Of a DNA stretch of 64,000 bases, positions 1 through 64,000 are shown one piece after another. Every line of letters starts with the position of its first letter. The stretch's first letter is position 1. The notes beneath the pieces were generated by a model. It searched no databases. It was given only the letters and a program-made list of their open reading frames with translations, and was not told the DNA's origin. This stretch comes from Bacteroidota bacterium (lineage in GTDB: Bacteria; Bacteroidota; Bacteroidia; Chitinophagales; Chitinophagaceae): positions 868,001 to 932,000 of the forward strand of contig JAFDXK010000001.1 in assembly GCA_018267965.1 (NCBI GenBank), given 5' to 3'. The position numbers and the translations under genes were made by a program.

Positions 1-942
1 GCTTGTTGGGCATTCGATGCCTGTGTCAATAGGTGTAAAGTCTTTTTCCCACTTTTTGTTTTTGATATTAATAACACCTTGCGATGTAAACAACATACCA
101 TTACGTCCATTACGGGTAGGCATCACACAATCAAACATATCAATGCCAAGGGCTATGTTCTCCAATATATTCCAAGGGGTACCAACACCCATCAGATAGC
201 GGGGTTTTTCTTCGGGCAGGTTATCACAGCATAGTTCACACATCTCATACATCATCTCTTCGGGTTCGCCCACGCTTAACCCTCCTATCGCATTGCCATC
301 ACAATCCATCGAAGCTATAAACTCAGCAGATTGTTGACGCAGGTCCTTGTATGTGCTACCCTGAACTATAGGGAAAAGCGATTGCTCGTACCCGTATTTA
401 GGTTCTGTTTCACTCATTTGTTTTACACAGCGTGCCAGCCAACGGTGTGTCAACTCCATAGATTTCTTTGCATAATCATATTCACTGGGGTAGGGTGGGC
501 ATTCATCAAAAGCCATTATAATATCAGCACCAATGCTGCGCTGTATATCTATAACGTTCTCAGGCGTAAATAAGTGTTTAGAGCCATCTATATGCGATTG
601 AAACATCGCACCTTCTTCTTTTAATTTACGGTTATTTGAGAGTGAAAATACCTGGTAGCCACCACTGTCCGTAAGGATTGGCTTTTCCCATCCCATAAAC
701 TTATGCAAACCACCTGCAGCTTCTAGTATACCTGTACCCGGTCGCAGGTATAAATGGTAAGTATTGCCAAGTATAATTTGGGCATTTACTTCTTTAGTTA
801 GTTGCTCTTGGGTCAAAGCCTTTACACTGCCTACTGTACCCACAGGCATAAAGATGGGCGTTTCTATTAGCCCATGTGCTGTACTGAGTAGGCCTGCTCT
901 TGCTTTACTATTATTATCTCTGGCAGATAATTCAAATTCCAT
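1..942 (-). CDS. tgt: tRNA-guanine transglycosylase (queuine tRNA-ribosyltransferase), C-terminus cut by window edge
   Basis: Exchanges the wobble guanine of tRNAs with GUN anticodons for a 7-deazaguanine on the way to queuosine. I translated the reverse strand from the ATG at 942; the frame is open to base 1, giving 314 codons of a family that is usually about 375 residues. Visible signatures are the substrate-binding TDSGGYQVFSL stretch near residue 90, GGLSVGE, and the nucleophile region GIDMFDCVMPTRNGR near the cut end. The C-terminal zinc-binding cysteines lie outside the window. It diverges from the glycosyltransferase at 965, with only 22 bp between the starts. The family assignment is firm. 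Confidence 0.93.
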   Translation of the reverse strand, partial: MEFELSARDNNSKARAGLLSTAHGLIETPIFMPVGTVGSVKALTQEQLTKEVNAQIILGNTYHLYLRPGTGILEAAGGLHKFMGWEKPILTDSGGYQVFSLSNNRKLKEEGAMFQSHIDGSKHLFTPENVIDIQRSIGADIIMAFDECPPYPSEYDYAKKSMELTHRWLARCVKQMSETEPKYGYEQSLFPIVQGSTYKDLRQQSAEFIASMDCDGNAIGGLSVGEPEEMMYEMCELCCDNLPEEKPRYLMGVGTPWNILENIALGIDMFDCVMPTRNGRNGMLFTSQGVINIKNKKWEKDFTPIDTGIECPTS

Positions 943-964
943 TCTGTTTTGTTTCTTTGCCTAA

Positions 965-2104
965 GTGTTAGTTGATGTATTAGTTCCGCTTTTTTTGTTA
1001 TGTATAACCATCCAATTGGGCTATACTCTGTACTTCTTTGTGCAAATTTTCACATGTAAGGAACCGAAATCTCTAATCAAATATCATAAATCACAAGTTC
1101 AACCTGTAAGTATTATTATCTGCGCAAAGAATGAGGCACATAACTTGCAGCGCAACCTTCCTTCAATACTGGCGCAAAGATACACTAATGAAGCGGGTAA
1201 TGCTATGTATGAGGTGATAGTAGTGAATGATGCCTCTACAGATGCTACAGATGCTGTTCTGGCAGAGTTGGAACGCCAGAACGCAAACCTTAGGGTAATC
1301 AGCATAAAAGCAGATGAAGAGCATATTTTGCCCGGTAAGAAGTTTGCTTTGAGTAAGGCTGTTACAAGCGCTAAATATGGTGTTTTATTGTTGACTGATG
1401 CAGATTGTATGCCTGCAACCAGTGATTGGCTTAAATACATGGTTGAGCCCATTAATTCAGGTAAGGAAATAGTGGCAGGATATGGTAAGTATACCGAGCA
1501 AAAGGGGATATTAAATCGATTCATCAGGTGGGAAACCATGCATACCTTTCTGCAATATTCATCATATACAAAAGTAGGAAGGCCTTATATGGCTACAGGA
1601 AGAAACCTTGCCTGTACAAAGGCATCGTTACTACACGCGCAACAATCTCCAATATGGAGCGAATTGCCATCAGGAGATGATGATTTGCTGATAAGATATG
1701 CAGCCACATCGACTAATATGGAAATAGTTAAATGGCCTGAAGCATTTACCTTATCAGAGCCGAAACTAAATATTACAGATTGGATAAAGCAAAAACAGAG
1801 GCACGTTTCTACTGGTAAGTATTATAAGATATCGATAAAACTACTTTTGGGACTTTATGCACTAACTCATGCATTAAGCTGGATGTTGTTTTTTATATTA
1901 TTGTTTCTTGCCGATTGGCAGACAGTTGTTATTGCAATGGGGGGGCGGTGTCTGTGTTATTGGTTATTGTGGACAACAAATGCTAAACAATTAGGAGAAA
2001 AAAGATTGACTATATTTTTACCTGTAGCCGATATTGCATGGGCGATATATAATTTTGTTTTTTCGCCTTATATATTTTTTAAAAATAAACAGCAGTGGAA
2101 ATAG
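965..2104 (+). CDS. membrane-anchored family 2 glycosyltransferase
   Basis: Predicted processive-type GT2 enzyme that transfers a sugar from a nucleotide donor at the cytoplasmic face of the membrane. An N-terminal hydrophobic segment (about residues 5-27) precedes the GT-A fold. VNDAS (87-91) and TDADC (144-148, the DXD metal/UDP site) are present, followed by GDDD near residue 235 and a QxxRH motif near 278 that resembles the QxxRW of processive enzymes. Hydrophobic helices close the C-terminus. The start is GTG, directly after an in-frame stop, so no longer start is possible. It overlaps rsmG by 10 bp, so the two are probably co-transcribed. Acceptor and product cannot be told from sequence. 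Confidence 0.85.
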   Translation: MLVDVLVPLFLLCITIQLGYTLYFFVQIFTCKEPKSLIKYHKSQVQPVSIIICAKNEAHNLQRNLPSILAQRYTNEAGNAMYEVIVVNDASTDATDAVLAELERQNANLRVISIKADEEHILPGKKFALSKAVTSAKYGVLLLTDADCMPATSDWLKYMVEPINSGKEIVAGYGKYTEQKGILNRFIRWETMHTFLQYSSYTKVGRPYMATGRNLACTKASLLHAQQSPIWSELPSGDDDLLIRYAATSTNMEIVKWPEAFTLSEPKLNITDWIKQKQRHVSTGKYYKISIKLLLGLYALTHALSWMLFFILLFLADWQTVVIAMGGRCLCYWLLWTTNAKQLGEKRLTIFLPVADIAWAIYNFVFSPYIFFKNKQQWK

Positions 2105-2721
2105 TTCAGAAATATTTTGCCGATTTTACTAATGCACAATTGAAACAGCTGCAACAATTGGAGGTATTATATACGGAATGGAATGAGAAGATCAACGTCA
2201 TCTCTCGCAAGGATATTGATTCATTATACGAACGCCATGTGCTGCATTCGCTGGCAATATCTGCTGTATGTAGTTTTAATAATGGCGCGAAGGTAGTAGA
2301 TATTGGTACGGGTGGGGGCTTCCCCGGCATACCATTAGCTATATTTTTTCCTGAAGTTGAGTTTTTGTTGTCAGATAGTATAGGAAAGAAGATCAAAGTA
2401 GTGCAGGCTGTAGCAGATGCGATTGGGTTGAAAAATGTAACTGCAGTTCATAGTAGGGTAGAGGAGATTAAAGGCAGAACTTTTGATTTCGCAATATCAC
2501 GTGCTGTAGCTCCATTGGGAGAGTTATGGAAATGGGTTAGTCCCTTACTGCGTAAAGGACATGAAAGCGAAGAATTGGATAATGGATTAGTGTGTCTAAA
2601 AGGCGGAGATTTAACCGATGAAATAAAGCAATCGAAATTACATGCTATGATGTGGGGTGTACATGATATTTTTCAGGAAGAGTCTTTTAAGGATAAATAT
2701 GTTGTGTACGTGAAAAAATAG
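2095..2721 (+). CDS. rsmG: 16S rRNA (guanine-527-N7)-methyltransferase RsmG
   Basis: Uses SAM to methylate N7 of G527 in the 530 loop of 16S rRNA; loss in other bacteria gives low-level streptomycin resistance. The 208-aa length is normal for the family (about 205-240). The SAM-binding motif I reads VVDIGTGGGFPGIPLA (67-82), and the family ERHVLHSL stretch sits at 46-53. The start is a GTG inside the end of the upstream glycosyltransferase gene, which suggests translational coupling. A strong hairpin follows the stop within a few bases, so transcription very likely ends here. Confidence 0.95.
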   Translation: MEIVQKYFADFTNAQLKQLQQLEVLYTEWNEKINVISRKDIDSLYERHVLHSLAISAVCSFNNGAKVVDIGTGGGFPGIPLAIFFPEVEFLLSDSIGKKIKVVQAVADAIGLKNVTAVHSRVEEIKGRTFDFAISRAVAPLGELWKWVSPLLRKGHESEELDNGLVCLKGGDLTDEIKQSKLHAMMWGVHDIFQEESFKDKYVVYVKK

Positions 2722-2723
2722 AA

Positions 2724-2763
2724 AAAGGGCAACAAGGATCATCGCATATCTTGTTGCCCTTTA
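2724..2763 (+). terminator. intrinsic terminator after rsmG
   Basis: Inverted repeat AAAGGGCAACAAG ... CTTGTTGCCCTTT with a loop of about a dozen bases, starting right after the rsmG stop codon and running into an AT-rich tract. It would end the glycosyltransferase-rsmG transcript. Confidence 0.8.
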
Positions 2764-2781
2764 TATAGAAAAGTTCTCTCC

Positions 2782-2880
2782 TTATAGATTTACTGCTAAT
2801 ACAAGGCAAGCCAGGATTGATACAAACAATACAATCTTTTGAGTTGTTTCAGCTTTGCGGATGTTAGTAGCGTTTTTCAT
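2782..2880 (-). CDS. possible 32-aa single-helix membrane peptide
   Basis: A short reading frame with an ATG at 2880 encodes 32 residues: a charged, polar N-terminus (KNATNIRKAETTQK) and a hydrophobic C-terminal segment (IVLFVSILACLVLAVNL), the layout of a small inner-membrane protein. The start is preceded on its own strand by an A-rich stretch of the kind that replaces Shine-Dalgarno sites in this phylum. A longer reading in the same frame exists but starts in low-complexity lysine-rich sequence. Its function is unknown, and it might be a chance ORF. Confidence 0.4.
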   Translation of the reverse strand: MKNATNIRKAETTQKIVLFVSILACLVLAVNL

Positions 2881-3081
2881 TTTGTGTTTTTTAAGTGTGT
2901 TTTGTTTTGTGTGTTTTTTATTTTTTGCTTTGATGAAACAAAGATGCAACACATAACACCCCTTTGCCAAAAAATGAGAGCCACTTAACGACAGCTTAGA
3001 AATTAGTTAACGTCAAAAGTTGTAAATGGTTAACCATTGATTTACAAACAGATTGTTAACCACAATAGTAAATAACATAAA

Positions 3082-3104
3082 AAAGCCCCTAAATATGGGG
3101 CTTT
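3082..3104 (-). terminator. intrinsic terminator after the Fe-S/'ATPase' run
   Basis: AAAGCCCC (3082-3089), 7-nt loop, GGGGCTTT (3097-3104), with T-rich sequence downstream on the minus strand. It lies just past the stop of the 3110-3628 gene. Confidence 0.75.
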
Positions 3105-3109
3105 ATGTA

Positions 3110-3628
3110 TTAAACGGGTTGATTCAAATTGACTCTTGAAGCAAGCCAACTACTCTGTAGTGGTACTAGCCAATTATGGAGTAATTCTTTTTTTGTAGCT
3201 ACCAGGTTATTGAATAATGGTGTCTCTTTGGATATATAGCCTTTATCTAAAGCATATTGTACCTGGTTAAGTGGCAACATTTGAGCTTTGTTGTTGACAA
3301 GGAAGGTTAGCATCAATCTGTCAAACATATTGACATCATATTGTCTTTCTATACTTTTTATGACCCTTACAGATGAATCAGTGCTGCAACCACCTACCAT
3401 CACTCCAGTTTCATCGGCTATAATTACTATAAACTGATTAAAAAGCAATTTAGCCCAACCTTTTACAGGCTCACCATGAGATTGCCACTGTATATAGAAT
3501 TGGTGAAGCTGTTCGTTTATTTCGTTAGCTTCTTTTTCAATAAAAGCCCTGCTGCTTTGATATATCCATACACGTGCATTATCCGATAAGTCAGAAGGGA
3601 TAATGCCTTTCAATAACTCTAATTGCAT
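3110..3628 (-). CDS. conserved Bacteroidota protein of unknown function (often labelled 'ABC transporter ATPase')
   Basis: 172 residues. I recognise the pattern NARVWIYQSSRAF ... GEPVKGWAKLLFNQFIVIIADE ... GCSTDSSVRVIKSIE ... FDRL as a family that occurs across the Bacteroidota and is commonly named ABC transporter ATPase in databases. There is no Walker A (GxxxxGKS/T), no Walker B and no ABC signature, so that label is not supported by this sequence. It has no signal peptide or membrane span and is probably cytosolic. It is the last gene of a leftward run behind two Fe-S proteins, with a 15-bp gap, an order I recall from other members of the phylum. Its function is unknown; a role linked to the Fe-S pair is a guess from context. 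Confidence 0.75.
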   Translation of the reverse strand: MQLELLKGIIPSDLSDNARVWIYQSSRAFIEKEANEINEQLHQFYIQWQSHGEPVKGWAKLLFNQFIVIIADETGVMVGGCSTDSSVRVIKSIERQYDVNMFDRLMLTFLVNNKAQMLPLNQVQYALDKGYISKETPLFNNLVATKKELLHNWLVPLQSSWLASRVNLNQPV

Positions 3629-3643
3629 GTTGCAAAATTACGA

Positions 3644-4426
3644 TTAATCTGCCAATGAACGGGCAACCATCTCTGCAATGTCCATTACGGCAATACTATC
3701 CTCTTTTTCCTTGTTTTTAACACCATCTGTAAGCATGGTGGTACAGAAAGGACAGTTAGCAGCAATGACTGTGGCACCAGTTTCTATAGCTTCGGCAGAA
3801 CGTTCAAAATTGATACGAGTAATGCCTTGTTCCTCTTCTTTAAACATTTGAGCACCACCAGCCCCACAACACAAACCATTAGTCTTACAACGTTTCATTT
3901 CAATCAACTCAACATCTAGTGCTTGTAATACCTCACGCGGAGCTTCATAGATATTATTACCACGTCCCAGGTAGCAACTATCGTGGTAGGTTATTTTTTT
4001 ACCTTTGAATTCACCACCTTCTTTTAGCCGTATTCTGCCATCATTTATCAATTGCTGTATGAATGTGGTGTGATGTATCACTTCATAATTACCACCTAAT
4101 GCAGGGTATTCGTTTTTCAATACATTGAAACAATGCGGGCATGCTGTAACAATTTTCTTTACACCATACATATTCATTGCCTGTATGTTGTTGTATGCCA
4201 TCATCTGAAACAGGAATTCATTTCCTGCACGACGCGCAGGGTCACCAGTACACATTTCTTCCTTGCCCATTATTGCAAATTGCACACCTACTTTATCCAG
4301 TATTTGAGCAAATGCTTTTGTGATTTTTTGTGCTCTCTGGTCGAAACTGCCGGCACAACCTACCCAAAATAACACTTCGGGTGTTTCGCCATTTGCAGCA
4401 TATTCAGCCATTGATTTTATATGCAT
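3644..4426 (-). CDS. CCG-domain (Fe-S)-binding oxidoreductase subunit (HdrB/GlcF-like)
   Basis: 260 residues with two cysteine-rich CCG (DUF224) units, as in heterodisulfide reductase subunit B, GlcF and LldE. Cysteines are seen at C24, C59, C96/C99 (ACPHC), C151 (HDSC), C180, C186/C187 (CCGAGG) and C225/C228 (ANCPFC). In related proteins such motifs bind a special Fe-S cluster. It is the soluble partner of the membrane Fe-S protein encoded 16 bp upstream, and together they look like one electron-transfer unit passing electrons to or from the quinone pool. The electron donor is not identifiable here. Confidence 0.85.
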   Translation of the reverse strand: MHIKSMAEYAANGETPEVLFWVGCAGSFDQRAQKITKAFAQILDKVGVQFAIMGKEEMCTGDPARRAGNEFLFQMMAYNNIQAMNMYGVKKIVTACPHCFNVLKNEYPALGGNYEVIHHTTFIQQLINDGRIRLKEGGEFKGKKITYHDSCYLGRGNNIYEAPREVLQALDVELIEMKRCKTNGLCCGAGGAQMFKEEEQGITRINFERSAEAIETGATVIAANCPFCTTMLTDGVKNKEKEDSIAVMDIAEMVARSLAD

Positions 4427-4442
4427 AACTTTCTATTAGGAG

Positions 4443-5789
4443 TTAAGAATTTGATGCCATTTCTTCAGCCCATTTATCTCTTTCATCGGGACTGAATTTC
4501 CAAGGCGCCATATTGTTTTCAATGTTACCAAACATCAGGTTCCATTCTTGTGGACTATTACTTTCTTCCATTACCAGGTAACGTCTTAGCCTGTATATAA
4601 TATCTAAAGGTTCAATACCTACAGGGCACGCCTCAACACAAGCATTACAACTGGTGCATGCTCTCAATTCTTCTATACTTATATAATCATGTACTAATGA
4701 TTTGCTATCATCTACAAACTCTTTGTTCTTATTGATGTTTTTACCAACTTCTTCAAGTCTATCACGTGTATCCATCATTATTTTACGTGGTGAGAGTTTC
4801 TTGCCAGTGATGTTCGCAGGGCAAGATGACGTACAACGCCCACATTCTGTGCAAGAATAAGCATCCAGCAAATTCTTCCAACTGAGGTCCATTACATCTT
4901 TAGCTCCGAAACGATGTTGTTGAGGCTGAGAACCATCTGATGGTGGGGCCAACTCAGGTTGCATCATATACAACACTTCATTCTGGATTTCTTTCATGTT
5001 CTCCATTTCACCTTGTGGCTCAAGGCGAGAATAATATGCATTAGGAAACGCTAAAACGATATGTAAATGTTTAGAGTAGGGCAGGTAGTTTAAGAATGCA
5101 AACACACCAATAATATGCAACCACCAACACCCACGTTCTATGCCAATAAGTGTACTGTCACTTAAGCCTACTAATAGAGATGTAAAGTGCCCAGTTATCC
5201 AGAATGGTTCAGTAGTTACATAATGTTCAACCCTGCCTTGCAACGCCTGGTCTGCTGTATTCATTATGAGAAAAAGACTCATTAAAACTACCTCAGTTAT
5301 CAGTATAAGGTTAGCATCATTGCGCGGCCAGCCTTCTAATTCTGATTGATTGAGACGTTTTACTTTTATGATGTTTCTGCGTATGAGGAAAATAATACAA
5401 GCCGTTAGTACCAGTACTGCAAGTATCTCAAAAAAACCTATTAGGAATGAATATAAACCGCCGAGAAAGGGCGCAAATATCCTGTGATGACCCGTTATGC
5501 CATCAATGAAAATTTCTAATATTTCAACATTGATAATAATAAATCCGGCATATACGGCAAGGTGTAGCAATGCAGGTAGTGGCTTTTTGAACATTTTTTG
5601 CTGACCAAGGGCCATCAATGTCATGTTTTTCCATCGTTGAGCAGGATTATCATTCAAATTTTCATCTCGACCCAACTTAATATTTCGCCTAATTTCACTT
5701 ACTTTCTTATAAAACAAATAGACAGCAATGCCTGCGCATAATATGAATAATATTTGCTGAATGAGCTGCATGAACGGATGATTTGACAC
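4443..5789 (-). CDS. membrane 4Fe-4S dicluster oxidoreductase subunit (HdrE/NarI-like plus ferredoxin domain)
   Basis: 448 residues from the GTG at 5789; an in-frame ATG at 5771 is an equally good start. Five or six hydrophobic helices fill residues 8-240, like a cytochrome b/NarI-type quinone-reactive domain. A soluble ferredoxin-like domain follows with two 4Fe-4S sites: C313-x2-C-x2-C-x3-C324 (CTECGRCTSSCP) and C378-x2-C-x2-C-x3-C389 (CTSCNACVEACP). Its partner is the CCG protein just downstream. Homologous pairs elsewhere serve acyl-CoA or lactate/glycolate-type oxidation, but the substrate cannot be read here. First gene of the three-gene leftward run. Confidence 0.85.
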   Translation of the reverse strand: MSNHPFMQLIQQILFILCAGIAVYLFYKKVSEIRRNIKLGRDENLNDNPAQRWKNMTLMALGQQKMFKKPLPALLHLAVYAGFIIINVEILEIFIDGITGHHRIFAPFLGGLYSFLIGFFEILAVLVLTACIIFLIRRNIIKVKRLNQSELEGWPRNDANLILITEVVLMSLFLIMNTADQALQGRVEHYVTTEPFWITGHFTSLLVGLSDSTLIGIERGCWWLHIIGVFAFLNYLPYSKHLHIVLAFPNAYYSRLEPQGEMENMKEIQNEVLYMMQPELAPPSDGSQPQQHRFGAKDVMDLSWKNLLDAYSCTECGRCTSSCPANITGKKLSPRKIMMDTRDRLEEVGKNINKNKEFVDDSKSLVHDYISIEELRACTSCNACVEACPVGIEPLDIIYRLRRYLVMEESNSPQEWNLMFGNIENNMAPWKFSPDERDKWAEEMASNS

Positions 5790-5888
5790 CCCGAAAGTAA
5801 TTGCTTTTGGCTTAAAAACATAGTTTAACAGTTATCGTTATAGTGTTTGCAGGAAATTGTTTAGGTTTGGTATAAATGTTTTTACCTG

Positions 5889-6794
5889 ATGTTTAAGAAA
5901 GTAACGCTTCTTTTTATCATATCGTGTATTATCATAAATCATCAAGCTGTGGGGCAAACAACCTTGCAGCAATTGAGGACTATGGAAGATAGTCTTGTTG
6001 TGCTTGCAGATTCTTTTTATAATCCCAATATCTTACCAGACGAAAGGCCTTTTACTAATGAACGGTTTATTAAACACCTGATAAGAGCACTTAAGGTTGC
6101 TGATTCATATAATTATCCTTTTGATAGCCTCGCAACCAGGATTAATATCCTCTCATCGCCAGATAATACTTTTAGAATGTTTAATTGGTCCGTGAGTTCA
6201 GAAGAGATGAATATGAGATATTACTGTGCAATACAACTAAAAGATGAACAGCTTAAGCTATATGGGTTAGTAGATATTTCAGGAGATATAGCTAAGACTT
6301 CAGAAGACACTGTTTTGTCGAATGGCAAGTGGTACGGTGCATTGTATTACAAAATCATTCCGCATGATGTGGATGGCAAAACATACTATACACTAATAGG
6401 CAAAAACTCTGCAGGCGTTCTTACCAATAGAAAAGTTTTAGACCCGATGTATTTTGCTGATAATGGTCCGGTGTTTGGTGCCCCGATATTTAATATAAGA
6501 TCTCAGGCAAGGCCAACTGAACGTATTAATAGATATGTGATAGAATATAAAAAGCAATCGCAGGCATCTATGAATTGGGACCCCGAATTGAATGTTATCT
6601 GTTTCGATAGGTTAGTATCAGAAACAAATGATCCTGCCAGGAAATATACGTATGTACCTAGTGGGCAATATGACGGTTTCAGATGGATAGATGGTTATTG
6701 GACATTGATACAAGACCTGATACCTGTAGATGTTCTAGGAGATGGGAAGGCTCCTGTTCCACAGCCGAATGGTGGCAGGATACAACAGAAATAA
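5889..6794 (+). CDS. secreted protein of unknown function
   Basis: 301 residues with a clear Sec signal peptide (hydrophobic core LLFIISCIIINHQAVGQ, cleavage expected near residue 22). I see no enzyme motif. The mature part is rich in aromatic and Asp residues, with phrases such as RMFNWSVSSEEMNMRYYCAIQL and FRWIDGYWTLIQDL. It probably acts in the periplasm or outer membrane of this Gram-negative cell. It stands alone between the divergent Fe-S operon and the tRNA gene. Confidence 0.7.
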   Translation: MFKKVTLLFIISCIIINHQAVGQTTLQQLRTMEDSLVVLADSFYNPNILPDERPFTNERFIKHLIRALKVADSYNYPFDSLATRINILSSPDNTFRMFNWSVSSEEMNMRYYCAIQLKDEQLKLYGLVDISGDIAKTSEDTVLSNGKWYGALYYKIIPHDVDGKTYYTLIGKNSAGVLTNRKVLDPMYFADNGPVFGAPIFNIRSQARPTERINRYVIEYKKQSQASMNWDPELNVICFDRLVSETNDPARKYTYVPSGQYDGFRWIDGYWTLIQDLIPVDVLGDGKAPVPQPNGGRIQQK

Positions 6795-6828
6795 TCTTGG
6801 TTATTTTTCATAACTTTGCGCCCGATTT

Positions 6829-6902
<74 letters not shown>

Positions 6903-7025
6903 CAGAATATGAAAGCCATTGATAATCAGTGGCTTTTTGTATAATAGCATTGATGTTTTTCATAGGAGGAATTCTTATTTCGCATTTATTGGCATTATAT
7001 ATAAAAGCAGTTCCATTATATTCCT

Positions 7026-8834
7026 TTACAAATGAGGACGAGTGACGGGTGAGACTATATTATTCTCCAAAAAATACATCTTCATCATGCCCTTGTTTTT
7101 AGCTTCTATCTCACCTCGGTAGGTAAAAGTGAATTTGCCCTTCACCAATTCATAAGTTGTTTGTGAGATGTTTATTTTCCCTGCTTCGCTTTTTTGCTCC
7201 ATGCGAGCTGCTGTGTTCACGGTATCGCCCCATATATCGTAGGCGAATTTTTTAACACCTACTATGCCGGCTACAACATTACCACTATGTATGCCTATTC
7301 TAATATTAAATCCAATGTCGCCAAGCTCTTGTTTTCTTGCCAACATGAAATTTCTTATCTCAATGGCTGCATTTATCACGTTTTCTGCATGATGCTCATT
7401 AGCGAGAGGCAGACCGCTAACTGCCAGATAAGCATCACCTACAGTTTTAATCTTCTCTATTTTATGTTTTGCCATTATACCATCGAAAGTTGTGAAGCAC
7501 GTATGCAACTCGTCTACTAATTGCTTAGGTGTTAGTTTCTCTGAAACTGTTGTAAAACCTACAAAGTCTGTAAATAGAACAGTAACATCATCAAACAATT
7601 TTGCGTCTGATTCGCCTTTTTGTTTCAGCTCATTTGCTACTTCGGCTGGCAGGATATTTAGCAACAGCCTGTCAGACTTTCTGCGTTCTTTAATAATGAA
7701 AAAGGAAAAGCCCAAGAGTAGCAATACTCCGCCAATACTTGCGTAAGTATAATTGCGTTGGCGTCGCAGTTTTGCAGCAGCTTGTTTCTTTGCTTCGGCA
7801 TTTTTTAAACTGTCGGCCAGTTGTACTTTTTCATATTCTGCCGTTACTTCCAGGCGTGTAATTTTTTCTGTATTTTCTTTATTGAAAACAGAGTCTTTGT
7901 ATAGCAAATACTGCTCGTGTGCCTCTAATGCAGCTTTATAATTACCTGATAGTTTATTTACTTCATAGATAGAGGAATAACCTTCCTGCACATCGTACAG
8001 CATCCCTAAAGATTTAAATATTGATACAGCAGTATCGAATAGCCTGTTAGCCTTTGCCAGGTTCACCTTTTGTAACAGGTATATTTTGCCAGCGTTTTGA
8101 ATATTATATGCTGCACTTTTCATATTGCCGATACTATCGGCAATATGTCTTGCTTTGACAAAGCAGGCCATTGCAGCATGATATTTCTTTTGTTGCATGT
8201 ATGCGTTTCCCAGGTTGCCTGTATATACACCAATACTTTCAATGTCGTTCAGTTCTTTGTAAGCGGCTATAGTTTTGAGTAAAAATTCCACTGCCTTATC
8301 ACTATCTCCCTCATCCATATACACTAGCCCCATATTGCCAAGATTATTTGCTATTCCATTTTTATCGCCCAACTGTTCAAAAATGACATTCCCTTTAAAA
8401 TAATAGTCGAGTGCTTTAGTGTAATTCTGCTGCCTGTAATAAACAACACCAATTTGCGACAAGTTAATGGCCATACCATTCTTGTTTGCTAACTCCTCGT
8501 TTATTTTCAATGCTTTGAAGTAAAATTCCAAAGAACGCTTATAGTCTGCTCTTATAAAGTAGTTCATGGCTATGTTGTTCGATGCTTTAGAAATACCGGG
8601 TTTCCATGCCAATTGTTCTGCTAAAGCCAGACTTTGTTTGCCATACTTAATACCTTCATCAGTATTGACCTCACTATACATGAATGAGAGCTTTTTCAAA
8701 AGGTTTACTTTACTGGTATCTTCCTTCATTTGAGGCAATACAAGTAGTAAAGAATCTATTATTGCCCGCTTTTGGCCATACCCATTAAACCCTAATAATA
8801 AGGTCAAATAAGCTGTGAATAAAATACGATGCAT
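7026..8834 (-). CDS. TPR-repeat class III adenylate/guanylate cyclase, membrane-anchored
   Basis: 602 residues: signal peptide, then TPR repeats over about residues 30-300 (several NLGNMGLVYxxxGDxxKAxE-type helices), a coiled linker, one membrane span (YASIGGVLLLLGFSFFII, about 366-384) and a cytoplasmic class III cyclase domain from about 410. The metal-binding start DVTVLFTDFVGFTTVSE and the KIKTVGDAYLAVSGLP segment are intact, as is DIWGDTVNTAARME near the end. The protein should make cAMP or cGMP in response to something sensed by the periplasmic TPR part. The gene stands alone. Which nucleotide it makes is not settled by sequence. Confidence 0.9.
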   Translation of the reverse strand: MHRILFTAYLTLLLGFNGYGQKRAIIDSLLLVLPQMKEDTSKVNLLKKLSFMYSEVNTDEGIKYGKQSLALAEQLAWKPGISKASNNIAMNYFIRADYKRSLEFYFKALKINEELANKNGMAINLSQIGVVYYRQQNYTKALDYYFKGNVIFEQLGDKNGIANNLGNMGLVYMDEGDSDKAVEFLLKTIAAYKELNDIESIGVYTGNLGNAYMQQKKYHAAMACFVKARHIADSIGNMKSAAYNIQNAGKIYLLQKVNLAKANRLFDTAVSIFKSLGMLYDVQEGYSSIYEVNKLSGNYKAALEAHEQYLLYKDSVFNKENTEKITRLEVTAEYEKVQLADSLKNAEAKKQAAAKLRRQRNYTYASIGGVLLLLGFSFFIIKERRKSDRLLLNILPAEVANELKQKGESDAKLFDDVTVLFTDFVGFTTVSEKLTPKQLVDELHTCFTTFDGIMAKHKIEKIKTVGDAYLAVSGLPLANEHHAENVINAAIEIRNFMLARKQELGDIGFNIRIGIHSGNVVAGIVGVKKFAYDIWGDTVNTAARMEQKSEAGKINISQTTYELVKGKFTFTYRGEIEAKNKGMMKMYFLENNIVSPVTRPHL

Positions 8835-8979
8835 GAAAATTCAATTTACACTAATGTACATATTGAATTAAACAATTCTAAATGAGCTGCCAGTTACTTT
8901 AAAGTATGTCCAATCCAATTAACTTTATAAGAATAGAATTATGATGTATATGTAGTGCAAGCCTTATAGTTACAGATAA

Positions 8980-10269
8980 CTAAAACCTGTAAGTATTCAT
9001 TCTAGCTACTATCTTATCATTACACAGATTTCCAATACTCCCCTCGTGGGTGTGTGATAGTTTGTCTGCCTCATATGTGAAAATAGCTGTAGCTACTTCT
9101 TCAGCTACCTGTTTATATGCGTCCCTGAATGGGATACCACTGTTCACCAGGTCATTCAGTTTTTCTACAGTAAAGATGTATTTGTATTTCTCATTGGCAA
9201 GTATGTCTTGTTGAACATCAACGTGTTGCAACATAAGTATTGCCATATCAAGACTGGCCTTCAACGATTCAATTGCAGGAAAAAGTATCTCCTTTGTTAA
9301 CTGCATATCCCTGTGATACCCCGATGGCAAGTTGTTAATGAGTAGTGTCAGCTCATTTGGCACAGCTTGTATCCTGTTGCATTTTGCCCGTATGAGTTCA
9401 AATACATCGGGGTTTTTTTTGTGGGGCATGATGCTGCTGCCTGTTGTCAGGGTATCGGGGAATTTTATAAACCCAAAGTTCTGGCTGTTATATAAACAAG
9501 CGTCCATACTCAGTTTCGATAAGGTTGCGGCAACTGTAGCTAAACTACTTGCAACAAATTTCTCTGTTTTACCCCTGCTCATTTGTGCATAGATGCTATT
9601 ATAGTGCATATCACTAAATCCAAGCAGTATTGTTGTCATCTCTCTGTTTAAAGGAAATGAAGAGCCATAACCTGCACCGCTACCTAAAGGGTTTTTGTCT
9701 GTTATCTTGTATGCTGTCAGTAGCATATCCATATCATCGGTTAATGCTTCAGCATACGCACCAAACCATAAACCGAAAGAAGAAGGCATTGCAACTTGTA
9801 AATGGGTATAGCCAGGCATTAATGTATGGGCATGTGTATTGCTCAAGGCTATCAGTAAATCGAATAATTCAAATACTTTCGATTTAATATCAGACAACTC
9901 GTCCTTCAGGTATAGTTTGATGTCAACCGCTACCTGGTCGTTCCTGCTGCGTCCGCTATGTATTTTTTTGCCAGCTTCACCTATCCGCTGTGTCAACATC
10001 CATTCTATTTGTGAATGAATGTCTTCACATTCGGAGGATATGCTGAATTTGTTTTCTTGTATTTCTATAAGAATAGTTTCCAATTCTTTCTGAATAATAG
10101 CATACTCATCTGTTGTTAACAAACCAACTTCACACAGCATAGCTGTATGTGCCAGTGAGCCTCTGATATCGTATTTTGCCAGCAACATATCGAAGTTTCT
10201 ATCGTTGCCAACCGCGAACTGCTCAATTAATGCTGATGTTGCAGTGTTTTCTTTTTGCCAGATCTTCAT
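8980..10269 (-). CDS. argH: argininosuccinate lyase
   Basis: Last step of arginine synthesis: argininosuccinate to arginine and fumarate. 429 residues of the fumarase/aspartase superfamily. The signature TGSSIMPHKKNPD is present near residue 280, with SGRSRNDQVAVD near 105 and the HTLMPGYTHLQ stretch near 155. It is the last gene of the leftward arginine operon and overlaps the argE' gene by 4 bp (ATGA), consistent with coupled translation. It is slightly shorter than the E. coli enzyme (457), mainly at the C-terminus. Confidence 0.95.
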   Translation of the reverse strand: MKIWQKENTATSALIEQFAVGNDRNFDMLLAKYDIRGSLAHTAMLCEVGLLTTDEYAIIQKELETILIEIQENKFSISSECEDIHSQIEWMLTQRIGEAGKKIHSGRSRNDQVAVDIKLYLKDELSDIKSKVFELFDLLIALSNTHAHTLMPGYTHLQVAMPSSFGLWFGAYAEALTDDMDMLLTAYKITDKNPLGSGAGYGSSFPLNREMTTILLGFSDMHYNSIYAQMSRGKTEKFVASSLATVAATLSKLSMDACLYNSQNFGFIKFPDTLTTGSSIMPHKKNPDVFELIRAKCNRIQAVPNELTLLINNLPSGYHRDMQLTKEILFPAIESLKASLDMAILMLQHVDVQQDILANEKYKYIFTVEKLNDLVNSGIPFRDAYKQVAEEVATAIFTYEADKLSHTHEGSIGNLCNDKIVARMNTYRF

Positions 10270-11336
10270 AGTATTTGAGTAAGCATTTTTATGTATATAT
10301 CAATTCCTTCTTCAATTTCGAGCAGGTATATAAATTCGTCTGCTGTATGGCTTCTTGCCGAATCGCCGGGCCCCATTTTTAAAGCAGGGAAATCCATCAA
10401 TGCTTTGTCGGATAGGGTAGAAGACCCGAATTTTTCTTTGCCTAACTCAATGCCCGACTTTACTAGAGGATGGTTTATATCTATTGTCGTGGAACGGAGT
10501 CTCATACTTCTTGGCGCTACATTACAGTTAACATGTTTTTTTACCTCCTCCACAATTTCTTCATTGGTATAACAATCATTTACTCTTACATCAACTGTAA
10601 ACTTGCAGGATGTAGGTACCACATTGTGTTGCGTTCCGGCATTTATCATCGTTAATGACATCTTCACAGGTCCTAATGTATCTGATACTCTAGGGAATTG
10701 ATAATTCTGAAACCATGTTATGTCCTGTAACGATTTGTAAATAGCATTTTCGCCTTCGTCACGCGCTGCATGTCCTGCAATTCCATTGGTTTCACAGTCC
10801 AGCACTATCAATCCTTTCTCTGATATTGCCATTTGCATCAACGTGGGTTCGCCCACTATAGCAGCATCTATAGCTCCTAATTCAGGTAACAAAGCAGCAA
10901 TACCATTAGTGCCGGAAATTTCTTCTTCCGCAGAAGCTGCAAAAACAAGATTGTATTTCAAGTTAGGCTTATCATAGAAAAACAGGAATGTGGCTAATAA
11001 GGATACAAGGCTACCTCCGGCATCATTGCTACCAAGCCCGAAAAGTTTTCCATCAACTTCTATAGGTGTGAATGGATTGTTAGTGTATGCATTATTAGGC
11101 TTTACTGTATCATGATGCGAATTGAGTAATAGGGTAGGCTTTGTGGCATCATAATATTTGTTTGTTGCCCATACATTATTCATTAACCTGTTTGGGACAA
11201 TGCCATGTGATTGCAGGAATTGCTGTAAAACCATAGCTGTGCCATGCTCCTCTTTGCTGAATGATGGAACAGCAATTAATTGCCTGAGCAATTGCACAGC
11301 TTCTGTGTAAGCTATTTGTTGTGAATAATTACTCAT
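10266..11336 (-). CDS. M20 amidohydrolase, probable N-acylcitrulline deacylase
   Basis: 356-residue zinc peptidase of the M20/ArgE/DapE fold. Metal ligands are in HHDTVKP, LGSNDAGGS and the general-base/metal pair SAEEEISG, with the dimer-domain GLxV-like part present and a last ligand in ARSHTADEF. In organisms using an acylornithine carbamoyltransferase, this step removes the acyl group from N-acylcitrulline rather than from acetylornithine; its position between argB and argH in an operon with that carbamoyltransferase supports that role. Overlaps both neighbours by 4 bp. Whether the acyl group is acetyl or succinyl is open. Confidence 0.85.
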   Translation of the reverse strand: MSNYSQQIAYTEAVQLLRQLIAVPSFSKEEHGTAMVLQQFLQSHGIVPNRLMNNVWATNKYYDATKPTLLLNSHHDTVKPNNAYTNNPFTPIEVDGKLFGLGSNDAGGSLVSLLATFLFFYDKPNLKYNLVFAASAEEEISGTNGIAALLPELGAIDAAIVGEPTLMQMAISEKGLIVLDCETNGIAGHAARDEGENAIYKSLQDITWFQNYQFPRVSDTLGPVKMSLTMINAGTQHNVVPTSCKFTVDVRVNDCYTNEEIVEEVKKHVNCNVAPRSMRLRSTTIDINHPLVKSGIELGKEKFGSSTLSDKALMDFPALKMGPGDSARSHTADEFIYLLEIEEGIDIYIKMLTQIL

Positions 11337-12112
11337 TGTATTACTGTACCGCTATTGCCTTTTAAAATGTCTGATAGATATATTGCATTACCGATAACTA
11401 CTCTTTCTACTCCTGACCTCACTGCATCGCAAGCATTTTTGATTTTAGGTATCATGCCACCCGATATAATACTGTCGTCTTTCAGTTGGTCAAAATCACT
11501 TGTGTTTATTTGTCTTATGACAGAATTGTCATCTTCTGCATTCAATAACACGCCATTTTTCTCAAAACAATAAATGAGTTGGACATTCATAATAGCTGCC
11601 ATTGCTTTTGCTATTTCCTGGGCAATAGTATCAGCATTTGTGTTTAGCATGCTTCCATTGCCATCATGTGTGAGCGGTGCAATGACAGGTACTAATCCCA
11701 ATTCAAGGAGTGTCGTTAATATCTTAGGTTCGATACCTGAACCGACTACGTCGCCTACAAAGCCATAGTCAATGTCTTTTATTGGGCGTTTTACTGCTTT
11801 GATGATATTGGCGTCTGCACCTGTAAAGCCAATGGCATTGCACCCTAAAGCTTGTAATCCCGCAACAATGTTTTTGTTGATAAGTCCACCGTAGACCATG
11901 GTTACTAATTCCAGGGTCTCTTTATCTGTGATACGCCTGCCATCTACATAGTTTGGTTGGATGCTGAGCTTTAAGCCCATTTCAGTAGCTAGTTTGCCAC
12001 CACCATGTACTAATATTTTTGATCCGTCTATTTTGCTAAAGTCATTAATGAATGCATGCAGTTTGTCTGCATCATCAATGATATTGCCACCTATTTTTAT
12101 TACCGTCAGCAT
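11333..12112 (-). CDS. argB: N-acetylglutamate (N-acylglutamate) kinase
   Basis: 259 residues of the amino-acid kinase fold. The N-terminal KIGGNII phosphate loop, HGGGKLATEMG and the ending VIGNAIYLSDILKGNSGTVI are typical ArgB. It phosphorylates N-acylglutamate at the gamma-carboxyl. It lacks the N-terminal helix extension that marks arginine-inhibited hexameric ArgB enzymes, so feedback control may lie elsewhere. It overlaps the carbamoyltransferase gene by 7 bp and the deacylase gene by 4 bp. Confidence 0.93.
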   Translation of the reverse strand: MLTVIKIGGNIIDDADKLHAFINDFSKIDGSKILVHGGGKLATEMGLKLSIQPNYVDGRRITDKETLELVTMVYGGLINKNIVAGLQALGCNAIGFTGADANIIKAVKRPIKDIDYGFVGDVVGSGIEPKILTTLLELGLVPVIAPLTHDGNGSMLNTNADTIAQEIAKAMAAIMNVQLIYCFEKNGVLLNAEDDNSVIRQINTSDFDQLKDDSIISGGMIPKIKNACDAVRSGVERVVIGNAIYLSDILKGNSGTVIQ

Positions 12113-13068
12113 GCTTGATTATGTTTTAATATTTCTGCCAGTACAGCCTGTGCTGCACAAACCCTGTTCGATGCTTGTTCTGTTATAATGCTGCTTTTTG
12201 AATCCAATACACTACTGCTTAACTCTACATTTCTGCGAAGGGGCAGGCAGTGCATAAGTTTCGCATGGTTCGAGATTGATAAGTGTTCAGGCGTCAGCAT
12301 CCAGCTATTGTCTTCGCACAATACCTTTCCATAGTCTGTTACACTACTCCAGTTCTTCACATAAACAAAGTCGGCATCTTGCAATGCAGTTTGTTGGTTA
12401 TACTCAATGGTTGCCCCATTAGTATAAGTGTCATACAGCTCATAACCTTTCGGGTGAGTGATAACAAAATCAGCTTTACCCCATGCGTTCACCCATTGAG
12501 CGAAGGAGTTGGCGACACATTGCGGTAAAGGCTTGATGTGTGGCGCCCAGGTGAGCACTACTTTCGGTTTTCTTTTTTCCTTGTGTTGTTCTGTTATTGT
12601 AATAATATCTGCCAGGCTTTGTAATGGATGAAGCGTAGCGCTTTCCAGGCTTACAATAGGGATACCTGCATACTGTATCAGTTGCCCGAGTAATACTTCG
12701 GCATAATCCTCTTCTTTGTTTTGCAAAGAAGGAAAAGTCCGCACACCAAGCATATCAAAGTAAGCACCCAAAACAGGAGCGGCGTCTTTTATATGCTCAA
12801 CTGTGTTGCTGTTCATGATTGCCTCATCTTCCAGTTCCAACTTCCATCCATCCTTGTCTATATTGAATACAATTACTTCCATGCCCAAGTTGCGCGCTGC
12901 TATCTGTGTACTGATACGTGTGCGCATGCTAGGGTTCATGAACAGTAACCCTATGCGCTTACCATTGCCCAATGTATTATCAGACAGAGGCTTTACTTTA
13001 TAAGCAATAGCCTTTTCTACAAGTACGTTGATGTCTGCAACATCAAGAACAGAAGTAAAGTGTTTCAT
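12106..13068 (-). CDS. argF': N-acylornithine carbamoyltransferase (acetyl- or succinylornithine type)
   Basis: 320 residues. It transfers the carbamoyl group to N-acylornithine to give N-acylcitrulline. Carbamoyl-phosphate motif MNPSMRTRIS (44-53), HPLQSLAD and the C-terminal MHCLPLRRN are intact. The protein follows, as I recall it, the Bacteroides fragilis SOTCase more closely than ordinary ornithine carbamoyltransferases (shared KLE, THPLQS, VLTWAPH, NSFAQW and HPKGYEL blocks). The residue aligned with the acyl-specificity position (Pro90 in B. fragilis SOTCase, Glu92 in Xanthomonas AOTCase) is Val90. That rules out the acetyl-type Glu and leans toward the succinyl type. Neighbours are argD (1 bp gap) and argB (7 bp overlap). 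Confidence 0.9.
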   Translation of the reverse strand: MKHFTSVLDVADINVLVEKAIAYKVKPLSDNTLGNGKRIGLLFMNPSMRTRISTQIAARNLGMEVIVFNIDKDGWKLELEDEAIMNSNTVEHIKDAAPVLGAYFDMLGVRTFPSLQNKEEDYAEVLLGQLIQYAGIPIVSLESATLHPLQSLADIITITEQHKEKRKPKVVLTWAPHIKPLPQCVANSFAQWVNAWGKADFVITHPKGYELYDTYTNGATIEYNQQTALQDADFVYVKNWSSVTDYGKVLCEDNSWMLTPEHLSISNHAKLMHCLPLRRNVELSSSVLDSKSSIITEQASNRVCAAQAVLAEILKHNQAC

Positions 13069-13069
13069 G

Positions 13070-14218
13070 TTAATTCAAATTGTTTAAGTAAGCGATCTCA
13101 TCTTTTATAGCATTAATCAGAATGTTTATTTCCTCTTTCCTGATATTTAGTGCTGGTAATAAGCGAATGACATTAGGTTTTGCTTCCCCTGTGAATATTT
13201 TGTGTTTATGCAACAGGTTTTTGCGCAAGCCTTTATGTTCATCATCCACATCAAAACCAATCATCAACCCTTTGCCTCGTATGTTTTTCAATTCGGGTAT
13301 TTGTGCCAGTTGATTCATGAGATACTCTCCCGTTTCATTTACACTGTCTATGAGATTTTCATTTTGAATGACATCTAACACTGCCATTGCAGCAGCACAA
13401 GCCAGATGGTTGCCGCCAAACGTTGTGCCCAGCATGCCATGTTTGGGTTGTATATGAGGTGCAATGGCAATACCACCAATCGGGAAGCCATTACCCATGC
13501 CTTTTGCCATGCTATAGATGTCTGCACTTACACCTGCGTGGTCATGCGAAAAGAATTTACCACTACGCCCATAACCGCATTGTACACTATCAGCTATATA
13601 TACAGCGCCATATTCATCACACAGTGTACGGATAGCCTTCAGAAAATCTGTTGATGCGACATTGATGCCCCCAACACCTTGTATGCCCTCTACAATTACT
13701 GCGGCAGTTTCATTGCCATATTGTTTGAAATATTCCAGCAAAGCAGCAACATCATTAAAAGGCAGGAAGCTGATATTGTTTGTTTCATTTACAGGTGCTA
13801 CGATACTTTTATTGTCCGTTGCTGCAACAGCTAATGAAGTGCGCCCGTGGAATGACTTAGAAAACGCTACGACTTTATTGCGGCCTGTATAGAATGAAGC
13901 CAGTTTAATCGCATTCTCGTTTGCTTCTGCTCCTGAATTGCACAAGAATAGCTGGTAATCTTTCTTACCTGATACACTACCTAACTTTTCGGCTAGTTGC
14001 TTTTGTATGGGTATATGTATTGAGTTGGAATAAAATCCGATTTGACTTAATTGTGTTTCAATAGCCTTAACATAATGCGGATGGCTATGCCCGATAGATA
14101 TAACAGCATGGCCGCCATAGCAATCTAGATATTTATTGCCTTTATCATCCCATACGAAAGAACCCTCGCCTTTGGTAATGGTTATATCATTTAATGGATA
14201 TACGTCGAATAGTTTCAT
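13070..14218 (-). CDS. argD: N-acetylornithine (acylornithine) aminotransferase
   Basis: 382-residue class III PLP aminotransferase that converts N-acylglutamate semialdehyde to N-acylornithine. Visible are the N-terminal YLDCYGGHAVISIGHSHP, FLCNSGAEANENAIKLA, FSKSFHGRT, the PLP-binding acidic residue in YIADSVQCGYGRSGKFF and the Schiff-base lysine in SMAKGMGNGFP near residue 230. Length is a little below the E. coli enzyme (406). It lies between argC (14-bp gap) and the carbamoyltransferase. Confidence 0.93.
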   Translation of the reverse strand: MKLFDVYPLNDITITKGEGSFVWDDKGNKYLDCYGGHAVISIGHSHPHYVKAIETQLSQIGFYSNSIHIPIQKQLAEKLGSVSGKKDYQLFLCNSGAEANENAIKLASFYTGRNKVVAFSKSFHGRTSLAVAATDNKSIVAPVNETNNISFLPFNDVAALLEYFKQYGNETAAVIVEGIQGVGGINVASTDFLKAIRTLCDEYGAVYIADSVQCGYGRSGKFFSHDHAGVSADIYSMAKGMGNGFPIGGIAIAPHIQPKHGMLGTTFGGNHLACAAAMAVLDVIQNENLIDSVNETGEYLMNQLAQIPELKNIRGKGLMIGFDVDDEHKGLRKNLLHKHKIFTGEAKPNVIRLLPALNIRKEEINILINAIKDEIAYLNNLN

Positions 14219-14232
14219 TGTTATCTGATTTG

Positions 14233-15213
14233 TTAGAATGCTATGGATTTAAGTTGTAACCCTGCATTTTCAGGTAAGCCAAAAACAAGGTTCATATTTT
14301 GTACCGCCTGTCCTGAAGCACCTTTTAATAAATTGTCTATTGCAGCGTGTACAATCAGTTTGTCGTCTACATGTTCTAAGTGAATTAAACATTTGTTAGT
14401 GTTCACCACTTGTTTCAGGTCAACCATATGATGTGAAACATGCGTGAATGGATGTTCTTTGTAGTAGTCTTTGTACAACACATAAGCTTCATTAATGCTG
14501 AGGTTGCAAGCTGTGTAAGCCGATATATATATACCACGAGTGAAATCTCCCCGCCATGGTATAAAGTTTAGTTTAGAGAAGCCTGGTTGGTTACTGCTGA
14601 GCGTTTGTACAATTTCATTTACATGTTGGTGAGCCAGTGCTTTATAAGCTTGTATATTATTTGCTCTCCATGCAAAGTGAGAGCTGGATTGCAACTTTTG
14701 ACCGGCACCTGTAGCTCCAGTAATCCCTGTTACATGCACTTCATTCAGCAATTCTTTTGATGCCAAAGGCAGTAGTGCCAACTGGATAGTTGTAGCAAAA
14801 CATCCAGGGTTGGCAATGGATTTTGATTGTTTTATACTGTTTCTATTCGTTTCAGGTAACCCATAAACAAAATTTCTATTACCCATTGCAGATGATGGTG
14901 CTAACCTGAAATCCTGCGACAGGTCTATGATAACAACATCATCCTTTATATGATTGGATTGAAGAAATGCCTTTGCTTCGCCATGCCCAACGCATAAGAA
15001 CAGCGCATCAATATCATCACTCAGTTCAGATGTGAACTGCAAATCTGTGTCCCCCTGTAGGTCGGTATGAACAGATGCAATTGCTTCTCCTGCATTACTC
15101 CTGCTGTGAACAAAAACGATCTCGACATATGGGTGATGAAGCAGTAAACGAATCAACTCACCACCCGTATAACCTGCGCCGCCTATAACCCCAACTTGCA
15201 TTTTCTTATCCAT
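14233..15213 (-). CDS. argC: N-acetyl-gamma-glutamyl-phosphate (acyl) reductase
   Basis: Reduces N-acylglutamyl phosphate to the semialdehyde with NADPH. The Rossmann motif GVIGGAGYTGGELIRLL is right at the N-terminus and the catalytic cysteine sits in SIANPGCFATT. Three starts compete: 15240 (inside argG), 15213 and 15201. I chose 15213 because its ATG overlaps the argG stop (ATGGATAA), a coupling geometry seen across this operon; 15201 would give a protein starting MQVGVIGG and is also plausible. Confidence 0.92.
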   Translation of the reverse strand: MDKKMQVGVIGGAGYTGGELIRLLLHHPYVEIVFVHSRSNAGEAIASVHTDLQGDTDLQFTSELSDDIDALFLCVGHGEAKAFLQSNHIKDDVVIIDLSQDFRLAPSSAMGNRNFVYGLPETNRNSIKQSKSIANPGCFATTIQLALLPLASKELLNEVHVTGITGATGAGQKLQSSSHFAWRANNIQAYKALAHQHVNEIVQTLSSNQPGFSKLNFIPWRGDFTRGIYISAYTACNLSINEAYVLYKDYYKEHPFTHVSHHMVDLKQVVNTNKCLIHLEHVDDKLIVHAAIDNLLKGASGQAVQNMNLVFGLPENAGLQLKSIAF

Positions 15214-16420
15214 TGTGTACTGTTTCTTTTTGATTGCCATTCACTGCATGGAAAATAGCCACCTGGTTACCGAATATTTTTGCAAAACCTTTTACATCAT
15301 CACCATTCCAGGTGTTATTCATTTCGCCATATGCTCCGAATTTTTCATTCATCAGGTCATGTGGGCTTTCAATACCTGTTATAACAAACCTGTATGGATG
15401 GAGGGTAATGAATACCATACCAGTAACATTGGTTTGGGTGTCCTCCATAAACTTTTCTACGTTTCGCATAGTAGGGTCAAGCATCATACCTTCGTGTAAC
15501 CAATTGCCATACCATGTGCTAAGCTGGTCTTTCCAATACAACTGCCATTTGGTGAGTGTATGTTTTTCCAACAAGTGGTGTGCCTTGATGATGATAAGAG
15601 GAGCAGCAGCTTCAAAACCTACACGTCCTTTAATACCGATGATAGTATCGCCCACATGAATATCCCTGCCTATGCCATAAGGTTGCGCAATCATCTGCAG
15701 CTTCTGAATAGCAATAACTGGATCAAGATTTTGCTCATTATTTACGCCAGTTAACTCGCCTTTGTTAAAATGAAGCACTATTTCAAAAGGCGTAGCACCT
15801 CTCGTTTGTGTAGGCCATGCTTCTTCAGGTAGATATCCATTGCTGTTCAATGTTTCTTTACCACCAACCGATGTTCCCCACAACCCTTTATTAATGCTGT
15901 ACTGCGCTTTCTGAAAATCAAGATTTACACCATGTTCTTTCAGGTAAGCTATTTCAGCTTCCCTGCTCAGTTGCATATCCCTGATAGGGGTAAGTATCTT
16001 TATGCTTGGTATCACACTTTGAAAAACCATATCAAATCGTACCTGGTCATTTCCTGCTCCTGTGCTGCCATGTGCTACAAATTCAGCTCCTGTTTCTTTC
16101 GCATAATTGGCCACTGTCATTGCCTGCAACATACGTTCTGCGCTTACGCTCAATGGGTAGGTGGCATTTTTCAATACATTACCATATATCAGGTAGCGTA
16201 TACATGATGTGTAATACTGCTCCGTTACATCAATCACTTTAAAAGAGGCAACCCCAAGAGATAAAGCTCTCATTTCAATATTTGCTAACTCCTGTGTGCT
16301 GAAGCCTCCTGTTTGAATAGTTACAGCATGCACATCAAGGTTTAGTTCTTTGCTTAAATAGATGGCACAGTATGTAGTGTCCAATCCGCCGCTATATGCC
16401 AATACAACTTTCTGTCTCAT
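15206..16420 (-). CDS. argG: argininosuccinate synthase
   Basis: Joins citrulline and aspartate with ATP. 404 residues, normal length. The N-terminal PP-loop VLAYSGGLDTTYCAIYL binds ATP; GSTGAGNDQVRFD near residue 118 is the citrulline/aspartate-binding segment. The later part includes IGIKGRVGFEAAAPLI. Second gene of the operon, 6 bp after the GNAT gene and overlapping argC by a few bases. As in other Bacteroidota arginine clusters it precedes argC. Confidence 0.95.
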   Translation of the reverse strand: MRQKVVLAYSGGLDTTYCAIYLSKELNLDVHAVTIQTGGFSTQELANIEMRALSLGVASFKVIDVTEQYYTSCIRYLIYGNVLKNATYPLSVSAERMLQAMTVANYAKETGAEFVAHGSTGAGNDQVRFDMVFQSVIPSIKILTPIRDMQLSREAEIAYLKEHGVNLDFQKAQYSINKGLWGTSVGGKETLNSNGYLPEEAWPTQTRGATPFEIVLHFNKGELTGVNNEQNLDPVIAIQKLQMIAQPYGIGRDIHVGDTIIGIKGRVGFEAAAPLIIIKAHHLLEKHTLTKWQLYWKDQLSTWYGNWLHEGMMLDPTMRNVEKFMEDTQTNVTGMVFITLHPYRFVITGIESPHDLMNEKFGAYGEMNNTWNGDDVKGFAKIFGNQVAIFHAVNGNQKETVHNG

Positions 16421-16426
16421 AATTTA

Positions 16427-17083
16427 TCAGGTTAATGAAACCAATACTTTTGATTTTTTGACTAATAATTTTTTGATACGCAGCAAACGCTCGTATATTT
16501 TCACTTTCTTCTTGAACTGCTGAGCTGTTTCTTGTGGTTCGTAATGGTCAGCAGGGTCATAGAGCATAGCAGTACACAGGCAATTCTTTCGGTCTTTACT
16601 GGTCAGTATATCATAGTTAACGCAACTTTTACACCCCGCCCAGAAGGCATCATCCTGTGTCAGTTCGGAGTAGGTTACAGGCTCATAGCCTAAATCGCTG
16701 TTTATCTTCATAACAGCTAAGCCTGTAGTGAGCCCGAATATTTTCGCGTCAGGATAAAGCTTTCTGCTTAGGTCAAATATTTGTTGTTTGATCTGTTTGG
16801 CAAGCCCGCTTTTCCTGTATTGAGGAGCTACTATTAACCCAGAGTTCGCTACATATTCTCCATGGCTCCAGCTTTCGATATAGCAAAATCCTACCCAGTC
16901 GCCACTTTCGGTAAGGGCTATCACAGCTTTGCCTTCCAGCATTTTTTGCTCTATATACTCAGGCGTACGCTTAGCGATACCTGTTCCGCGTGCTTTTGCA
17001 GATGCGGCCATTTCTTCGCATATAATATGCGCATAGCCGATATGATGGCCAGCAGCCACCAATACCCTAAAGGTTTGGTTCAT
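16427..17083 (-). CDS. GNAT acyltransferase, first gene of the arginine operon (candidate N-acylglutamate synthase)
   Basis: 218 residues. The GNAT acyl-CoA site is visible as the beta-4/alpha-3 segment SGLIVAPQYRKSGLAKQI near residue 95. After the fold comes a cysteine-rich insert: FWAGCKSCVNYD followed by KNCLCTAMLYD, i.e. C-x2-C ... C-x-C, which looks like a metal site. The operon has no argJ or classical argA, so this protein is the natural candidate to acylate glutamate in step one. Similar GNAT genes sit next to argG in other Bacteroidota as I recall. Acyl donor (acetyl- or succinyl-CoA) is unknown. Confidence 0.82.
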   Translation of the reverse strand: MNQTFRVLVAAGHHIGYAHIICEEMAASAKARGTGIAKRTPEYIEQKMLEGKAVIALTESGDWVGFCYIESWSHGEYVANSGLIVAPQYRKSGLAKQIKQQIFDLSRKLYPDAKIFGLTTGLAVMKINSDLGYEPVTYSELTQDDAFWAGCKSCVNYDILTSKDRKNCLCTAMLYDPADHYEPQETAQQFKKKVKIYERLLRIKKLLVKKSKVLVSLT

Positions 17084-17122
17084 TGTTTCAGTATGTTAAA
17101 AATGAATAGATACACAAAACCA

Positions 17123-17139
17123 ACGTGATGAACACACGT
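17123..17139 (-). other. hairpin close to the first gene of the arginine operon
   Basis: ACGTG, 7-nt loop, CACGT in the leader, about 40 bp ahead of the GNAT start. No real T tract follows. It could be a processing or translation-control structure. Confidence 0.3.
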
Positions 17140-17207
17140 AGTTCAGGCATTTTGAAAATCAATAGATTGATTTCTTCAACAGTCAATGACTGATGGAATG
17201 CAGTGTA

Positions 17208-17342
17208 TCAACGTCGCAACCAAAGACATGCAGTGCGGTTAGAAAAAACTGAGCCTGTTATAGGTTCAGCAAAAAACCCACCCCTGAAGCCTGCGCCTTG
17301 CGCAACCTTGCAGTTAAGCGATTGTAAGAAGGTTTTTTTCAT
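17208..17342 (-). CDS. candidate 44-aa leader ORF in the arginine operon 5' UTR
   Basis: A short frame from the ATG at 17342 ends with ...TACLWLRR and stop, 125 bp before the GNAT start and about 40 nt downstream of the predicted transcription start. It holds four arginines, two of them the last two codons (CGA CGT). It has no resemblance to a folded domain that I recognise. Position and ending fit a leader peptide; the same DNA also contains a hairpin followed by a T run, so it may equally be just a structured attenuator with an accidental frame. Confidence 0.4.
   Translation of the reverse strand: MKKTFLQSLNCKVAQGAGFRGGFFAEPITGSVFSNRTACLWLRR
17243..17268 (-). terminator. candidate attenuator hairpin inside the arginine leader
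   Basis: On the minus strand TGA-x-CCT, five-base loop, AGG-x-TCA is followed by GTTTTTT. The stem is only six pairs with one internal mismatch, so it is weak. A second T run (GGGTTTTTT) lies just upstream of it after a GC-rich TTGCGCAA segment. The layout would suit conditional termination ahead of the operon. Confidence 0.35.
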
Positions 17343-17387
17343 TTCTTGATGTTGATCTAAGAAGTGTTTTAAAATATTTGAAGGCTG

Positions 17388-17418
17388 CAAATGTATACAT
17401 TTTTTCAAAACAACAAAA
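17388..17418 (-). promoter_or_regulatory. Bacteroidota-type promoter of the arginine operon
   Basis: Reading the minus strand: TTTTG (-33 element, 17414-17418), 18-nt spacer, TACATTTG (-7 element, 17388-17395), matching TTTG-N19-TANNTTTG closely. The start of transcription would be near 17381, giving a leader of about 300 nt ahead of the GNAT gene. Confidence 0.65.
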
Positions 17419-17542
17419 TGTTCCTTATTGCAGATACTACATTTAGGAATAAAATTGATAAATAATAGATGAGAAATTTGACTTGATACATTTTTTGAAA
17501 ATGGTACTTTATATATGAGTATCAAATGATTGCAATGGGATG

Positions 17543-17556
17543 TGTCTTTAAAGACA
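17543..17556. promoter_or_regulatory. 14-bp perfect palindrome in the divergent region
   Basis: TGTCTTTAAAGACA lies between the leftward arginine promoter and the rightward small genes. It may be a regulator's operator; no family can be named from it. Confidence 0.3.
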
Positions 17557-17640
17557 TCATTGTTAAAACTGAGCTTGTAGATTGAATCAAAATGATAAAC
17601 ATTTGTATGTTTTATACAAAGGATATGCCATAATCAGTTA

Positions 17641-17648
17641 TAGTTTTG
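17641..17648 (+). promoter_or_regulatory. possible -7 element for the small-gene set
   Basis: TAGTTTTG fits TANNTTTG; a good -33 TTTG at the right distance is not present. It would place the transcription start near 17655, which favours the ATG at 17673 over the TTG at 17646 for the next gene. Confidence 0.35.
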
Positions 17649-17672
17649 AGTAAACAATTAAAACTATTTTTT

Positions 17673-17981
17673 ATGGCAGTTGATTTAAACAGTATTCCTA
17701 CCGCAAATACAATAGAGTTCACTGTAACTTTTTTCAATCGAGGTGATCGTGTTGCTCGCATTCCATATGGAGGTAGCGATGTTCTTAATTGCAGATTTGA
17801 CGCTATAGGTGTTGGCAATGGCGACCCCCTATCAATTTATGAGCTTGAAACACCCGGTAGTTATACCATTTCTCCGGGAAACCTTGCGTTTGTTGATCGT
17901 AGCGTAAACTCGAAAATAGCATTGCGTTATGGTGTTCCTGGTGGCGCACAGCAAAGCATAATATTCGCTATGCCAGCCTAA
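17673..17981 (+). CDS. small orphan protein, probably all-beta
   Basis: 102 residues from the ATG at 17673 (an upstream TTG at 17646 overlaps the predicted promoter). No signal peptide, no membrane span, no motif I recognise. The sequence alternates short hydrophobic strands with Gly/Pro/Asn turns (IEFTVTFFNRGDRVARI, GSYTISPGNLAFVDRS, KIALRYGVPGG), which suggests a small beta-sandwich. It is the first of three consecutive rightward small genes facing the leftward R-body locus. Function unknown; a cargo or effector role is speculation. Confidence 0.6.
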   Translation: MAVDLNSIPTANTIEFTVTFFNRGDRVARIPYGGSDVLNCRFDAIGVGNGDPLSIYELETPGSYTISPGNLAFVDRSVNSKIALRYGVPGGAQQSIIFAMPA

Positions 17982-18012
17982 TTATATAGAAGTGTCAGGA
18001 TTAATATCTTAC

Positions 18013-18034
18013 CAAGTTTTTGCGTAAAAACTTG
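18013..18034 (+). other. perfect hairpin between two small orphan genes
   Basis: CAAGTTTTT, loop GCGT, AAAAACTTG, 9-bp arms without mismatch. No T tract follows on the + strand. It could be a weak terminator or RNA-stability element after the first small gene. Confidence 0.45.
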
Positions 18035-18077
18035 AAAGGGGTACAAAGTAAATTTTTAAATTATAATCTATTTAGCT

Positions 18078-18515
18078 ATGCCAGTTATTGCAAATGTCGG
18101 TGAAATTGTAGATACATATGATGGTGAAGAAGTTGGAACACGAGGCTGTGACCCTTGTGTTGGCCTTGTAGTGATTTACGAAAACGGCACAAAAAAATGT
18201 GCTCATTTTTGTGTGAGTTATGCTGGACCTTATACCCAAGCCAATATTAATGCACGATTAAATCCAATACTTCTTGCAAATTTTCCCAATGTAGAAATTA
18301 CAAGCGTGGGATTTACTTGGGGTGGAAATACACCTGGTCAAGGTGCAGAGCTGATTTGTAACAGGTTACTCGAATATTTTCACAACAATGTTGCGGTGAC
18401 TAGCAATACAAATGATAGCATCATATCAAATGGTGATGGGGTACAAATTTCAAATCTCCAGGTTTGGCCTTTCACAAATGATCCTGCATCAAATCAGTTT
18501 GCTGATTTGGCATAA
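18078..18515 (+). CDS. small orphan protein with CheD/CNF-like Cys-His pattern
   Basis: 145 residues, no signal peptide. The segment from Cys27 (CVGLVVIYENGTKK) to AHF at 42-44 reads like the active-site region of CheD deamidases, where a Cys followed by hydrophobic strand residues is about 17 residues before the His of a (G/M)AHF motif. Further on, VGFTWGGNTPGQG and ICNRLLEYF recall the CheD GGA...IGxRN...L stretch. CheD and the CNF1 toxin share this glutamine-deamidase fold. Similarity is by eye and short, so this is a hypothesis. Four cysteines (24, 27, 41, 45) cluster around the site. No chemotaxis genes are nearby. Confidence 0.55.
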   Translation: MPVIANVGEIVDTYDGEEVGTRGCDPCVGLVVIYENGTKKCAHFCVSYAGPYTQANINARLNPILLANFPNVEITSVGFTWGGNTPGQGAELICNRLLEYFHNNVAVTSNTNDSIISNGDGVQISNLQVWPFTNDPASNQFADLA

Positions 18516-18593
18516 TAATCAAATCATAGCAGGCTGATTTTGAAACATGCTAAAACTGTCACTAAGTAAAGCAGCTATCAATCTAATAAACGT

Positions 18594-18609
18594 ACCGACC
18601 CCGTTCGGT
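18594..18609 (+). other. short hairpin upstream of the third small gene
   Basis: ACCGA, 6-nt loop, TCGGT, about 35 bp before the ATG at 18645. Small and possibly fortuitous. Confidence 0.25.
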
Positions 18610-18644
18610 CAATAACAAATGGGGGGCGAAACCCGAAAAGCCAT

Positions 18645-19022
18645 ATGAGTAGGATAAATTCTTTTATTATGCCAAGATTAACTCTACAATCAGTTACAAC
18701 ATGTATTATGGCAGCTTTTGCTCAATACAGAACCAACACTGCAGGTACAATAACAGTAGCAACAGGACAAGGTAATGTAGATGTAACCTGTGTAATCCAT
18801 GGTTCAAGATTCAATACTGGATTCCCGGGATATACTATGAGCGCTGCTGACATAGTAGCGTTACGCGAATGGTGCATTACACATCCCGGCAATTTAGGGT
18901 TAGGTGGTGCTGATTGGTCCTTTGGATTTAGGGGCGTAGCTCCTGATCATATTGATTCGGTGAATATCACGCTTATCAACCTGACACCCAATATGTTCAA
19001 TTTTCATGTCTATCTGTCTTAA
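18645..19022 (+). CDS. small orphan protein
   Basis: 125 residues; an internal ATG at 18669 (MPRLTLQSV) is a possible alternative start. No signal peptide or membrane span, no recognised motif. It looks like a compact mixed fold (TVATGQGNVDVTCVIHG, SAADIVALREWCITHPGN, HIDSVNITLINLTPNMF). Third of three rightward small genes; a strong bidirectional hairpin follows and separates it from the converging glycosyltransferase gene. Function unknown. Confidence 0.6.
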   Translation: MSRINSFIMPRLTLQSVTTCIMAAFAQYRTNTAGTITVATGQGNVDVTCVIHGSRFNTGFPGYTMSAADIVALREWCITHPGNLGLGGADWSFGFRGVAPDHIDSVNITLINLTPNMFNFHVYLS

Positions 19023-19093
19023 CCTATTCACTAATTATATATCAAACAGCCTTCGTTGAAACAATTTGGCTGAATATTCTGTAACGTACATCA

Positions 19094-19123
19094 TTATAAA
19101 GCCGCGAATGAGCGGCTTTATAA
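19094..19123. terminator. bidirectional terminator ending both the small genes and the R-body/glycosyltransferase run
   Basis: TTATAAAGCCGC, 6-nt loop, GCGGCTTTATAA, perfect 12-bp arms flanked by A/T tracts, located between two converging genes. Confidence 0.85.
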
Positions 19124-19143
19124 AATTTTATTACCGTGCTATA

Positions 19144-19812
19144 TTAACTATTGCATTTTAAAATGCCTCTAACAGTGGCTACATCTTCTTTTTGCCATAA
19201 TACACTATTTATATGTTTGGGACTTGTATTCCTACCGTGTAATATTGAAATGAAGCCGTTTATATAATCGTGTGAAACTACTTTGCCATTAGAATACCAT
19301 ACAAATTCATTGTCTTCGCCTACTTGCAGATCTTTGAAAGGATTGTTTTCCCAGAATTGTTTGCGATATGCCATAGTAGCGCCTGCTACCCAATGCAGGC
19401 CATCGGGTGGGTATGTATATTTCCAGCAGCGGCCGGTAACTGGTGCATAAAATCTCAACTGGCTTAATCCACATATGTCTGCATTTGTTTCTTCGAGTAT
19501 AGCTACCTGGTGACTCACCCAATCACTTGCATACCAGTCATCGTCGTCTAAGTGAATAATAATCTCTCCGTGTGCAATACCACATGCATAGTTACGTTTT
19601 GTGCCAATTGTCATCGGGCCATGCCAAAGCCTGAGATATATAATATGCGGATTATTCGGTATCAAATGTTGAACGGATTTGATGCCGTCGTCTATAATGA
19701 TTAATTCTTTATTGTAATAGTCCTGATTGAGGAAAAGTTTTATTGCTGTTGGTATAAATCTGGCTCTGTTTGCAGTTGGCATAATACAAGAAACAAGCGG
19801 CTGAGCTGTCAT
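19144..19812 (-). CDS. family 2 glycosyltransferase
   Basis: 222 residues with the GT-A start VSCIMPTANRARFIPTAI, an acidic LIIIDDG and the metal-binding IIHLDDDDWYA near residue 92. No membrane span, so probably a soluble enzyme. It is the last gene of the long leftward run whose upstream part is the R-body gene array; the gap to the next gene upstream is 10 bp. Donor and acceptor cannot be inferred. Confidence 0.8.
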   Translation of the reverse strand: MTAQPLVSCIMPTANRARFIPTAIKLFLNQDYYNKELIIIDDGIKSVQHLIPNNPHIIYLRLWHGPMTIGTKRNYACGIAHGEIIIHLDDDDWYASDWVSHQVAILEETNADICGLSQLRFYAPVTGRCWKYTYPPDGLHWVAGATMAYRKQFWENNPFKDLQVGEDNEFVWYSNGKVVSHDYINGFISILHGRNTSPKHINSVLWQKEDVATVRGILKCNS

Positions 19813-19822
19813 AAGAAGAGTA

Positions 19823-20530
19823 TTATGAGTGCAAATGATATTTGTGGGTCTTTAGGAGATAATCTACATTTCTTAGATCATTTTCTATAGGCTTACGCGG
19901 ATAAAGATGAATAGGTACATATATTGGCAATAATTCAAGCATATATACAATGCTGGTGCTAACTGTGTGTATTTCTGTAGCTTGCTCAATAACCTTGGCC
20001 CAATCGAATATACTGAAGCCCGGCATCGCTTTCATTTCCACATTAGGCAAAGCATTGTCAGGACATATATTAATCATGAACTGATTATCGCTGCCGAAAG
20101 TGTTATTGATCAAGTTGTACTTAGTATTTTTCCCTACAATATTTTGAAATAAAACATCTTCTCTTTCCTGGTCTCTTTTCCATTGTGCTGATTCTTTCCA
20201 AAGTCTCCAATCTACATTATAAAGTATATACTTGGCAGACATGCATTTTTCATATGGTAGGTTTAATATAGAGTCTGCCCATCTTATTGGAAGTAACCTT
20301 TTATCGTCGACAATACAATCGGTCTGTGTCTCATAATTAACACCCGTACAACGATAATCTAACCATTCTATATTCTGATATGCTCTCTTTAATCCGTCGA
20401 CAAATTGAGGTAGAACTCCCCAGCATATTGGTTTTGTACCTGCGATAGCCCTAACGAGGGTTTGAGTAAATATAATATCACCTATACCGAAATACTGCAA
20501 AGGATATACGGCTTTATATTGTTTTATCAT
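19823..20530 (-). CDS. putative glycosyltransferase-like protein (GT9-type layout)
   Basis: 235 residues. The opening QYFGIGDIIFTQTLVRAIAG resembles the glycine-rich N-terminus of ADP-heptose-type GT-B enzymes, and the end (SIFDWAKVIEQATEIHTVSTSIVYMLELL) resembles the donor-binding half in which a site near S/T-x-x-x-H senses nucleotide sugar. It is short for that family (about 340), so it may be a reduced or divergent member. It lies between two GT2 genes, which fits a role in sugar transfer. Function is inferred mainly from layout and context. Confidence 0.5.
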   Translation of the reverse strand: MIKQYKAVYPLQYFGIGDIIFTQTLVRAIAGTKPICWGVLPQFVDGLKRAYQNIEWLDYRCTGVNYETQTDCIVDDKRLLPIRWADSILNLPYEKCMSAKYILYNVDWRLWKESAQWKRDQEREDVLFQNIVGKNTKYNLINNTFGSDNQFMINICPDNALPNVEMKAMPGFSIFDWAKVIEQATEIHTVSTSIVYMLELLPIYVPIHLYPRKPIENDLRNVDYLLKTHKYHLHS

Positions 20531-20584
20531 GCTTGTGTCGGTAGCTATATAATCTCTTAGTAGGATACTGTCTTTATCAAATAT

Positions 20585-21853
20585 CTATATTGGTAACATA
20601 TTGGCAGGTATATCAGAATTGCTAAAGTTCACTTTAGTCCCTTTGAACCCGAATTGTCCTGAATAATCATTTCCACCTGAAAAAATCGATGAACCATATG
20701 CCTCAATGCTGAAATTATTGGCGACTTCTTCTGTAGCGAATCGTATTCCGTAATCATTTTCAAGCATGTTCCTATAAGAACGACAAATATGATGATCGTG
20801 AGGGTGCATCAGGTTTGAAGGAATATTTAATTCAGACAATATGCTGCAGAGTTTTTTGCTTCGTAATGAAAACCCCCCGTTGCCAACATTTTTATTGTCT
20901 TTATATCCCCATGTTGCACCTATATAATCCCATTTGAGCCAATCATCTTCCCATTTACGCCAATTAACTATATAAGCATCCGGTTGAATAGTGAGGACAT
21001 GTGAAGTGTCAAACTGATAGGCTAAATTTTTCATCATAAAACGGGAGTAGGCATATGGCCAGTCATTTGTATCATAGCCCGATACACTACTATCCTCTAT
21101 AATATTAACAGCTCCAAACTTAATGTCTTTCTGGCTGATTTGTGCAGCTCGCTGTATATTACCATTGCGTCCGTTGATACCAAATAACGTAACATCGGGC
21201 AAAAAAAGATGTGTGAAATCAAGAGCATAATCTATATCATCATGCCCCATAGAGCTAACATCTCCAATATGCTGAACTACTGACGGCGTTGAAATAATAA
21301 ATTGCAGATCGTCAGCCTGGCACATCATCGATGCCATTCTATCCCAATTTATAGAATTACCAAACGTTGGCTTTATGTAATTGTAATATTGTTCACTACT
21401 AAAGCACATGTTTATGCCATTCGCGTAGTTTTTAGTACAATATGTATCAAACTGGTTTATTACCGGATTGTAATCATGATGAGTGTTAAATCCTGAGACA
21501 ATCTGTTTCCCATTACCAGCATTGTGTAAAAGGAGTAGTGTGTCAATGAAGTCAGGTTTGACGATTGCATCGCTATCGAGGTTTATTAACATATCGCACC
21601 CACTTGCTACTGCATCATCAAGACCTTTTGCCAAAGCATTCTGAACTCCTGAATTTCGAGGTAGTGTTATCACTTTCACGATATTCAGTTTTTCTGCAAA
21701 TTGCTGCAACAATACTTGTACATCTTTATCGGTACTTCCGTCATTTACAAATATCATCACATCCGGGAGCCTGCTAAGCTTAGCAAGACTATCCAGGCAT
21801 TGCCTCAAGTAGTTTATACGGTCAAATACCGGAATAACCAACGCAACCTTCAT
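20585..21853 (-). CDS. two-domain glycosyltransferase: GT2 plus DUF5672-like domain
   Basis: 422 residues. Residues 1 to about 215 form a GT2 domain (VALVIPVFDRINYLRQCLDSL, FVNDGSTD, and INLDSDAIV as the DXD site near residue 93). From about 225 on comes a second domain with YAYSRFMMKNL, LTIQPDAYIVN, YIGATWG and VGNGGFSLRSKK, the pattern I know as DUF5672, a glycosyltransferase-like family. Such fusions may add two sugars or modify a protein. It follows the YodC-like gene by about 50 bp in the same direction as the R-body genes. Confidence 0.75.
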   Translation of the reverse strand: MKVALVIPVFDRINYLRQCLDSLAKLSRLPDVMIFVNDGSTDKDVQVLLQQFAEKLNIVKVITLPRNSGVQNALAKGLDDAVASGCDMLINLDSDAIVKPDFIDTLLLLHNAGNGKQIVSGFNTHHDYNPVINQFDTYCTKNYANGINMCFSSEQYYNYIKPTFGNSINWDRMASMMCQADDLQFIISTPSVVQHIGDVSSMGHDDIDYALDFTHLFLPDVTLFGINGRNGNIQRAAQISQKDIKFGAVNIIEDSSVSGYDTNDWPYAYSRFMMKNLAYQFDTSHVLTIQPDAYIVNWRKWEDDWLKWDYIGATWGYKDNKNVGNGGFSLRSKKLCSILSELNIPSNLMHPHDHHICRSYRNMLENDYGIRFATEEVANNFSIEAYGSSIFSGGNDYSGQFGFKGTKVNFSNSDIPANMLPI

Positions 21854-21902
21854 TATTCTTGTTTTAACTATAATATTCCGGACCTATAAAAAATACGTGA
21901 TA

Positions 21903-22103
21903 CTATGCTCCATAACTAGCTACTGAAGTAGATGGGTTTTTTACGACTTTTAATAGGAAAGCCATAAAATGTGCTGAACTGTAGCGTCCGGATTCAGTAT
22001 CATACCATATACACTTGACAACATTTCCGGACACTCTTGCTATTGTCATATTTGGCCCGCCAGATATTAACTGGACTATATCGCCTGCGTTTAATACTTG
22101 CAT
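21903..22103 (-). CDS. YodC/DUF2158-family small protein
   Basis: 66 residues beginning with GDIVQLISGGPNMTIARVSGN and VKCIWYDTESG, which matches the short beta-barrel YodC/DUF2158 family (GDxVxLKSGGPxMTV...CxWF). Function of the family is unknown. It sits in the leftward run between the coiled-coil gene and the glycosyltransferases. The stretch after residue 45 is longer and more hydrophobic than in typical members. Confidence 0.75.
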   Translation of the reverse strand: MQVLNAGDIVQLISGGPNMTIARVSGNVVKCIWYDTESGRYSSAHFMAFLLKVVKNPSTSVASYGA

Positions 22104-22154
22104 AGTAATGTTTATTTAGATTATGAATATTTTATACCCCCTCTGCCAATATCA

Positions 22155-22643
22155 TTAGTATTTTATCCCCTCTGTTATTTTCTCAACATCAATCATAGCA
22201 TTGTTTAGGATACCCATTGCCTTCTCAAGTCCTTCTTCTGTATATCGCATAGCATTGCCGGCGCTTTCTTTAGCCTGTATCATAGCAATTTCCCCAAAAT
22301 CGGTTTCTTTATAATGCATTTCATTGCATTGTTCTTCTATCTCTGCAGTATCTGTCTCTGAATATGTATTATAGTCTTCTATTTTAGCGGGTGGGTTGCT
22401 ATGGCCTTTATGATGTTCATTAATAGATGCCAGAATATCGTTCTCCATTTCAATCAATTTTTTTGTTTGTGAACTGTGAATTGTATCTATTACTTGTTTC
22501 AGTTGTAATGCAGTATCATTCTGTTGTTTTTGAACAACCTGTTTATACGTATCAAGCTTCTTTTTTACTTCATGGCGAATGCCATTTAGAGCATCATGGC
22601 TATTTGTCACCGCTGCTTGCTCAGTTTTTTTTTGTTGTTGCAT
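22155..22643 (-). CDS. coiled-coil protein of the R-body locus
   Basis: 162 residues, no signal peptide. Residues 20-85 are strongly helical and charged (HEVKKKLDTYKQVVQKQQND, LKQVIDTIHSSQTKKLIEME), then an acidic linker, then a small-residue-rich amphipathic helix (AMIQAKESAGNAMRY ... KAMGILNNAM) that recalls the Ala/Asn-rich helices of Reb proteins. It follows the RebB array in the same direction. A structural or assembly role in the R-body is a reasonable guess from context. Confidence 0.6.
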   Translation of the reverse strand: MQQQKKTEQAAVTNSHDALNGIRHEVKKKLDTYKQVVQKQQNDTALQLKQVIDTIHSSQTKKLIEMENDILASINEHHKGHSNPPAKIEDYNTYSETDTAEIEEQCNEMHYKETDFGEIAMIQAKESAGNAMRYTEEGLEKAMGILNNAMIDVEKITEGIKY

Positions 22644-22676
22644 GAATGAGAGTTTTAAAAGTTAAAACTTAAATAA

Positions 22677-22706
22677 GCTATGCACCGGACTTGACCGATG
22701 CATAGC
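22677..22706 (-). other. 12-bp stem hairpin between the RebB array and the coiled-coil gene
   Basis: GCTATGCACCGG, loop ACTTGA, CCGATGCATAGC with one mismatch. No T run follows on the minus strand, so rather than a clean terminator it may be a processing or stability element that sets different levels of the RebB array and the genes behind it. Confidence 0.5.
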
Positions 22707-22806
22707 GTAGTCCATTGCAAGTTGGTGTGCTCCGACAGTAAATGTATAATGACAACTAAGTTTTATAGCTTTTGTCAGTGTTGTTGAACGTCGGGATATA
22801 CCATTT

Positions 22807-23073
22807 TTATACACCCAGGATCTTAGTAGTTCCTACAGCATCTGTAGCCGTATCAATGGAGTAGAGTGTTGTAACACCAGCAGTTGTTGCAGCTTGAGCA
22901 GTGATATTAGTTTGTTGCTGGCCTGCTACTGCATTGTGTGCAGCATTTGCTAATGCCTGAGCTGTTGCCTGGTAAAGGTTGCCCATTGCTATTGCAGGAG
23001 CGTCACCTAATACTTTTGTGTTTACTTGTGTTACTGAATCTGTGATGTAACTGTTTACCGGAGTTGGTAGCAT
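22807..23073 (-). CDS. RebB-family R-body protein, tandem copy 1
   Basis: 88 residues. The family pattern is clear: N-terminal PVNSYITDSVTQVNTKVLGDAP, central AMGNLYQATAQALANAAHNA, then QQQTNITAQAATTAGV and TTLYSIDTATDA. RebB-type proteins assemble into R-bodies, coiled protein ribbons that unroll with pH or other triggers in Caedibacter and several Proteobacteria. Last of five near-identical tandem genes; it is followed by a hairpin. Upstream sequence before the ATG (TTTTAAAAAACAACAATT) is shared with copies 2 and 3. Confidence 0.9.
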   Translation of the reverse strand: MLPTPVNSYITDSVTQVNTKVLGDAPAIAMGNLYQATAQALANAAHNAVAGQQQTNITAQAATTAGVTTLYSIDTATDAVGTTKILGV

Positions 23074-23123
23074 AATTGTTGTTTTTTAAAAGTGAAGAAT
23101 AATAGTTAGTCGTTATGTGTTTT

Positions 23124-23393
23124 TTAAACAACTCGCAAGATGTCTCTTGTGCCTATAGCATCAGTAGCTGTATCAATAGAGTATAATGTTGTAACACCTG
23201 TTGTAGTAGCTGCTTGTGCTGTGATGTTGGTTTGCTGTTGACCTGCGGTTGCATTGTGTGCTGCATTTGACAGTGCTTGGGATGTTGATATAAACAAATT
23301 TCCCATTGCCATTGCAGGCGCATCGCCTAACACTTTTGTGTTTACCTGCGATACCGAATCAGTGATGTAACTGTTTACTGGAGTTGGTAACAT
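23124..23393 (-). CDS. RebB-family R-body protein, tandem copy 2
   Basis: 89 residues. Nearly identical to copy 3 (differences at only a few sites around LFISTSQALSNAAHNATA and the last residue), so the two arose by a recent duplication. The centre reads MAMGNLFISTSQAL in place of the GNLYQATAQAL of copies 1 and 4, and the C-terminus IGTRDILRVV differs from the other copies. Such variants may be non-equivalent subunits of one ribbon, as RebA/B/D are in known systems. Confidence 0.9.
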   Translation of the reverse strand: MLPTPVNSYITDSVSQVNTKVLGDAPAMAMGNLFISTSQALSNAAHNATAGQQQTNITAQAATTTGVTTLYSIDTATDAIGTRDILRVV

Positions 23394-23441
23394 AATTGTT
23401 GTTTTTTAAAGTGAATAATAATTTTCAAAGTGACTAATGTT

Positions 23442-23711
23442 TTAGATAACCCTAAGGATATCTCTTGTACCGATGGCATCTGTAGCTGTATCAATAGAAT
23501 ACAGTGTTGTAACACCTGAGGTAGTCGCAGCCTGCGCTGTAATGTTAGTTTGTTGCTGGCCTGCTACGGCATTATGTGCAGCATTCCCTAGTGCTTGCGA
23601 TGTTGCAATGAAAAGATTTCCCATTGCCATAGCCGGAGCATCTCCCAAAACTTTGGTGTTCACCTGTGATACCGAATCGGTAATGTAACTGTTTACTGGA
23701 GTTGGTAACAT
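23442..23711 (-). CDS. RebB-family R-body protein, tandem copy 3
   Basis: 89 residues, sister of copy 2 (centre GNLFIATSQALGNAAHNAVA, end IGTRDILRVI). The conserved block QQQTNITAQAATT and TTLYSIDTATDA is unchanged. It has the same 5' leader as copies 1 and 2. The 48-bp gap to copy 2 and the 29-bp gap from copy 4 point to a single transcript. Confidence 0.9.
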   Translation of the reverse strand: MLPTPVNSYITDSVSQVNTKVLGDAPAMAMGNLFIATSQALGNAAHNAVAGQQQTNITAQAATTSGVTTLYSIDTATDAIGTRDILRVI

Positions 23712-23740
23712 AATTGTTGTTTTTTAAAAGTGAATAATAA

Positions 23741-24004
23741 TTACTTTAAAAGCTTCGATGTGCCAGCTGCATCCGTAGCTGTGTCAATAGAATACAGAGT
23801 TGTTACTCCTGCAGTTGTAGCTGCTTGCGCTGTGATGTTAGTTTGCTGTTGATTCATTGTGGCATTGTGTGCCGCCATTGCTAGAGCTTGTGCAGTTGCC
23901 TGGTAGAGGTTACTCATAGCCACAGCAGGAGCAACTCCCAAAGCCATTGTATTGGTCTGTGTTATCGAATCTGTTATTAGACTGTTGACTGGTGTTGGTA
24001 GCAT
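23741..24004 (-). CDS. RebB-family R-body protein, tandem copy 4
   Basis: 87 residues. It differs from the others at the start (PVNSLITDSITQTNTMALGVAP) and in the helix NLYQATAQALAMAAHNATMN, but keeps QQQTNITAQAATTAGV and TTLYSIDTATDA. Its end (AAGTSKLLK) is like copies 1 and 5. It is one of the more divergent members of the array and may be a distinct subunit type. Confidence 0.9.
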   Translation of the reverse strand: MLPTPVNSLITDSITQTNTMALGVAPAVAMSNLYQATAQALAMAAHNATMNQQQTNITAQAATTAGVTTLYSIDTATDAAGTSKLLK

Positions 24005-24042
24005 GATCTTTGTTTTTTTGTGTGACTACTAATGTGAAATGA

Positions 24043-24303
24043 TTACAGGATTTTTGCTGTTCCGGATGAGGTTGAGGCCGTATCAATAGAATAGAGCGTA
24101 GTCACTCCCGCGGTTGTTGCTGCCAAAGCTGTAATATTCATTTGTTGTTGTTGGGCTGTTGCATTGTGTGCAGCATTTGCAAGAGCGTGTGATGTCGCGA
24201 TATAGAGATTGCCCATTGCAACGGCCGGTGCATCGCCCAATACAAGCGTGTTGACCTGAGTAACTGAGTCGGTGATATAACTATTGACTGGTGTTGGTAG
24301 CAT
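24043..24303 (-). CDS. RebB-family R-body protein, tandem copy 5 (first of the array)
   Basis: 86 residues, first of the five full-length copies to be transcribed. N-terminus PVNSYITDSVTQVNTLVLGDAP, centre GNLYIATSHALANAAHNATA, then QQQQMNITALAATTAGV and TTLYSIDTASTSSGTAKIL. Both the Met in QQQQMN and the Leu in ITALAA break otherwise fixed positions. Its leader differs from that of copies 1-3. Confidence 0.9.
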   Translation of the reverse strand: MLPTPVNSYITDSVTQVNTLVLGDAPAVAMGNLYIATSHALANAAHNATAQQQQMNITALAATTAGVTTLYSIDTASTSSGTAKIL

Positions 24304-24402
24304 GATATTTTTTTTAACGTGATTGTCGACTTATTGGCGATCTTTTATTGTAATAATGTTTTATTGTTCCAAATTCAAACTGTGGTCTCTTTTGTTAGTA
24401 TA

Positions 24403-24630
24403 TCAACCAAATTTTACCGATAGAATCAGAGCTACAGCCTGTGCCGTGACCGCAGTACCTACCTGATTCCCTTGCTGCTGTGCTACTGTTGCATTATGAG
24501 CTGCATTAGCGAGTGCCTGTGCTGTTGCCTGATACAGATTCCCAAGAGCCACAGCTGGGGCGCTCCCGATAGATTCGAGATTTACTTCTGCAATTGAGTC
24601 TGTAATCTGTGAGTTAACTTGCGATGGCAT
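24403..24630 (-). CDS. short RebB-family protein
   Basis: 75 residues. The N-terminal two thirds are RebB-like (VNSQITDSIAEVNLESIGSAP, ALGNLYQATAQALANAAHNATVAQQQGNQ), but the C-terminal TTLYSIDTA block is replaced by AVTAQAVALILSVKFG. It may be a cap, nucleation or regulatory subunit instead of a ribbon subunit. It lies between the full-length array and the proline-tailed Reb-like gene. Confidence 0.82.
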   Translation of the reverse strand: MPSQVNSQITDSIAEVNLESIGSAPAVALGNLYQATAQALANAAHNATVAQQQGNQVGTAVTAQAVALILSVKFG

Positions 24631-24687
24631 TTACATTTTTGAGTTACGCAATGAAAACAACTATAGTTTGCTCTTAACACGGAATTA

Positions 24688-25032
24688 TTATTTGTTTCCG
24701 GGTGGTGATGGTGATGGGGGCGATGACGGTGGTGAATGCCATGGCGGTGACGGTGGTGACGAAGGTGGTGAATACCATGGAGGAGACGGTGGTGGTGAAG
24801 CTGGTTTCTTAGCTTTTGGTGGAGATACTGACAAAATTTTAGCACATGTTGATGTTGTTGTTGCTGAATTTACTATTTGTGCATTATGTTGGGCGTTTAC
24901 AGCATTGTGCATAGACATGCCGATTGTTTCCACCATTACATTGCCTAGTAATCCCTGAGACTGTAAACCTGCAGCTCTTGATAACAATTGCTGAATATCA
25001 GCCACAGAATTATTAATCATATTATCTACCAT
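24688..25032 (-). CDS. Reb-like protein with proline/serine-rich C-terminal tail
   Basis: 114 residues. Residues 1-68 show a Reb-like helix (IGMSMHNAVNAQHNAQIVNSATTTSTCAKIL corresponds to the AMGNLYQATAQ...HNA...QAATT block). From about 69 on the tail is PxxPP repeats: SPPPSPPWYSPPSSPP, then SPPWHSPPSSPP, ending SPPGNK. Two WY/WH-SPPSSPPSPP units are visible. The tail could bind a surface, cell wall or other proteins. The DNA here is strongly strand-skewed, so the opposite strand reads as a Gly/His-rich frame, which is a shadow. Confidence 0.75.
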   Translation of the reverse strand: MVDNMINNSVADIQQLLSRAAGLQSQGLLGNVMVETIGMSMHNAVNAQHNAQIVNSATTTSTCAKILSVSPPKAKKPASPPPSPPWYSPPSSPPSPPWHSPPSSPPSPSPPGNK

Positions 25033-25041
25033 ACCAAAAAA

Positions 25042-26073
25042 TTATATCATGTTATTGTTAATTTCAGTGCCCGGAAGAATAAACACATTGCCTGCATTGT
25101 CAGCTCCAATCATTATCCTTACTCCCTTTTCGCCTGTATATTTAAGTGTGATTTGTTTGCCGTCTTGAGATACGCTATATCCTTTTAAATTGATTGTGCC
25201 CAGCAATGTTTTGATAAGGTCATTGTATACTTTTGTTTGACTTCTCAAATCATATTCTTCAAGCTTATCAAAATCTACATTTTTAACAAGGTTAAGTATC
25301 GCTGAAGAGCAGGTAGCATACCCCAAAGGGATTGGTGAATCGGCAAATTGCCTTATTGCGTCTGCCAATTCTTCCTTTGACATTCCAGGACCAACGCTGG
25401 AAGTAAATAAGGTATTATAAATGCCACTTGATAATTGTTCGTATTTAGAATTGGCATCTGCCGTTACTTCATTTGGAGTTAGTTTTTTATTAACAGCGTC
25501 GTTGGCGACATATATATAAAATGAAGCTAAATCTAGAAACTCATTCAATGTTACCGATTTACTTTCTGCAAAATCAAATGCTGCTGACTTCACTTGTGGG
25601 GATATAGACTTGTAATAGTTTACAAATACATTTGCATATAACAAGTCATTGAAAGAAGGTTGTGCAAAGAAAGGCTTATTGCCAGAAACATCTGATTGCA
25701 ATGCCTGAACAGACTGTTCCATTGCTGCATATGTTGTTATGCTGTTTGCCTTTAAAATATCCTGTATAGCTTTTTTATCAACCTGTTTGCCATTATAATA
25801 GTCTGCCAGACTCTTTATATCGGCATCAGTCATTGTGAATATCTTCTGGATACTTATTCTAAAGTCAGCAAACCTTATATAATCTTCATCTTGCAAAGCA
25901 TTTACTGCAACGCTCAATAACTGATTTTGATCGGTTACTACGATGTCATTACCCGCATTTTTCATAGCCCAGTCAAGCCAGCTTTGTCCATTTGGTATCA
26001 TGGAAAGTATGCTTTGGAAACGCGCGTCAAATTTCCGCGTATTATCCAACTGGTATGCTTTTATGTAGATCAT
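25042..26073 (-). CDS. 343-aa orphan protein in the R-body locus
   Basis: No signal peptide, no membrane span and no motif I recognise. The first 220 residues look mostly helical (FDARFQSILSMIPNGQSWLDWAMK; DADIKSLADYYNGK; LNEFLDLASFYIYVANDAVN), and the end looks beta-rich (GKQITLKYTGEKGVRIMIGAD, GNVFILPG). It lies between two Reb-like genes with gaps of 9 and 26 bp, so co-expression is nearly certain. It may be an assembly factor, an R-body-associated protein or cargo. Confidence 0.65.
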   Translation of the reverse strand: MIYIKAYQLDNTRKFDARFQSILSMIPNGQSWLDWAMKNAGNDIVVTDQNQLLSVAVNALQDEDYIRFADFRISIQKIFTMTDADIKSLADYYNGKQVDKKAIQDILKANSITTYAAMEQSVQALQSDVSGNKPFFAQPSFNDLLYANVFVNYYKSISPQVKSAAFDFAESKSVTLNEFLDLASFYIYVANDAVNKKLTPNEVTADANSKYEQLSSGIYNTLFTSSVGPGMSKEELADAIRQFADSPIPLGYATCSSAILNLVKNVDFDKLEEYDLRSQTKVYNDLIKTLLGTINLKGYSVSQDGKQITLKYTGEKGVRIMIGADNAGNVFILPGTEINNNMI

Positions 26074-26099
26074 GTCTTTTGAATTGTTGCTGAGGTATG

Positions 26100-26423
26100 T
26101 TAACTATTGGGGAATCCACTTAGTATGTTAGTCGCCGCAGTTCCGATTGCCTGGAAATTTGTAACAGCTGCTAAAGAAGCAGTTTGAGCTTCTGCTATAA
26201 TACTAGACCATGGCTCAGGGCTTTCTGTTGCCAGCATTTGGGCCATTGCCACGCCTATTGCAGTTGTACTGATTGTGTTCATATTTCGAAGATTATCAAC
26301 TGCATCTTGTATTGCTATTGCAGAAGATTGTGCTACTGACTGATACGCCTTACCTGCTCCTTCTTCTCTTATTAGTTCAGGTGTGATTGCCAAGTCGGAA
26401 ACTACAAGTTGTGTGTCTGCCAT
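26100..26423 (-). CDS. divergent Reb-like protein
   Basis: 107 residues. The segment AYQSVAQSSAIAIQDAVDNLRNMN ... TISTTAIGVAMAQML lines up by eye with LYQATAQALANAAHNAV...ITAQAATTAGVTTLY of the RebB copies. The N-terminus (VVSDLAITPELIREEGAG) and the C-terminal 35 residues are unique. Second gene of the leftward run. Membership of the family is likely but not certain by eye. Confidence 0.65.
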   Translation of the reverse strand: MADTQLVVSDLAITPELIREEGAGKAYQSVAQSSAIAIQDAVDNLRNMNTISTTAIGVAMAQMLATESPEPWSSIIAEAQTASLAAVTNFQAIGTAATNILSGFPNS

Positions 26424-26503
26424 ACAATTTTTGTTTTTATTTATTTAGCTATTGTTATGATAGCCTTGGAATTATTTTCTCTGGTCAATTAGAATTATAA
26501 AAC

Positions 26504-26665
26504 TTAGCCTTTGGGCGCAGGCTGTTGCATGAGAATCATCTTGCAACAAGACGCCATTGCAGTATTAGCAATATTCTGACAGTTATGCTGATTTGTTGAT
26601 GCATTATCCATTGCTATTCCTATGGAAACAGCCATGCTGGAAAATGTGAGTTGTAGTGAATTCAT
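26504..26665 (-). CDS. 53-aa Reb-like mini-protein, first gene of the R-body run
   Basis: ATG at 26665, stop at 26504. The sequence SMAVSIGIAMDNASTNQHNC followed by QNIANTAMASCCKMIL matches the Reb-like core of the proline-tailed protein (IGMSMHNAVNAQHNAQIVNSATTTSTCAKIL) position by position, with no N-terminal TDSV segment and a short QQPAPKG tail. It carries three cysteines within 13 residues (C29, C40, C41 region). Coding potential is supported by this family match. It is easy to miss because of its length. Confidence 0.7.
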   Translation of the reverse strand: MNSLQLTFSSMAVSIGIAMDNASTNQHNCQNIANTAMASCCKMILMQQPAPKG

Positions 26666-26722
26666 GATACTATTGGTTTGTCGAGTTCTAATTTTTTTGG
26701 AAAAAATTTCAAACTTGTTTTA

Positions 26723-26730
26723 CAAAAATA
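26723..26730 (-). promoter_or_regulatory. possible -7 element ahead of the R-body run
   Basis: Minus strand TATTTTTG fits TANNTTTG, 58 bp before the first Reb-like ATG. No matching TTTG is seen at the usual -33 distance, so an activator may be needed; the adjacent tandem-AraC protein and the LuxR-type regulator are candidates. Confidence 0.35.
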
Positions 26731-26769
26731 CTTTCATGAGATACGCTATTCTTTGTATGCATTTTGCAA

Positions 26770-27585
26770 TTACTTATCATTTTGAATCATTGAAATCCAG
26801 GATATAGTTAATTCACTTTCGCTGTGAATATGAAAATCAGAAGGTGGATATCCAAACACTGCTTTAAAAGAACGGCTGAGGTGTGCAGGGTCAAAAAAGC
26901 CAGCTCTGTACGCTACATCAGATATACTGCCAATCTTGTTTGATAGCAGTTCACAGGCATACAATAGCCTTAATTTTTTGATAAAATCTCTTGGAGTCAT
27001 AGATAGTGTTTTTTTTAGACTTCGATTTAAGCTAGACGGACTCACACATAATTTTTCAGCCAATTGTATTACTGTAAGGTTCTCATTATCCACATTCTCC
27101 AAAACTGTTTTTGCAAGTTCTATCAGCCAGTTCTTTGTTTTGATAAGCTCCCTCAATGACGTAAGGCTATTGACGGATGATGTCGACTCTGCTACTTTTT
27201 TGTTGTTGAGTATGAACTCTTTTCTGAATTGTGAAGGACTACATTGAAAATGCTTGTAAAAGCATCTGTTGAAACTTGTTTGATTATAAAACCCGCTTTT
27301 TAAAGCAATACGACTTAAAGTATCATCGCTTTCTAATAGCAATTGTCTTGCATATCCGATACGATAATCAGCTATTAGTTTGCTGGGAGTATTGCCTGTA
27401 ACGTTGTGTATTTTACGGTTAAGCTGTTGAGTGCTAATATGCATCATGTCAGCCAATTGAGACACCCCGAAATTTTGCTCCCTACATTTTTCGCTTATGA
27501 AGGCCTCTATTTTCTGTAAAAACGTTCCATCGTTTACATTCGATGGCTCTATACTAACAGGTTGTTTAGATGGTGATGGCGACAT
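26770..27585 (-). CDS. transcription regulator with two AraC-type DNA-binding domains
   Basis: 271 residues. First AraC-type domain at about 27-125: FGVSQLADMMHISTQQLNRKI, then DDTLSRIALKSGFYNQTSFNRCFYKHF. Second at about 160-262: LTVIQLAEKLCVSPSSLNRSL, then GSISDVAYRAGFFDPAHLSRSFKAVFGYPPSDF. No ligand-binding cupin, receiver or membrane domain is present. AraC proteins usually have one such pair of helix-turn-helix motifs; two in tandem could let one chain hold two sites. It ends about 100 bp before the first Reb-like gene and points the same way, so it is a likely local regulator. Confidence 0.85.
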   Translation of the reverse strand: MSPSPSKQPVSIEPSNVNDGTFLQKIEAFISEKCREQNFGVSQLADMMHISTQQLNRKIHNVTGNTPSKLIADYRIGYARQLLLESDDTLSRIALKSGFYNQTSFNRCFYKHFQCSPSQFRKEFILNNKKVAESTSSVNSLTSLRELIKTKNWLIELAKTVLENVDNENLTVIQLAEKLCVSPSSLNRSLKKTLSMTPRDFIKKLRLLYACELLSNKIGSISDVAYRAGFFDPAHLSRSFKAVFGYPPSDFHIHSESELTISWISMIQNDK

Positions 27586-27961
27586 AATTTTTGTTTTGTA
27601 AGACTCGTAAATATTTTCTTCAATTACATAGCTTTCGACATGGTTGTTTTTTTGATACAGAGGAAAATAATTCGGTGATTATATAGAAGATTGTGTTTGA
27701 AATGCTGGGTATACTCTTTTTTTATGTTTTACTAAACAAAAATGCGTAACAGTATACTGTTGTAAAAGATGAAAAATACCTGTTTTATAAACAGGTATTT
27801 TTCACCAGTCATTGGGTTATGCAGGTATAAATACCTATAACTATGAATATTCCATAGAGGAATCTAATAGATTGTAAATTGACACTTACGGGACAGAAAA
27901 TGTCATACAGGTCTCAGGGATATTCCTGTAACCTATGATGAGAATACTAATTATAAAGAGG
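27586..27961. other. 376-bp intergenic region upstream of the AraC-type gene
   Basis: No gene seen. It holds a strong terminator (27771-27803), a 12-bp palindrome ACAGTATACTGT (27749-27760) between that terminator and the AraC-type gene, and AT-rich DNA. The palindrome may be an operator for the AraC-type gene or the R-body run. Confidence 0.5.
27771..27803 (-). terminator. terminator of the two-component cassette
   Basis: GAAAAATACCTGTTT / AAACAGGTATTTTTC, near-perfect 15-bp arms with a short loop, T-rich on the minus strand. It lies 160 bp past the response-regulator stop. Confidence 0.75.
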
Positions 27962-28633
27962 CTAGTTTACTTTGACTATGTTGTTTCTTACTGCATATAA
28001 GACTAAGCCTGTAACATTACGTGAGCCAGTTTTTTGTAGCAGGTTATTACGATGTCCGTTTACTGTTTTTACACTCAGATATAGTTTTTCGGCTATTTCT
28101 TCGGCTGTATGTTGTTGGCACACTAGCTGTAGTATTTCTTCTTCTCTTCGTGTAATCTGAACATCTTGTTTTGGCACTTTCAATTTTTTATTCATTTTAT
28201 GCCGAATTGCTTTCAATGTGCGTTCGTTAATATAGGAGCCCTTGTTGTAAACAGATACAATAGCTTCATATACCTCTTGCGGGTCAGACTCTTTTACCAG
28301 GTAACCATGAGCGCCACTTTCTATAAGCTGAGTTATGAAATTTTCATCTTCATGTACGGATAGTATTAGGATTTTTATTTGCGGAAATGATGAAGCCAAA
28401 GCTAATGTTACATGTAAACCACTGAATTCTTTGGCGTTATCCGGTGGAAGCGAGAGATCTACCAGCATCACATCAGGTAGGGTATTGCTATTCTTTAATT
28501 TGTCAATAACCGTATATCCTTCAGCTGATTCAAATATTACTCGAATATCTTGCCATGTGTTCAGTATCGCTTTCATGCCTTCTCTAAACAGGAACTGATC
28601 CTCAACCAAACCAATGTTTATTACTCCCTCCAT
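27962..28633 (-). CDS. NarL/LuxR-type response regulator
   Basis: 223 residues. Receiver domain with the acidic pair E11-D12, phospho-acceptor D59 in VMLVDLSLP and Lys in YLVKESDP; DNA-binding domain at about 158-223 with TRREEEILQLVCQQHTAEEI and LSVKTVNGHRNNLLQKT. It partners with the histidine kinase encoded 45 bp upstream. Being the nearest signalling module to the R-body genes, it may control them, but it could also act elsewhere. Confidence 0.92.
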   Translation of the reverse strand: MEGVINIGLVEDQFLFREGMKAILNTWQDIRVIFESAEGYTVIDKLKNSNTLPDVMLVDLSLPPDNAKEFSGLHVTLALASSFPQIKILILSVHEDENFITQLIESGAHGYLVKESDPQEVYEAIVSVYNKGSYINERTLKAIRHKMNKKLKVPKQDVQITRREEEILQLVCQQHTAEEIAEKLYLSVKTVNGHRNNLLQKTGSRNVTGLVLYAVRNNIVKVN

Positions 28634-28678
28634 AATTTGTTTTTTTGGTTGTTAAAGTTTATATATCTCTTTTTGTCA

Positions 28679-29470
28679 TTAATGCTCAATTGGTATTGCA
28701 ATACTTGCATAAAAACCGCATGTTTGGCTAGTGCCTGCTTTAAAAGTACCATTGAGTATATTGATTCTCCCATCAATGCTTTTAAATCCGAGACCTTTAC
28801 TTATATCGTTACCTGCTAAGCCTATCCCATTATCGTTGTATTCACATAGTACATGCTGATTCTCACTATGTATATCAATTGTTATTTGTGTAGCTCCTGA
28901 ATGTTTAATGGTGTTATTGATAAGCTCCATGATAATACGATATAATCCAAGATTAACTGTCCATGATAAACCCGGAAGTGTTGGTGATATATTTAAAATG
29001 ATATTGACCCCTCCTGCATTACTTACTTGTCTGCAAACCGCCTCTAATGTCTTTACAAGACCAAAAGACTCAAGTTGTGGTGGCATTAAACGATGACTGA
29101 TACTACGGATAGTAGCTATAGCTGTTTCGGATAACTGGCGTAGGTTTTGCAACTCTTTGATGATGTCTTGCTGAGGTTTTTTATTCTGTTCCAACATCAC
29201 CATATTCATTCTTATTATAGAAAGCACTGCACCTAACTCATCATGTAAATCCTGTGCAATACGTTTACGTTCTGTTTCCTGTGCTTCTATATTAGACCGC
29301 AACAGGTCATACTGATGAGCATTTTTAAGCGTTTCCTGTTTAAGTTTATGAACGTATAGGTTTTTCTGAAAGTGTTGATATAAAAACACCACTCCTGTAC
29401 CAATGATAAAAACAATAACTATAAAGGGTAATAAAGTGTCTATAAAGGCTGTGTTTTTGAGTGTTTCCAT
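28679..29470 (-). CDS. membrane sensor histidine kinase (HisKA_3/NarX type)
   Basis: 263 residues from the ATG at 29470 (a TTG at 29488 would add six). One membrane span (about 12-31), a short coiled linker, then the dimerisation motif ERKRIAQDLHDELGAVLS with phospho-acceptor H76, and an ATPase domain with N box LYRIIMELINNTIKHSGAT and G boxes DNGIGLAG and KGLGFKS. There is no sizeable sensor domain, so sensing probably involves the membrane protein encoded just upstream, whose gene overlaps this one by 31 bp. Confidence 0.9.
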   Translation of the reverse strand: METLKNTAFIDTLLPFIVIVFIIGTGVVFLYQHFQKNLYVHKLKQETLKNAHQYDLLRSNIEAQETERKRIAQDLHDELGAVLSIIRMNMVMLEQNKKPQQDIIKELQNLRQLSETAIATIRSISHRLMPPQLESFGLVKTLEAVCRQVSNAGGVNIILNISPTLPGLSWTVNLGLYRIIMELINNTIKHSGATQITIDIHSENQHVLCEYNDNGIGLAGNDISKGLGFKSIDGRINILNGTFKAGTSQTCGFYASIAIPIEH

Positions 29471-30099
29471 AGGCCTATTAAAAAACAAGTATACATTACT
29501 ATTGAAAAAAACGAATGAAGTATCCAGACAAGTCCAACTGAGCTTCTTGAAAAATGGAATAATATCATTTCACCATAATAATATATTAGTAAGCACGATA
29601 AATAGTAAATAAAAAGACCTGAATTGATCCAATTAAGACTTTTTTTATTCTGCACTTCTCTCTCTCGCATCGTATCATTCAGTAAGTATATAAAAGTAAA
29701 CAGTGAAAGTATGATGATGATAATAGATTCAAGAACAAGAGCATTTGAATTGAATTTATTGATGCTCTGTATAAACATTGAATTGATTATTGTGAAGAGT
29801 AAAAAAAACAAGACTATACTCCATGTTACTGTATTGCTAATATGATTGCCTAGGATTTTTTTATAAAATGAGACCAGGCATGGTACACTCAATGCAACAT
29901 ATAAATGCAATAACGGCATGTTGTTTTTCCCACTGAAGAAAAGTATTAAAGAGGTAAATTGAATAAACCCCGATAAGAATACAAAAAATGAAAACATTTT
30001 TAATGAAGTACACATGCTACGATATGCCCAAATGCAATTGATTACTGTTACTGCTATTGGGAGATGTGAAATGGTGATAATGGTATTTGTTAAGCTCAT
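29440..30099 (-). CDS. multi-pass membrane protein of the signalling cassette
   Basis: 219 residues with six to seven hydrophobic helices (for example IAVTVINCIWAY, FVFLSGFIQFTSLILFF, TVTWSIVLFFLLFTIINSM, LESIIIIILSLFTFIYLL). No catalytic motif. It overlaps the kinase gene by 31 bp and the lipoprotein gene by 4 bp, so it is translationally linked. Layout suggests the sensing half of a split sensor, which is inference. Similar small membrane proteins next to NarX-type kinases are common in this phylum. Confidence 0.65.
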   Translation of the reverse strand: MSLTNTIITISHLPIAVTVINCIWAYRSMCTSLKMFSFFVFLSGFIQFTSLILFFSGKNNMPLLHLYVALSVPCLVSFYKKILGNHISNTVTWSIVLFFLLFTIINSMFIQSINKFNSNALVLESIIIIILSLFTFIYLLNDTMREREVQNKKSLNWINSGLFIYYLSCLLIYYYGEMILFHFSRSSVGLVWILHSFFSIVMYTCFLIGLWKHSKTQPL

Positions 30100-30650
30100 T
30101 TGTTGTTGTTTGCATTCAGCAGTGGGCTGTTTACATCACAAAGGCTGGGGCATGGAGCATTTAAATCCAAAACGTACTTATCTGTTAGTGGCTTATCATG
30201 GGGTCCGGGTACAGGATCTCCGTTACGATTCAATAATACATCTGTTCCTGAAATGGAGTCTGCAATATTGGCCTTATCTACCGGAAGAATATAGAGTTTA
30301 AACTTATTTTGAGATTGGTTATAGCCCAGGTAAACGCGAATATCGTCGAATTGATGTGGAACACTATCTGATATTCCAATTGCTGCCAGTATATCTTCTG
30401 CCCTGATTGTGAAACCTTTGATAGGTATGTTGTTGGCTTGCGAATCATAACCAGATGGATAGGTGATATACTTCATACAAAGAGTATCAAAAAATGCAAT
30501 GTCTTTTTGAGCAATAACGGCAGAAACCAGCAAGCTAGTGTCAACGGAATATGACTTTATATTGTCAGTACGTTTTTGGGTTTTAGAAGTGCAAGAAGTA
30601 ATTGAAATGATAACAATAATAAGCAATGTGCTTATAGCAGAATGTTTCAT
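30096..30650 (-). CDS. putative lipoprotein of the signalling cassette
   Basis: 184 residues with a lipoprotein signal: hydrophobic core STLLIIVIISIT followed by SCTSK, with the lipid-bearing cysteine near residue 20. The mature part has no motif I recognise; it mentions no enzyme residues and may be a periplasmic sensor or ligand-binding partner. First gene of the four-gene cassette; its ATGA overlaps the membrane protein gene. Confidence 0.65.
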   Translation of the reverse strand: MKHSAISTLLIIVIISITSCTSKTQKRTDNIKSYSVDTSLLVSAVIAQKDIAFFDTLCMKYITYPSGYDSQANNIPIKGFTIRAEDILAAIGISDSVPHQFDDIRVYLGYNQSQNKFKLYILPVDKANIADSISGTDVLLNRNGDPVPGPHDKPLTDKYVLDLNAPCPSLCDVNSPLLNANNNK

Positions 30651-30870
30651 GGTTTAGTTTTTTAAATAAATGGTGTAACCAGACTAAGGTATATAATTTA
30701 TTTCATTGTATACTAAATATTAAATAAATATAACCTGTTTGTAATAGAAATCATAAGAAACATTATGTCAACTAACAAATTGGTAATATAGAATATTTAT
30801 ATGTGTAAAATGTAAATCGTGCTAACTGTATAACTAGTGTTGTTGCGGCACATGATTTGTTGTTAAAAAA

Positions 30871-30901
30871 TTGCGTAGTTAAATAACTACGCATATATTT
30901 G
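30871..30901 (+). promoter_or_regulatory. promoter of the ArsR operon
   Basis: TTG at 30871-30873, then 20 nt, then TATATTTG (30894-30901), a good TANNTTTG match. Transcription would begin near 30908, about 12 nt before the ATG, so the mRNA has a very short leader. The -7 element is sandwiched by two palindromes. Confidence 0.6.
30872..30893. promoter_or_regulatory. ArsR-type operator 1
   Basis: TGCGTAGTTA-AA-TAACTACGCA, perfect 10-bp arms, filling the space between the -33 and -7 elements. The core TAGTTAAATA(A/G)CTA is shared with operator 2, 26 bp centre to centre. Confidence 0.7.
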
Positions 30902-30917
30902 TAGTTAAATAGCTACA
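30900..30917. promoter_or_regulatory. ArsR-type operator 2
   Basis: TGTAGTTAA-ATAGCTACA, an imperfect palindrome sharing the TAGTTAAATARCTA core with operator 1 and covering the expected transcription start. Confidence 0.65.
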
Positions 30918-30919
30918 TA

Positions 30920-31240
30920 ATGAATCTCAGAAGAGATGTATTTCAAGCAATTGCTGACCCTACAAGAAGGGCAATACTCTTATTGGTTGCATCTCAATCA
31001 ATGACCGCAGGAGCTATCGCAGCCAATTTTGATACTGCCAGGCCTACAGTTTCTAAACATCTGCAAATACTTACTGAGTGCGAGCTGCTGAAACAAGAAC
31101 AAAATGGAAGAGAGATGTATTATCACCTGAATCTCCAAAAGATGAAAGAAATAGCTGACTTTATCGAGCCTTTCCGAATGATGTGGGAAGCTCGTTTCAA
31201 TAAACTGGAAGACATTATGAAAAAGCATAAAAACAAATAG
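30920..31240 (+). CDS. ArsR-family winged-helix repressor
   Basis: 106 residues. Typical start [20 protein letters not shown], recognition helix in [13 protein letters not shown] and wing [12 protein letters not shown]. No metal-binding CVC motif, so it belongs to the metal-independent ArsR group that is usually found with an SRPBCC gene. The pair of palindromes over its promoter suggests it represses its own operon. First of five genes with gaps of 1-9 bp. Confidence 0.92.
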
Positions 31241-31241
31241 T

Positions 31242-31706
31242 ATGGAACAAAAAACAAAAGTTCATGCCGTGGACGGCAAACAAGAAATATTAATAACAAG
31301 AGAGTTTGATTTGCCTGTAGAATTGGTTTTCAGAGCATACACAGAACCTGAGATTGTGGAACAGTGGATGGGGACGAAAGTGCTGAAAATGGACAATAGA
31401 AAGCATGGCAGTTATCAATTAGAGACAACTGACCCCAAGGGAAATAAATATGGATTTAACGGAACAATACATGAGTATACCCCGAACCAAAAAATTACTA
31501 GAACATTTGAATTTGAGAACACACCTTTTGGTGTTCAGATTGAGTATTTGGAATTTGAGGCTGTAACAGATGATACAAGCCGGCTGAAGATACTTAGTGT
31601 ATTCAAAACTGTTGCTCAAAGAGACCAACAGTTGCAAATGCCATTTAAACAAGGTCTTAATATGGCACACGACAGGTTGCAAGACATTGTTAGTAAATTA
31701 AAATAA
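31242..31706 (+). CDS. SRPBCC (AHSA1-like) domain protein
   Basis: 154 residues with the START-like fold used for binding hydrophobic ligands: REFDLPVELVFRAYTEPEIVEQWMG at the start and the typical FNGTIHEYTPNQKITRTFEFE strand pair. It begins 1 bp after the ArsR gene. Such ArsR-SRPBCC pairs are common; the ligand is generally unknown and might feed back on the repressor. Confidence 0.9.
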   Translation: MEQKTKVHAVDGKQEILITREFDLPVELVFRAYTEPEIVEQWMGTKVLKMDNRKHGSYQLETTDPKGNKYGFNGTIHEYTPNQKITRTFEFENTPFGVQIEYLEFEAVTDDTSRLKILSVFKTVAQRDQQLQMPFKQGLNMAHDRLQDIVSKLK

Positions 31707-31712
31707 GACAAT

Positions 31713-32105
31713 ATGACAAAGAGAAATAAAGTCATTTACTGGATAGCAACTATTTGGTTGTCTTTGGGTATGGTTGCGACAGGTGTTGCACAAGTATTGA
31801 AAATAAAAGAAGGGCAAGGAGCATTAGATATGCTTATACACTTGGGTTATCCGGCATATCTGCTGACTATACTAGGTGTGTGGAAAATATTAGGTGCTGT
31901 TGCAGTGCTTATTCCTAAATTCCCATTGTTGAAAGAATGGGTATATGCAGGGTTCATTTTTGTCATGACCGGAGCAGTGTTTTCTCATATTGTAGTAGGT
32001 GATCCAGCTGCGGAATCACTACCTGCATTACTATTGATTGCGCTTACTATTATATCGTGGTATTTTAGGCCTTCTAGTAGAAAAATCATTATAGCTAATA
32101 ACTAA
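31713..32105 (+). CDS. DoxX-family membrane protein
   Basis: 130 residues with four hydrophobic helices: IYWIATIWLSLGMVATGVAQVL, YPAYLLTILGVWKILGAVAVLIP, GFIFVMTGAVFSHIVVG and ALLLIALTIISWYF. Layout and phrases fit the DoxX-like family of small membrane proteins, whose function is mostly unknown (some act with oxidoreductases). Third gene of the operon. Confidence 0.85.
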   Translation: MTKRNKVIYWIATIWLSLGMVATGVAQVLKIKEGQGALDMLIHLGYPAYLLTILGVWKILGAVAVLIPKFPLLKEWVYAGFIFVMTGAVFSHIVVGDPAAESLPALLLIALTIISWYFRPSSRKIIIANN

Positions 32106-32114
32106 CTTAGTATT

Positions 32115-32693
32115 ATGAATCCGAAAGTTGATTTCTTCTTTGATAAACCATCTCAATGGCAAAAGGAATACGCAAAATTGAGAACTGTAGCTCTTGACTG
32201 TGGGCTTGAAGAAGAATTAAAATGGGGTTGCCCCTGTTACACTTTTCAGGGAAAGAATGTTGTGTTGATACATGGATTTAAAGAGTATTGTGCATACTTA
32301 TTTTTTAAAGGTGCACTTTTGAATGATCCGAACGGAATACTTATACAACAAACGGAGAATGTGCAATTACCAAGACAGGTGCGATTCACAAATGTTAAAG
32401 AAATAGCAAAACTGGCGTCAGTTTTGAAAACATATATTTATGAAGCAATAGAATTAGATAAGGCGGGCATAAAAATACAGTTAAAGAAAACGAAGGAATA
32501 TCCTGTGCCCGAAGAGTTTCAAAAAAAGCTAGATAAAAGTGCTGCTTTAAGAAAAACTTTTGAGGCATTGACGCCCGGAAGGCAAAGAGGCTATCTGCTG
32601 CATTTTGCTTCTGCCAAACAATCTAAAACCCGTGAAGCAAGAGTTGAAAAAGCAATACCGCAAATACTTAAAGGAAAAGGATTGGAAGATTAA
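32115..32693 (+). CDS. YdeI/DUF1801-family protein
   Basis: 192 residues. The N-terminal DUF1801-like part includes ELKWGCPCYTFQGKNVVLIHGFKEYCAYLFFKG; the C-terminal part has the YdeI end (LTPGRQRGYLLHFASAKQSKTREARVEKA). YdeI-type proteins have been linked to stress or peptide resistance, but the mechanism is unclear. It is the fourth gene of the ArsR operon. A second YdeI-type gene lies at 50100. Confidence 0.85.
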   Translation: MNPKVDFFFDKPSQWQKEYAKLRTVALDCGLEEELKWGCPCYTFQGKNVVLIHGFKEYCAYLFFKGALLNDPNGILIQQTENVQLPRQVRFTNVKEIAKLASVLKTYIYEAIELDKAGIKIQLKKTKEYPVPEEFQKKLDKSAALRKTFEALTPGRQRGYLLHFASAKQSKTREARVEKAIPQILKGKGLED

Positions 32694-32695
32694 AT

Positions 32696-33253
32696 ATGAA
32701 AAAGAAACTATCAACATCGCAAAGCAGAGAACTGCTTGATATACTAAAGGTACGTTTTGAGGAAAATGTGAAACGACATAAAGGTATAGAGTGGGCTAAT
32801 GTACAGGCAAGACTGGAAACGAATACAGAGGCACTATGGTCGCTGAATGAAATGGAAATAACAGAAGGCGAACCTGATGTTGTAGGATATGATAAAAAAA
32901 CCAGAGAATATATTTTCTATGATTGCTCGCCTGAAAGCCCCAAAGGACGCAGAAGTATTTGTTATGACCACGAAGCATTAGAAGCCAGAAAAGAGCATAA
33001 GCCTAAAGATAGTGCCATAAATATGGCTGCTGATATGGGTATTGAAATATTGACCGAAGAGCAGTATCGTGAATTACAACAATTGGGCGTATTTGATATA
33101 AAAACATCAAGCTGGGTAGCAACACCTGCTAACATTCGCAAACTGGGCGGCGCTCTTTTTTGTGACCGTCGCTACGATGCTGTGTTTTTATATCATAACG
33201 GCGCAGAATCTTACTATGCTGCAAGGGGGTTTAGAGGAATGCTTAAAGTCTGA
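32696..33253 (+). CDS. DUF4256-family protein
   Basis: 185 residues. ARLETNTEALWSLNEMEITEGEPDVVGYD, YDCSPESPKGRRSICYD and GALFCDRRYDAVFLYHNGAESYYAARGFRG match the family I know as DUF4256, of unknown function. Last gene of the ArsR operon, 2 bp after the YdeI gene; it ends head-on against the OmpA-like gene with no gap. Confidence 0.85.
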   Translation: MKKKLSTSQSRELLDILKVRFEENVKRHKGIEWANVQARLETNTEALWSLNEMEITEGEPDVVGYDKKTREYIFYDCSPESPKGRRSICYDHEALEARKEHKPKDSAINMAADMGIEILTEEQYRELQQLGVFDIKTSSWVATPANIRKLGGALFCDRRYDAVFLYHNGAESYYAARGFRGMLKV

Positions 33254-34099
33254 CTATTTCTCTAATATCCTGATTTCTACTCGACGGTTCATCATTTCAT
33301 CTTCAGGTGTTTTTTCAGGGTAAGCTAAAGGTTTTCCACTGCCAAAACCTTTGTATTGTATCCTGCTTTCATTAATGCCTTTATCTATCAGGTAGTCGTA
33401 TATGGCTTCGGCACGATTTTCAGAAAGTTTAAATTCTTCAGTATCATAATCATATCCATCTGTGTTGCTGTTTGGGAGGCAACAGATATGTCCTTCAATA
33501 CGAATTTTAAGGGTAGGGTAGTCAACAAGTGTTTGGTATAGTTTTTCTAACTCGGGTTGTGATTCTTCTCTTACTACATGGCGTCCTGGTTCGAAAAATA
33601 TTTTATTGAGTTTTATTGTTTCGTTCTTTTTTGCTTTTGAAAGATCTATACTCTTGTCTTTAACTGCAACAGGTATGGGAGCAGGTGCAGGTTTCCATCC
33701 TTTGATTCCCCCGGGTAATATATCAACTCTTCGGTCTTCGTAAAAACCCGAAGTGCCAAGTGTATCTAATCGTTTTATCTCACCTTTCCCGGTCACAAGT
33801 TGTATGTCATCTTGCGATATACCCATGGTCAATAAATAGTCCTTTACTGCGTTAGCTCTGTTATTGGATAATGTTATATTAAAACTGTCCGTGCCTACAT
33901 AGTCGGCATAACCTATAATGCCAACTTTCTTGCCTGTTCTTATAATATCGTTATACAGCAATGAGTCTAATGTTGACTTAGATTTATTGGTGACTATTGA
34001 TTTGCCAATATCAAAATACAGTCGGGTTGTATCTGCATTTTTAGAATAGCTTATAAGACCAATGAAAACGAATAAAGCTATGCATAATACCTTTTTCAT
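33254..34099 (-). CDS. secreted protein with two OmpA-like peptidoglycan-binding domains
   Basis: 281 residues with a signal peptide (CIALFVFIGLISYS). First OmpA-like domain about 25-130 (LYFDIGKSIVTNKSKSTLDSL ... GYADYVGTDSFNITLSNNRANAVKDYL); second about 160-281 (KIFFEPGRHVVREESQPELEKL ... IEGHICCLPN ... LSENRAEAIYDYLIDKG ... MNRRVEIRIL). The Asp/Arg pair that binds diaminopimelate is clearest in the second domain. Two tandem copies in one chain are less usual and may clamp peptidoglycan. The gene stands alone. Confidence 0.85.
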   Translation of the reverse strand: MKKVLCIALFVFIGLISYSKNADTTRLYFDIGKSIVTNKSKSTLDSLLYNDIIRTGKKVGIIGYADYVGTDSFNITLSNNRANAVKDYLLTMGISQDDIQLVTGKGEIKRLDTLGTSGFYEDRRVDILPGGIKGWKPAPAPIPVAVKDKSIDLSKAKKNETIKLNKIFFEPGRHVVREESQPELEKLYQTLVDYPTLKIRIEGHICCLPNSNTDGYDYDTEEFKLSENRAEAIYDYLIDKGINESRIQYKGFGSGKPLAYPEKTPEDEMMNRRVEIRILEK

Positions 34100-34158
34100 T
34101 TTGCTAAATTAGAAAATGTTGTTTTGTATTGGTGGGTGAAAAGGGGGGTAAAATATAA

Positions 34159-34181
34159 AAGCCCGCTGGCGTTGCGGGCTT
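34159..34181 (-). terminator. terminator after the small lipoprotein gene
   Basis: AAGCCCGC, 7-nt loop, GCGGGCTT, with a T-rich run on the minus strand; located between the lipoprotein stop and the OmpA-like gene start. Confidence 0.75.
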
Positions 34182-34202
34182 AGTATGTTTATTCAGTTGC
34201 TG

Positions 34203-34406
34203 TTATTGCAATTTACAATTCATAGTTCCGTTCGAGCCTAATTTTTCGCAGTTTTTACTTGCTTCAATTGGCGTTTTTGCTAAAACCTCCGACGTAGTTT
34301 TATAACCTGCATAGTTAGTACAGTCGCAAGCATAGCGTTTTTCACAAGAGCTGAAGCCTATGCTGATTGCTGCCAATGCAATTAATATGGTAAGTCTTAC
34401 TTTCAT
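34203..34406 (-). CDS. small putative lipoprotein
   Basis: 67 residues. Lipoprotein signal ILIALAAISIGFSSCEK with the lipid-bearing Cys at about 21. The short mature part has four further cysteines (YACDCTNY, KNCEKL, MNCKL), which could form two disulphides in the periplasm. Function unknown. Small Cys-rich lipoproteins like this are common in the group. Confidence 0.7.
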   Translation of the reverse strand: MKVRLTILIALAAISIGFSSCEKRYACDCTNYAGYKTTSEVLAKTPIEASKNCEKLGSNGTMNCKLQ

Positions 34407-34470
34407 TGTAATGTTAATCTTTGTACAAGTTTATATAATTCCTGTCTGAAAACAAAGCCTCCAGAACTTA

Positions 34471-36456
34471 CTAAGGTGTTTTTAGCCATTTATAAGTATT
34501 GATTTCTTTGTTATTTGATAAAATAAGATAATAAATACCTTCAGGTAAGGCAGATATATCTATTGAAAGGGTATTATTCTTAACCTGATTTTGACTTTGG
34601 CTAATTACCGTTTGCCCCAATTGGTTCCTGATAATAAGTTTTACTTGCTCTGGATAATCATTACTAAACCTGATGTTTAATTGAGTTGATGCCGGATTTG
34701 GGAAAACAACGACCTCATTTTGAGCACTGATGATTTGTTGCGCAGATGTTGCAAAAGTATCCGGGTGGAAATAGGTAATATTAAGAGGCGTAGACACTAT
34801 TCCCAAGCCGGTATTATAGTAATTGCCTGACGCTGTGCTTTGGAGCTTTACTGGTTTCACCATATAGTATTTCATACCATTGGTACCATAAGAGTCTACA
34901 TAGCTGTTTATGTTTACTAAGCCCGAACGTAAAGTATAAGTGCCATATTCTGCATCTGAGCGATAAACGTAATATCCTACTACACCGCCATCGGGAGATG
35001 AACCCCATGTAATTTTTGCACCGCCTGTAGTAGTAGTCAATATTATGTTGTTTGCCGGTTTTATATAATCAGTACGTAAAGTCAGGTCTCCCATCAGCGC
35101 AATATGCACCATGCGTGAGCCGTAATTGTTATATGCCTGGTATAAATTGCCATCGTTATTCTGTGCTAAAAGCGTGCTATAGCCGATGTGCTCACCAAGA
35201 GTCATGTGATGGAAAAACCAATGAGGCCTACCTGCCCAACAATTGGTTAATGCAGGGGTATTGGCACATAATGGTGCCCGTAAAAAATTATCCTGCGCAT
35301 CCCAATCACCAAAATAACTGCCAAAAAGCATGGTAAATATTCCATTGACATTGTTAGCGGCAATATTTGTGGTATTGCCAATTCCGCTGGCGCTGGTATA
35401 GCTACCGCCACCGCAGCCATAAGACCACTGATAAGTTGCTGTATTTAACGATGTGATGTAGTCTATACTCTGTGTTGAATTATTTCCTAACAATGGCATA
35501 AAATTACGCCAACCGTTTGCCGCAAAAGGTTCGGTTGTAGATATACCAAAATTGTCATCAATCAAAGCACGATGCAGAATTGCTAAAGAATCCATTTTAT
35601 AACTGTGGTCGCGATTTAAATAACTTCTCATCATTTGTATCTCTGTCTTGCTAAATGCTGGCATATTAGCAAAATCTATTCTGCTTATTTGCAATTCCAC
35701 ATTGCTGGGTAGCACGCTTTGGTCAAACTTGCCGTCTCCGGGTATGTTCTTGTTTTGGGCTCTTGATGCAGCTGTACTATTAACGCTTGCATCTGTCCAA
35801 GTTCCGTCTATATCTGCATAAAAGCAATCAGCAGGCCATGCGCCAAGGTGGTCTGGGTGCCCGTCCGGGTTAATATTACCACTGTATGGTACAGCTAAAT
35901 GTCCTAATATCAATACAGCATTAGTGCTGTTATCTGCTACGAATGTTGACTTTATGTGGTTCTTGATATTAGTTACTGTCTCGGTGCGTAGAAATGTTTT
36001 TTGTATAACTGCCCATCCGTCTGCACGTATATCATTTTTCAAACGTTTAATTTCTGCAGCGCAGGAGTCCGAAAATGTAGAGTCGACCAACAGTAATAGA
36101 GTTCCTCTGTTATGAATTGCTGGTGCTTTGACAGATGCATAAATATAACCACTGGCTGTGGTGCCACCTATTACCTGATACTCGTATGTTGCGTTATCCA
36201 ATACCGTATTGTCCGTATAAAAACTATCAGTTGCGGACAATGTTGCAATAGCAGAACCAAAGCTGGTAGCTGTCTTAGCCTTTCTAAAAACCTGGTATGA
36301 AGTGACTGATGGTATTTTTTTCCAGTTAATTTTTATTTGTGCAGGAGAAGGGGTAGTAGTGGCTGTTAACTGAATGGAGTAATCAACAGGAGTCTGTGCT
36401 GAAACACAGTTGAAAAAAAATAATGAAGCAATTAGGAAGGAGTAGCATTTTCTCAT
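34471..36456 (-). CDS. T9SS-secreted protein with gingipain (C25)-like fold, catalytic residues apparently missing
   Basis: About 661 residues from the ATG at 36456 (MRKCYSFLIASLFF signal; an upstream start at 36486 is less likely). A fibronectin-III-like segment comes first. Then the C25-type part: NAVLILGHLAVPYSG, WPADCFYADIDGTWTD, ELQISRIDFANM and, near its end, IALMGDLTLR. Another FnIII-like segment and a T9SS sorting domain (VVFPNPASTQLNIRFSN ... GIYYLIL) follow. Where gingipains have GHG and a Cys-x-x-G-x-F site, this protein reads YGCGGGSY and GSYFGDWD, so the His and Cys look replaced. It is probably surface-exposed or secreted; function unknown. Confidence 0.78.
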   Translation of the reverse strand: MRKCYSFLIASLFFFNCVSAQTPVDYSIQLTATTTPSPAQIKINWKKIPSVTSYQVFRKAKTATSFGSAIATLSATDSFYTDNTVLDNATYEYQVIGGTTASGYIYASVKAPAIHNRGTLLLLVDSTFSDSCAAEIKRLKNDIRADGWAVIQKTFLRTETVTNIKNHIKSTFVADNSTNAVLILGHLAVPYSGNINPDGHPDHLGAWPADCFYADIDGTWTDASVNSTAASRAQNKNIPGDGKFDQSVLPSNVELQISRIDFANMPAFSKTEIQMMRSYLNRDHSYKMDSLAILHRALIDDNFGISTTEPFAANGWRNFMPLLGNNSTQSIDYITSLNTATYQWSYGCGGGSYTSASGIGNTTNIAANNVNGIFTMLFGSYFGDWDAQDNFLRAPLCANTPALTNCWAGRPHWFFHHMTLGEHIGYSTLLAQNNDGNLYQAYNNYGSRMVHIALMGDLTLRTDYIKPANNIILTTTTGGAKITWGSSPDGGVVGYYVYRSDAEYGTYTLRSGLVNINSYVDSYGTNGMKYYMVKPVKLQSTASGNYYNTGLGIVSTPLNITYFHPDTFATSAQQIISAQNEVVVFPNPASTQLNIRFSNDYPEQVKLIIRNQLGQTVISQSQNQVKNNTLSIDISALPEGIYYLILSNNKEINTYKWLKTP

Positions 36457-36606
36457 GAGCAAGACATTTATTATAAAATTAAACATTGTGTTGGTTTTTG
36501 CAATATCTCGAAAGGTATAAGTGTTAGCACGGATTGAACAATACCCTATAAATGGGATGGTATTATGTCGATTCAGGTAATATTTTCATCCTGTGATAGC
36601 AATACT

Positions 36607-36816
36607 ATGAATGACAAACTATATATCAATAATCGTACTGACAAACCGCTGATTGCAACCATTTCTGATAATTACACCGGGACGAATATTATTTCATGTC
36701 CGTTATTGCCCGGAGCTAATGAAGTTGTGATGAAAGACCTGGAACATGGTATTTACACCATATTCATAGAAGATGAGAACCACGATATATATTATCGGCA
36801 AACAATTAATAAATAA
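36607..36816 (+). CDS. small protein of unknown function
   Basis: 69 residues from the ATG at 36607; the frame extends upstream to 36565 but that part holds no better start context. Sequence such as LYINNRTDKPLIATISDNYTG and DLEHGIYTIFIEDENHDIYYR suggests a small beta-sandwich like a carboxypeptidase-regulatory or PKD-type module. No signal peptide with this start. A strong shared terminator follows. Confidence 0.5.
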   Translation: MNDKLYINNRTDKPLIATISDNYTGTNIISCPLLPGANEVVMKDLEHGIYTIFIEDENHDIYYRQTINK

Positions 36817-36839
36817 AGGGGCTAAAAAAGCCCCTTTAT
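36815..36839. terminator. bidirectional terminator
   Basis: AAAGGGGC, short A-rich loop, GCCCCTTT between two converging genes, with A/T tracts on both sides. Confidence 0.8.
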
Positions 36840-36862
36840 TATAATGTATATTAGCAGTTGTT

Positions 36863-38698
36863 TTAGTGCTTCATTACTTTTTTGGTATCAATAATGTGGC
36901 CGTTTGCTTTTATCTGTATAAAGTACATGCCTTCTGCAGCATTGGTCAGGTCAAATTCCAGTTTGTTCATTCCGTTTTCCTTTTTACCAAAATCGATAGT
37001 TTGAATTGTCTTGCCTAACATGTCGGTAACCGTAGCATCAATGTTTACATCTTTTTCAAAAGAAACAGGTATAATAAATTGTCCGTTGGTTGGGTTAGGC
37101 AGAGGGTTCAAAGCAAAATTTCTGGCAGGATCGAATTTTTCTACTCCTGCAGGGAATGGGAAATAGAATGTATAATAACCACCTGTTGGTGCAACAATTG
37201 GCTTAGTCATAGTCTTACCGTTATTGCTCGTAGCGCTAATGTAATATTCTATTGACTGCATATAGTTGAATGAACCTGTAATATCTCCTATTTTATAGCC
37301 GGCACTATCTGTCAGTGTTACAGCATTCCATGATGTAGATGTCCACTTAGGGCGCCAGTAACAAGTTGCAGATGCTATACCACTCTTATTGGTAACCTGC
37401 GCCACAATATGGTATTTAGATTGCAGGGGTTGTTCATCTTGTATTGGTGGGTGCCAGAAACGGATAGGATTATCTGCAGGAATTTGCATGGTTACACAGT
37501 GAATTGCGCCACCACCCAGTGTAAGTACCCTTGAATCAATAGGAACGACATTATATCCGGGGAAGTTGTCCTGGAATGATTTTATTGCAGCAGCATCTTG
37601 TGTTTTATTTCCTGTGGCATTATTTGAGAATACAGGCATAAGGTAGGTCTTGTTTACTGTGAGACCGTTTACATATGTCCTGGCGTCTGCATCAATAGCA
37701 GTACAAGTTTTAAGTGTGTCGCCATTGTTCTGGGTTGGCATTGGCATTTTTATGATTCTATACGCTTTATTATAGACGTTCTTCCTGCTGTTGAGCATGG
37801 TAATAACATTCTGTATAATGGTTTTGTCCTGTGCATTAACAATTGAAGGATATTCCATTAATGCGAATGTATTTTCGTCCATTAATTTTAGATACATATC
37901 TATGTGTCCTGTCCCGCCGTCACAGTGCAATGTTGGTAGCATCATGTCATTAGTAGATGTCCATACATATTTCATTGTATCTTTTGTTTGTGTCGAAGGC
38001 CATGCTCCATGTGCAGGACCGTATGATGTGCCTATGTTGTTGATGTCTTCTACTACGTCACTGTGAAAAGTGTTTTTAAAACCATCTGTTACAAAATTGC
38101 CACCTTCTGCATATAGGCTGGTTTTTACATTAGTAATACCAAGTTGTGTAGCTAATTGTTCCGGGAATTTATCATCGTTATCTCTGCCGGGGTAGTATTG
38201 CATATCCAAAAAACCTAAGTCATCATTGGCGCCATAATAAAACCCTAAAGGACCATAATCGCGTGTCCAGAATGCATCACCGGCCATTATATAAAACTTA
38301 TAATTCGTGAGTGGCATACCCATACTGTTCATATATGTTTTGATGATGTTACTATCAGCACCTGTTTCTATCCTTATCCATACAGGACATTCTTTTTGAA
38401 TAGCGTCAGCCATTTTTGCCCATAATACGGCATATTCATCTGTTACATCCGGTCCGCCCGCATCATATACCCATGCTATGGCAACAGCCTGAGACTCTTC
38501 AAACTCTCCGGGTATATTTGCCCCTGAAGGCATGGTGTAAGTTGATGTTGTTTTGGCAGTAGATATAGGTTGGATTTTAGGATGAGCTTTTCGGTATTCA
38601 ATTTCATTTTGTGTAGGCTTTACATGCCAATTGTGTTGCGCAAGGACAGCAGAAACATTCGCTATCATTGCTAAAGAAAATAGTGTAATAAATCGCAT
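36863..38698 (-). CDS. secreted peptidyl-arginine/agmatine deiminase-family protein with T9SS sorting domain
   Basis: 611 residues from the ATG at 38698 (the longer frame would start on TTG). Signal peptide MRFITLFSLAMIANVSAVLAQ. The deiminase domain (about 55-400) shows WTRDYGPLGF, LYAEGGNFVTDG, GGTGHIDMYLKL and the catalytic Cys in LGGGAIHCVTMQIP, as in Porphyromonas-type peptidyl-arginine deiminases, which turn arginine or agmatine guanidino groups into citrulline-type ureido groups plus ammonia. After an Ig-like part the chain ends in a sorting domain (LPNPTNGQFIIPVS ... GMYFIQIKANG). So it is exported and probably cell-surface bound. Substrate is not fixed by sequence. Confidence 0.88.
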   Translation of the reverse strand: MRFITLFSLAMIANVSAVLAQHNWHVKPTQNEIEYRKAHPKIQPISTAKTTSTYTMPSGANIPGEFEESQAVAIAWVYDAGGPDVTDEYAVLWAKMADAIQKECPVWIRIETGADSNIIKTYMNSMGMPLTNYKFYIMAGDAFWTRDYGPLGFYYGANDDLGFLDMQYYPGRDNDDKFPEQLATQLGITNVKTSLYAEGGNFVTDGFKNTFHSDVVEDINNIGTSYGPAHGAWPSTQTKDTMKYVWTSTNDMMLPTLHCDGGTGHIDMYLKLMDENTFALMEYPSIVNAQDKTIIQNVITMLNSRKNVYNKAYRIIKMPMPTQNNGDTLKTCTAIDADARTYVNGLTVNKTYLMPVFSNNATGNKTQDAAAIKSFQDNFPGYNVVPIDSRVLTLGGGAIHCVTMQIPADNPIRFWHPPIQDEQPLQSKYHIVAQVTNKSGIASATCYWRPKWTSTSWNAVTLTDSAGYKIGDITGSFNYMQSIEYYISATSNNGKTMTKPIVAPTGGYYTFYFPFPAGVEKFDPARNFALNPLPNPTNGQFIIPVSFEKDVNIDATVTDMLGKTIQTIDFGKKENGMNKLEFDLTNAAEGMYFIQIKANGHIIDTKKVMKH

Positions 38699-38794
38699 AA
38701 AAAATCTGTAGGTCAACTTCTAAAATACAGATAATTTAGATACCGAACGTTTTGTAACAGGGGGATTTATGATAGTATTTACAAATTCAGGTAT

Positions 38795-38802
38795 TAGTTT
38801 TG
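38795..38802 (+). promoter_or_regulatory. possible -7 element for the 38828 gene pair
   Basis: TAGTTTTG fits TANNTTTG, 25 bp before the ATG. The -33 element is poor. Confidence 0.35.
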
Positions 38803-38827
38803 TAATCTTATTTATAAAAGTTTAATC

Positions 38828-39298
38828 ATGCGGCATCTGTTTTATATCATCATTTTATTATCAACAATACTTGTAAATATTGATGCTAACGCCCAAATGA
38901 AGGTGCATCTGGATTATAAAAGCCAGGCCGATTTGAGAAGTACAGAGAAATACGGTGTCATCAGTTTTGTTATCAGCAAACCGTTAACACCAGCTCCGGA
39001 GGTCTATTTTTATGCACAGAACGACCTGAAGAAGATACCTATGCAACTGTTGCTGAATAAAAAGCCAATGAAATTGGGCGGACCGGGAACCATGTTGTCG
39101 ATAAAAGGCAAGGATATTTTTTTTACAGCAGACCCCGGTAATGGTTATTCATGGATTTGGAATGGCAGAGCTAAGGCTCCTTTATCACCTATTACAGATG
39201 TAAATGGACAAAAAGTTAAAAATGTTAAATGCTGGCTTATATTGCGCTCAGGAGATAAAAAATATTATTCAGATACAGTTACGATAGCTATTAACTAA
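38828..39298 (+). CDS. secreted protein of unknown function
   Basis: 156 residues with a signal peptide (FYIIILLSTILVNIDANAQ, cleavage near 22). The mature part has no motif I recognise; it looks beta-rich (VHLDYKSQADLRSTEKYGVISFVI, MLSIKGKDIFFTADPGNG, KCWLILRSGDKKYYSDTVTIAI). Its stop overlaps the next start (TAATG), so it is co-transcribed with the amidinotransferase-fold enzyme. A shared task is likely but undefined. Confidence 0.65.
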   Translation: MRHLFYIIILLSTILVNIDANAQMKVHLDYKSQADLRSTEKYGVISFVISKPLTPAPEVYFYAQNDLKKIPMQLLLNKKPMKLGGPGTMLSIKGKDIFFTADPGNGYSWIWNGRAKAPLSPITDVNGQKVKNVKCWLILRSGDKKYYSDTVTIAIN

Positions 39299-40209
39299 TG
39301 ATACAGCCTGCAGTTTATAAAGAGACAATTCTATTTTCAATTAATGATGTTGCCAACAGGCAAGAACCCTCAAGGGTATTAATGTGCAGCCCGGACTATT
39401 TTGATATTGTGGATGTAAAAAATGTGCACATGCAGGGCAATGTCGGCCAATCTGATAAAGCGCTTGTAGAGGCGCAATGGGAATCTTTAAAACAAGCTTA
39501 TGATAATTTGAAAGCACAAGGTGTGCTTGATGAAGTTTCTATTATTCAAGGTGCACCTGGATGCGAGGATATGGTGTTTTGCGCTAATCAGACTTTTCCG
39601 TGGAAGATGAATGATGGTAAAGAAGTGGTTGTAATGAGTAAAATGCGCCATGAATCAAGACGTAGAGAAGTGCCATACTTTGAAACATTTTTCAAATCAA
39701 AAGGATTTACGCCTTTGCATTTTAAACAAGTAGAAATGTTTGAAGGTATGGGTGATGTAATACCACATACAGGTAAGCAGCTTTTATATGGTGGGTATGG
39801 CCATCGTACTACTGCTGAGGCTTATGAAGAATTAGCACAAATGCTAAGCGTACCAATTGTAGCACTCGAATTAATTAACCCTAAGTTTTATCACCTGGAT
39901 ACCTGCTTTGTTCCTTTGTCTGCAGATAGTGTAATGTTATGTAAAGAAGCATTTACAGAAAAAGGATTAGGTATGATACGTACGTTATTTAGGAACGTGT
40001 ATGAAATACCTGAAGAAGAGGCAGAAAAATATTTCTCTTTAAATGCTCATGCTTTTCAATCGCACGGTGTAAAGACAGCTATTCTGCAAAAGGGTAGTAA
40101 GATTACTGTAGATGCATTGCAAAAGGAAGGTTTTACTATTGTAGAAATAGATACTTCAGAATTTATGAAGTCAGGGGGGAGTGTTTTCTGTATGAAGATG
40201 ATGTATTAA
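39298..40209 (+). CDS. amidinotransferase/dimethylarginine-hydrolase fold enzyme
   Basis: 303 residues of the guanidino-group-modifying pentein fold. The catalytic Cys is in GGSVFCMKM near the C-terminus and the His in FYHLDTCFVPL. FEGMGDVIPH is the glutamate/aspartate motif near residue 150, and CANQTFPW marks the N-terminal substrate loop. Relatives include dimethylarginine hydrolase, arginine deiminase-like and citrulline-hydrolase (CtlX-type) enzymes; which of these cannot be told by eye. It lacks a signal peptide, so it works in the cytosol, unlike the secreted deiminase next door. Its start overlaps the preceding secreted-protein gene by 1 bp. Confidence 0.85.
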   Translation: MIQPAVYKETILFSINDVANRQEPSRVLMCSPDYFDIVDVKNVHMQGNVGQSDKALVEAQWESLKQAYDNLKAQGVLDEVSIIQGAPGCEDMVFCANQTFPWKMNDGKEVVVMSKMRHESRRREVPYFETFFKSKGFTPLHFKQVEMFEGMGDVIPHTGKQLLYGGYGHRTTAEAYEELAQMLSVPIVALELINPKFYHLDTCFVPLSADSVMLCKEAFTEKGLGMIRTLFRNVYEIPEEEAEKYFSLNAHAFQSHGVKTAILQKGSKITVDALQKEGFTIVEIDTSEFMKSGGSVFCMKMMY

Positions 40210-40625
40210 GAAGCTATAGCATAGCTATCAATTGCAATTAATCCTTTCAGAAAATCATCAGCGTTGCCCATAAAATCAAGATTGTGGCCCTGTACGTTCA
40301 ATACTTTACCTACACGGTTGATGGCAATGGTGTGCATGCTTTCGTTATCATTAACATTCGATAGGAATATTGTAATACTTTCACCTGCAATATCAGGATA
40401 ATCGTCGTACTGTATCTTGTTGATTACATACCATTCGTCAGATGTTGAAGTACGTTGTATAAAATCACCTGAATGTGCGTTGCGGTGCACTTTATGTTTT
40501 TTACTATCGTTCAGGATGAAGGGGTAATTGCAGTGCCAGTCGTTCACATCCAAAAGTTTTTCTTTAGCTACTATAAACAGGTCTTCTGCGTCATCCATTG
40601 TGTTGGTAGATATGCTATAATCCAT
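40206..40625 (-). CDS. protein of unknown function
   Basis: 139 residues, no signal peptide, no motif I recognise. It looks like a small alpha/beta protein (DDAEDLFIVAKEKLLDVNDWH at the start; SITIFLSNVNDNESMHTIAINRVG later). Its stop overlaps that of the amidinotransferase-fold gene by 4 bp. It diverges from the Crp-family gene. The phrase DWYVINKIQYDDYP-like content is reminiscent of ligand-binding SRPBCC-type small proteins, but I would not name it. Confidence 0.6.
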   Translation of the reverse strand: MDYSISTNTMDDAEDLFIVAKEKLLDVNDWHCNYPFILNDSKKHKVHRNAHSGDFIQRTSTSDEWYVINKIQYDDYPDIAGESITIFLSNVNDNESMHTIAINRVGKVLNVQGHNLDFMGNADDFLKGLIAIDSYAIAS

Positions 40626-40708
40626 GCTCCGGCCATTTGGTTATAATTATTTACAGTAAATTTCGTGCCAAAATTCATCCAATTCCGGCTTTGTTAATAT
40701 TTTTAGTT

Positions 40709-41287
40709 GTGCAATACAAAGAACTATTGAAGAAACAGTTAAACAGCATTTGCGCTATCGATGATAATGCTGTAGATGCATTATCTGAGCCATGGGTTGA
40801 GGTTCGGTTCGGGCGTAAACAACTTATCACAAAATCAGGCGAAGTAGAAAAATACCTCTACCTGGTAATAGATGGCGTTCAAAGAGCCTTTTTTGAGTAC
40901 CAGGATAAAGAACCGACCATAGTTTTTTCTTATACACCATCTTTTTCAGGCATAATAGATAGTTTTTTTACACAAACTCCTTCAAGGTTTAACCTTGAAG
41001 CCATAACATCAAGCACGTTATTAAGGATACATTACAATGAATTGCAGGAGCTAATGAACAAACACAGGAGCATTGAAACATGGGTCAGGCATGCATTGTC
41101 TTATGTATTGAAAGGCACTTTAGAACGCCAGGCGGAATTAATGGCTTATTCAGCTGAAGAAAAATTCACTACGTTGTTGCGTCGCAGCCCCCATGTTCTG
41201 AACCTTATCCCACATAAATACCTGGCATCCTATATTGGGCTGGACCCTGCTACTTTCAGTAAGTTACTGGGCAGCATTAAGATATAA
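40709..41287 (+). CDS. Crp/Fnr-family transcription regulator
   Basis: 192 residues from the GTG at 40709, which gives the usual start for Bacteroidota members (VQYKELLKKQLNSI); an ATG at 40637 would add 24 residues of unlikely sequence. Cyclic-nucleotide-binding-type barrel at about 20-115 (KYLYLVIDGVQRAFFEY) and a C-terminal helix-turn-helix with the typical LIPHKYLASYIGLDPATFSKLL. The Arg and Glu of a true cAMP site are not obvious, so it probably senses something else or nothing. Single gene. Confidence 0.85.
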   Translation: MQYKELLKKQLNSICAIDDNAVDALSEPWVEVRFGRKQLITKSGEVEKYLYLVIDGVQRAFFEYQDKEPTIVFSYTPSFSGIIDSFFTQTPSRFNLEAITSSTLLRIHYNELQELMNKHRSIETWVRHALSYVLKGTLERQAELMAYSAEEKFTTLLRRSPHVLNLIPHKYLASYIGLDPATFSKLLGSIKI

Positions 41288-41349
41288 ATCTTTGTCTCTA
41301 CCAAGATTTGACAGCTGCGGCAGGTATATTTTTGTGCAAAACATGTATT

Positions 41350-41919
41350 ATGAGGGTATTTATTAGTCACACATTGTTGTCCGGATTAGAAAGTAACATA
41401 CATAGTTTGTTGACAGAATTGGATGGATTGAAAAGAAAAGATATTGATTGGAACAGACAACTTTCTGAAAAACAATGGAGCCCGGTTCAAATTATAGAGC
41501 ATTTAAATAGTTATAACAGATATTATTTACCCCACATAGAGAACGTTATACTAAATCAGGGTAAGAATTATAAATCCAGAGACCAATTTAAATCAAGCTT
41601 GTTTGGCAATTATTTCACTAAGATGATGCAACCTGATGCCAATGGTAAAATTAGCAACAAGATGAATGCTCCGAAGGATCACAGGCCGCCTGTTCAATTA
41701 AATTCAGAAAGTGTATTGACCGAATTCGAGGCAAATGAACGTAGATTGATAGGCTATTTAGAAAAATCAAAAAATACTGATATTCAGAAACTTAAAGTTC
41801 CAATAAGCATTTCCAGATTTATTAAATTAAGCATTGGGGATACATTCAGGTTTTTAATTGCGCATCAACAGAGACATTTTCTGCAACTCACGCGTACTGT
41901 AGATATGTTATCTAAATAA
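41350..41919 (+). CDS. DinB-superfamily protein
   Basis: 189 residues from the ATG at 41350 (the frame is open from a TTG at 41308). Four-helix metal-binding fold: His in QIIEHLNSYNRYY near residue 55 and the C-terminal HQQRHFLQL pair give the usual three-histidine site. The family contains thiol-dependent S-transferases, including bacillithiol enzymes. A bacillithiol biosynthesis gene (bshA) occurs at 48551, so that link is conceivable, not shown. Confidence 0.82.
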   Translation: MRVFISHTLLSGLESNIHSLLTELDGLKRKDIDWNRQLSEKQWSPVQIIEHLNSYNRYYLPHIENVILNQGKNYKSRDQFKSSLFGNYFTKMMQPDANGKISNKMNAPKDHRPPVQLNSESVLTEFEANERRLIGYLEKSKNTDIQKLKVPISISRFIKLSIGDTFRFLIAHQQRHFLQLTRTVDMLSK

Positions 41920-41999
41920 TTGATTGATAAGTTTTTACATGCTCATGCTGTGATAGGCAAGCTATTTTGTTTAATTTAGATAATCTCTAAATAGCAATA

Positions 42000-44282
42000 A
42001 TGGCACAATTAATTAGGAAGGAAGACGCGTTGGAATATCACGAAAAGGGCAGGCCTGGGAAAATTGAAGTTATTCCAACCAAAGAAACAAAAACACAAAG
42101 AGACCTTGCGTTAGCATATTCACCTGGTGTTGCAGAACCATGTAAGGAAATTCATGCGAATCCGGATGATGTTTATCGATATACGGCAAAAGGAAATCTT
42201 GTTGCAGTTATCAGTAATGGTACGGCGGTATTAGGGCTCGGTGATATAGGGCCTGAGGCCAGTAAACCTGTCATGGAGGGTAAGGGTCTCTTGTTCAAGA
42301 TTTTTGCTGATATTGACGTCTTCGATATAGAACTGAATGCAAAAGATATAGAGCATTTTGTATCGGTAGTAAAGGCTCTTGAACCAACATTCGGCGGCAT
42401 CAACCTGGAAGATATCAAAGCACCTGAATGTTTTGAAATAGAACGGCGGTTAAAAGAGGAAATGAATATCCCTCTAATGCATGATGACCAGCATGGTACT
42501 GCCATCATTTCAGGTGCGGCATTGTTGAATGCTTTAGAGTTAGTGAAGAAAGATATTGGTAAGGTGAAGTTTGTGATAAGTGGTGCAGGAGCTTCGGCCA
42601 TATCATGTTGTAAGATATACCTGGCACTTGGCGCAAACGTTAAGAATATGTACATGTTTGATACGAAAGGACTAATAACAACTTCACGTACAGACCTCGA
42701 TGATAACAAAAAAATATTCGCACAAGATGTAAAGCCAATGGATTTGGATAAGGCATTGGTCGATGCTGATGTGTTTATAGGCCTTTCCAAAGGTAATATT
42801 CTTACAGGCGATATGCTAAAGAAGATGGCTAAAAAGCCGATTGTTTTCGCATTGGCTAATCCTGACCCTGAAATACCTTATGAAGAGGCTATGGCTGCAA
42901 GGCCGGATGTGATAATGGCTACAGGGCGTAGTGATTATCCCAACCAGGTAAATAACGTTCTTGGCTTCCCGTATATATTTCGTGGTGCTTTGGATGTAAG
43001 GGCGACATCTATTAATGAAGAGATGAAGCTGGCAGCAGTTAAAGCGTTGGCTACATTAGCTAAAGAACAAGTACCCGATATTGTAAACGTAGCATATAAT
43101 GAACAAAGCCTTCAGTTCGGGCCTACTTACATTATTCCAAAGCCGATTGACCCGAGGTTGTTGGTGACTGTGTCTCCTGCAGTAGCCAAAGCTGCAATAA
43201 ATAGTGGCGTAGCGCGTAAACCAATTACTGACTGGGAGGCTTATGAAAATGATTTGTATCGCCGTTTAGGTTCTGATGATAATATCCTTCGATTTATAAT
43301 TAATAAGGCGAAACAAAATCCTAAGCGCGTTGTATTTGCCGAAGCGGATAATCTTAAAGTTTTAAAAGCAGCGCAAATAGCTAAAGATGATGGTATTGCA
43401 ATTCCAATATTACTGGGAGAAGAAAAAAAGATTAGAGAACTTATTGAAAAGCATGGGCTGCAATTAAATGATGTGGAGATTATAGATCCTCGTAGTGAAG
43501 AACAGTCATTGAAACGTGATAAATATGGTGCTATATTTTTCTGGAAACGGAACAGAAGAGGTTATAATTTGTACGAGGCAAGAAAGGTAATGCGTGAACG
43601 CACCTACTTTGGTTGCATGATGGTAGAGACAGGTGAAGCAGATGCTTTTATTTCAGGGCTTACACGTCAGTACCCAAATACATTACGCCCTGCACTGGAG
43701 ATAATAGGAACATCAAATGATGCTGAGAGAGTTGCAGGCATGTATATGGTGCTGTCTAAAAAGGGCCCCTTATTCTTTGCTGATACAACAGTGAATTTTA
43801 ACCCTACGGAAGATGAATTGATTGATATTACATTGCAAACAGCTAGAGCTGTAGAGCATTTCAATATTAAACCACGAATTGCCATGTTGTCTTATTCTAA
43901 TTTTGGCAGTAGTGCTTCGCCAGAGGCAGTATTGTCACGCAATGTAGTGTCCAGAATAAAGCAAATGCATCCCGAAATGGTTATAGATGGAGAGGTTCAG
44001 GCGGGGGTTGCTTTTAATAAAGAATTGCTTAGCGAAAACTATCCGTTCTCTGATTTAGTAAATGAATCGCCTAACGTTTTGATATTCCCCAATCTTGCTG
44101 CAGGTAATATAGCCTATCACCTGATGCAGGAAGTCGGCGGTGCTGAAGCCGTAGGGCCTATCCTTTTGGGCTTAAATAAACCGGTACATGTATTGCAATT
44201 AGGAAGTAGTGTGAGACAGATCGTGAACATGGTAGCAATAGCAGTGGTTGAAGCACAGGTGAAATCTGCACAACTATCATGA
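42000..44282 (+). CDS. maeB: NADP-dependent malic enzyme with phosphotransacetylase-like C-terminal domain
   Basis: 760 residues, the standard MaeB length. It decarboxylates malate to pyruvate, making NADPH. N-terminal malic domain: YSPGVAEPCKEI, GLGDIGPEASKPVMEGK, MHDDQHGTA; then NAD(P) site FVISGAGASAISCCKIY. From about 430 a phosphate-acetyltransferase-like domain starts (KRVVFAEADNLKVLKAAQ ... YGAIFF ... SYSNFGSS), which in known MaeB enzymes binds acetyl-CoA for control. It overlaps the next gene by 4 bp (ATGA). Confidence 0.95.
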   Translation: MAQLIRKEDALEYHEKGRPGKIEVIPTKETKTQRDLALAYSPGVAEPCKEIHANPDDVYRYTAKGNLVAVISNGTAVLGLGDIGPEASKPVMEGKGLLFKIFADIDVFDIELNAKDIEHFVSVVKALEPTFGGINLEDIKAPECFEIERRLKEEMNIPLMHDDQHGTAIISGAALLNALELVKKDIGKVKFVISGAGASAISCCKIYLALGANVKNMYMFDTKGLITTSRTDLDDNKKIFAQDVKPMDLDKALVDADVFIGLSKGNILTGDMLKKMAKKPIVFALANPDPEIPYEEAMAARPDVIMATGRSDYPNQVNNVLGFPYIFRGALDVRATSINEEMKLAAVKALATLAKEQVPDIVNVAYNEQSLQFGPTYIIPKPIDPRLLVTVSPAVAKAAINSGVARKPITDWEAYENDLYRRLGSDDNILRFIINKAKQNPKRVVFAEADNLKVLKAAQIAKDDGIAIPILLGEEKKIRELIEKHGLQLNDVEIIDPRSEEQSLKRDKYGAIFFWKRNRRGYNLYEARKVMRERTYFGCMMVETGEADAFISGLTRQYPNTLRPALEIIGTSNDAERVAGMYMVLSKKGPLFFADTTVNFNPTEDELIDITLQTARAVEHFNIKPRIAMLSYSNFGSSASPEAVLSRNVVSRIKQMHPEMVIDGEVQAGVAFNKELLSENYPFSDLVNESPNVLIFPNLAAGNIAYHLMQEVGGAEAVGPILLGLNKPVHVLQLGSSVRQIVNMVAIAVVEAQVKSAQLS

Positions 44283-45499
44283 GCAAACAAAAGATTGCTA
44301 TCATAGGTGCAGGTGCTGCAGGTTGTTTTGCTGCGGCTAATATTCCGTTTGCTAAAGACAGGGAAGTAACTGTGTTTGAGAAGACAGGCAAAGTAATGCA
44401 GAAAGTGAAAGTGTCAGGCGGTGGCAGATGCAATACTACTCATTCTTGTTTTGATGTAGACGAATTGATTACGAGATATCCGAGGGGTAAGCAGTTTCTA
44501 AAGAAAACCTTATATCGTTTTAGTCCGCAGGAGACTATTGCTTGGTTCAAAGAAAGGGGAGTGTTGCTGAAGACAGAAGAAGATGGCAGGATGTTTCCTG
44601 TTACAGACGATTCACAAACCATAATTGACGCAGTATGGCAGCAGATGATGCGCAATAAAGTGTCTGTGTTGTATCATAAGTCATTAGATAGAATTGAGAA
44701 AAGGGATGAAGGATTTGAATTGCATTTTGCAGATGGTAATACTTACATAGCTGATAAAGTTTTAATTACCTGTGGTGGTTTTCCTAAGGCAGAACAATAT
44801 CATTGGCTAAAGACACTAGGGCACACTATTCAATCTCCGGTACCTTCTTTATTTACTTTTAATATTCCCAAACATCCCATTACGGCATTGATGGGAGTAG
44901 CCGTGCAAGGTGTAACCGTAAAAATCGCAGGAACGAAAATAGCTGAACGAGGACCATTACTTATTACACATTGGGGTTTTAGCGGACCTGTTGTGTTGCG
45001 TACATCTGCATGGGCTGCAAGAGAATTGAATGAACGGAATTATGAGTTTACGGCTATCATTAATTGGTTAGGAGAAACAACAGAGGCTGACTTGAAAGAA
45101 ATAATAACAGACCTGCGAAAAGAACAGGGTAAACAAGTCTTGTCGGGTAAAAATCCTTTTGAATTACCAAGACGTTTTTGGGAATACCAGTTAGAACAAT
45201 GTGGTATAGGTGCTGATGTGCGTTGGGGTGATTTGCCAGCTGCTGCACAAAACAAATTGATAACCGCGTTGGTGCGTGATAATTATGATGTAAAGGGCAA
45301 AACCACTTTTAAAGAAGAGTTTGTGACCTGTGGTGGTATCAAACTATCAGAGGTAGACCCGCAAACTATGGAGAGCAGGGTATTGCCCGGGTTATATTTT
45401 GCAGGAGAGATAATGGATGTAGACGGTATAACAGGGGGCTTTAATTTTCAGCATGCATGGAGTAGTGGATATATAGCAGCGCAGAGTATAATTGCTTAA
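44279..45499 (+). CDS. HI0933/BaiN-type NAD(P)/FAD-dependent oxidoreductase
   Basis: 406 residues. Dinucleotide-binding IAIIGAGAAGCFAAANI at the start, the family motif VKVSGGGRCNTTHS near residue 45, GGFPKAEQYHWLKTLGH near 167, and the C-terminal MDVDGITGGFNFQHAWSSG. The family is often named aminoacetone oxidase or BaiN, but the true substrates of most members are unknown. Translationally coupled to maeB. Its 3' end overlaps the converging ABC permease by 4 bp. Confidence 0.88.
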   Translation: MSKQKIAIIGAGAAGCFAAANIPFAKDREVTVFEKTGKVMQKVKVSGGGRCNTTHSCFDVDELITRYPRGKQFLKKTLYRFSPQETIAWFKERGVLLKTEEDGRMFPVTDDSQTIIDAVWQQMMRNKVSVLYHKSLDRIEKRDEGFELHFADGNTYIADKVLITCGGFPKAEQYHWLKTLGHTIQSPVPSLFTFNIPKHPITALMGVAVQGVTVKIAGTKIAERGPLLITHWGFSGPVVLRTSAWAARELNERNYEFTAIINWLGETTEADLKEIITDLRKEQGKQVLSGKNPFELPRRFWEYQLEQCGIGADVRWGDLPAAAQNKLITALVRDNYDVKGKTTFKEEFVTCGGIKLSEVDPQTMESRVLPGLYFAGEIMDVDGITGGFNFQHAWSSGYIAAQSIIA

Positions 45500-46611
45500 C
45501 CCTTCACATCAAGCACATCCCTTAATGCATTTCCCAGTATATTAAAAGCATATACCAATAACATTATGGCAAGTCCGGGAATGATGGCTAATAATGGCCT
45601 ATTAGTGAGCAGGAAGTTATAATGCTCTTTTATCATCAATCCCCATGAAGGCATGGGTGGTTGTACACCAATACCCAAAAAGCTTAGGCCTGCTTCTATC
45701 AATATTGCTGTTGCAAAATTACTGGCTGCAATCACCATAATTGGTCCGGCTATATTAGGTAATATATGTCGCGTAATAATTCTTGTATTACTTAACCCTA
45801 ATGCTTTGGCTGCTGTTACATAATCCATTTCCCTTAGCACCAACACTTGCCCACGTATCAATCTTGCGGCGCTCACCCACATCGTCAATCCTATGGCAAC
45901 AAATATTTCCCAAAAGCCTTTGCCAATGGTAAGCGTGATGGCAAATACAAGCAACAGGGTAGGTATCGCCCAAAGAATATTGATAACCCACATTACAGTG
46001 TTGTCAATCAATCCACCATAATAGCCTGCAAGGCTACCCAATATAATGCCTATGGTTAGTGATAATAACACAGCTATGATACCTACTGAAAGACTTACTC
46101 TCGTTCCGATAATTAACCGTGATAAAATATCTCTTCCATATCTATCTGTGCCTAAATAAAAGCGAATGGTTTTTATCTGATGTGACTTAATATAATCTTC
46201 TTGTTGTTGCAATGATAGATTTTGTTCTGATGCAGGTAGCAGTTCTTTGAGAGAATAACAGATAGTATCCTGCATATCCTCATCTATATAATGTTGTATA
46301 ATTATCTTATCATTCTTAAATCTGTATGAATTGATGGGAGTAGCATTGTAGTTAGAAGCTGTACCGTATAGCCAGTTGTTTAATTTATTGCCTTCAGTGG
46401 TTGTTGCTTTAGGAATGAGTAATAATTGTTTTTCAAACCCGGGTTGCCTTGCACCTAGTTCTACTATCATGCGATTGGCATTAGGAGTATTCTCCGGCGC
46501 TAATACATAAGCAAATACTGCAATGATTACAGTAAGTATAATGATACTGATAGCAGCAATAGCAGGTGGCTTTTTCAGCAGCTTATGAAATATGCTATCC
46601 GTATCGCTCAC
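45496..46611 (-). CDS. OppC/DppC-type ABC transporter permease
   Basis: 371 residues. N-terminal span (AIAAISIIILTVIIAVFAYVLAP), a large extracytoplasmic loop, then five C-terminal helices. Family phrases FYLGTDRYGRDILSRLIIGTRVSLSVG and the EAA loop YVTAAKALGLSNTRIITRHILPN are intact, followed by FLGIGVQPPMPSWG. It should form half of the membrane channel for peptides or a similar solute. No binding protein, ATPase or second permease is adjacent. It starts 3 bp after the M28 peptidase gene, which is consistent with peptide or amino-acid recovery. Confidence 0.9.
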   Translation of the reverse strand: MSDTDSIFHKLLKKPPAIAAISIIILTVIIAVFAYVLAPENTPNANRMIVELGARQPGFEKQLLLIPKATTTEGNKLNNWLYGTASNYNATPINSYRFKNDKIIIQHYIDEDMQDTICYSLKELLPASEQNLSLQQQEDYIKSHQIKTIRFYLGTDRYGRDILSRLIIGTRVSLSVGIIAVLLSLTIGIILGSLAGYYGGLIDNTVMWVINILWAIPTLLLVFAITLTIGKGFWEIFVAIGLTMWVSAARLIRGQVLVLREMDYVTAAKALGLSNTRIITRHILPNIAGPIMVIAASNFATAILIEAGLSFLGIGVQPPMPSWGLMIKEHYNFLLTNRPLLAIIPGLAIMLLVYAFNILGNALRDVLDVKG

Positions 46612-46613
46612 AG

Positions 46614-48044
46614 TTATTTCTTTCTTTGAGAATAGGGTGCGTTAGCATTCAGGTCTGTTGGCTTCAGATCTTCTACTTGTCCCAGGCCATATTTGTCAAT
46701 TATGTACACAAGGTTAGCAAGTGTCACTGCACCTAGTTTTAATTCCCTGTGGTTCACAGTTTCAAATACATCATTACGTGTGTGGTGCAAGTCAAAATAG
46801 CGTTGAGGGTCGGGGAGTAATCCTGCTACGGGTACACCCATTCTGTGTAAAGGGCTTATATCAGCACCGCCTTCATCATGCTCAAAATCATATACACCAT
46901 AAGGCATAAATAAATGCCTGAAGGCTTTGATACGCTCTTTTTTGTCCTCACTCATTTCAAGCCCTATGCCACGTGGTGAAAAACCACCCGCATCAGTTTC
47001 AATAGCTACGATATGCCTTTCGTTATTAGCTATAGCCGAGTCGGCATAAGCAATACCGCCTTTCAATCCGTTTTCTTCATTCATAAATAAGATGGCACGT
47101 ATGGTGTGTTTCGGTTTGATGCCTGTTGCTTTCAATACCCGTATCACTTCTATGCTTTGCACACTCCCTGCACCATCATCGTTAGCACCTTCGCCTACGT
47201 CCCATGAATCCAGATGCCCGCCAACTACTATGTATTGTTCGGGATGTTCAGTACCTGTTATTTCTCCTATTACATTATAAGACCTTACAGTGCCAGCCAT
47301 ACGGCAGTTGGATTGTAGCTGAGCCATCACTTTACCTTCTTTGCATTTTTTCTCCAACATGTCAGCAGTGTTATTGCCTATTGCTACTGCAGGTATAGGT
47401 TTAACGCTATCTGCATAACGCATAGCCCCAGTGTGCGCATAGTCATCTGCCCCTGTTGATACCGAACGAATAATAGTAGCTATTGCGCCTTTAGGTGACG
47501 CTATGTTAGGAGCCATTCCACGATATTTTACTGCATCGCCATAACCTTCAAATGTGTTTACCAAATCCTGTCTGAAACGATAGTTGAAGAATATGATTTT
47601 ACCTTCTACTACTTCAGCCGACAGCTTATAGAACTCATCTGCGTTTTGCACCATTATTATTTCGGCTTCCAGCAGTTTGTTATCCGTACCTACTGTATTG
47701 CCAATCGATAATACATTCACTTCTTTGAATTCCTTGCTATCCTGAAACTTAAACGCCAGCTTCTCCTGCCCACGTATCCAAAACGGCACATCTACAGCTT
47801 GTAGCCATACTTTGTCTGCACCAGCTTCTTCCATAGCCTTTTGTCCCCACACAACAGCTTTGGCTGCCTGTGGTGTGCCGCTCAATCTGTGACCAATGGT
47901 TTTACATAAAACACGCAGGTCTTCATAGCATTTGCCGTGCAACATGATGTTGTCGGATATCTTTCTGAATATGGCAGAATCATTTTGAGCTTGCGCGGTG
48001 ATAGCTAATGAACAATATAATAACAGAGATGCTGTTCTTTTCAT
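46614..48044 (-). CDS. secreted M28-family zinc aminopeptidase
   Basis: 476 residues from the ATG at 48044 (signal SLLLYCSLAITAQA; the frame is open further upstream but begins with unlikely sequence). A PA domain insert lies in the middle, and the metal-site motifs are VVGGHLDSWDVGEGANDDGAG, FMNEENGLKGG, ETDAGGF and, near the end, LHHTRNDVF. It should cleave N-terminal residues from peptides in the periplasm or outside. It lies directly upstream of the OppC-type permease, pointing to a peptide-use role. Confidence 0.9.
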   Translation of the reverse strand: MKRTASLLLYCSLAITAQAQNDSAIFRKISDNIMLHGKCYEDLRVLCKTIGHRLSGTPQAAKAVVWGQKAMEEAGADKVWLQAVDVPFWIRGQEKLAFKFQDSKEFKEVNVLSIGNTVGTDNKLLEAEIIMVQNADEFYKLSAEVVEGKIIFFNYRFRQDLVNTFEGYGDAVKYRGMAPNIASPKGAIATIIRSVSTGADDYAHTGAMRYADSVKPIPAVAIGNNTADMLEKKCKEGKVMAQLQSNCRMAGTVRSYNVIGEITGTEHPEQYIVVGGHLDSWDVGEGANDDGAGSVQSIEVIRVLKATGIKPKHTIRAILFMNEENGLKGGIAYADSAIANNERHIVAIETDAGGFSPRGIGLEMSEDKKERIKAFRHLFMPYGVYDFEHDEGGADISPLHRMGVPVAGLLPDPQRYFDLHHTRNDVFETVNHRELKLGAVTLANLVYIIDKYGLGQVEDLKPTDLNANAPYSQRKK

Positions 48045-48092
48045 TTTATAAAAATATAAAATCAACCATGAACTATTTAATGGCAATATCTT

Positions 48093-48100
48093 TATATTTG
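48093..48100 (+). promoter_or_regulatory. possible -7 element for the cytochrome c gene
   Basis: TATATTTG fits TANNTTTG, 51 bp before the ATG at 48151; the -33 element is not clear. Confidence 0.4.
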
Positions 48101-48150
48101 TTGATACAACAATTGCTAACAAAACCAATAACATTTTAAATATTCCTACT

Positions 48151-48471
48151 ATGAGGCGTTCAGTTTTTTTAACTTTTTCTGCTGCGTTATTATTAGTTGC
48201 CGCTTGTACTTCTAAAAAAGCTACTACATCAGCTAAATCTCCGGCAGATGTTGTTGCTGAAGTAAAGAAGAATTATACTGCTGATGACATGGCTCATGGC
48301 AAAGAACTTTGGCAATCAAATTGTAATAAATGCCACAAACTGCATGATGGCCCGGAATTCTCCGTAGAGAAATGGGAAAATGTATTACCTCGTATGATTA
48401 AGAGAGCTAAGCTTAGTGACGATGACGGTGCTAAAGTAAGGGCATACCTTATTGCCAACTCTAAGATGTAA
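48151..48471 (+). CDS. small lipoprotein cytochrome c
   Basis: 106 residues. Lipoprotein signal LLLVAACTSKK with Cys19 as the lipid anchor, and a single heme motif C58-N-K-C61-H62 (CNKCH). A Met in VLPRMIKRAKL is the probable sixth heme ligand. It is a membrane-tethered periplasmic electron carrier. Single gene with its own hairpin terminator. Confidence 0.9.
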   Translation: MRRSVFLTFSAALLLVAACTSKKATTSAKSPADVVAEVKKNYTADDMAHGKELWQSNCNKCHKLHDGPEFSVEKWENVLPRMIKRAKLSDDDGAKVRAYLIANSKM

Positions 48472-48493
48472 CTGCATTCTTTATCAAACTATC

Positions 48494-48534
48494 AGAAAAG
48501 CTTATTGGGTTATTTAATCCCTGTAAGCTTTTTC
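48494..48534 (+). terminator. terminator after the cytochrome c gene
   Basis: AAAAGCTTA..GGG / CCC..TAAGCTTTTT with a loop of about 10 nt and a trailing T run, 23 bp past the stop codon. Confidence 0.65.
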
Positions 48535-48550
48535 TTTTGATATTTGTATC

Positions 48551-49687
48551 ATGAAAATTGGAATTGTTTGTTATCCTACGTTTGGTGGTAGTGGTGTATT
48601 AGCAACGGAACTGGGCATGGCGCTTTCTGCAAAAGGGCATGAGGTACACTTTATAACTTACAAACAGCCTGTGAGGCTCAATTTCCACCCCAATATTTAT
48701 TACCACGAGGTTACTGTTCACAATTATCCGCTTTTCGATTTTCCGCCTTATGAAACAGCATTGACCAGTACTATGGTGAATGTAATCAATAATCACCACC
48801 TCGACCTGTTACATGTGCATTATGCCATACCACATGCCTCGGCTGCATATTTCGCAAGACAGATACTAAAAGCATCAGGAAAAGGTATTCCTTACATCAC
48901 TACACTGCATGGTACGGATATTACGCTTGTAGGTAAAGACCAAACCTATGCACCCGTAGTTACCTTCTCTATGAATGAATCGGATGCCATAACTGCAGTG
49001 TCAAATAACCTGAGAGAAGAAACATACAAATACTTTAAAATAGAAAAGGACATTGTTGTCATTCCCAATTTTGTAGATACCGACCGTTTTCAGCAAACAG
49101 ATAAGAACCACTTCAAGAAAATGCTGGCGCCGAACAATGAGCGCATTTTGGTGCATGTATCTAATTTCAGGAAGGTGAAGCGTGCTGAAGATGTAGTGTC
49201 TATGTTCTCGCGTGTTCGTGAGGAGTTGCCTTCTAAATTATTGATGATAGGTGATGGCCCTGAAAGGCAGAATATTGAAGAGTATTGCCGAACACTGGAT
49301 ATTGCACAGGATATACGTTTCCTCGGTAAACAAGAGCAGGTAGATGAAATATTATCTATTACCGATTTGTTCGTGTTGCCTTCTCAGTACGAAAGCTTTG
49401 GTTTGAGTGCATTGGAAGCTATGGCTTGTGGTGTGCCTGTAATATCTACCAATGCAGGTGGTTTGCCTGAAATCAATGTGAATGGGATAACAGGTTATAT
49501 GACTGAAGTAGGTGATACAGAGGATATGGCTCAGAAGGCATTACACATACTAAGCACAGACGAACGTCTGAATGAATTTAAAGCTAATGCCATAGCGCAC
49601 GCCCGCACTTTTAGCAAACAACGCATCATACCATTATACGAGCAACTATACGATAGCGTACTTAGAAAATATAAAGCAACTGTTTAG
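48551..49687 (+). CDS. bshA: N-acetyl-alpha-D-glucosaminyl L-malate synthase (bacillithiol step 1)
   Basis: 378 residues. GT4-type enzyme that joins GlcNAc from UDP-GlcNAc to malate. The start KIGIVCYPTFGGSGVLATELG is diagnostic for BshA; LLHVHYAIPHASAAY, FVDTDRF, VSNFRKVKRAEDV and the C-terminal donor site FVLPSQYESFGLSALEAMACGVPV are also typical. Its presence means the cell uses bacillithiol as its low-molecular-weight thiol. It overlaps the converging AhpD-like gene by 4 bp. Confidence 0.95.
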   Translation: MKIGIVCYPTFGGSGVLATELGMALSAKGHEVHFITYKQPVRLNFHPNIYYHEVTVHNYPLFDFPPYETALTSTMVNVINNHHLDLLHVHYAIPHASAAYFARQILKASGKGIPYITTLHGTDITLVGKDQTYAPVVTFSMNESDAITAVSNNLREETYKYFKIEKDIVVIPNFVDTDRFQQTDKNHFKKMLAPNNERILVHVSNFRKVKRAEDVVSMFSRVREELPSKLLMIGDGPERQNIEEYCRTLDIAQDIRFLGKQEQVDEILSITDLFVLPSQYESFGLSALEAMACGVPVISTNAGGLPEINVNGITGYMTEVGDTEDMAQKALHILSTDERLNEFKANAIAHARTFSKQRIIPLYEQLYDSVLRKYKATV

Positions 49688-50037
49688 TTAGCTGGCGTTT
49701 CGCTTAATGCTTCCCAATATTCTGCAGCACGTCTTGTATGTGGTATAACGATAGTTCCACCAACAATATTAGCTACTGCAAATATTTCATACAGTTCTTC
49801 TGTAGTCAATCCTAATTCATGGCATTTACCAACGTGATATTTGATACAATCATCACAACGGAGTACCATACTTGCAACCAAGCCCAGCATTTCTTTTGTC
49901 TTAACAGACAATGCACCTTCCATGTAAGTATTAGTATCCAGATTGTATAGCCTGTTGATGACTTTATTTTGTTTGCCTGTTATCACATCATTCATCTTGG
50001 CACGATACTCGTTGAATTCTTCTACCAGCTTGCTCAT
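49684..50037 (-). CDS. carboxymuconolactone decarboxylase/AhpD-like protein
   Basis: 117 residues. The peroxidase-type site is visible as RCDDCIKYHVGKCHELG, C-x2-C followed by His four residues on, as in AhpD. The helical fold (KTKEMLGLVASMVLR ... TTEELYEIFAVANIVGG) fits the family. It may reduce a peroxide or a disulphide, possibly with bacillithiol or another thiol. Its start (50037) shares its first bases with nothing else; the next gene starts 63 bp away on the other strand. Confidence 0.85.
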   Translation of the reverse strand: MSKLVEEFNEYRAKMNDVITGKQNKVINRLYNLDTNTYMEGALSVKTKEMLGLVASMVLRCDDCIKYHVGKCHELGLTTEELYEIFAVANIVGGTIVIPHTRRAAEYWEALSETPAN

Positions 50038-50099
50038 TGTTTTTTTATTTAGATGCCAAATGTAGGAAACAAATAGCTTTTCTTAGCTTTATAGGTATT

Positions 50100-50702
50100 A
50101 TGGCACACATTGCAGATAGCTTCGGAGAGTACTATGCTAAAGACAGAAAGACATGGCGTAAATGGCTGGAGAAGAATCATACAAAAGCTCCCGGTATATG
50201 GCTGATTTATTATAAAAATGGCAGTGGTAAGACAAGGGTTTCCTGGAGCGACGCTGTAGAAGAAGCTTTATGCTTTGGTTGGATTGATAGTACATCTCGG
50301 CCCGGTGACGAACACCATTACAAGCAACTCTTTATGCCCAGAAAACCTAAGAGCGGCTGGAGTAAAATTAATAAGGATAAGGTGGCAGCGATGATAGAAC
50401 AAGGAATGATGACCGATGCGGGATTTAAGGTAATAGAAACAGCTAAAGCAAATGGCACATGGGCCAAGCTGGACGATGTAGAGTCAGATACACCTGTACC
50501 CGAATTGCTGGAAGCATTTAAAAAGAATAAAGCTGCTAAAAAGCATTTTGATACCTTAAGCAAGTGGAATAGAAAATATATCCTCTACTGGACTTCCGGT
50601 GCTAAAAGAGCAGACACACGTGCTGCACGCATAGCTGAAGTAATAGACGCACTATCTCAACAGGATATACCTGCACGATTCAAAAGAGTAAAGAAATCTT
50701 AG
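50100..50702 (+). CDS. YdeI/OmpD-associated-family protein
   Basis: 200 residues from the ATG at 50100; the frame opens further upstream at 50037, inside sequence shared with the divergent start, and is less likely. Typical pattern: WRKWLEKNHTKAPGIWLIYYK, SWSDAVEEALCFGWIDST, KSGWSKINKDKVAAMIEQG, and the C-terminal KYILYWTSGAKRADTRAARI. The family has been linked to stress or bacteriocin protection without a known mechanism. Its stop overlaps that of the FKBP gene by 4 bp. Confidence 0.85.
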   Translation: MAHIADSFGEYYAKDRKTWRKWLEKNHTKAPGIWLIYYKNGSGKTRVSWSDAVEEALCFGWIDSTSRPGDEHHYKQLFMPRKPKSGWSKINKDKVAAMIEQGMMTDAGFKVIETAKANGTWAKLDDVESDTPVPELLEAFKKNKAAKKHFDTLSKWNRKYILYWTSGAKRADTRAARIAEVIDALSQQDIPARFKRVKKS

Positions 50703-51133
50703 TTGATGCCCAATAACTCTACATCAAATATCAGCGTGCTGTTAGCGCCTATCTCTGCACTTACTTGTCTTTCGCCATAAGCAAGATGCGATGGAATATA
50801 GAAACGAAATTTGCTACCGGTATTCATTAATTGCAAACCTTCAGTCCATCCTTTGATAACCATGTTCAATGGAAAAGAGGCAGGCTTACCGCGTTGCACA
50901 CTGCTATCGAAAATAGTACCATTAATTAGTGTGCCATGATAGTGACAAGTAACGGTATTGAATTCAGTTGGCTTTGCGCCATCACCTTCTTTCAGTATTT
51001 CATATTGCAAACCACTTGGCAATTCAATAACACCTTCTTTATTTTTATTAGCTGCCAAAAACTCCTGGCCTGCTTGCAGATTATTCATAGCTTGTTCTTG
51101 TTTTCTTTTAAATAATATATCAGCGATACCCAT
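50699..51133 (-). CDS. FKBP-type peptidyl-prolyl isomerase (cytosolic)
   Basis: 144 residues. FKBP22/FklB-like: a short N-terminal helix pair, then LPSGLQYEILKEGDG, VTCHYHGTLINGTIFDSSVQRGK, FPLNMVIKGWTEGLQLM and YIPSHLAYGE ... STLIFDVELLGI. The active-site aromatic and Asp residues (Y, F, D, W, Y) are present. No signal peptide, unlike the four FKBPs at 53.9-57.3 kb. It accelerates proline isomerisation during folding. Confidence 0.9.
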   Translation of the reverse strand: MGIADILFKRKQEQAMNNLQAGQEFLAANKNKEGVIELPSGLQYEILKEGDGAKPTEFNTVTCHYHGTLINGTIFDSSVQRGKPASFPLNMVIKGWTEGLQLMNTGSKFRFYIPSHLAYGERQVSAEIGANSTLIFDVELLGIN

Positions 51134-51163
51134 ATTGTATTTTTGATGTGCAAAGATAGGTAT

Positions 51164-51658
51164 TTAACGTTTGCCTAATTCTATCACTTCGCATTGTTTC
51201 ATATCCCTGCCATCTATTACAAAACGTATAAGGGTGCGTACCTTATGCCAGCCTTGTTTGCCCGCAGCGCCGGGGTTCATGTGCAGACATTTGAGCTTAT
51301 CGTCATAAATCACTTTAAGTATATGTGAATGCCCGCTGATGAATAGCTGAGGTGTACTTTCTGACAATAGTTTTTTTGCAGTAGGTGAATACCTGCCGGG
51401 GTAGCCACCAATATGTATCATCATTACATTTATTTCCTCGCATTGCCAGCGTAATACTTCAGGATATTCAAGGCGAATATTTTGTCCGTCAATATTACCA
51501 TACACACCTCTTAGTGGTTTGAAAGCTTTGAGCTTGTCAGCAATTTCTGCATTGCCAAAATCACCGGCGTGCCATATCTCATCACATTGTTCAAAATGAT
51601 TGAATACAGCATCATCCAGCCAACTATGGGTGTCAGCTATTAATCCTATACGCGTCAT
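51164..51658 (-). CDS. YfcE/MJ0936-type metallophosphoesterase
   Basis: 164 residues. Calcineurin-like motifs: RIGLIADTHSWLD, EIWHAGDFGN, GVYGNIDG, MMIHIGGYPG and FISGHSHIL. The metal-binding Asp, His and Asn residues are in place. It probably hydrolyses phosphodiesters in the cytosol; the natural substrate is unknown. It lies between the FKBP and GNAT genes, all leftward with gaps of 20-30 bp. Confidence 0.88.
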   Translation of the reverse strand: MTRIGLIADTHSWLDDAVFNHFEQCDEIWHAGDFGNAEIADKLKAFKPLRGVYGNIDGQNIRLEYPEVLRWQCEEINVMMIHIGGYPGRYSPTAKKLLSESTPQLFISGHSHILKVIYDDKLKCLHMNPGAAGKQGWHKVRTLIRFVIDGRDMKQCEVIELGKR

Positions 51659-51679
51659 GCGTTAAAGATACCGTCTTAA

Positions 51680-52198
51680 TTAGTTTTTGAACCTACCGTA
51701 ATAATTAAGGTCTACCAGGCTGCCATCGTGTATTCTGAATTCCTGTTTCAGCACACCTTCTAATTGGAAACCTGATTTTTCGGCCAGCTTGTTGCTTCTT
51801 TCATTTTTAGTATCAACACGGCAGTATACTTTGTTAAGTTGCAATTGGTCAAATGCTATTTGCAGTGCCTGCCCTACAGCATCTTTGGTCATACCTCTGC
51901 CTTCCTCATTTTTATCTATAAAATAGGCTATCTCACATTTGCTGGTTTTTGGGTCAATGTTCTTTAAGAAAACCATGCCTACCGCGCGGTTGTTTTCTTC
52001 GCAGTTAATGAGGTACACATATAATTCTTTTTTGGCAGCCAGTATGTTATACAGCTTAATAGACTCTGCAGCTACATTAAGGCTTTGAGCCTTTTCTATG
52101 GTTATAGGAAAATAATCTGCCAACCTCTCTCTGTTGTTTTGGACCAGTTGATAGAAAGCTTCGCTGTCGCCCGTGCTTATTGGACGTAGTGTTGTCAT
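51680..52198 (-). CDS. RimJ/RimL-type GNAT acetyltransferase
   Basis: 172 residues. Starts LRPISTGDSEAFYQLVQNNRERLADYF; the acetyl-CoA site region is YFIDKNEEGRGMTKDAVGQAL and the typical VYCRVDTKNERSNKLAEKSGFQLEGVL follows. RimJ/RimL relatives acetylate protein or small-molecule amino groups; the target is unknown here. Confidence 0.88.
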   Translation of the reverse strand: MTTLRPISTGDSEAFYQLVQNNRERLADYFPITIEKAQSLNVAAESIKLYNILAAKKELYVYLINCEENNRAVGMVFLKNIDPKTSKCEIAYFIDKNEEGRGMTKDAVGQALQIAFDQLQLNKVYCRVDTKNERSNKLAEKSGFQLEGVLKQEFRIHDGSLVDLNYYGRFKN

Positions 52199-52322
52199 AC
52201 AATGATGGTTTAATAATTAAATAGATTCCCTTATACTTTCTCAACGCTAAAATAATAAAATGAATACTATATGTAACTGTGTTTAGTATTAAAATATTAT
52301 TGGTTGAGGTATAAAAATAAAA

Positions 52323-52346
52323 AAAACCAGTGATTCCACTGGTTTT
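52323..52346 (-). terminator. terminator after ndk
   Basis: AAAACCAGTG, loop ATTC, CACTGGTTTT, perfect 10-bp arms with a T run, about 30 bp past the ndk stop. Confidence 0.8.
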
Positions 52347-52374
52347 AATATCATATTGGTATTGTGTCTTTAGC

Positions 52375-52791
52375 TTAGAAGCGCTCTAACTCACTGAAGA
52401 AGAAATTACCTTCAATAGCTGCATTCTCATCGCTGTCAGAACCGTGAACTGCATTTTCGCCTACAGAAGCCGCATATTTTTTGCGGATAGTACCTTCTGC
52501 AGCGTTAGCAGGATTGGTAGCGCCGATAAGGGTACGGAAATCAGCAACTGCGTTATCTTTTTCAAGTATAGCTGCTACGATTGGGCCACTGCTCATAAAT
52601 TCGCAAAGTTCGCCGTAGAAAGGACGCTCTTTGTGTATCTCATAAAACTTACCTGCACTTGTCATGGTAAGATGAGTGTATTTCATAGCTACGATACGGA
52701 AGCCTGCAGCGTTGATCATTTGCAGGATATTGCCGATGTTACCTGCGCGTACTGCATCAGGCTTGATCATTGTAAATGTGCGGTTAGACAT
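52375..52791 (-). CDS. ndk: nucleoside diphosphate kinase
   Basis: 138 residues, the usual length. It moves the gamma-phosphate between nucleoside triphosphates and diphosphates through a phospho-His. Motifs are [17 protein letters not shown] at the start, [13 protein letters not shown] and, around the catalytic His, [13 protein letters not shown]. Single gene with its own promoter and terminator. Confidence 0.96.
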
Positions 52792-52823
52792 ATTATTTAT
52801 ATATAATTTTTAATTTGACGCGG

Positions 52824-52855
52824 CAAAGGTAGGGTAAATTCACTTTTCGGGGAAA
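52824..52855 (-). promoter_or_regulatory. ndk promoter
   Basis: Minus strand TACCTTTG (52824-52831) is a perfect TANNTTTG -7 element 33 bp before the ATG; TTTC at the -33 spot differs from TTTG by one base. It gives a leader of about 25 nt. Confidence 0.55.
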
Positions 52856-52925
52856 GTTATTTTAGTGTAAAATGTGTTTTCAACTTGTTAAAACGTAAAT
52901 TCGTGCCTTCTTAAAAAATTCCCCC

Positions 52926-52930
52926 GGAGG
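52926..52930 (+). promoter_or_regulatory. unusually strong Shine-Dalgarno site for nrnA
   Basis: GGAGG lies 9 bp before the ATG at 52940 (CCCCCGGAGGATAGAAAGT). Genes of this phylum rarely use such sites and no other start in the window has one as strong. Confidence 0.5.
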
Positions 52931-52939
52931 ATAGAAAGT

Positions 52940-53938
52940 ATGCAACCAATACAAGAGGTGTTGCCATTATTACAAACACCCAGGAAAATATTTATTACTA
53001 CGCATCATAAACCTGATGGTGATGCCGTAGGTAGTATTTTGGCTTTGCATCATTACCTGACAGCCAAAGGACATAAAGTAACTCCTGTTGTTACCAGTGA
53101 GATACCTGATTTTTTAATGTGGCTGGACGGTGCTGACGATGTGTTGAATTTTGAGACCCAAGCCGAACAGGTTGAGAAATGCCTGGCAAATGCAGAACTT
53201 ATCTTTTGCCTCGATTTCAATCATTTCAGCCGTACCAAGTTTCTTGAAGCACAGCTCAATGCATCTACACAACCTAAGGTGTTGATAGACCATCATCTTT
53301 TTCCGGCTGACGTTTGGAACTATGGAGTAAGTAACACCGCCAAAAGTAGCACTTGTGAGATGGTATATGATTTTATTAATCAGTGTGGAGATAATCACCT
53401 GATTAATAAATCGATAGCAGAGTGTATTTATACAGGCACTATGACTGATACAGGTTCTTTCAGATTCCCCGTAACTACACCTGCAGTACACTTGATGGTA
53501 GCGGATTTGCTAGGTAAAGGGCTTAATCATAGCAAGGTTCACGAGGAGGTTTATGACTCCTGGAGTGAAAAACGCATGCAATTTTTGGGCTATGTGTTGT
53601 TGGAGAAAATGGAGATATTCCCTCAATATAAAGCAGGGCTTATCAGCCTTAGCAGGAAAGATTTGAAATTATTTGATGTAACAACTGGTGATTTGGAGGG
53701 TTTGGTTAATTATCCTACCAGTATAGCCAACATCCGTTTTGCAACGATGATAACCGAACGTGCCGATGAAATGAAACTATCGTTCAGAAGCAAGGGAGAT
53801 TTTGATGTGAACGATTTTGCCCGCAAATACTTTAATGGCGGAGGCCATTTCAACGCCTCGGGAGGGCGTAGTACCTCATCTTTTATTGACACAGTAACAT
53901 ATTTTAAACAAATTTTGTCCGATATTCACCCCCGATAA
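52940..53938 (+). CDS. nrnA: DHH-family bifunctional oligoribonuclease/PAP phosphatase (NrnA-type)
   Basis: 332 residues. DHH motifs: FITTHHKPDGDAVGSILALHH, the LIDHHLFPAD site, FCLDFNHFSR and TGTMTDTGSFRFPVT; the DHHA1 domain ends in YFNGGGHFNASGGRS. NrnA-type enzymes digest very short RNAs and dephosphorylate pAp from sulphate metabolism. It is followed in 10 bp by the first of four FKBP genes, so it may be co-transcribed with them. Confidence 0.9.
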   Translation: MQPIQEVLPLLQTPRKIFITTHHKPDGDAVGSILALHHYLTAKGHKVTPVVTSEIPDFLMWLDGADDVLNFETQAEQVEKCLANAELIFCLDFNHFSRTKFLEAQLNASTQPKVLIDHHLFPADVWNYGVSNTAKSSTCEMVYDFINQCGDNHLINKSIAECIYTGTMTDTGSFRFPVTTPAVHLMVADLLGKGLNHSKVHEEVYDSWSEKRMQFLGYVLLEKMEIFPQYKAGLISLSRKDLKLFDVTTGDLEGLVNYPTSIANIRFATMITERADEMKLSFRSKGDFDVNDFARKYFNGGGHFNASGGRSTSSFIDTVTYFKQILSDIHPR

Positions 53939-53948
53939 TTTAAAATCA

Positions 53949-54887
53949 ATGATAAAACGTTTATTAGTAGCAGCTTTAGCATTAGCAACAATCAATTTCA
54001 GTTCTTGTAAGTCAGGTGGTGTACAAACCACCAAAGAAGGTCTTAAGTACAACATTCTTGTAGATAAAAACGATGGCAAAACGCCGGGAGATAGCGATGT
54101 TGTAAAAATCAAATTACGTATCTATTATTCTCAGCCTGGTAAACAAGATACGCTGTTAGTTGACTGGGTTAAAAATAATGGCGGACAACCAATTGAAATT
54201 CCGGTATATGCAAAACCTGAATTTAAAAGTGATTGGTTGGTGGGTCTTAAACACCTGACCAAAGGCGATAGTGCCATATTTATGGTGCCTGCAGATTCTG
54301 TTATTGCAATGGCGGCTAAAACACAAACACAATTGCCTCCGATGTTCCAGAAAGGTGGTACACTTCTTTACTCTGTAGTGTTAGTGGGTACTAAGTCTCA
54401 GGTAGAAGTAAAGAAAGAGCAAGCAGCTATGGAGCAACAGCAAATGGCTATGCAACAGGAAATGGCTAACAAAGCAGGTGAGCAAATGGGTATTGATGAT
54501 AAAATACTGCAAGACTATTTTGCAAAAAATCACCTGAACCCAACTAAAACAGAAAGTGGCCTGTATTATATAATGGTAAAAGAAGGTACAGGTGAAGTAG
54601 TAGGTAAAGGCAAAACAGTAAGCCTGAACTATACTGGTAAATTACTGAATGGTGAAACATTTGATTCTAACCTTGACCCTAAATTCAGCCACGTAGAGCC
54701 ATTGACTTACGAAACAGGTTCTGGTCGCACTATTAAAGGTTGGGACGAAGGTGTGATGCTGATGAAAAAAGGCGGTAAGATCAAATTGTTTGTACCATCT
54801 CCTTTGGCTTATGGCCCAATGGACAATGGCCCAATAAAAGCCAACAGTATTCTGACTTTCGATATGGAATTACTTGATGTAAAATAA
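53949..54887 (+). CDS. lipoprotein FKBP-type peptidyl-prolyl isomerase, tandem copy 1
   Basis: 312 residues. Lipoprotein signal LALATINFSSCKSGG (lipid-bearing Cys near 20), an N-terminal FKBP-like domain of low conservation (about 30-140), a Gln/Ala/Met-rich helix (EQQQMAMQQEMANKAGEQM) and a C-terminal FKBP domain from about 200 (GKTVSLNYTGKLLNGETFDSNLDPKF ... IKGWDEGVMLM ... ILTFDMELLDV). Acts as a folding aid in the periplasm or at the outer membrane. First of four tandem relatives, all containing the linker QDYFxKNxxxPxKTxSGLYY. Confidence 0.9.
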   Translation: MIKRLLVAALALATINFSSCKSGGVQTTKEGLKYNILVDKNDGKTPGDSDVVKIKLRIYYSQPGKQDTLLVDWVKNNGGQPIEIPVYAKPEFKSDWLVGLKHLTKGDSAIFMVPADSVIAMAAKTQTQLPPMFQKGGTLLYSVVLVGTKSQVEVKKEQAAMEQQQMAMQQEMANKAGEQMGIDDKILQDYFAKNHLNPTKTESGLYYIMVKEGTGEVVGKGKTVSLNYTGKLLNGETFDSNLDPKFSHVEPLTYETGSGRTIKGWDEGVMLMKKGGKIKLFVPSPLAYGPMDNGPIKANSILTFDMELLDVK

Positions 54888-54912
54888 TCTCCTCAACTTC
54901 CTCTTACGTATA

Positions 54913-55800
54913 ATGAAACAAACGCTTAATATAGGTATCCTGCTGTTAGTTCTCGGACTGGCTGCTTGTCATACACAGAAAAAAATATCAACGGCTGATA
55001 AGCCTTTTGTGAAATCGCCTACAGGAGTAGAGTATAAATTTTTATACGATGCCCCTGGTGCCATTGCTAAAGAAGGCAATTTTGTGGAACTGCACATCAG
55101 CACGTTTTATAATGACAGCGCCATTTTCAATTCGCGCACAATGGGTACTACCAAACCGGTAGTGTTTCCACTAAGCGCACCTAAGTTTCATGGCGACCTG
55201 GCTGAGGTGATAGGTATGATGAGCCCCGGGGACAGTTTGATGGCAAGAGTGTCTGTTGATTCGATGAAGAAAAATGGTCAGCGCACACAGCCATGGATGA
55301 AAGACGGTGGTATGATTACTTATCGCATCTACCTGATATCTGTTAAAACACAGGAGCAGATTAATGCAGACAGGGATAAAGAAACATCAGGCCAGTTAGC
55401 CCAGGACGATAAAATACTGCAGGACTATTTTGTTAAAAATAACATCAAGCCGATGAAAACGGCAAGTGGTTTGTATTATGTGATTACTAAACCGGGCGCA
55501 GGTGCTGATGCTAAACCCGGCCAGGTGGTATCTGTAAATTACACTGGGCACAGGTTGGATGGAAAAGTATTTGACTCAAACCTTGACCCTAAATTCAACC
55601 ATGTTGAACCTATAGTGTTTGAACTGGGTAAAGGTAAAGTGATACGTGGTTGGGATGAAGGAGTAGGCTTGCTGAACAAAACAGCTAAGGCTACTTTCTA
55701 TATACCATCGCCACTGGCTTACGGTACTAACAGCCCGAGCGCGGATATACCGGCCAACTCTATATTGATTTTTGATGTAGAACTATTAGATATTCGTTAA
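54913..55800 (+). CDS. lipoprotein FKBP-type peptidyl-prolyl isomerase, tandem copy 2
   Basis: 295 residues, same plan as copy 1: lipobox LGLAACHT, degenerate N-terminal domain, linker LQDYFVKNNIKPMKTASGLYY and catalytic domain VSVNYTGHRLDGKVFDSNLDPKFNH ... IRGWDEGVGLLNKTAKATFYIPS ... ILIFDVELLDI. Starts 25 bp after copy 1. The first domain lacks the active-site aromatics and may be a chaperone or dimer module. Confidence 0.9.
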   Translation: MKQTLNIGILLLVLGLAACHTQKKISTADKPFVKSPTGVEYKFLYDAPGAIAKEGNFVELHISTFYNDSAIFNSRTMGTTKPVVFPLSAPKFHGDLAEVIGMMSPGDSLMARVSVDSMKKNGQRTQPWMKDGGMITYRIYLISVKTQEQINADRDKETSGQLAQDDKILQDYFVKNNIKPMKTASGLYYVITKPGAGADAKPGQVVSVNYTGHRLDGKVFDSNLDPKFNHVEPIVFELGKGKVIRGWDEGVGLLNKTAKATFYIPSPLAYGTNSPSADIPANSILIFDVELLDIR

Positions 55801-55823
55801 GTAAAGTATAAACTATAATAAAC

Positions 55824-56321
55824 ATGAAAAAACTATTAAGCATTTGCCTTTTGGCTTTCAGTTTTGCAACAGCTGCAGCACAAGACAATCAAATGAGTGT
55901 TGATGATGCTATTCTTCAGAAATATTTTAAAGAGCACAAGCTGAAACCAATGAAAACTGCCAGTGGTTTATATTATACCATCACTCAGAAAGGTGCAGGC
56001 GAAAACGCTAAAGGCGGACAAACTGTATATGTAAATTATACGGGACGTACTATTAAACAAGAAGGTGAAAAAACAGCAGAAGGCGAAGTGTTTGATTCTA
56101 ATATCGACCCTAAATTCGGTCATGCGCAATCATTCTCTTTCATGCTGGGTGCACACAATGTAATTACAGGATGGGATGAAGGTATAGCATTGTTGAACAA
56201 AGGCGCAAAAGCTACTTTGTATATTCCTTCGCCAATGGCTTATGGTTCTAATGCTGTGGGCGACAAAATACCTGCCAATTCTATTATGATGTTTGACGTA
56301 GAGTTAGCAGATATTAAATAG
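55824..56321 (+). CDS. periplasmic FKBP-type peptidyl-prolyl isomerase, tandem copy 3 (single domain)
   Basis: 165 residues. Sec signal LLSICLLAFSFATAAAQ with no lipobox, so it is soluble in the periplasm. It has only the linker (KEHKLKPMKTASGLYYTI) and the catalytic FKBP domain, with an insert of about eight residues (TIKQEGEKTAEGEVFDSN). It looks like copy 2 minus its first domain, perhaps a shortened duplicate. Confidence 0.9.
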   Translation: MKKLLSICLLAFSFATAAAQDNQMSVDDAILQKYFKEHKLKPMKTASGLYYTITQKGAGENAKGGQTVYVNYTGRTIKQEGEKTAEGEVFDSNIDPKFGHAQSFSFMLGAHNVITGWDEGIALLNKGAKATLYIPSPMAYGSNAVGDKIPANSIMMFDVELADIK

Positions 56322-56348
56322 TAAACAATTAATACACAATAATCATAA

Positions 56349-57266
56349 ATGAAAAAGATTTTCAGTACCCTTTTTGTTGCAACGTTAGTAGCTACTGCTG
56401 CTGATGCACAAACTAAAACTACTAAAGACGGATATGCTTATACGCCTAACGGACTTGAATATAAAGTAATTAAAGATGCTCCGGGTGGTCGTAAACCCGT
56501 TCCGGGAGATTTTATAGAAGTGCACCTGACTTGTAAAGTAGATGATAGTTTATTGTTTGCTACAAGGCCTTTTAATAATAATCAGCCTATTGAATACCAG
56601 GTGCCGCAACCTGCTAAGGGCGATATTGCTGAAGGTTTCCTGTATATGACTGCAGGCGACAGCGCCATCTTCCGTGCTTCTATTGATAGCCTTTGGAAAT
56701 TACCCAACTTCAATCCGCAACCGTGGATGAAGCAAGGCATTGGCCAAAAAATTACTTACTATGTAGCACTGGTGTCAGTAAAAACACAAGAGGAAAAGAA
56801 AGCTCAAATGGCTGCTGCTGCTGTTAAACAAAAAGAAATAGATGAAAAACTATTGCAGGACTATTTCACTAAGAACAACATCAAACCGATGAAGACAGCA
56901 AGTGGCCTGTACTACACTATAGAAAAACCGGGTACCGGCGGTAAACCAAGCCTTGGTGATACCGTAAGTGCTAACTACACAGGTAAACTGATGGACGGTA
57001 CTGCGTTCGATTCGAATGTAGACCCAATGTTCCAACATGTTCAACCGTTTGAATTCCCTGTAGGTATGCGCCGTGTTATACCGGGTTGGGATGAAGGCTT
57101 TATGTTGCTGAACAAAGGTGCTAAAGGTACATTGTATATTCCTTCTGCTTTGGCGTATGGTGCTAACAGCCCTGACCCTAAGAAGATACCTGCAAACTCT
57201 TGCATGATATTTACAGTTGAACTTGTAGATTTTAAATCTGCCGGTGCTCCTGCTAAAAAGAACTAG
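56349..57266 (+). CDS. periplasmic FKBP-type peptidyl-prolyl isomerase, tandem copy 4
   Basis: 305 residues. Sec signal STLFVATLVATAADAQ, no lipobox. Two-domain plan like copies 1 and 2, with linker LLQDYFTKNNIKPMKTASGLYY and catalytic domain ... SANYTGKLMDGTAFDSNVDPMF, IPGWDEGFMLLNKGAKGTLYIPS, CMIFTVELVDF. It ends 2 bp before the M1 peptidase gene, which probably shares its transcript. Confidence 0.9.
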   Translation: MKKIFSTLFVATLVATAADAQTKTTKDGYAYTPNGLEYKVIKDAPGGRKPVPGDFIEVHLTCKVDDSLLFATRPFNNNQPIEYQVPQPAKGDIAEGFLYMTAGDSAIFRASIDSLWKLPNFNPQPWMKQGIGQKITYYVALVSVKTQEEKKAQMAAAAVKQKEIDEKLLQDYFTKNNIKPMKTASGLYYTIEKPGTGGKPSLGDTVSANYTGKLMDGTAFDSNVDPMFQHVQPFEFPVGMRRVIPGWDEGFMLLNKGAKGTLYIPSALAYGANSPDPKKIPANSCMIFTVELVDFKSAGAPAKKN

Positions 57267-57267
57267 A

Positions 57268-58890
57268 ATGAAACATTTATCGGTAATAACATTGTGGTAT
57301 TTGCTATTAGCAAATACCACTTTTGCTTATAACAGGCAGGACACATTGCGAGGCTCTAACGGACCAGGGCGCAGTTGGTGGGATGTAGAACGCTACGACC
57401 TGACTGTAAAGTTTGATACGGCCAACCAAACCATTTCGGGCAAGAATATTTTTACGGTCAGGGTAGTGGACGTGCCAACAGACATCATGCAAATAGATAT
57501 GCAGGAAGGTATGCGCATCACCGAAGTATGGTATGACGGCAAGCGCCTGCAACCCAAACGCGAAGGCAATGTGTATTGGATTCAGTACGATTTTCATACA
57601 TGGGCAAGAGGTAAGCAACAGGAACTGACCGTACTATTTGAAGGCAAACCCCGTAAGGCAGTACACCCGCCTTGGGATGGTGGCCTGATATGGACAAAAG
57701 ACAGCACGGGCAAACCATGGATAGCTGTTGCCTGCCAGGGATTGGGAGCAAGTGCATGGTGGCCGTGTAAAGATTACCAGGGCGATGAACCTGATAGTGG
57801 TATGACGGTTAATTATACCGTGCCAGAGGGGATGCGTGCTATAGGTAATGGTAAGATGATAGCAGAATCGCGCAGGGATAATTACTACTCGTTCACATGG
57901 GATGTAAAGAACCCTATCAATAGTTACGACATCAGTTTTTATATAGGCGATTACGTTAACTGGACAGACACCATACATGGTGAGCTTCGCCCTTTAGGAC
58001 TTGATTTTTATGCACTGCGACAAAACGAAGCGGTAGCCAAACAACAGTTTGCGGTAGTGAAACCTATGCTGCATTGTTTTGAATACTGGATGGGTCCTTA
58101 TCCTTTTTACAGCGATGGTTATAAACTGATAGAAGCGCCATACCTCGGTATGGAACACCAGAGCGCTATTGCTTATGGCAACCAGTACAAGATGGGTTAC
58201 CTGGGCAGAGACCGCAGCCTGACAGATATAGGCATGGGTTTCGATTACATCATTGTGCACGAAAGCGGGCACGAATGGTTTGGTAACAACATTACTACTG
58301 TAGATGCCGCAGATGGCTGGGTGCACGAGGGTTTTACCACCTATAGCGAGATGCTGTTTGTAGAATGTATGTGGGGCAAAGACAAAGCGCGTGCTTATGT
58401 AAAAGGTGAGCGCAATAATATAGCCAACGATAAACCTATACAGGGTGCGTTTGGAGTAAACGATGATGGCAGCGGCGATAAGTATGATAAGATGAGCAAC
58501 ATCATACAGATGATACGCATGATGATGAACGATGATGAAAAATTCAGGCAGATGTTGCGTGGCATGAATAAGGAGTTTTATCACAAGACCATAACAGGTA
58601 AAGATGTGGAAGACTATATCATCAAAACCAGCGGATTGGATTTAACAGCTTTCTTTGAGCAATACCTTACTACGCGCGATATACCGCAACTGGAATGGTA
58701 CATCAAAAAGAAACAACTGTACTACAGGTTCAATAATGTGGTAAAAGGTTTTACACTACCTGTGGCTATACACACTAATAAGGCAGAAGCGGTGTTGCAT
58801 CCTACCGATGAGTGGATGAGTATTCCGTGGAAGCGAAAAGGTTTTAATATAGAAGTATCGGATGATATGCTGATAACGGTGAAATATTAG
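57268..58890 (+). CDS. secreted M1-family zinc metallopeptidase
   Basis: 540 residues from the ATG at 57268; earlier in-frame starts overlap the FKBP gene. Signal peptide VITLWYLLLANTTFAY. An M1-type beta domain (YDLTVKFDTANQTISGKNIFTV) precedes the catalytic domain with YLGMEHQSAIAYG (the GAMEN-like loop) and the zinc site HESGHEW plus WVHEGFTTYSEMLF. The C-terminal helical domain is short compared with aminopeptidase N. It should trim peptides in the periplasm. It follows the FKBP array by 1 bp. Confidence 0.9.
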   Translation: MKHLSVITLWYLLLANTTFAYNRQDTLRGSNGPGRSWWDVERYDLTVKFDTANQTISGKNIFTVRVVDVPTDIMQIDMQEGMRITEVWYDGKRLQPKREGNVYWIQYDFHTWARGKQQELTVLFEGKPRKAVHPPWDGGLIWTKDSTGKPWIAVACQGLGASAWWPCKDYQGDEPDSGMTVNYTVPEGMRAIGNGKMIAESRRDNYYSFTWDVKNPINSYDISFYIGDYVNWTDTIHGELRPLGLDFYALRQNEAVAKQQFAVVKPMLHCFEYWMGPYPFYSDGYKLIEAPYLGMEHQSAIAYGNQYKMGYLGRDRSLTDIGMGFDYIIVHESGHEWFGNNITTVDAADGWVHEGFTTYSEMLFVECMWGKDKARAYVKGERNNIANDKPIQGAFGVNDDGSGDKYDKMSNIIQMIRMMMNDDEKFRQMLRGMNKEFYHKTITGKDVEDYIIKTSGLDLTAFFEQYLTTRDIPQLEWYIKKKQLYYRFNNVVKGFTLPVAIHTNKAEAVLHPTDEWMSIPWKRKGFNIEVSDDMLITVKY

Positions 58891-58924
58891 AACATTAACC
58901 CTTTCGTCACTCGTTTCACTCGCG

Positions 58925-59030
58925 CCACCCCTCCTAAGAACAGGTGGGTAGTTTTCTATTGGATTTAAATTGACAAGACTCCTCCCTGTTCTAAGCAGGG
59001 GTGGATATGCCGAAGGCATAGACAGGGTGG
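58925..59030. repeat. intergenic inverted-repeat element (REP-like)
   Basis: CCACCCCTCCTAAGAACAGG (58925-58944) pairs with CCTGTTCTAAGCAGGGGTGG (58985-59004), about 17 of 20 positions complementary, and is followed by a small hairpin TATGCC-gaa-GGCATA and GACAGGGTGG. G+C content and style differ from the genes around it. It resembles the short interspersed, hairpin-forming repeats seen between genes in many Bacteroidota genomes. No coding frame of note. Confidence 0.6.
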
Positions 59031-59062
59031 TTGTAACAGACCCAAGACTAAAATCCCCCCAT

Positions 59063-59093
59063 TTTGACTTTCGGGGCTTAAATATTACATTTG
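59063..59093 (+). promoter_or_regulatory. promoter of pyrR-pyrB
   Basis: TTTG (59063-59066), 19-nt spacer, TACATTTG (59086-59093): an exact match to the phylum consensus. Transcription would start near 59100, which rules out the TTG at 59091 as the pyrR start. Confidence 0.7.
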
Positions 59094-59111
59094 CATAAAT
59101 CTCACGTACGT

Positions 59112-59651
59112 TTGAAAACCCTGCTTGATACTAAGCAACTGGAAATTACGCTACAACGTCTTGCTCATCAATTAGTTGAGAATCACCTCAAGTTTAATGA
59201 TACTGTTATTATAGGCATACAACCACGCGGCGTGTGGCTGTCTGACCGCATATCGGGTATGGTAAAAGCCATCACGGGGCAAAAAGAACTGCTCTACGGC
59301 AAGCTGGATATCACCTTCTACCGCGATGATGTGCACAAACAGGGGCAGGAGATGAACACGCCCACAGAAACGAATATCAACTTCAGCATAGAAAATAAAA
59401 ACGTGGTACTGATAGATGATGTGCTGCACACAGGCCGCACCATACGCAGCGCCATGGATGCACTGATAGACTACGGCAGGCCACGCAGTGTAGAACTGAT
59501 GGTGCTGATAGACCGCAGGCTGACGCGCGAACTACCCATTCAACCCGACTATGTAGGGCAAACGGTAGATAGCAGCACTACGCAAAAAGTAAAAGTGTAC
59601 TGGAAGGAAAAAGATAAAAAGGACGAAGTAGTATTAATTGACCAAAAATAG
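59112..59651 (+). CDS. pyrR: PyrR-type bifunctional pyrimidine regulator/uracil phosphoribosyltransferase
   Basis: 179 residues from a TTG at 59112. I chose this start because the promoter -7 element covers the only upstream alternative (TTG at 59091), and because it gives the family's usual length of about 180. Phosphoribosyltransferase motif VVLIDDVLHTGRTIRSAMDAL is intact, as is IIGIQPRGVWLSDRI. PyrR homologs bind pyr mRNA in Gram-positive bacteria; whether this one does so or is only an enzyme is not known. It has a leader of only about 12 nt, and pyrB follows after 12 bp. Confidence 0.88.
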   Translation: MKTLLDTKQLEITLQRLAHQLVENHLKFNDTVIIGIQPRGVWLSDRISGMVKAITGQKELLYGKLDITFYRDDVHKQGQEMNTPTETNINFSIENKNVVLIDDVLHTGRTIRSAMDALIDYGRPRSVELMVLIDRRLTRELPIQPDYVGQTVDSSTTQKVKVYWKEKDKKDEVVLIDQK

Positions 59652-59663
59652 ATAATAATATAA

Positions 59664-60593
59664 ATGTCGCTGTCTGTAAAACACTTACTGGGTATTAAAG
59701 AGCTTCAAAAAGAAGACATACAGACTATTTTCAAAACGGCAGATAATTTCAAACAGGTATTGCAAAGGCAAATCAAAAAAGTGCCTGTACTGCGCGATAC
59801 TACTGTTGCCAATATATTCTTCGAAAACTCTACACGCACACGCATCTCTTTCGAACTGGCAGAAAAACGCCTGAGCGCAGATGTGGTCAACTTCTCGGCA
59901 TCGGGCTCATCGGTATCTAAGGGCGAAACCCTGATAGATACGGTGAACAACATTCTTGCCATGAAGGTAGATATGGTAGTGATGCGCCACTCGGCAAGCG
60001 GAGCTCCGTGGTTCCTTGCTAATCATATAGATGCCAGCATCATCAACGCAGGAGACGGTATCAACGAACATCCTACGCAGGCTTTGCTCGATGCTTACTC
60101 CATAAGAGAAAAACACGGCAACCTGAAAGGTAAACGCATAGCAATAATCGGTGACATCATGCACTCGCGTGTGGCACTGAGCAATATTTACTGCCTGGGC
60201 AAACTGGGCGCAGAAGTAATGGTTGCAGGACCACCAACACTGATACCTAAGAACATAGAAAAGCTGGGTGTAAAGGTGGAATATGATGTGAAGAAAGCAC
60301 TGCAATGGGCGGAGGTAGCCAATGTGTTGCGCATTCAACTGGAACGCCAGCACAAACCACTGTTCTCTACACTACGCGAATACGCACTGTACTACGGCAT
60401 CAATAAGAGTATGCTGGAAGGCCTGAAGAAAGAAGTAACCATCATGCACCCGGGGCCTATCAACAGGGGAGTAGAAATCAACTCGGATGTAGCAGATAGT
60501 AAACAATCCATTATACTGGACCAGGTAGAAAATGGTGTAGCCATCAGAATGGCGGTGATTTACCTGTTATCGGGCAAAAAAGAGATGGAATAA
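59664..60593 (+). CDS. pyrB: aspartate carbamoyltransferase catalytic subunit
   Basis: 309 residues. Second step of pyrimidine synthesis: carbamoyl phosphate plus aspartate. Motifs are FFENSTRTRISFELAEKRL (STRTR at 56-60), NEHPTQALLDAYSI and the aspartate-binding VLRIQLERQHKPLF, with IMHPGPINRGVEI near the end. No regulatory subunit (pyrI) gene follows, so control would come through PyrR or another route. Confidence 0.95.
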   Translation: MSLSVKHLLGIKELQKEDIQTIFKTADNFKQVLQRQIKKVPVLRDTTVANIFFENSTRTRISFELAEKRLSADVVNFSASGSSVSKGETLIDTVNNILAMKVDMVVMRHSASGAPWFLANHIDASIINAGDGINEHPTQALLDAYSIREKHGNLKGKRIAIIGDIMHSRVALSNIYCLGKLGAEVMVAGPPTLIPKNIEKLGVKVEYDVKKALQWAEVANVLRIQLERQHKPLFSTLREYALYYGINKSMLEGLKKEVTIMHPGPINRGVEINSDVADSKQSIILDQVENGVAIRMAVIYLLSGKKEME

Positions 60594-60642
60594 GCCTCAC
60601 ATTATCATTTTACATCTACCTTTTTCCTTTCCAATCAAATTG

Positions 60643-60650
60643 TATCTTTG
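60643..60650 (+). promoter_or_regulatory. -7 element of the accD promoter
   Basis: TATCTTTG fits TANNTTTG, 61 bp before the ATG; only a T run, not a full TTTG, is found at the -33 position. Confidence 0.5.
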
Positions 60651-60710
60651 AAAGCTGTTTTGTGGTTTGACCCATTCTACAAAACTATTTTTTAACTAAT
60701 ATAAGAGCGC

Positions 60711-61568
60711 ATGGCATCTACCTGGTTTCGTCGTATTAAGAAAGGTATCTTAACCAGTACGCATGAAAAGAAGGAAGCACCAGACGGGATATGGCATAAA
60801 TGCCCCGAGTGTAAAACAACCGTTACCGTAAAAGAGCTGGAAACACATTTTTACGTGTGCCAGAAGTGTAATTATCACAATCGTATCAACTCTGCCGAAT
60901 ATTTCGATATCCTTTTTGACGAAGGGGAGTATGAGTTGCAGTTTGAAAATATAGCACCTAAAGATATGCTGGGCTTTGTGGATTTGAAGCCATATGATGC
61001 CCGTATAAAAGAAGCACAGAAGAATACCGGCCTTAAAGACGCTATGACCGTCGGCGTTGGTAATATCAATGGCAACGGACTGGTGATAGCCTGTATGAAC
61101 TTCAACTTTATTGGTGGTTCTATGGGTAGTGTGGTAGGAGAGAAGATTTCACGTGGTATAGATTACAGCATAGAACATAAGCTACCATTTATGATCATCT
61201 CCAAATCGGGTGGTGCACGTATGATGGAAAGTGCGTTCTCTCTGATGCAAATGGCTAAAACATCTGCTAAGCTTACACGATTGGCTAAAGCAGGATTACC
61301 ATACATATCGCTGATGACAGACCCTACTACGGGTGGTGTTACAGCTTCTTATGCTATGCTGGGCGATGTAAACATTGCAGAGCCTAAAGCATTGATTGGT
61401 TTTGCAGGTCCGCGTGTAATAAAAGAAACAATCAAGAAAGATTTGCCTAATGGTTTCCAGCGTTCTGAGTTTTTACTGGAACATGGTTTCCTTGATTTTG
61501 TGGTGCAACGGCAAAACCTGAAAGAGAAATTAACTCACGTTATAGAATGGTTTATGAAAGGGAAATAA
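60711..61568 (+). CDS. accD: acetyl-CoA carboxylase carboxyltransferase subunit beta
   Basis: 285 residues. It moves the carboxyl group from biotin to acetyl-CoA in the first step of fatty-acid synthesis, together with AccA, which is not in the window. N-terminal zinc ribbon C31-x2-C34 ... C50-x2-C53 (CPECKTTVTVKELETHFYVCQKC) is complete. Catalytic part: NFNFIGGSMGSVVGEKI, ISKSGGARMMESAFSLMQMAKT and MTDPTTGGVTASYAMLGD. The next gene, smpB, starts 25 bp later. Confidence 0.96.
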   Translation: MASTWFRRIKKGILTSTHEKKEAPDGIWHKCPECKTTVTVKELETHFYVCQKCNYHNRINSAEYFDILFDEGEYELQFENIAPKDMLGFVDLKPYDARIKEAQKNTGLKDAMTVGVGNINGNGLVIACMNFNFIGGSMGSVVGEKISRGIDYSIEHKLPFMIISKSGGARMMESAFSLMQMAKTSAKLTRLAKAGLPYISLMTDPTTGGVTASYAMLGDVNIAEPKALIGFAGPRVIKETIKKDLPNGFQRSEFLLEHGFLDFVVQRQNLKEKLTHVIEWFMKGK

Positions 61569-61593
61569 CATTCCCTTTTTTTAATTGTAAGTA

Positions 61594-62046
61594 TTGGCAG
61601 ACGATAAAGTATATATAAAGAATAAGCCCGCGACATTCGAGTATGCTATCGAGGATAAGCTGACAGCCGGTATTATGCTTACCGGTTCTGAAATAAAATC
61701 GGTACGTAATAATAAGGTGAGCTTTAATGATAGTTACTGTTTCTTTCATGATGGTGAACTATGGATAAGAAGCCTGCACATAGCTGAGTATGTAAATGCA
61801 GGTTATGCAGGACATGACCCAATACGCGAGCGTAAATTATTGCTTACTAAACGTGAGCTGCGCAAATGGGAAACCAAAATGAAAGAGAAAGGTTACACCA
61901 TTGTACCACTCGCTATGTTCATTAACGAAAATAGCATTGCCAAGATAGAGATAGGTTTAGGTAAGGGTAAAAAACTGCACGACAAACGCGAGTCCATCAA
62001 GTCTCGTGATGCTGAACGTGAGATGAAACGATACCTGAAACGATAA
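61594..62046 (+). CDS. smpB: SsrA-binding protein SmpB
   Basis: 150 residues. It binds tmRNA and brings it to stalled ribosomes. The TTG at 61594 is the first in-frame start. The family hallmarks are there: NKPATFEYAIEDKLTAGIMLTGSEIKSVR (split here for length), HDPIRERKLLLTKREL and IEIGLGKGKKLHDKRESIKSRD with a basic tail. Tail-to-tail with the adhesin gene, with no gap between stops. Confidence 0.96.
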   Translation: MADDKVYIKNKPATFEYAIEDKLTAGIMLTGSEIKSVRNNKVSFNDSYCFFHDGELWIRSLHIAEYVNAGYAGHDPIRERKLLLTKRELRKWETKMKEKGYTIVPLAMFINENSIAKIEIGLGKGKKLHDKRESIKSRDAEREMKRYLKR

Positions 62047-64000
62047 TTATCTTATCAGCGAAATATCTCCCTTCAGGAATATTCGTTCGCCATTACCACA
62101 TTTAGATTCGATATAGTACACAAACACATCAGGCTTTTCAGGTACACCTCTGAATGTTCCATCCCAACCCATATCAGGATTGTTAGGTGCAAAGTTGGTA
62201 GCCTCAAATACTTTTTCACCCCAACGGTTATAAACTCTGAATATATCTACGTTAGATATGCCTGATGCACTCGGGAAGAACTTGTCATTCATTCCGTCAT
62301 TGTTCGGTGTGAATGTGTTTGGTATAAAGAATAATCCTGCATCACAAGCTACCCAAATGGTAATATCATCTTTCGCTTCGCAATAATCAGTTGTTACCCT
62401 GGCTGTGTAAGTGATGGTTTTAGACAATGTAGCAAGCGGGTCGAAACAGTTGTAACAACTTAAACCTGTTTCCGGTGTCCACATGATTTTCTTTGCTACC
62501 GTTACTTCGGCGTGTAATTGTATCATAGAACCAGGTGTTCCTTTTAAGTCAGGTCCCAGTTCTACAGTTGGCACAGGATGCACCGTAACACTCTGTTGCA
62601 GTGTGTCTTTGAAGCATCTGTTCTCTGTAATAACAACGGTGTACTTTCTTGATGAGTCGATGTTTACATTGGGGGTAGCAATATTAGGGTTCTCTATGCC
62701 AACTGAAGGCGACCAAGAATAAGCCTCACCACCATCAGCAAATAATTGCGCAGATTGTCCTGCGCAGATATCTATCGGTGGCCCTACAGATACCTTTTGT
62801 TTTTGAATCACATCGATGTTTACAGCAGCGGTATCCATACAGTTATTACTGTCGGTACCCACTACTGTATATTGTGTCATGGTGATAGGGGTTGCAACCG
62901 GGTTAGGACAATTGTTGCATGATAATGTTGTTACTGGAGTCCAGTTATAAAAAGGTGTTCCTGATGCTGTAAGTTTTACTGATTGCCCGATACATATTTC
63001 ATCATCAGGGCTAACTGTTATATGAGGTTTAGGATAATTCTCTACATCTACTGTGTCATCTTTACTGCAGCCATTACCATCTGTAACGGTTACTATATAT
63101 GTGCCGTTAGTAAGACCTGAAGCATTAGCTCCTGTAGCTGCATTGCTCCATGTATAAATATATGGTGTTGTACCACCTGATGCCGATGCAATGGCTGAAC
63201 CAGTATTGAAACCTATGCAAGTCTTAGCAGTTTCTTTTGCAGTTAGTTTTAATAAAGGTGGTTGTTTGATGGTAACACTATCGGTAACAGTACACCCGTT
63301 AGAATCATTTATCAATACCGTGTATGTTCCTATTTTAAGACCTGTTACCGTTGCACCTGACGATGCAGGTGTAGTATTCCATGAATAAGTATAAGGTGTA
63401 GTGCCACCGTTTACCAATACAGATACCTGTCCGTCATTACCATCAAAACATAATACATCGGCGTGACTGATTGAGGCAGTTAATAATGCAGGTTGTGTAA
63501 TGATAGAAGTATCCAACACAGTGCAACCTTTTTCATCAACTACCGTCAGGATGTATATACCTGCAGTAAGCGTATTGATTGTTGTACTTGTTTTAACGGG
63601 AGAAGTATTCCATGAGTAATGATATGGTATTGTGCCACCTGTTGTTGATACATTAATACTACCAGTGCTATCATTAAAACAGTTGAGGTTATGCTTTGTT
63701 GCAGTTACTGCCAGCTGGGCTGGTTGTGTAATAATAGTAGTGTCTTTAATGGTACATCCGTGACTATCGGTAGCAGTTACGATGTAGATACCTGCCGTCA
63801 ATCCTTTAGCAGTGTCTGATGTTTGTGCGGGAGTTGTATTCCAAGTATAAGTATAGCCCGGAGAACCACCTGCAACAATAACCTTTCCCCAACCATTATT
63901 ACCGTTATAACAACTAACGTCATTGCCTGTATGAGAGGCAGTTAGTTTAGTTGGTTGAGTTATAGTAACGGTATCAAATAGGGTACAGTTGTTTGTGTCT
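62047..64000 (-). CDS. SprB-repeat adhesin with gliding-motility-type C-terminal domain, N-terminus cut by window edge
   Basis: The frame stays open to base 64000, so only the C-terminal ~650 residues of a larger protein are seen. It holds four successive SprB-type repeats of about 80 residues (pattern CFNDSTGSINVSTTGGTIPYHYSWN ... LTAGIYILTVVDEKGCT ... QPALLTAS; written in parts), then two Ig-like repeats with CxxCP pairs (LSCNNCPNP, LSCYNCFDP), then the gliding-motility-associated C-terminal domain (FFIPNTFTPNNDGMNDKFF ... YNRWGEKVFEA ... FVYYIES). Such proteins are exported by the type IX system and act as surface adhesins or gliding motors' tracks. Confidence 0.9.
   Translation of the reverse strand, partial: DTNNCTLFDTVTITQPTKLTASHTGNDVSCYNGNNGWGKVIVAGGSPGYTYTWNTTPAQTSDTAKGLTAGIYIVTATDSHGCTIKDTTIITQPAQLAVTATKHNLNCFNDSTGSINVSTTGGTIPYHYSWNTSPVKTSTTINTLTAGIYILTVVDEKGCTVLDTSIITQPALLTASISHADVLCFDGNDGQVSVLVNGGTTPYTYSWNTTPASSGATVTGLKIGTYTVLINDSNGCTVTDSVTIKQPPLLKLTAKETAKTCIGFNTGSAIASASGGTTPYIYTWSNAATGANASGLTNGTYIVTVTDGNGCSKDDTVDVENYPKPHITVSPDDEICIGQSVKLTASGTPFYNWTPVTTLSCNNCPNPVATPITMTQYTVVGTDSNNCMDTAAVNIDVIQKQKVSVGPPIDICAGQSAQLFADGGEAYSWSPSVGIENPNIATPNVNIDSSRKYTVVITENRCFKDTLQQSVTVHPVPTVELGPDLKGTPGSMIQLHAEVTVAKKIMWTPETGLSCYNCFDPLATLSKTITYTARVTTDYCEAKDDITIWVACDAGLFFIPNTFTPNNDGMNDKFFPSASGISNVDIFRVYNRWGEKVFEATNFAPNNPDMGWDGTFRGVPEKPDVFVYYIESKCGNGERIFLKGDISLIR

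Follow-up and report, generated by a model that had tools for sequence, protein, structure and literature searches.

What does a dense run of Reb-like genes encode in a member of the Bacteroidota, and does it amount to a full locus for R-bodies, the coiled protein ribbons that are able to spring open? The question arose from an earlier note on a window of 64,000 nucleotides (the whole stretch of DNA analysed), in which nine leftward genes were said to carry the Reb pattern. The coordinates and strand of all named open reading frames were verified, and all lay on the minus strand. A search with the RebB family model (Pfam PF11747; gathering cut-off, 24 bits) placed seven of the nine genes above the cut-off and two just below it. 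All five full-length main Rebs had scores of 94 to 107 bits: 22807..23073 (88 aa; 105.6 bits), 23124..23393 (89 aa; 104.5 bits), 23442..23711 (89 aa; 107.1 bits), 23741..24004 (87 aa; 94.1 bits) and 24043..24303 (86 aa; 103.6 bits). The outcome that the earlier note had named as refuting, an absence of RebB hits in 22807-24303, did not arise. A short main-type Reb of 75 aa (24403..24630) scored 85.4 bits; the short-Reb profile matched the main Rebs with an E value of 9e-30, and short Rebs formed a clade of five Bacteroidota rows in the Reb tree (support, 96). RebB matches in the whole genome were confined to the locus (9 places at E ≤ 1), and the same profile search detected no match in any of 14 control genomes. 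The reading frames of the cluster were intact. The dN/dS values, which are rough because many dS values exceeded 1, were 0.04 to 0.16 in seven of ten Reb paralogue pairs, with three pairs having saturated dS, and showed purifying selection on the Rebs.

Group 1 R-body clusters are marked by four proteins, HP1.1 to HP1.4, in the accessible part of Raymann et al. 2013 (PMC3583457), and counterparts were named here from size, order and neighbourhood. The 343-aa protein at 25042..26073 had been taken for an orphan. This description did not hold, as BLASTP identified it as the conserved partner HP1.1 (3e-18; 23% identity with its counterpart in Azospirillum over 318 aa; approximately 360 aa in proteobacterial Group 1). 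The HP1.1 HMM family was present in 74 of the 86 loci examined, the match to the Eleftheria counterpart was weak by BLASTP (0.002), and among 390 genomes of the phylum the only carrier was the genome of the window itself. A divergent Reb of 107 aa (26100..26423; 22.5 bits) had 53% identity over 95 aa (E value, 1e-34) to an Azospirillum gene in the HP1.2 position, where the partner measures approximately 116 aa (range, approximately 110 to 120 aa). Both HP1.1 and HP1.2 were homologous to plasmid genes of Azospirillum argentinense, and Raymann et al. place all four Group 1 proteins on a plasmid of A. brasilense (PMC3583457, accessible part). A 114-aa Reb with a tail rich in Pro, Ser and His (24688..25032; 40.1 bits) formed a clade with proteobacterial HP1.3 (SH-aLRT, 87 to 92), although the typical HP1.3 is a Reb-like protein of approximately 170 aa with a long tail. 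A mini-Reb of 53 aa (26504..26665; 23.4 bits) most plausibly corresponds to HP1.4, which usually has approximately 60 to 80 aa and a longer N end. Its profile matched proteobacterial HP1.4 with an E value of 7.9e-13 over 46 columns, ahead of HP1.3 (3.1e-10), HP1.2 (3e-5) and the main Rebs (0.08). Of the four Bacteroidota mini-Rebs outside the window (UBA5543, Reichenbachiella (Pedobacter)), three were scored as well by the HP1.3 model as by the HP1.4 model. The genes at 26504..26665 and 26100..26423, with scores below the cut-off, are supported by their matches to R-body partners elsewhere. On the basis of these homologies, the locus has each of the four partners named in 2013, and the earlier description of a full R-body locus is borne out by the presence of every gene that defines a Group 1 cluster.

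The order of these genes was HP1.4-HP1.2-HP1.1-HP1.3-Rebs and not the usual HP1.1-HP1.2-HP1.3-HP1.4 beside the Rebs; this order is not strictly defining, since the 2013 paper says "often" (PMC3583457, accessible part). Nine Bacteroidota loci were available for comparison (the window, five from Pedobacter, one from Reichenbachiella versicolor and two from uncultured members). HP1.2 lay ahead of every main Reb in 9/9 of these clusters, whereas most main Rebs lay ahead of HP1.2 in 68/68 scorable clusters from outside the phylum. Among the clusters compared, an order with HP1.2 ahead of the main Rebs was specific to the Bacteroidota, and this order is new here; reversed syntenies are mentioned, without being shown, in the accessible part of a July 2026 survey (PMC13430693). 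The eight Bacteroidota loci in which HP1.1 and HP1.2 occur together formed one clade (SH-aLRT, 98) in a quick tree in which the branch of the window was flagged as long. That gene order differs by phylum points to a single ancient rearrangement, of either direction, where the Bacteroidota clusters parted from the remaining Group 1 clusters, rather than to recent exchange between the two sets. Group 1 clusters of Pseudomonadota (Azospirillum, Xanthomonas and Stenotrophomonas; Raymann et al. 2013) resemble the window: several tandem main Rebs occur with HP1.1 to HP1.4, the core is followed by an Ala/Gln-rich protein and by genes that vary, and many have an AraC-type regulator nearby. They differ in that the blocks are permuted in the window, with partners first and Rebs last, and in that Bacteroidota clusters have an HP1.4 cut to 51 to 55 aa and the extra 75-aa Reb. 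The other Bacteroidota loci share the order of the window, although that of UBA5543 is without HP1.1.

The cluster is headed by an AraC regulator at 26770..27585 with two HTH_18 stretches (8.7e-47), in agreement with the earlier account of a two-domain AraC protein and a two-component cassette in front. A related gene was situated directly upstream of the cluster in all eight Bacteroidota loci with upstream sequence, the window included; the double domain was detected by Pfam in the window and in Pedobacter psychrotolerans L046, the two loci checked. No second full-length match to this gene was found in its own genome (next best, 3.3e-6), while in R. versicolor another full-length AraC of the same kind lies away from the Rebs. 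In Eleftheria, the one proteobacterium checked, the regulator is a Sigma54-AAA/AraC fusion instead. The cassette comprises a LuxR-type response regulator (27962..28633; PF00072, 1.3e-17; PF00196, 5.6e-12), a HisKA_3 histidine kinase (28679..29488; PF07730, 3e-14) and, before the kinase, a 219-aa protein with no Pfam match that by eye is probably membrane bound (29440..30099). A related cassette was found beside all five Pedobacter clusters, each with a gene similar to that for the 219-aa protein (E values, 3e-5 to 1e-7). The two-domain AraC protein, perhaps with this cassette, would turn the operon on.

Behind the core, the last Reb is followed by a terminator-like hairpin of 12 pairs (22677..22706), which is a pattern match only; the region had 18 such sites versus 8.0 expected from shuffles. 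Next lies a probably helical, aromatic-poor protein of 162 aa (22155..22643; A/Q/E/N/S/T/K, 57%; F/W/Y/C, 5%) with no Pfam family over the cut-off. A protein of like make-up followed the core in 18 of the 19 low-GC loci in which a gene was called there, the window included, and no sequence similarity was detected between the 162-aa protein and the post-core proteins of other loci. The YodC-like protein at 21903..22103 was confirmed as DUF2158 (PF09926, 3.3e-9); a similar gene had the same position in P. psychrotolerans (6e-12) and was absent from the other Pedobacter loci. Three glycosyltransferase-type genes had been proposed beyond it. Two were supported by Pfam, a GT2 enzyme fused to DUF5672 (20585..21853; PF00535, 2e-19; PF18922, 2.8e-18) and a GT2 enzyme (19144..19812; PF00535, 1.1e-18). 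The third, a 235-aa protein (19823..20530), is heptosyltransferase-like by eye only, had no Pfam (E ≤ 0.1) or NCBIfam match and, among 247 genomes of the phylum, was present in its own genome alone.

The chances are evenly balanced that the glycosyltransferase block (19144-21853) is a separate surface-sugar cassette, unrelated to R-bodies and downstream by chance. No relatives of these glycosyltransferases were found behind the core in the six other Bacteroidota loci with downstream sequence, and the hairpin separates the Rebs from the genes behind. On the other hand, the genes from the 162-aa protein onward are closely packed on one strand (gaps of 51, 49, 54 and 10 bases), varied enzymes come after the core in several other loci, and the DUF2158 gene of this run recurs in one Pedobacter locus. 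Post-core genes varied, being glycosyltransferase-like in the window and encoding a GH25 muramidase and proteins of unknown function in Pedobacter and Reichenbachiella; 15 loci, from 10 other groups, had a GH25 muramidase behind the core. It is conceivable, if rather doubtful, that the ribbons of Group 1 carry enzymes as exchangeable cargo and that the accessory genes include the killing factor that the Reb genes alone do not supply. The Rebs, HP1.1 to HP1.4 and an aromatic-poor adaptor would then be the constant core, and the genes past the adaptor would be exchanged from one lineage to another (GH25 muramidase, phosphoesterase, Rv2525c-like hydrolase, eCIS-core proteins and large unknown proteins, with glycosyltransferases in the genome of the window).

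For the core itself, we consider it highly probable that an intact Group 1 R-body cluster is encoded here, in a form common to the Bacteroidota loci found, and that the main Rebs build the ribbon. The five full-length Rebs and the short one would polymerise as its subunits, with the Reb-like minor proteins of 53, 107 and 114 aa and HP1.1 as dedicated assembly or end-piece partners. We infer from the genes that the ribbon would lie coiled in the cytoplasm and unroll upon cell uptake or damage as the stimulus, with membranes as the target to be pierced. It is improbable that the Rebs build something other than an extendable ribbon, for example a static filament or inclusion. Few of these short proteins have been tested, and the motifs listed for structural Rebs in the accessible part of the 2026 survey (QITD, KxxxD/E, NAV and QQ(Q); PMC13430693) are partly changed: ITD and QQQ occur in all five main Rebs, but the QITD position reads YITD or LITD, with Q present only in the 75-aa Reb, KxxxD occurs in three of five (its K is absent from the other two) and NAV in two of five. 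Against this, the Group 1 partner set is retained, purifying selection acts on the Rebs, and the best phmmer matches to the window Rebs were 2e-31 to 9e-38 for the main Rebs of the Group 1 clusters in Eleftheria and Azospirillum, compared to about 3e-22 to 1e-24 for those of two non-Group 1 clusters of the same class (G132 and G247). Like the window, these two clusters, perhaps from Chryseobacterium, have Rebs in tandem and a kinase/regulator pair close by, but HP1.1 and HP1.2 were not found in them and their main Rebs group in a clade of their own (support, 96). An unexpressed passenger is very improbable given the intact frames, strong selection and complete set of regulator and partners, even though RebB is rare (2 of 294 genomes of the family and none of 14 congeners above the cut-off) and, in the eight congeners that have both flanking genes, these are found on separate contigs. 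A phage-borne element was also considered and gained no support: at the sensitivity used, one main Reb had no match among phages, and HP1.2 and another main Reb had none among viral contigs.

The earlier remark that R-bodies are little described in this phylum holds in part. R-bodies of Bacteroidota are already in print, as Kordia algicida was known to have R-body genes by 2013 (PMC3583457, accessible part), and the 2026 survey, in its accessible part, includes Bacteroidota and names Chryseobacterium as one of the genera in which at least 10 species have reb genes (PMC13430693). The Group 1 layout in the phylum was not announced in the titles or abstract openings of the literature searched. 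In this locus of the Bacteroidota, the four Group 1 partners occur together with a specific regulator at the head and a defined accessory run. According to the accessible parts of these papers, Caedibacter RebA, RebB and RebC suffice for ribbons in Escherichia coli but not for killing, the toxin and the functions of the partners are unknown (both PMC3583457), and non-Reb partners are left out of the 2026 survey (PMC13430693). The killing factor might be easier to find through the accessory genes, which vary from group to group. Candidates arising from the comparison are HP1.1, for which a confident structure was predicted (pLDDT, 92.3) with no Foldseek match at E ≤ 0.001, the aromatic-poor post-core protein and the GH25 muramidases of the 10 groups. 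Other systems known from the literature are Caedibacter type 51 R-bodies, which are Reb ribbons with RebC, the Group 2 cluster of Raymann et al., with HP2.1, HP2.2, a sigma factor and a cyclic-nucleotide regulator (both PMC3583457, accessible part), and the Reb ribbons of Pseudomonas aeruginosa PA14, with the regulators FecI2 and RcgA and with RapA (PMC8322103, accessible part).

All of the genes named in the earlier note were present in the window, and its assignment of the RebB pattern to nine of them was examined with the Pfam RebB model. Seven proteins scored 40 to 107 bits against a cut-off of 24 bits, and the remaining two scored 22.5 and 23.4. The same model detected RebB in the 3.74-Mb host genome only at the window locus and in none of 14 control genomes. 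All copies lie on the minus strand; the other four full-length copies (22807 to 24004) were 76 to 84% identical to a reference copy at 24043-24303, the 75-aa copy (24403 to 24630) was 56% identical and the three remaining copies (114, 107 and 53 aa) were 15 to 24% identical. Profile comparison indicated that the 75-aa protein was a relative of the main Rebs, the putative ribbon subunit type (E value of 9e-30). Purifying selection on the Rebs was detected, with a dN/dS of 0.04 to 0.16 in 7 of the 10 pairs among the five paralogues, values that are rough because most finite dS values exceeded 1; dS was saturated in the other three pairs. RebB was rare, occurring at an E value of ≤1e-5 in 2 of 294 family genomes, namely, the host and G676, whose contig positions agree with those of UBA5543 MAG locus L105. 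In the phylum, RebB was detected in 6 of 395 genomes (host included) and HP1.1 in 1 of 390, the host itself.

The 343-aa protein, which had been described as an orphan, was found to have a relative: a 361-aa protein of Azospirillum argentinense plasmid AbAZ39_p4 (BLASTP, 3e-18; 23% over 318 aa). Like the 162-, 219- and 235-aa proteins of the window, it had no match over the cut-off in Pfam or NCBIfam. This plasmid encodes four Rebs, a 77-aa Reb, a 151-aa Reb and hypothetical proteins of 116 and 361 aa, with the 116-aa protein having 53% identity to the 107-aa protein of the window (1e-34). The Eleftheria counterpart of the 343-aa protein was weakly matched by BLASTP alone (0.002), and an iterative HMM search seeded with the window protein gathered 74 of 86 loci, including that of Eleftheria. 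In Raymann et al. (2013; PMC3583457), Group 1 clusters are defined by HP1.1 (∼360 aa), HP1.2 (∼110 to 120 aa) and the Reb-like HP1.3 and HP1.4, and an A. brasilense plasmid is described as having all four. These names were given to the window genes by size, order and neighbourhood, which makes the 343-aa protein HP1.1 and the 107-aa protein HP1.2. HP1.3 is the proline-tailed Reb, which clustered with proteobacterial HP1.3 in a tree (support of 87 to 92). The 53-aa mini-Reb was best matched as the putative HP1.4 counterpart, with profile E values of 7.9e-13 against HP1.4, 3.1e-10 against HP1.3 and 0.08 against the main Rebs; Pedobacter mini-Rebs taken singly gave like scores with the HP1.3 and HP1.4 models. 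The confidently predicted structure of HP1.1 (pLDDT of 92.3, pTM of 0.89) was helical with a sheet at the C-terminal end and had no significant fold match.

Gene order was compared by scanning genome contigs for matches to an HP1.2 alignment, a survey that covered 80 of 96 relatives and, because it was seeded by HP1.2, sampled only clusters with this protein. Among these relatives were loci from Pseudomonadota, Cyanobacteriota and SAR324, along with eight from Bacteroidota (five from Pedobacter, one from Reichenbachiella versicolor and two uncultured); adding the window and two loci on plasmids brought the number of HP1.2-bearing loci to 83. HP1.2 was ahead of every main Reb in all nine Bacteroidota loci, window counted, with a single Reb visible before the contig end in L105. 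Among the 74 other loci, most main Rebs were ahead of HP1.2 in each of the 68 that showed a main Reb within range, and the other six showed none there. As the available text of a 2026 survey (PMC13430693) notes, without showing them, that whole syntenies can be reversed, the permuted order as such may already have been seen; the phylum split is not stated in that text. In a tree of HP1.1 and HP1.2 from 57 loci, with four genera held to at most four rows each, the eight Bacteroidota loci holding both proteins formed one clade with a support of 98 (quick search, SH-aLRT only). L105 was without HP1.1 and had a shortened HP1.2, through either an assembly fault or real loss.

Pfam identified an AraC protein with two HTH_18 domains (26770-27585), a LuxR-type regulator and a HisKA_3 kinase in the window. 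A relative of the AraC gene was directly upstream in all eight Bacteroidota loci with upstream sequence, window counted; L033 had too little for scoring. The next match to the window AraC protein in its own genome was at 3.3e-6, and the Pedobacter genome that carries L035 gave 5.8e-41 for the linked copy and 1.3e-13 for the next one. By these scores, the head AraC gene is specific to the cluster. R. versicolor had a second full-length protein of the two-domain type away from the Rebs (L140:11387-12259), scoring slightly above the linked copy. The cassette of 219-aa protein, kinase and regulator was beside all five Pedobacter clusters, in opposite orientation, and absent from the sequence spanned by the Reichenbachiella locus and the UBA5543 locus. 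A regulator in which a Sigma54-interaction AAA domain is joined to an AraC-type HTH was observed near the Eleftheria cluster (L025:16693-18234); related ORFs occurred under 29 genus labels, with both domains checked in some only.

Directly behind the core of Rebs and HP1 partners, an aromatic-poor protein was detected in 18 of 19 low-GC loci with a called gene there, window counted. These proteins had 136 to 258 aa, ≤5% F/W/Y/C and ≥57% A/Q/E/N/S/T/K, bounds that were chosen after the values were seen; the exception was SAR324 locus L103. The median F/W/Y/C content of 71 other genes further downstream was 11%. Seven low-GC loci (Cyanobacteria and SAR324) without a called same-strand gene and the high-GC loci were left out of this scoring, and HMM searches linked many such proteins in high-GC loci. 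The 162-aa protein of the window fitted this group by make-up and place, not by sequence. A terminator-like hairpin (22677-22706) separates the Rebs from the run that this gene begins, which continues with DUF2158, a GT2-DUF5672 fusion, the 235-aa protein and a GT2 protein (domains from Pfam) at gaps of 51, 49, 54 and 10 bases. A second such hairpin, in the convergent gap (19094-19123), matched on the plus strand only and hence shows no end of the leftward run.

Further behind the core, gene content varied. GH25 muramidases were found in 16 loci (15 once a contig fetched twice is removed) from 10 of 41 genus labels and were PF01183 in those tested (L035, L049 and L052). Twelve of the 16 ORFs shared the strand of the cluster and followed it, two (SAR324) preceded it on that strand and two preceded it on the opposite strand. 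Across 21 other R-body genomes, 9 of 15 GH25 genes were in the R-body locus by coordinate conversion, a fraction that is no unbiased rate because 9 of these genomes were chosen for a link already seen; three genomes had GH25 elsewhere only. A genome-wide search detected no GH25 in the host of the window. Other cluster neighbours were a PF04185 phosphoesterase (L050 and L068), an Rv2525c-like hydrolase (PF08924; L025), an AAA ATPase (L049 and L042), a NUDIX protein (L091) and large proteins without a match.

Gene content, homology, order and selection come from the analysis itself; the mechanism was inferred from R-body biology, in part as described in PMC8322103. The Rebs would polymerise into a coiled ribbon, with the partner proteins aiding assembly, and a stimulus would cause the ribbon to unroll and break the membranes of a cell that had swallowed the bacterium. 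Action of the post-core genes together with the ribbon is the least certain step. The muramidase association suggests either release through self-lysis or an attack on a target, and the window glycosyltransferases could modify the ribbon, modify a target or be unrelated. R-bodies in Bacteroidota and Group 1 clusters were each known separately; among open-access titles and abstract openings, we found no paper on a complete Bacteroidota Group 1 set that has a gene order and a head regulator of its own, on the post-core protein or on the muramidase link.

Three small plus-strand ORFs (111, 145 and 125 aa; 17646-19022), convergent with the R-body run, had no Pfam match. Of 296 phylum genomes, only that of the host held the 145-aa ORF, which was CheD-like by eye only and had a poor predicted model. 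Pedobacter proteins behind the core (L035:14376-15673, L039:14124-15232 and L046:14382-15056) shared, by eye, a GxWExWxQ-like motif, those of L035 and L046 having no Pfam match. Behind R-body clusters of Shewanella and Pseudoalteromonas, eCIS_core (PF13699) was detected at L034:14417-14953 and L044:16413-16847.
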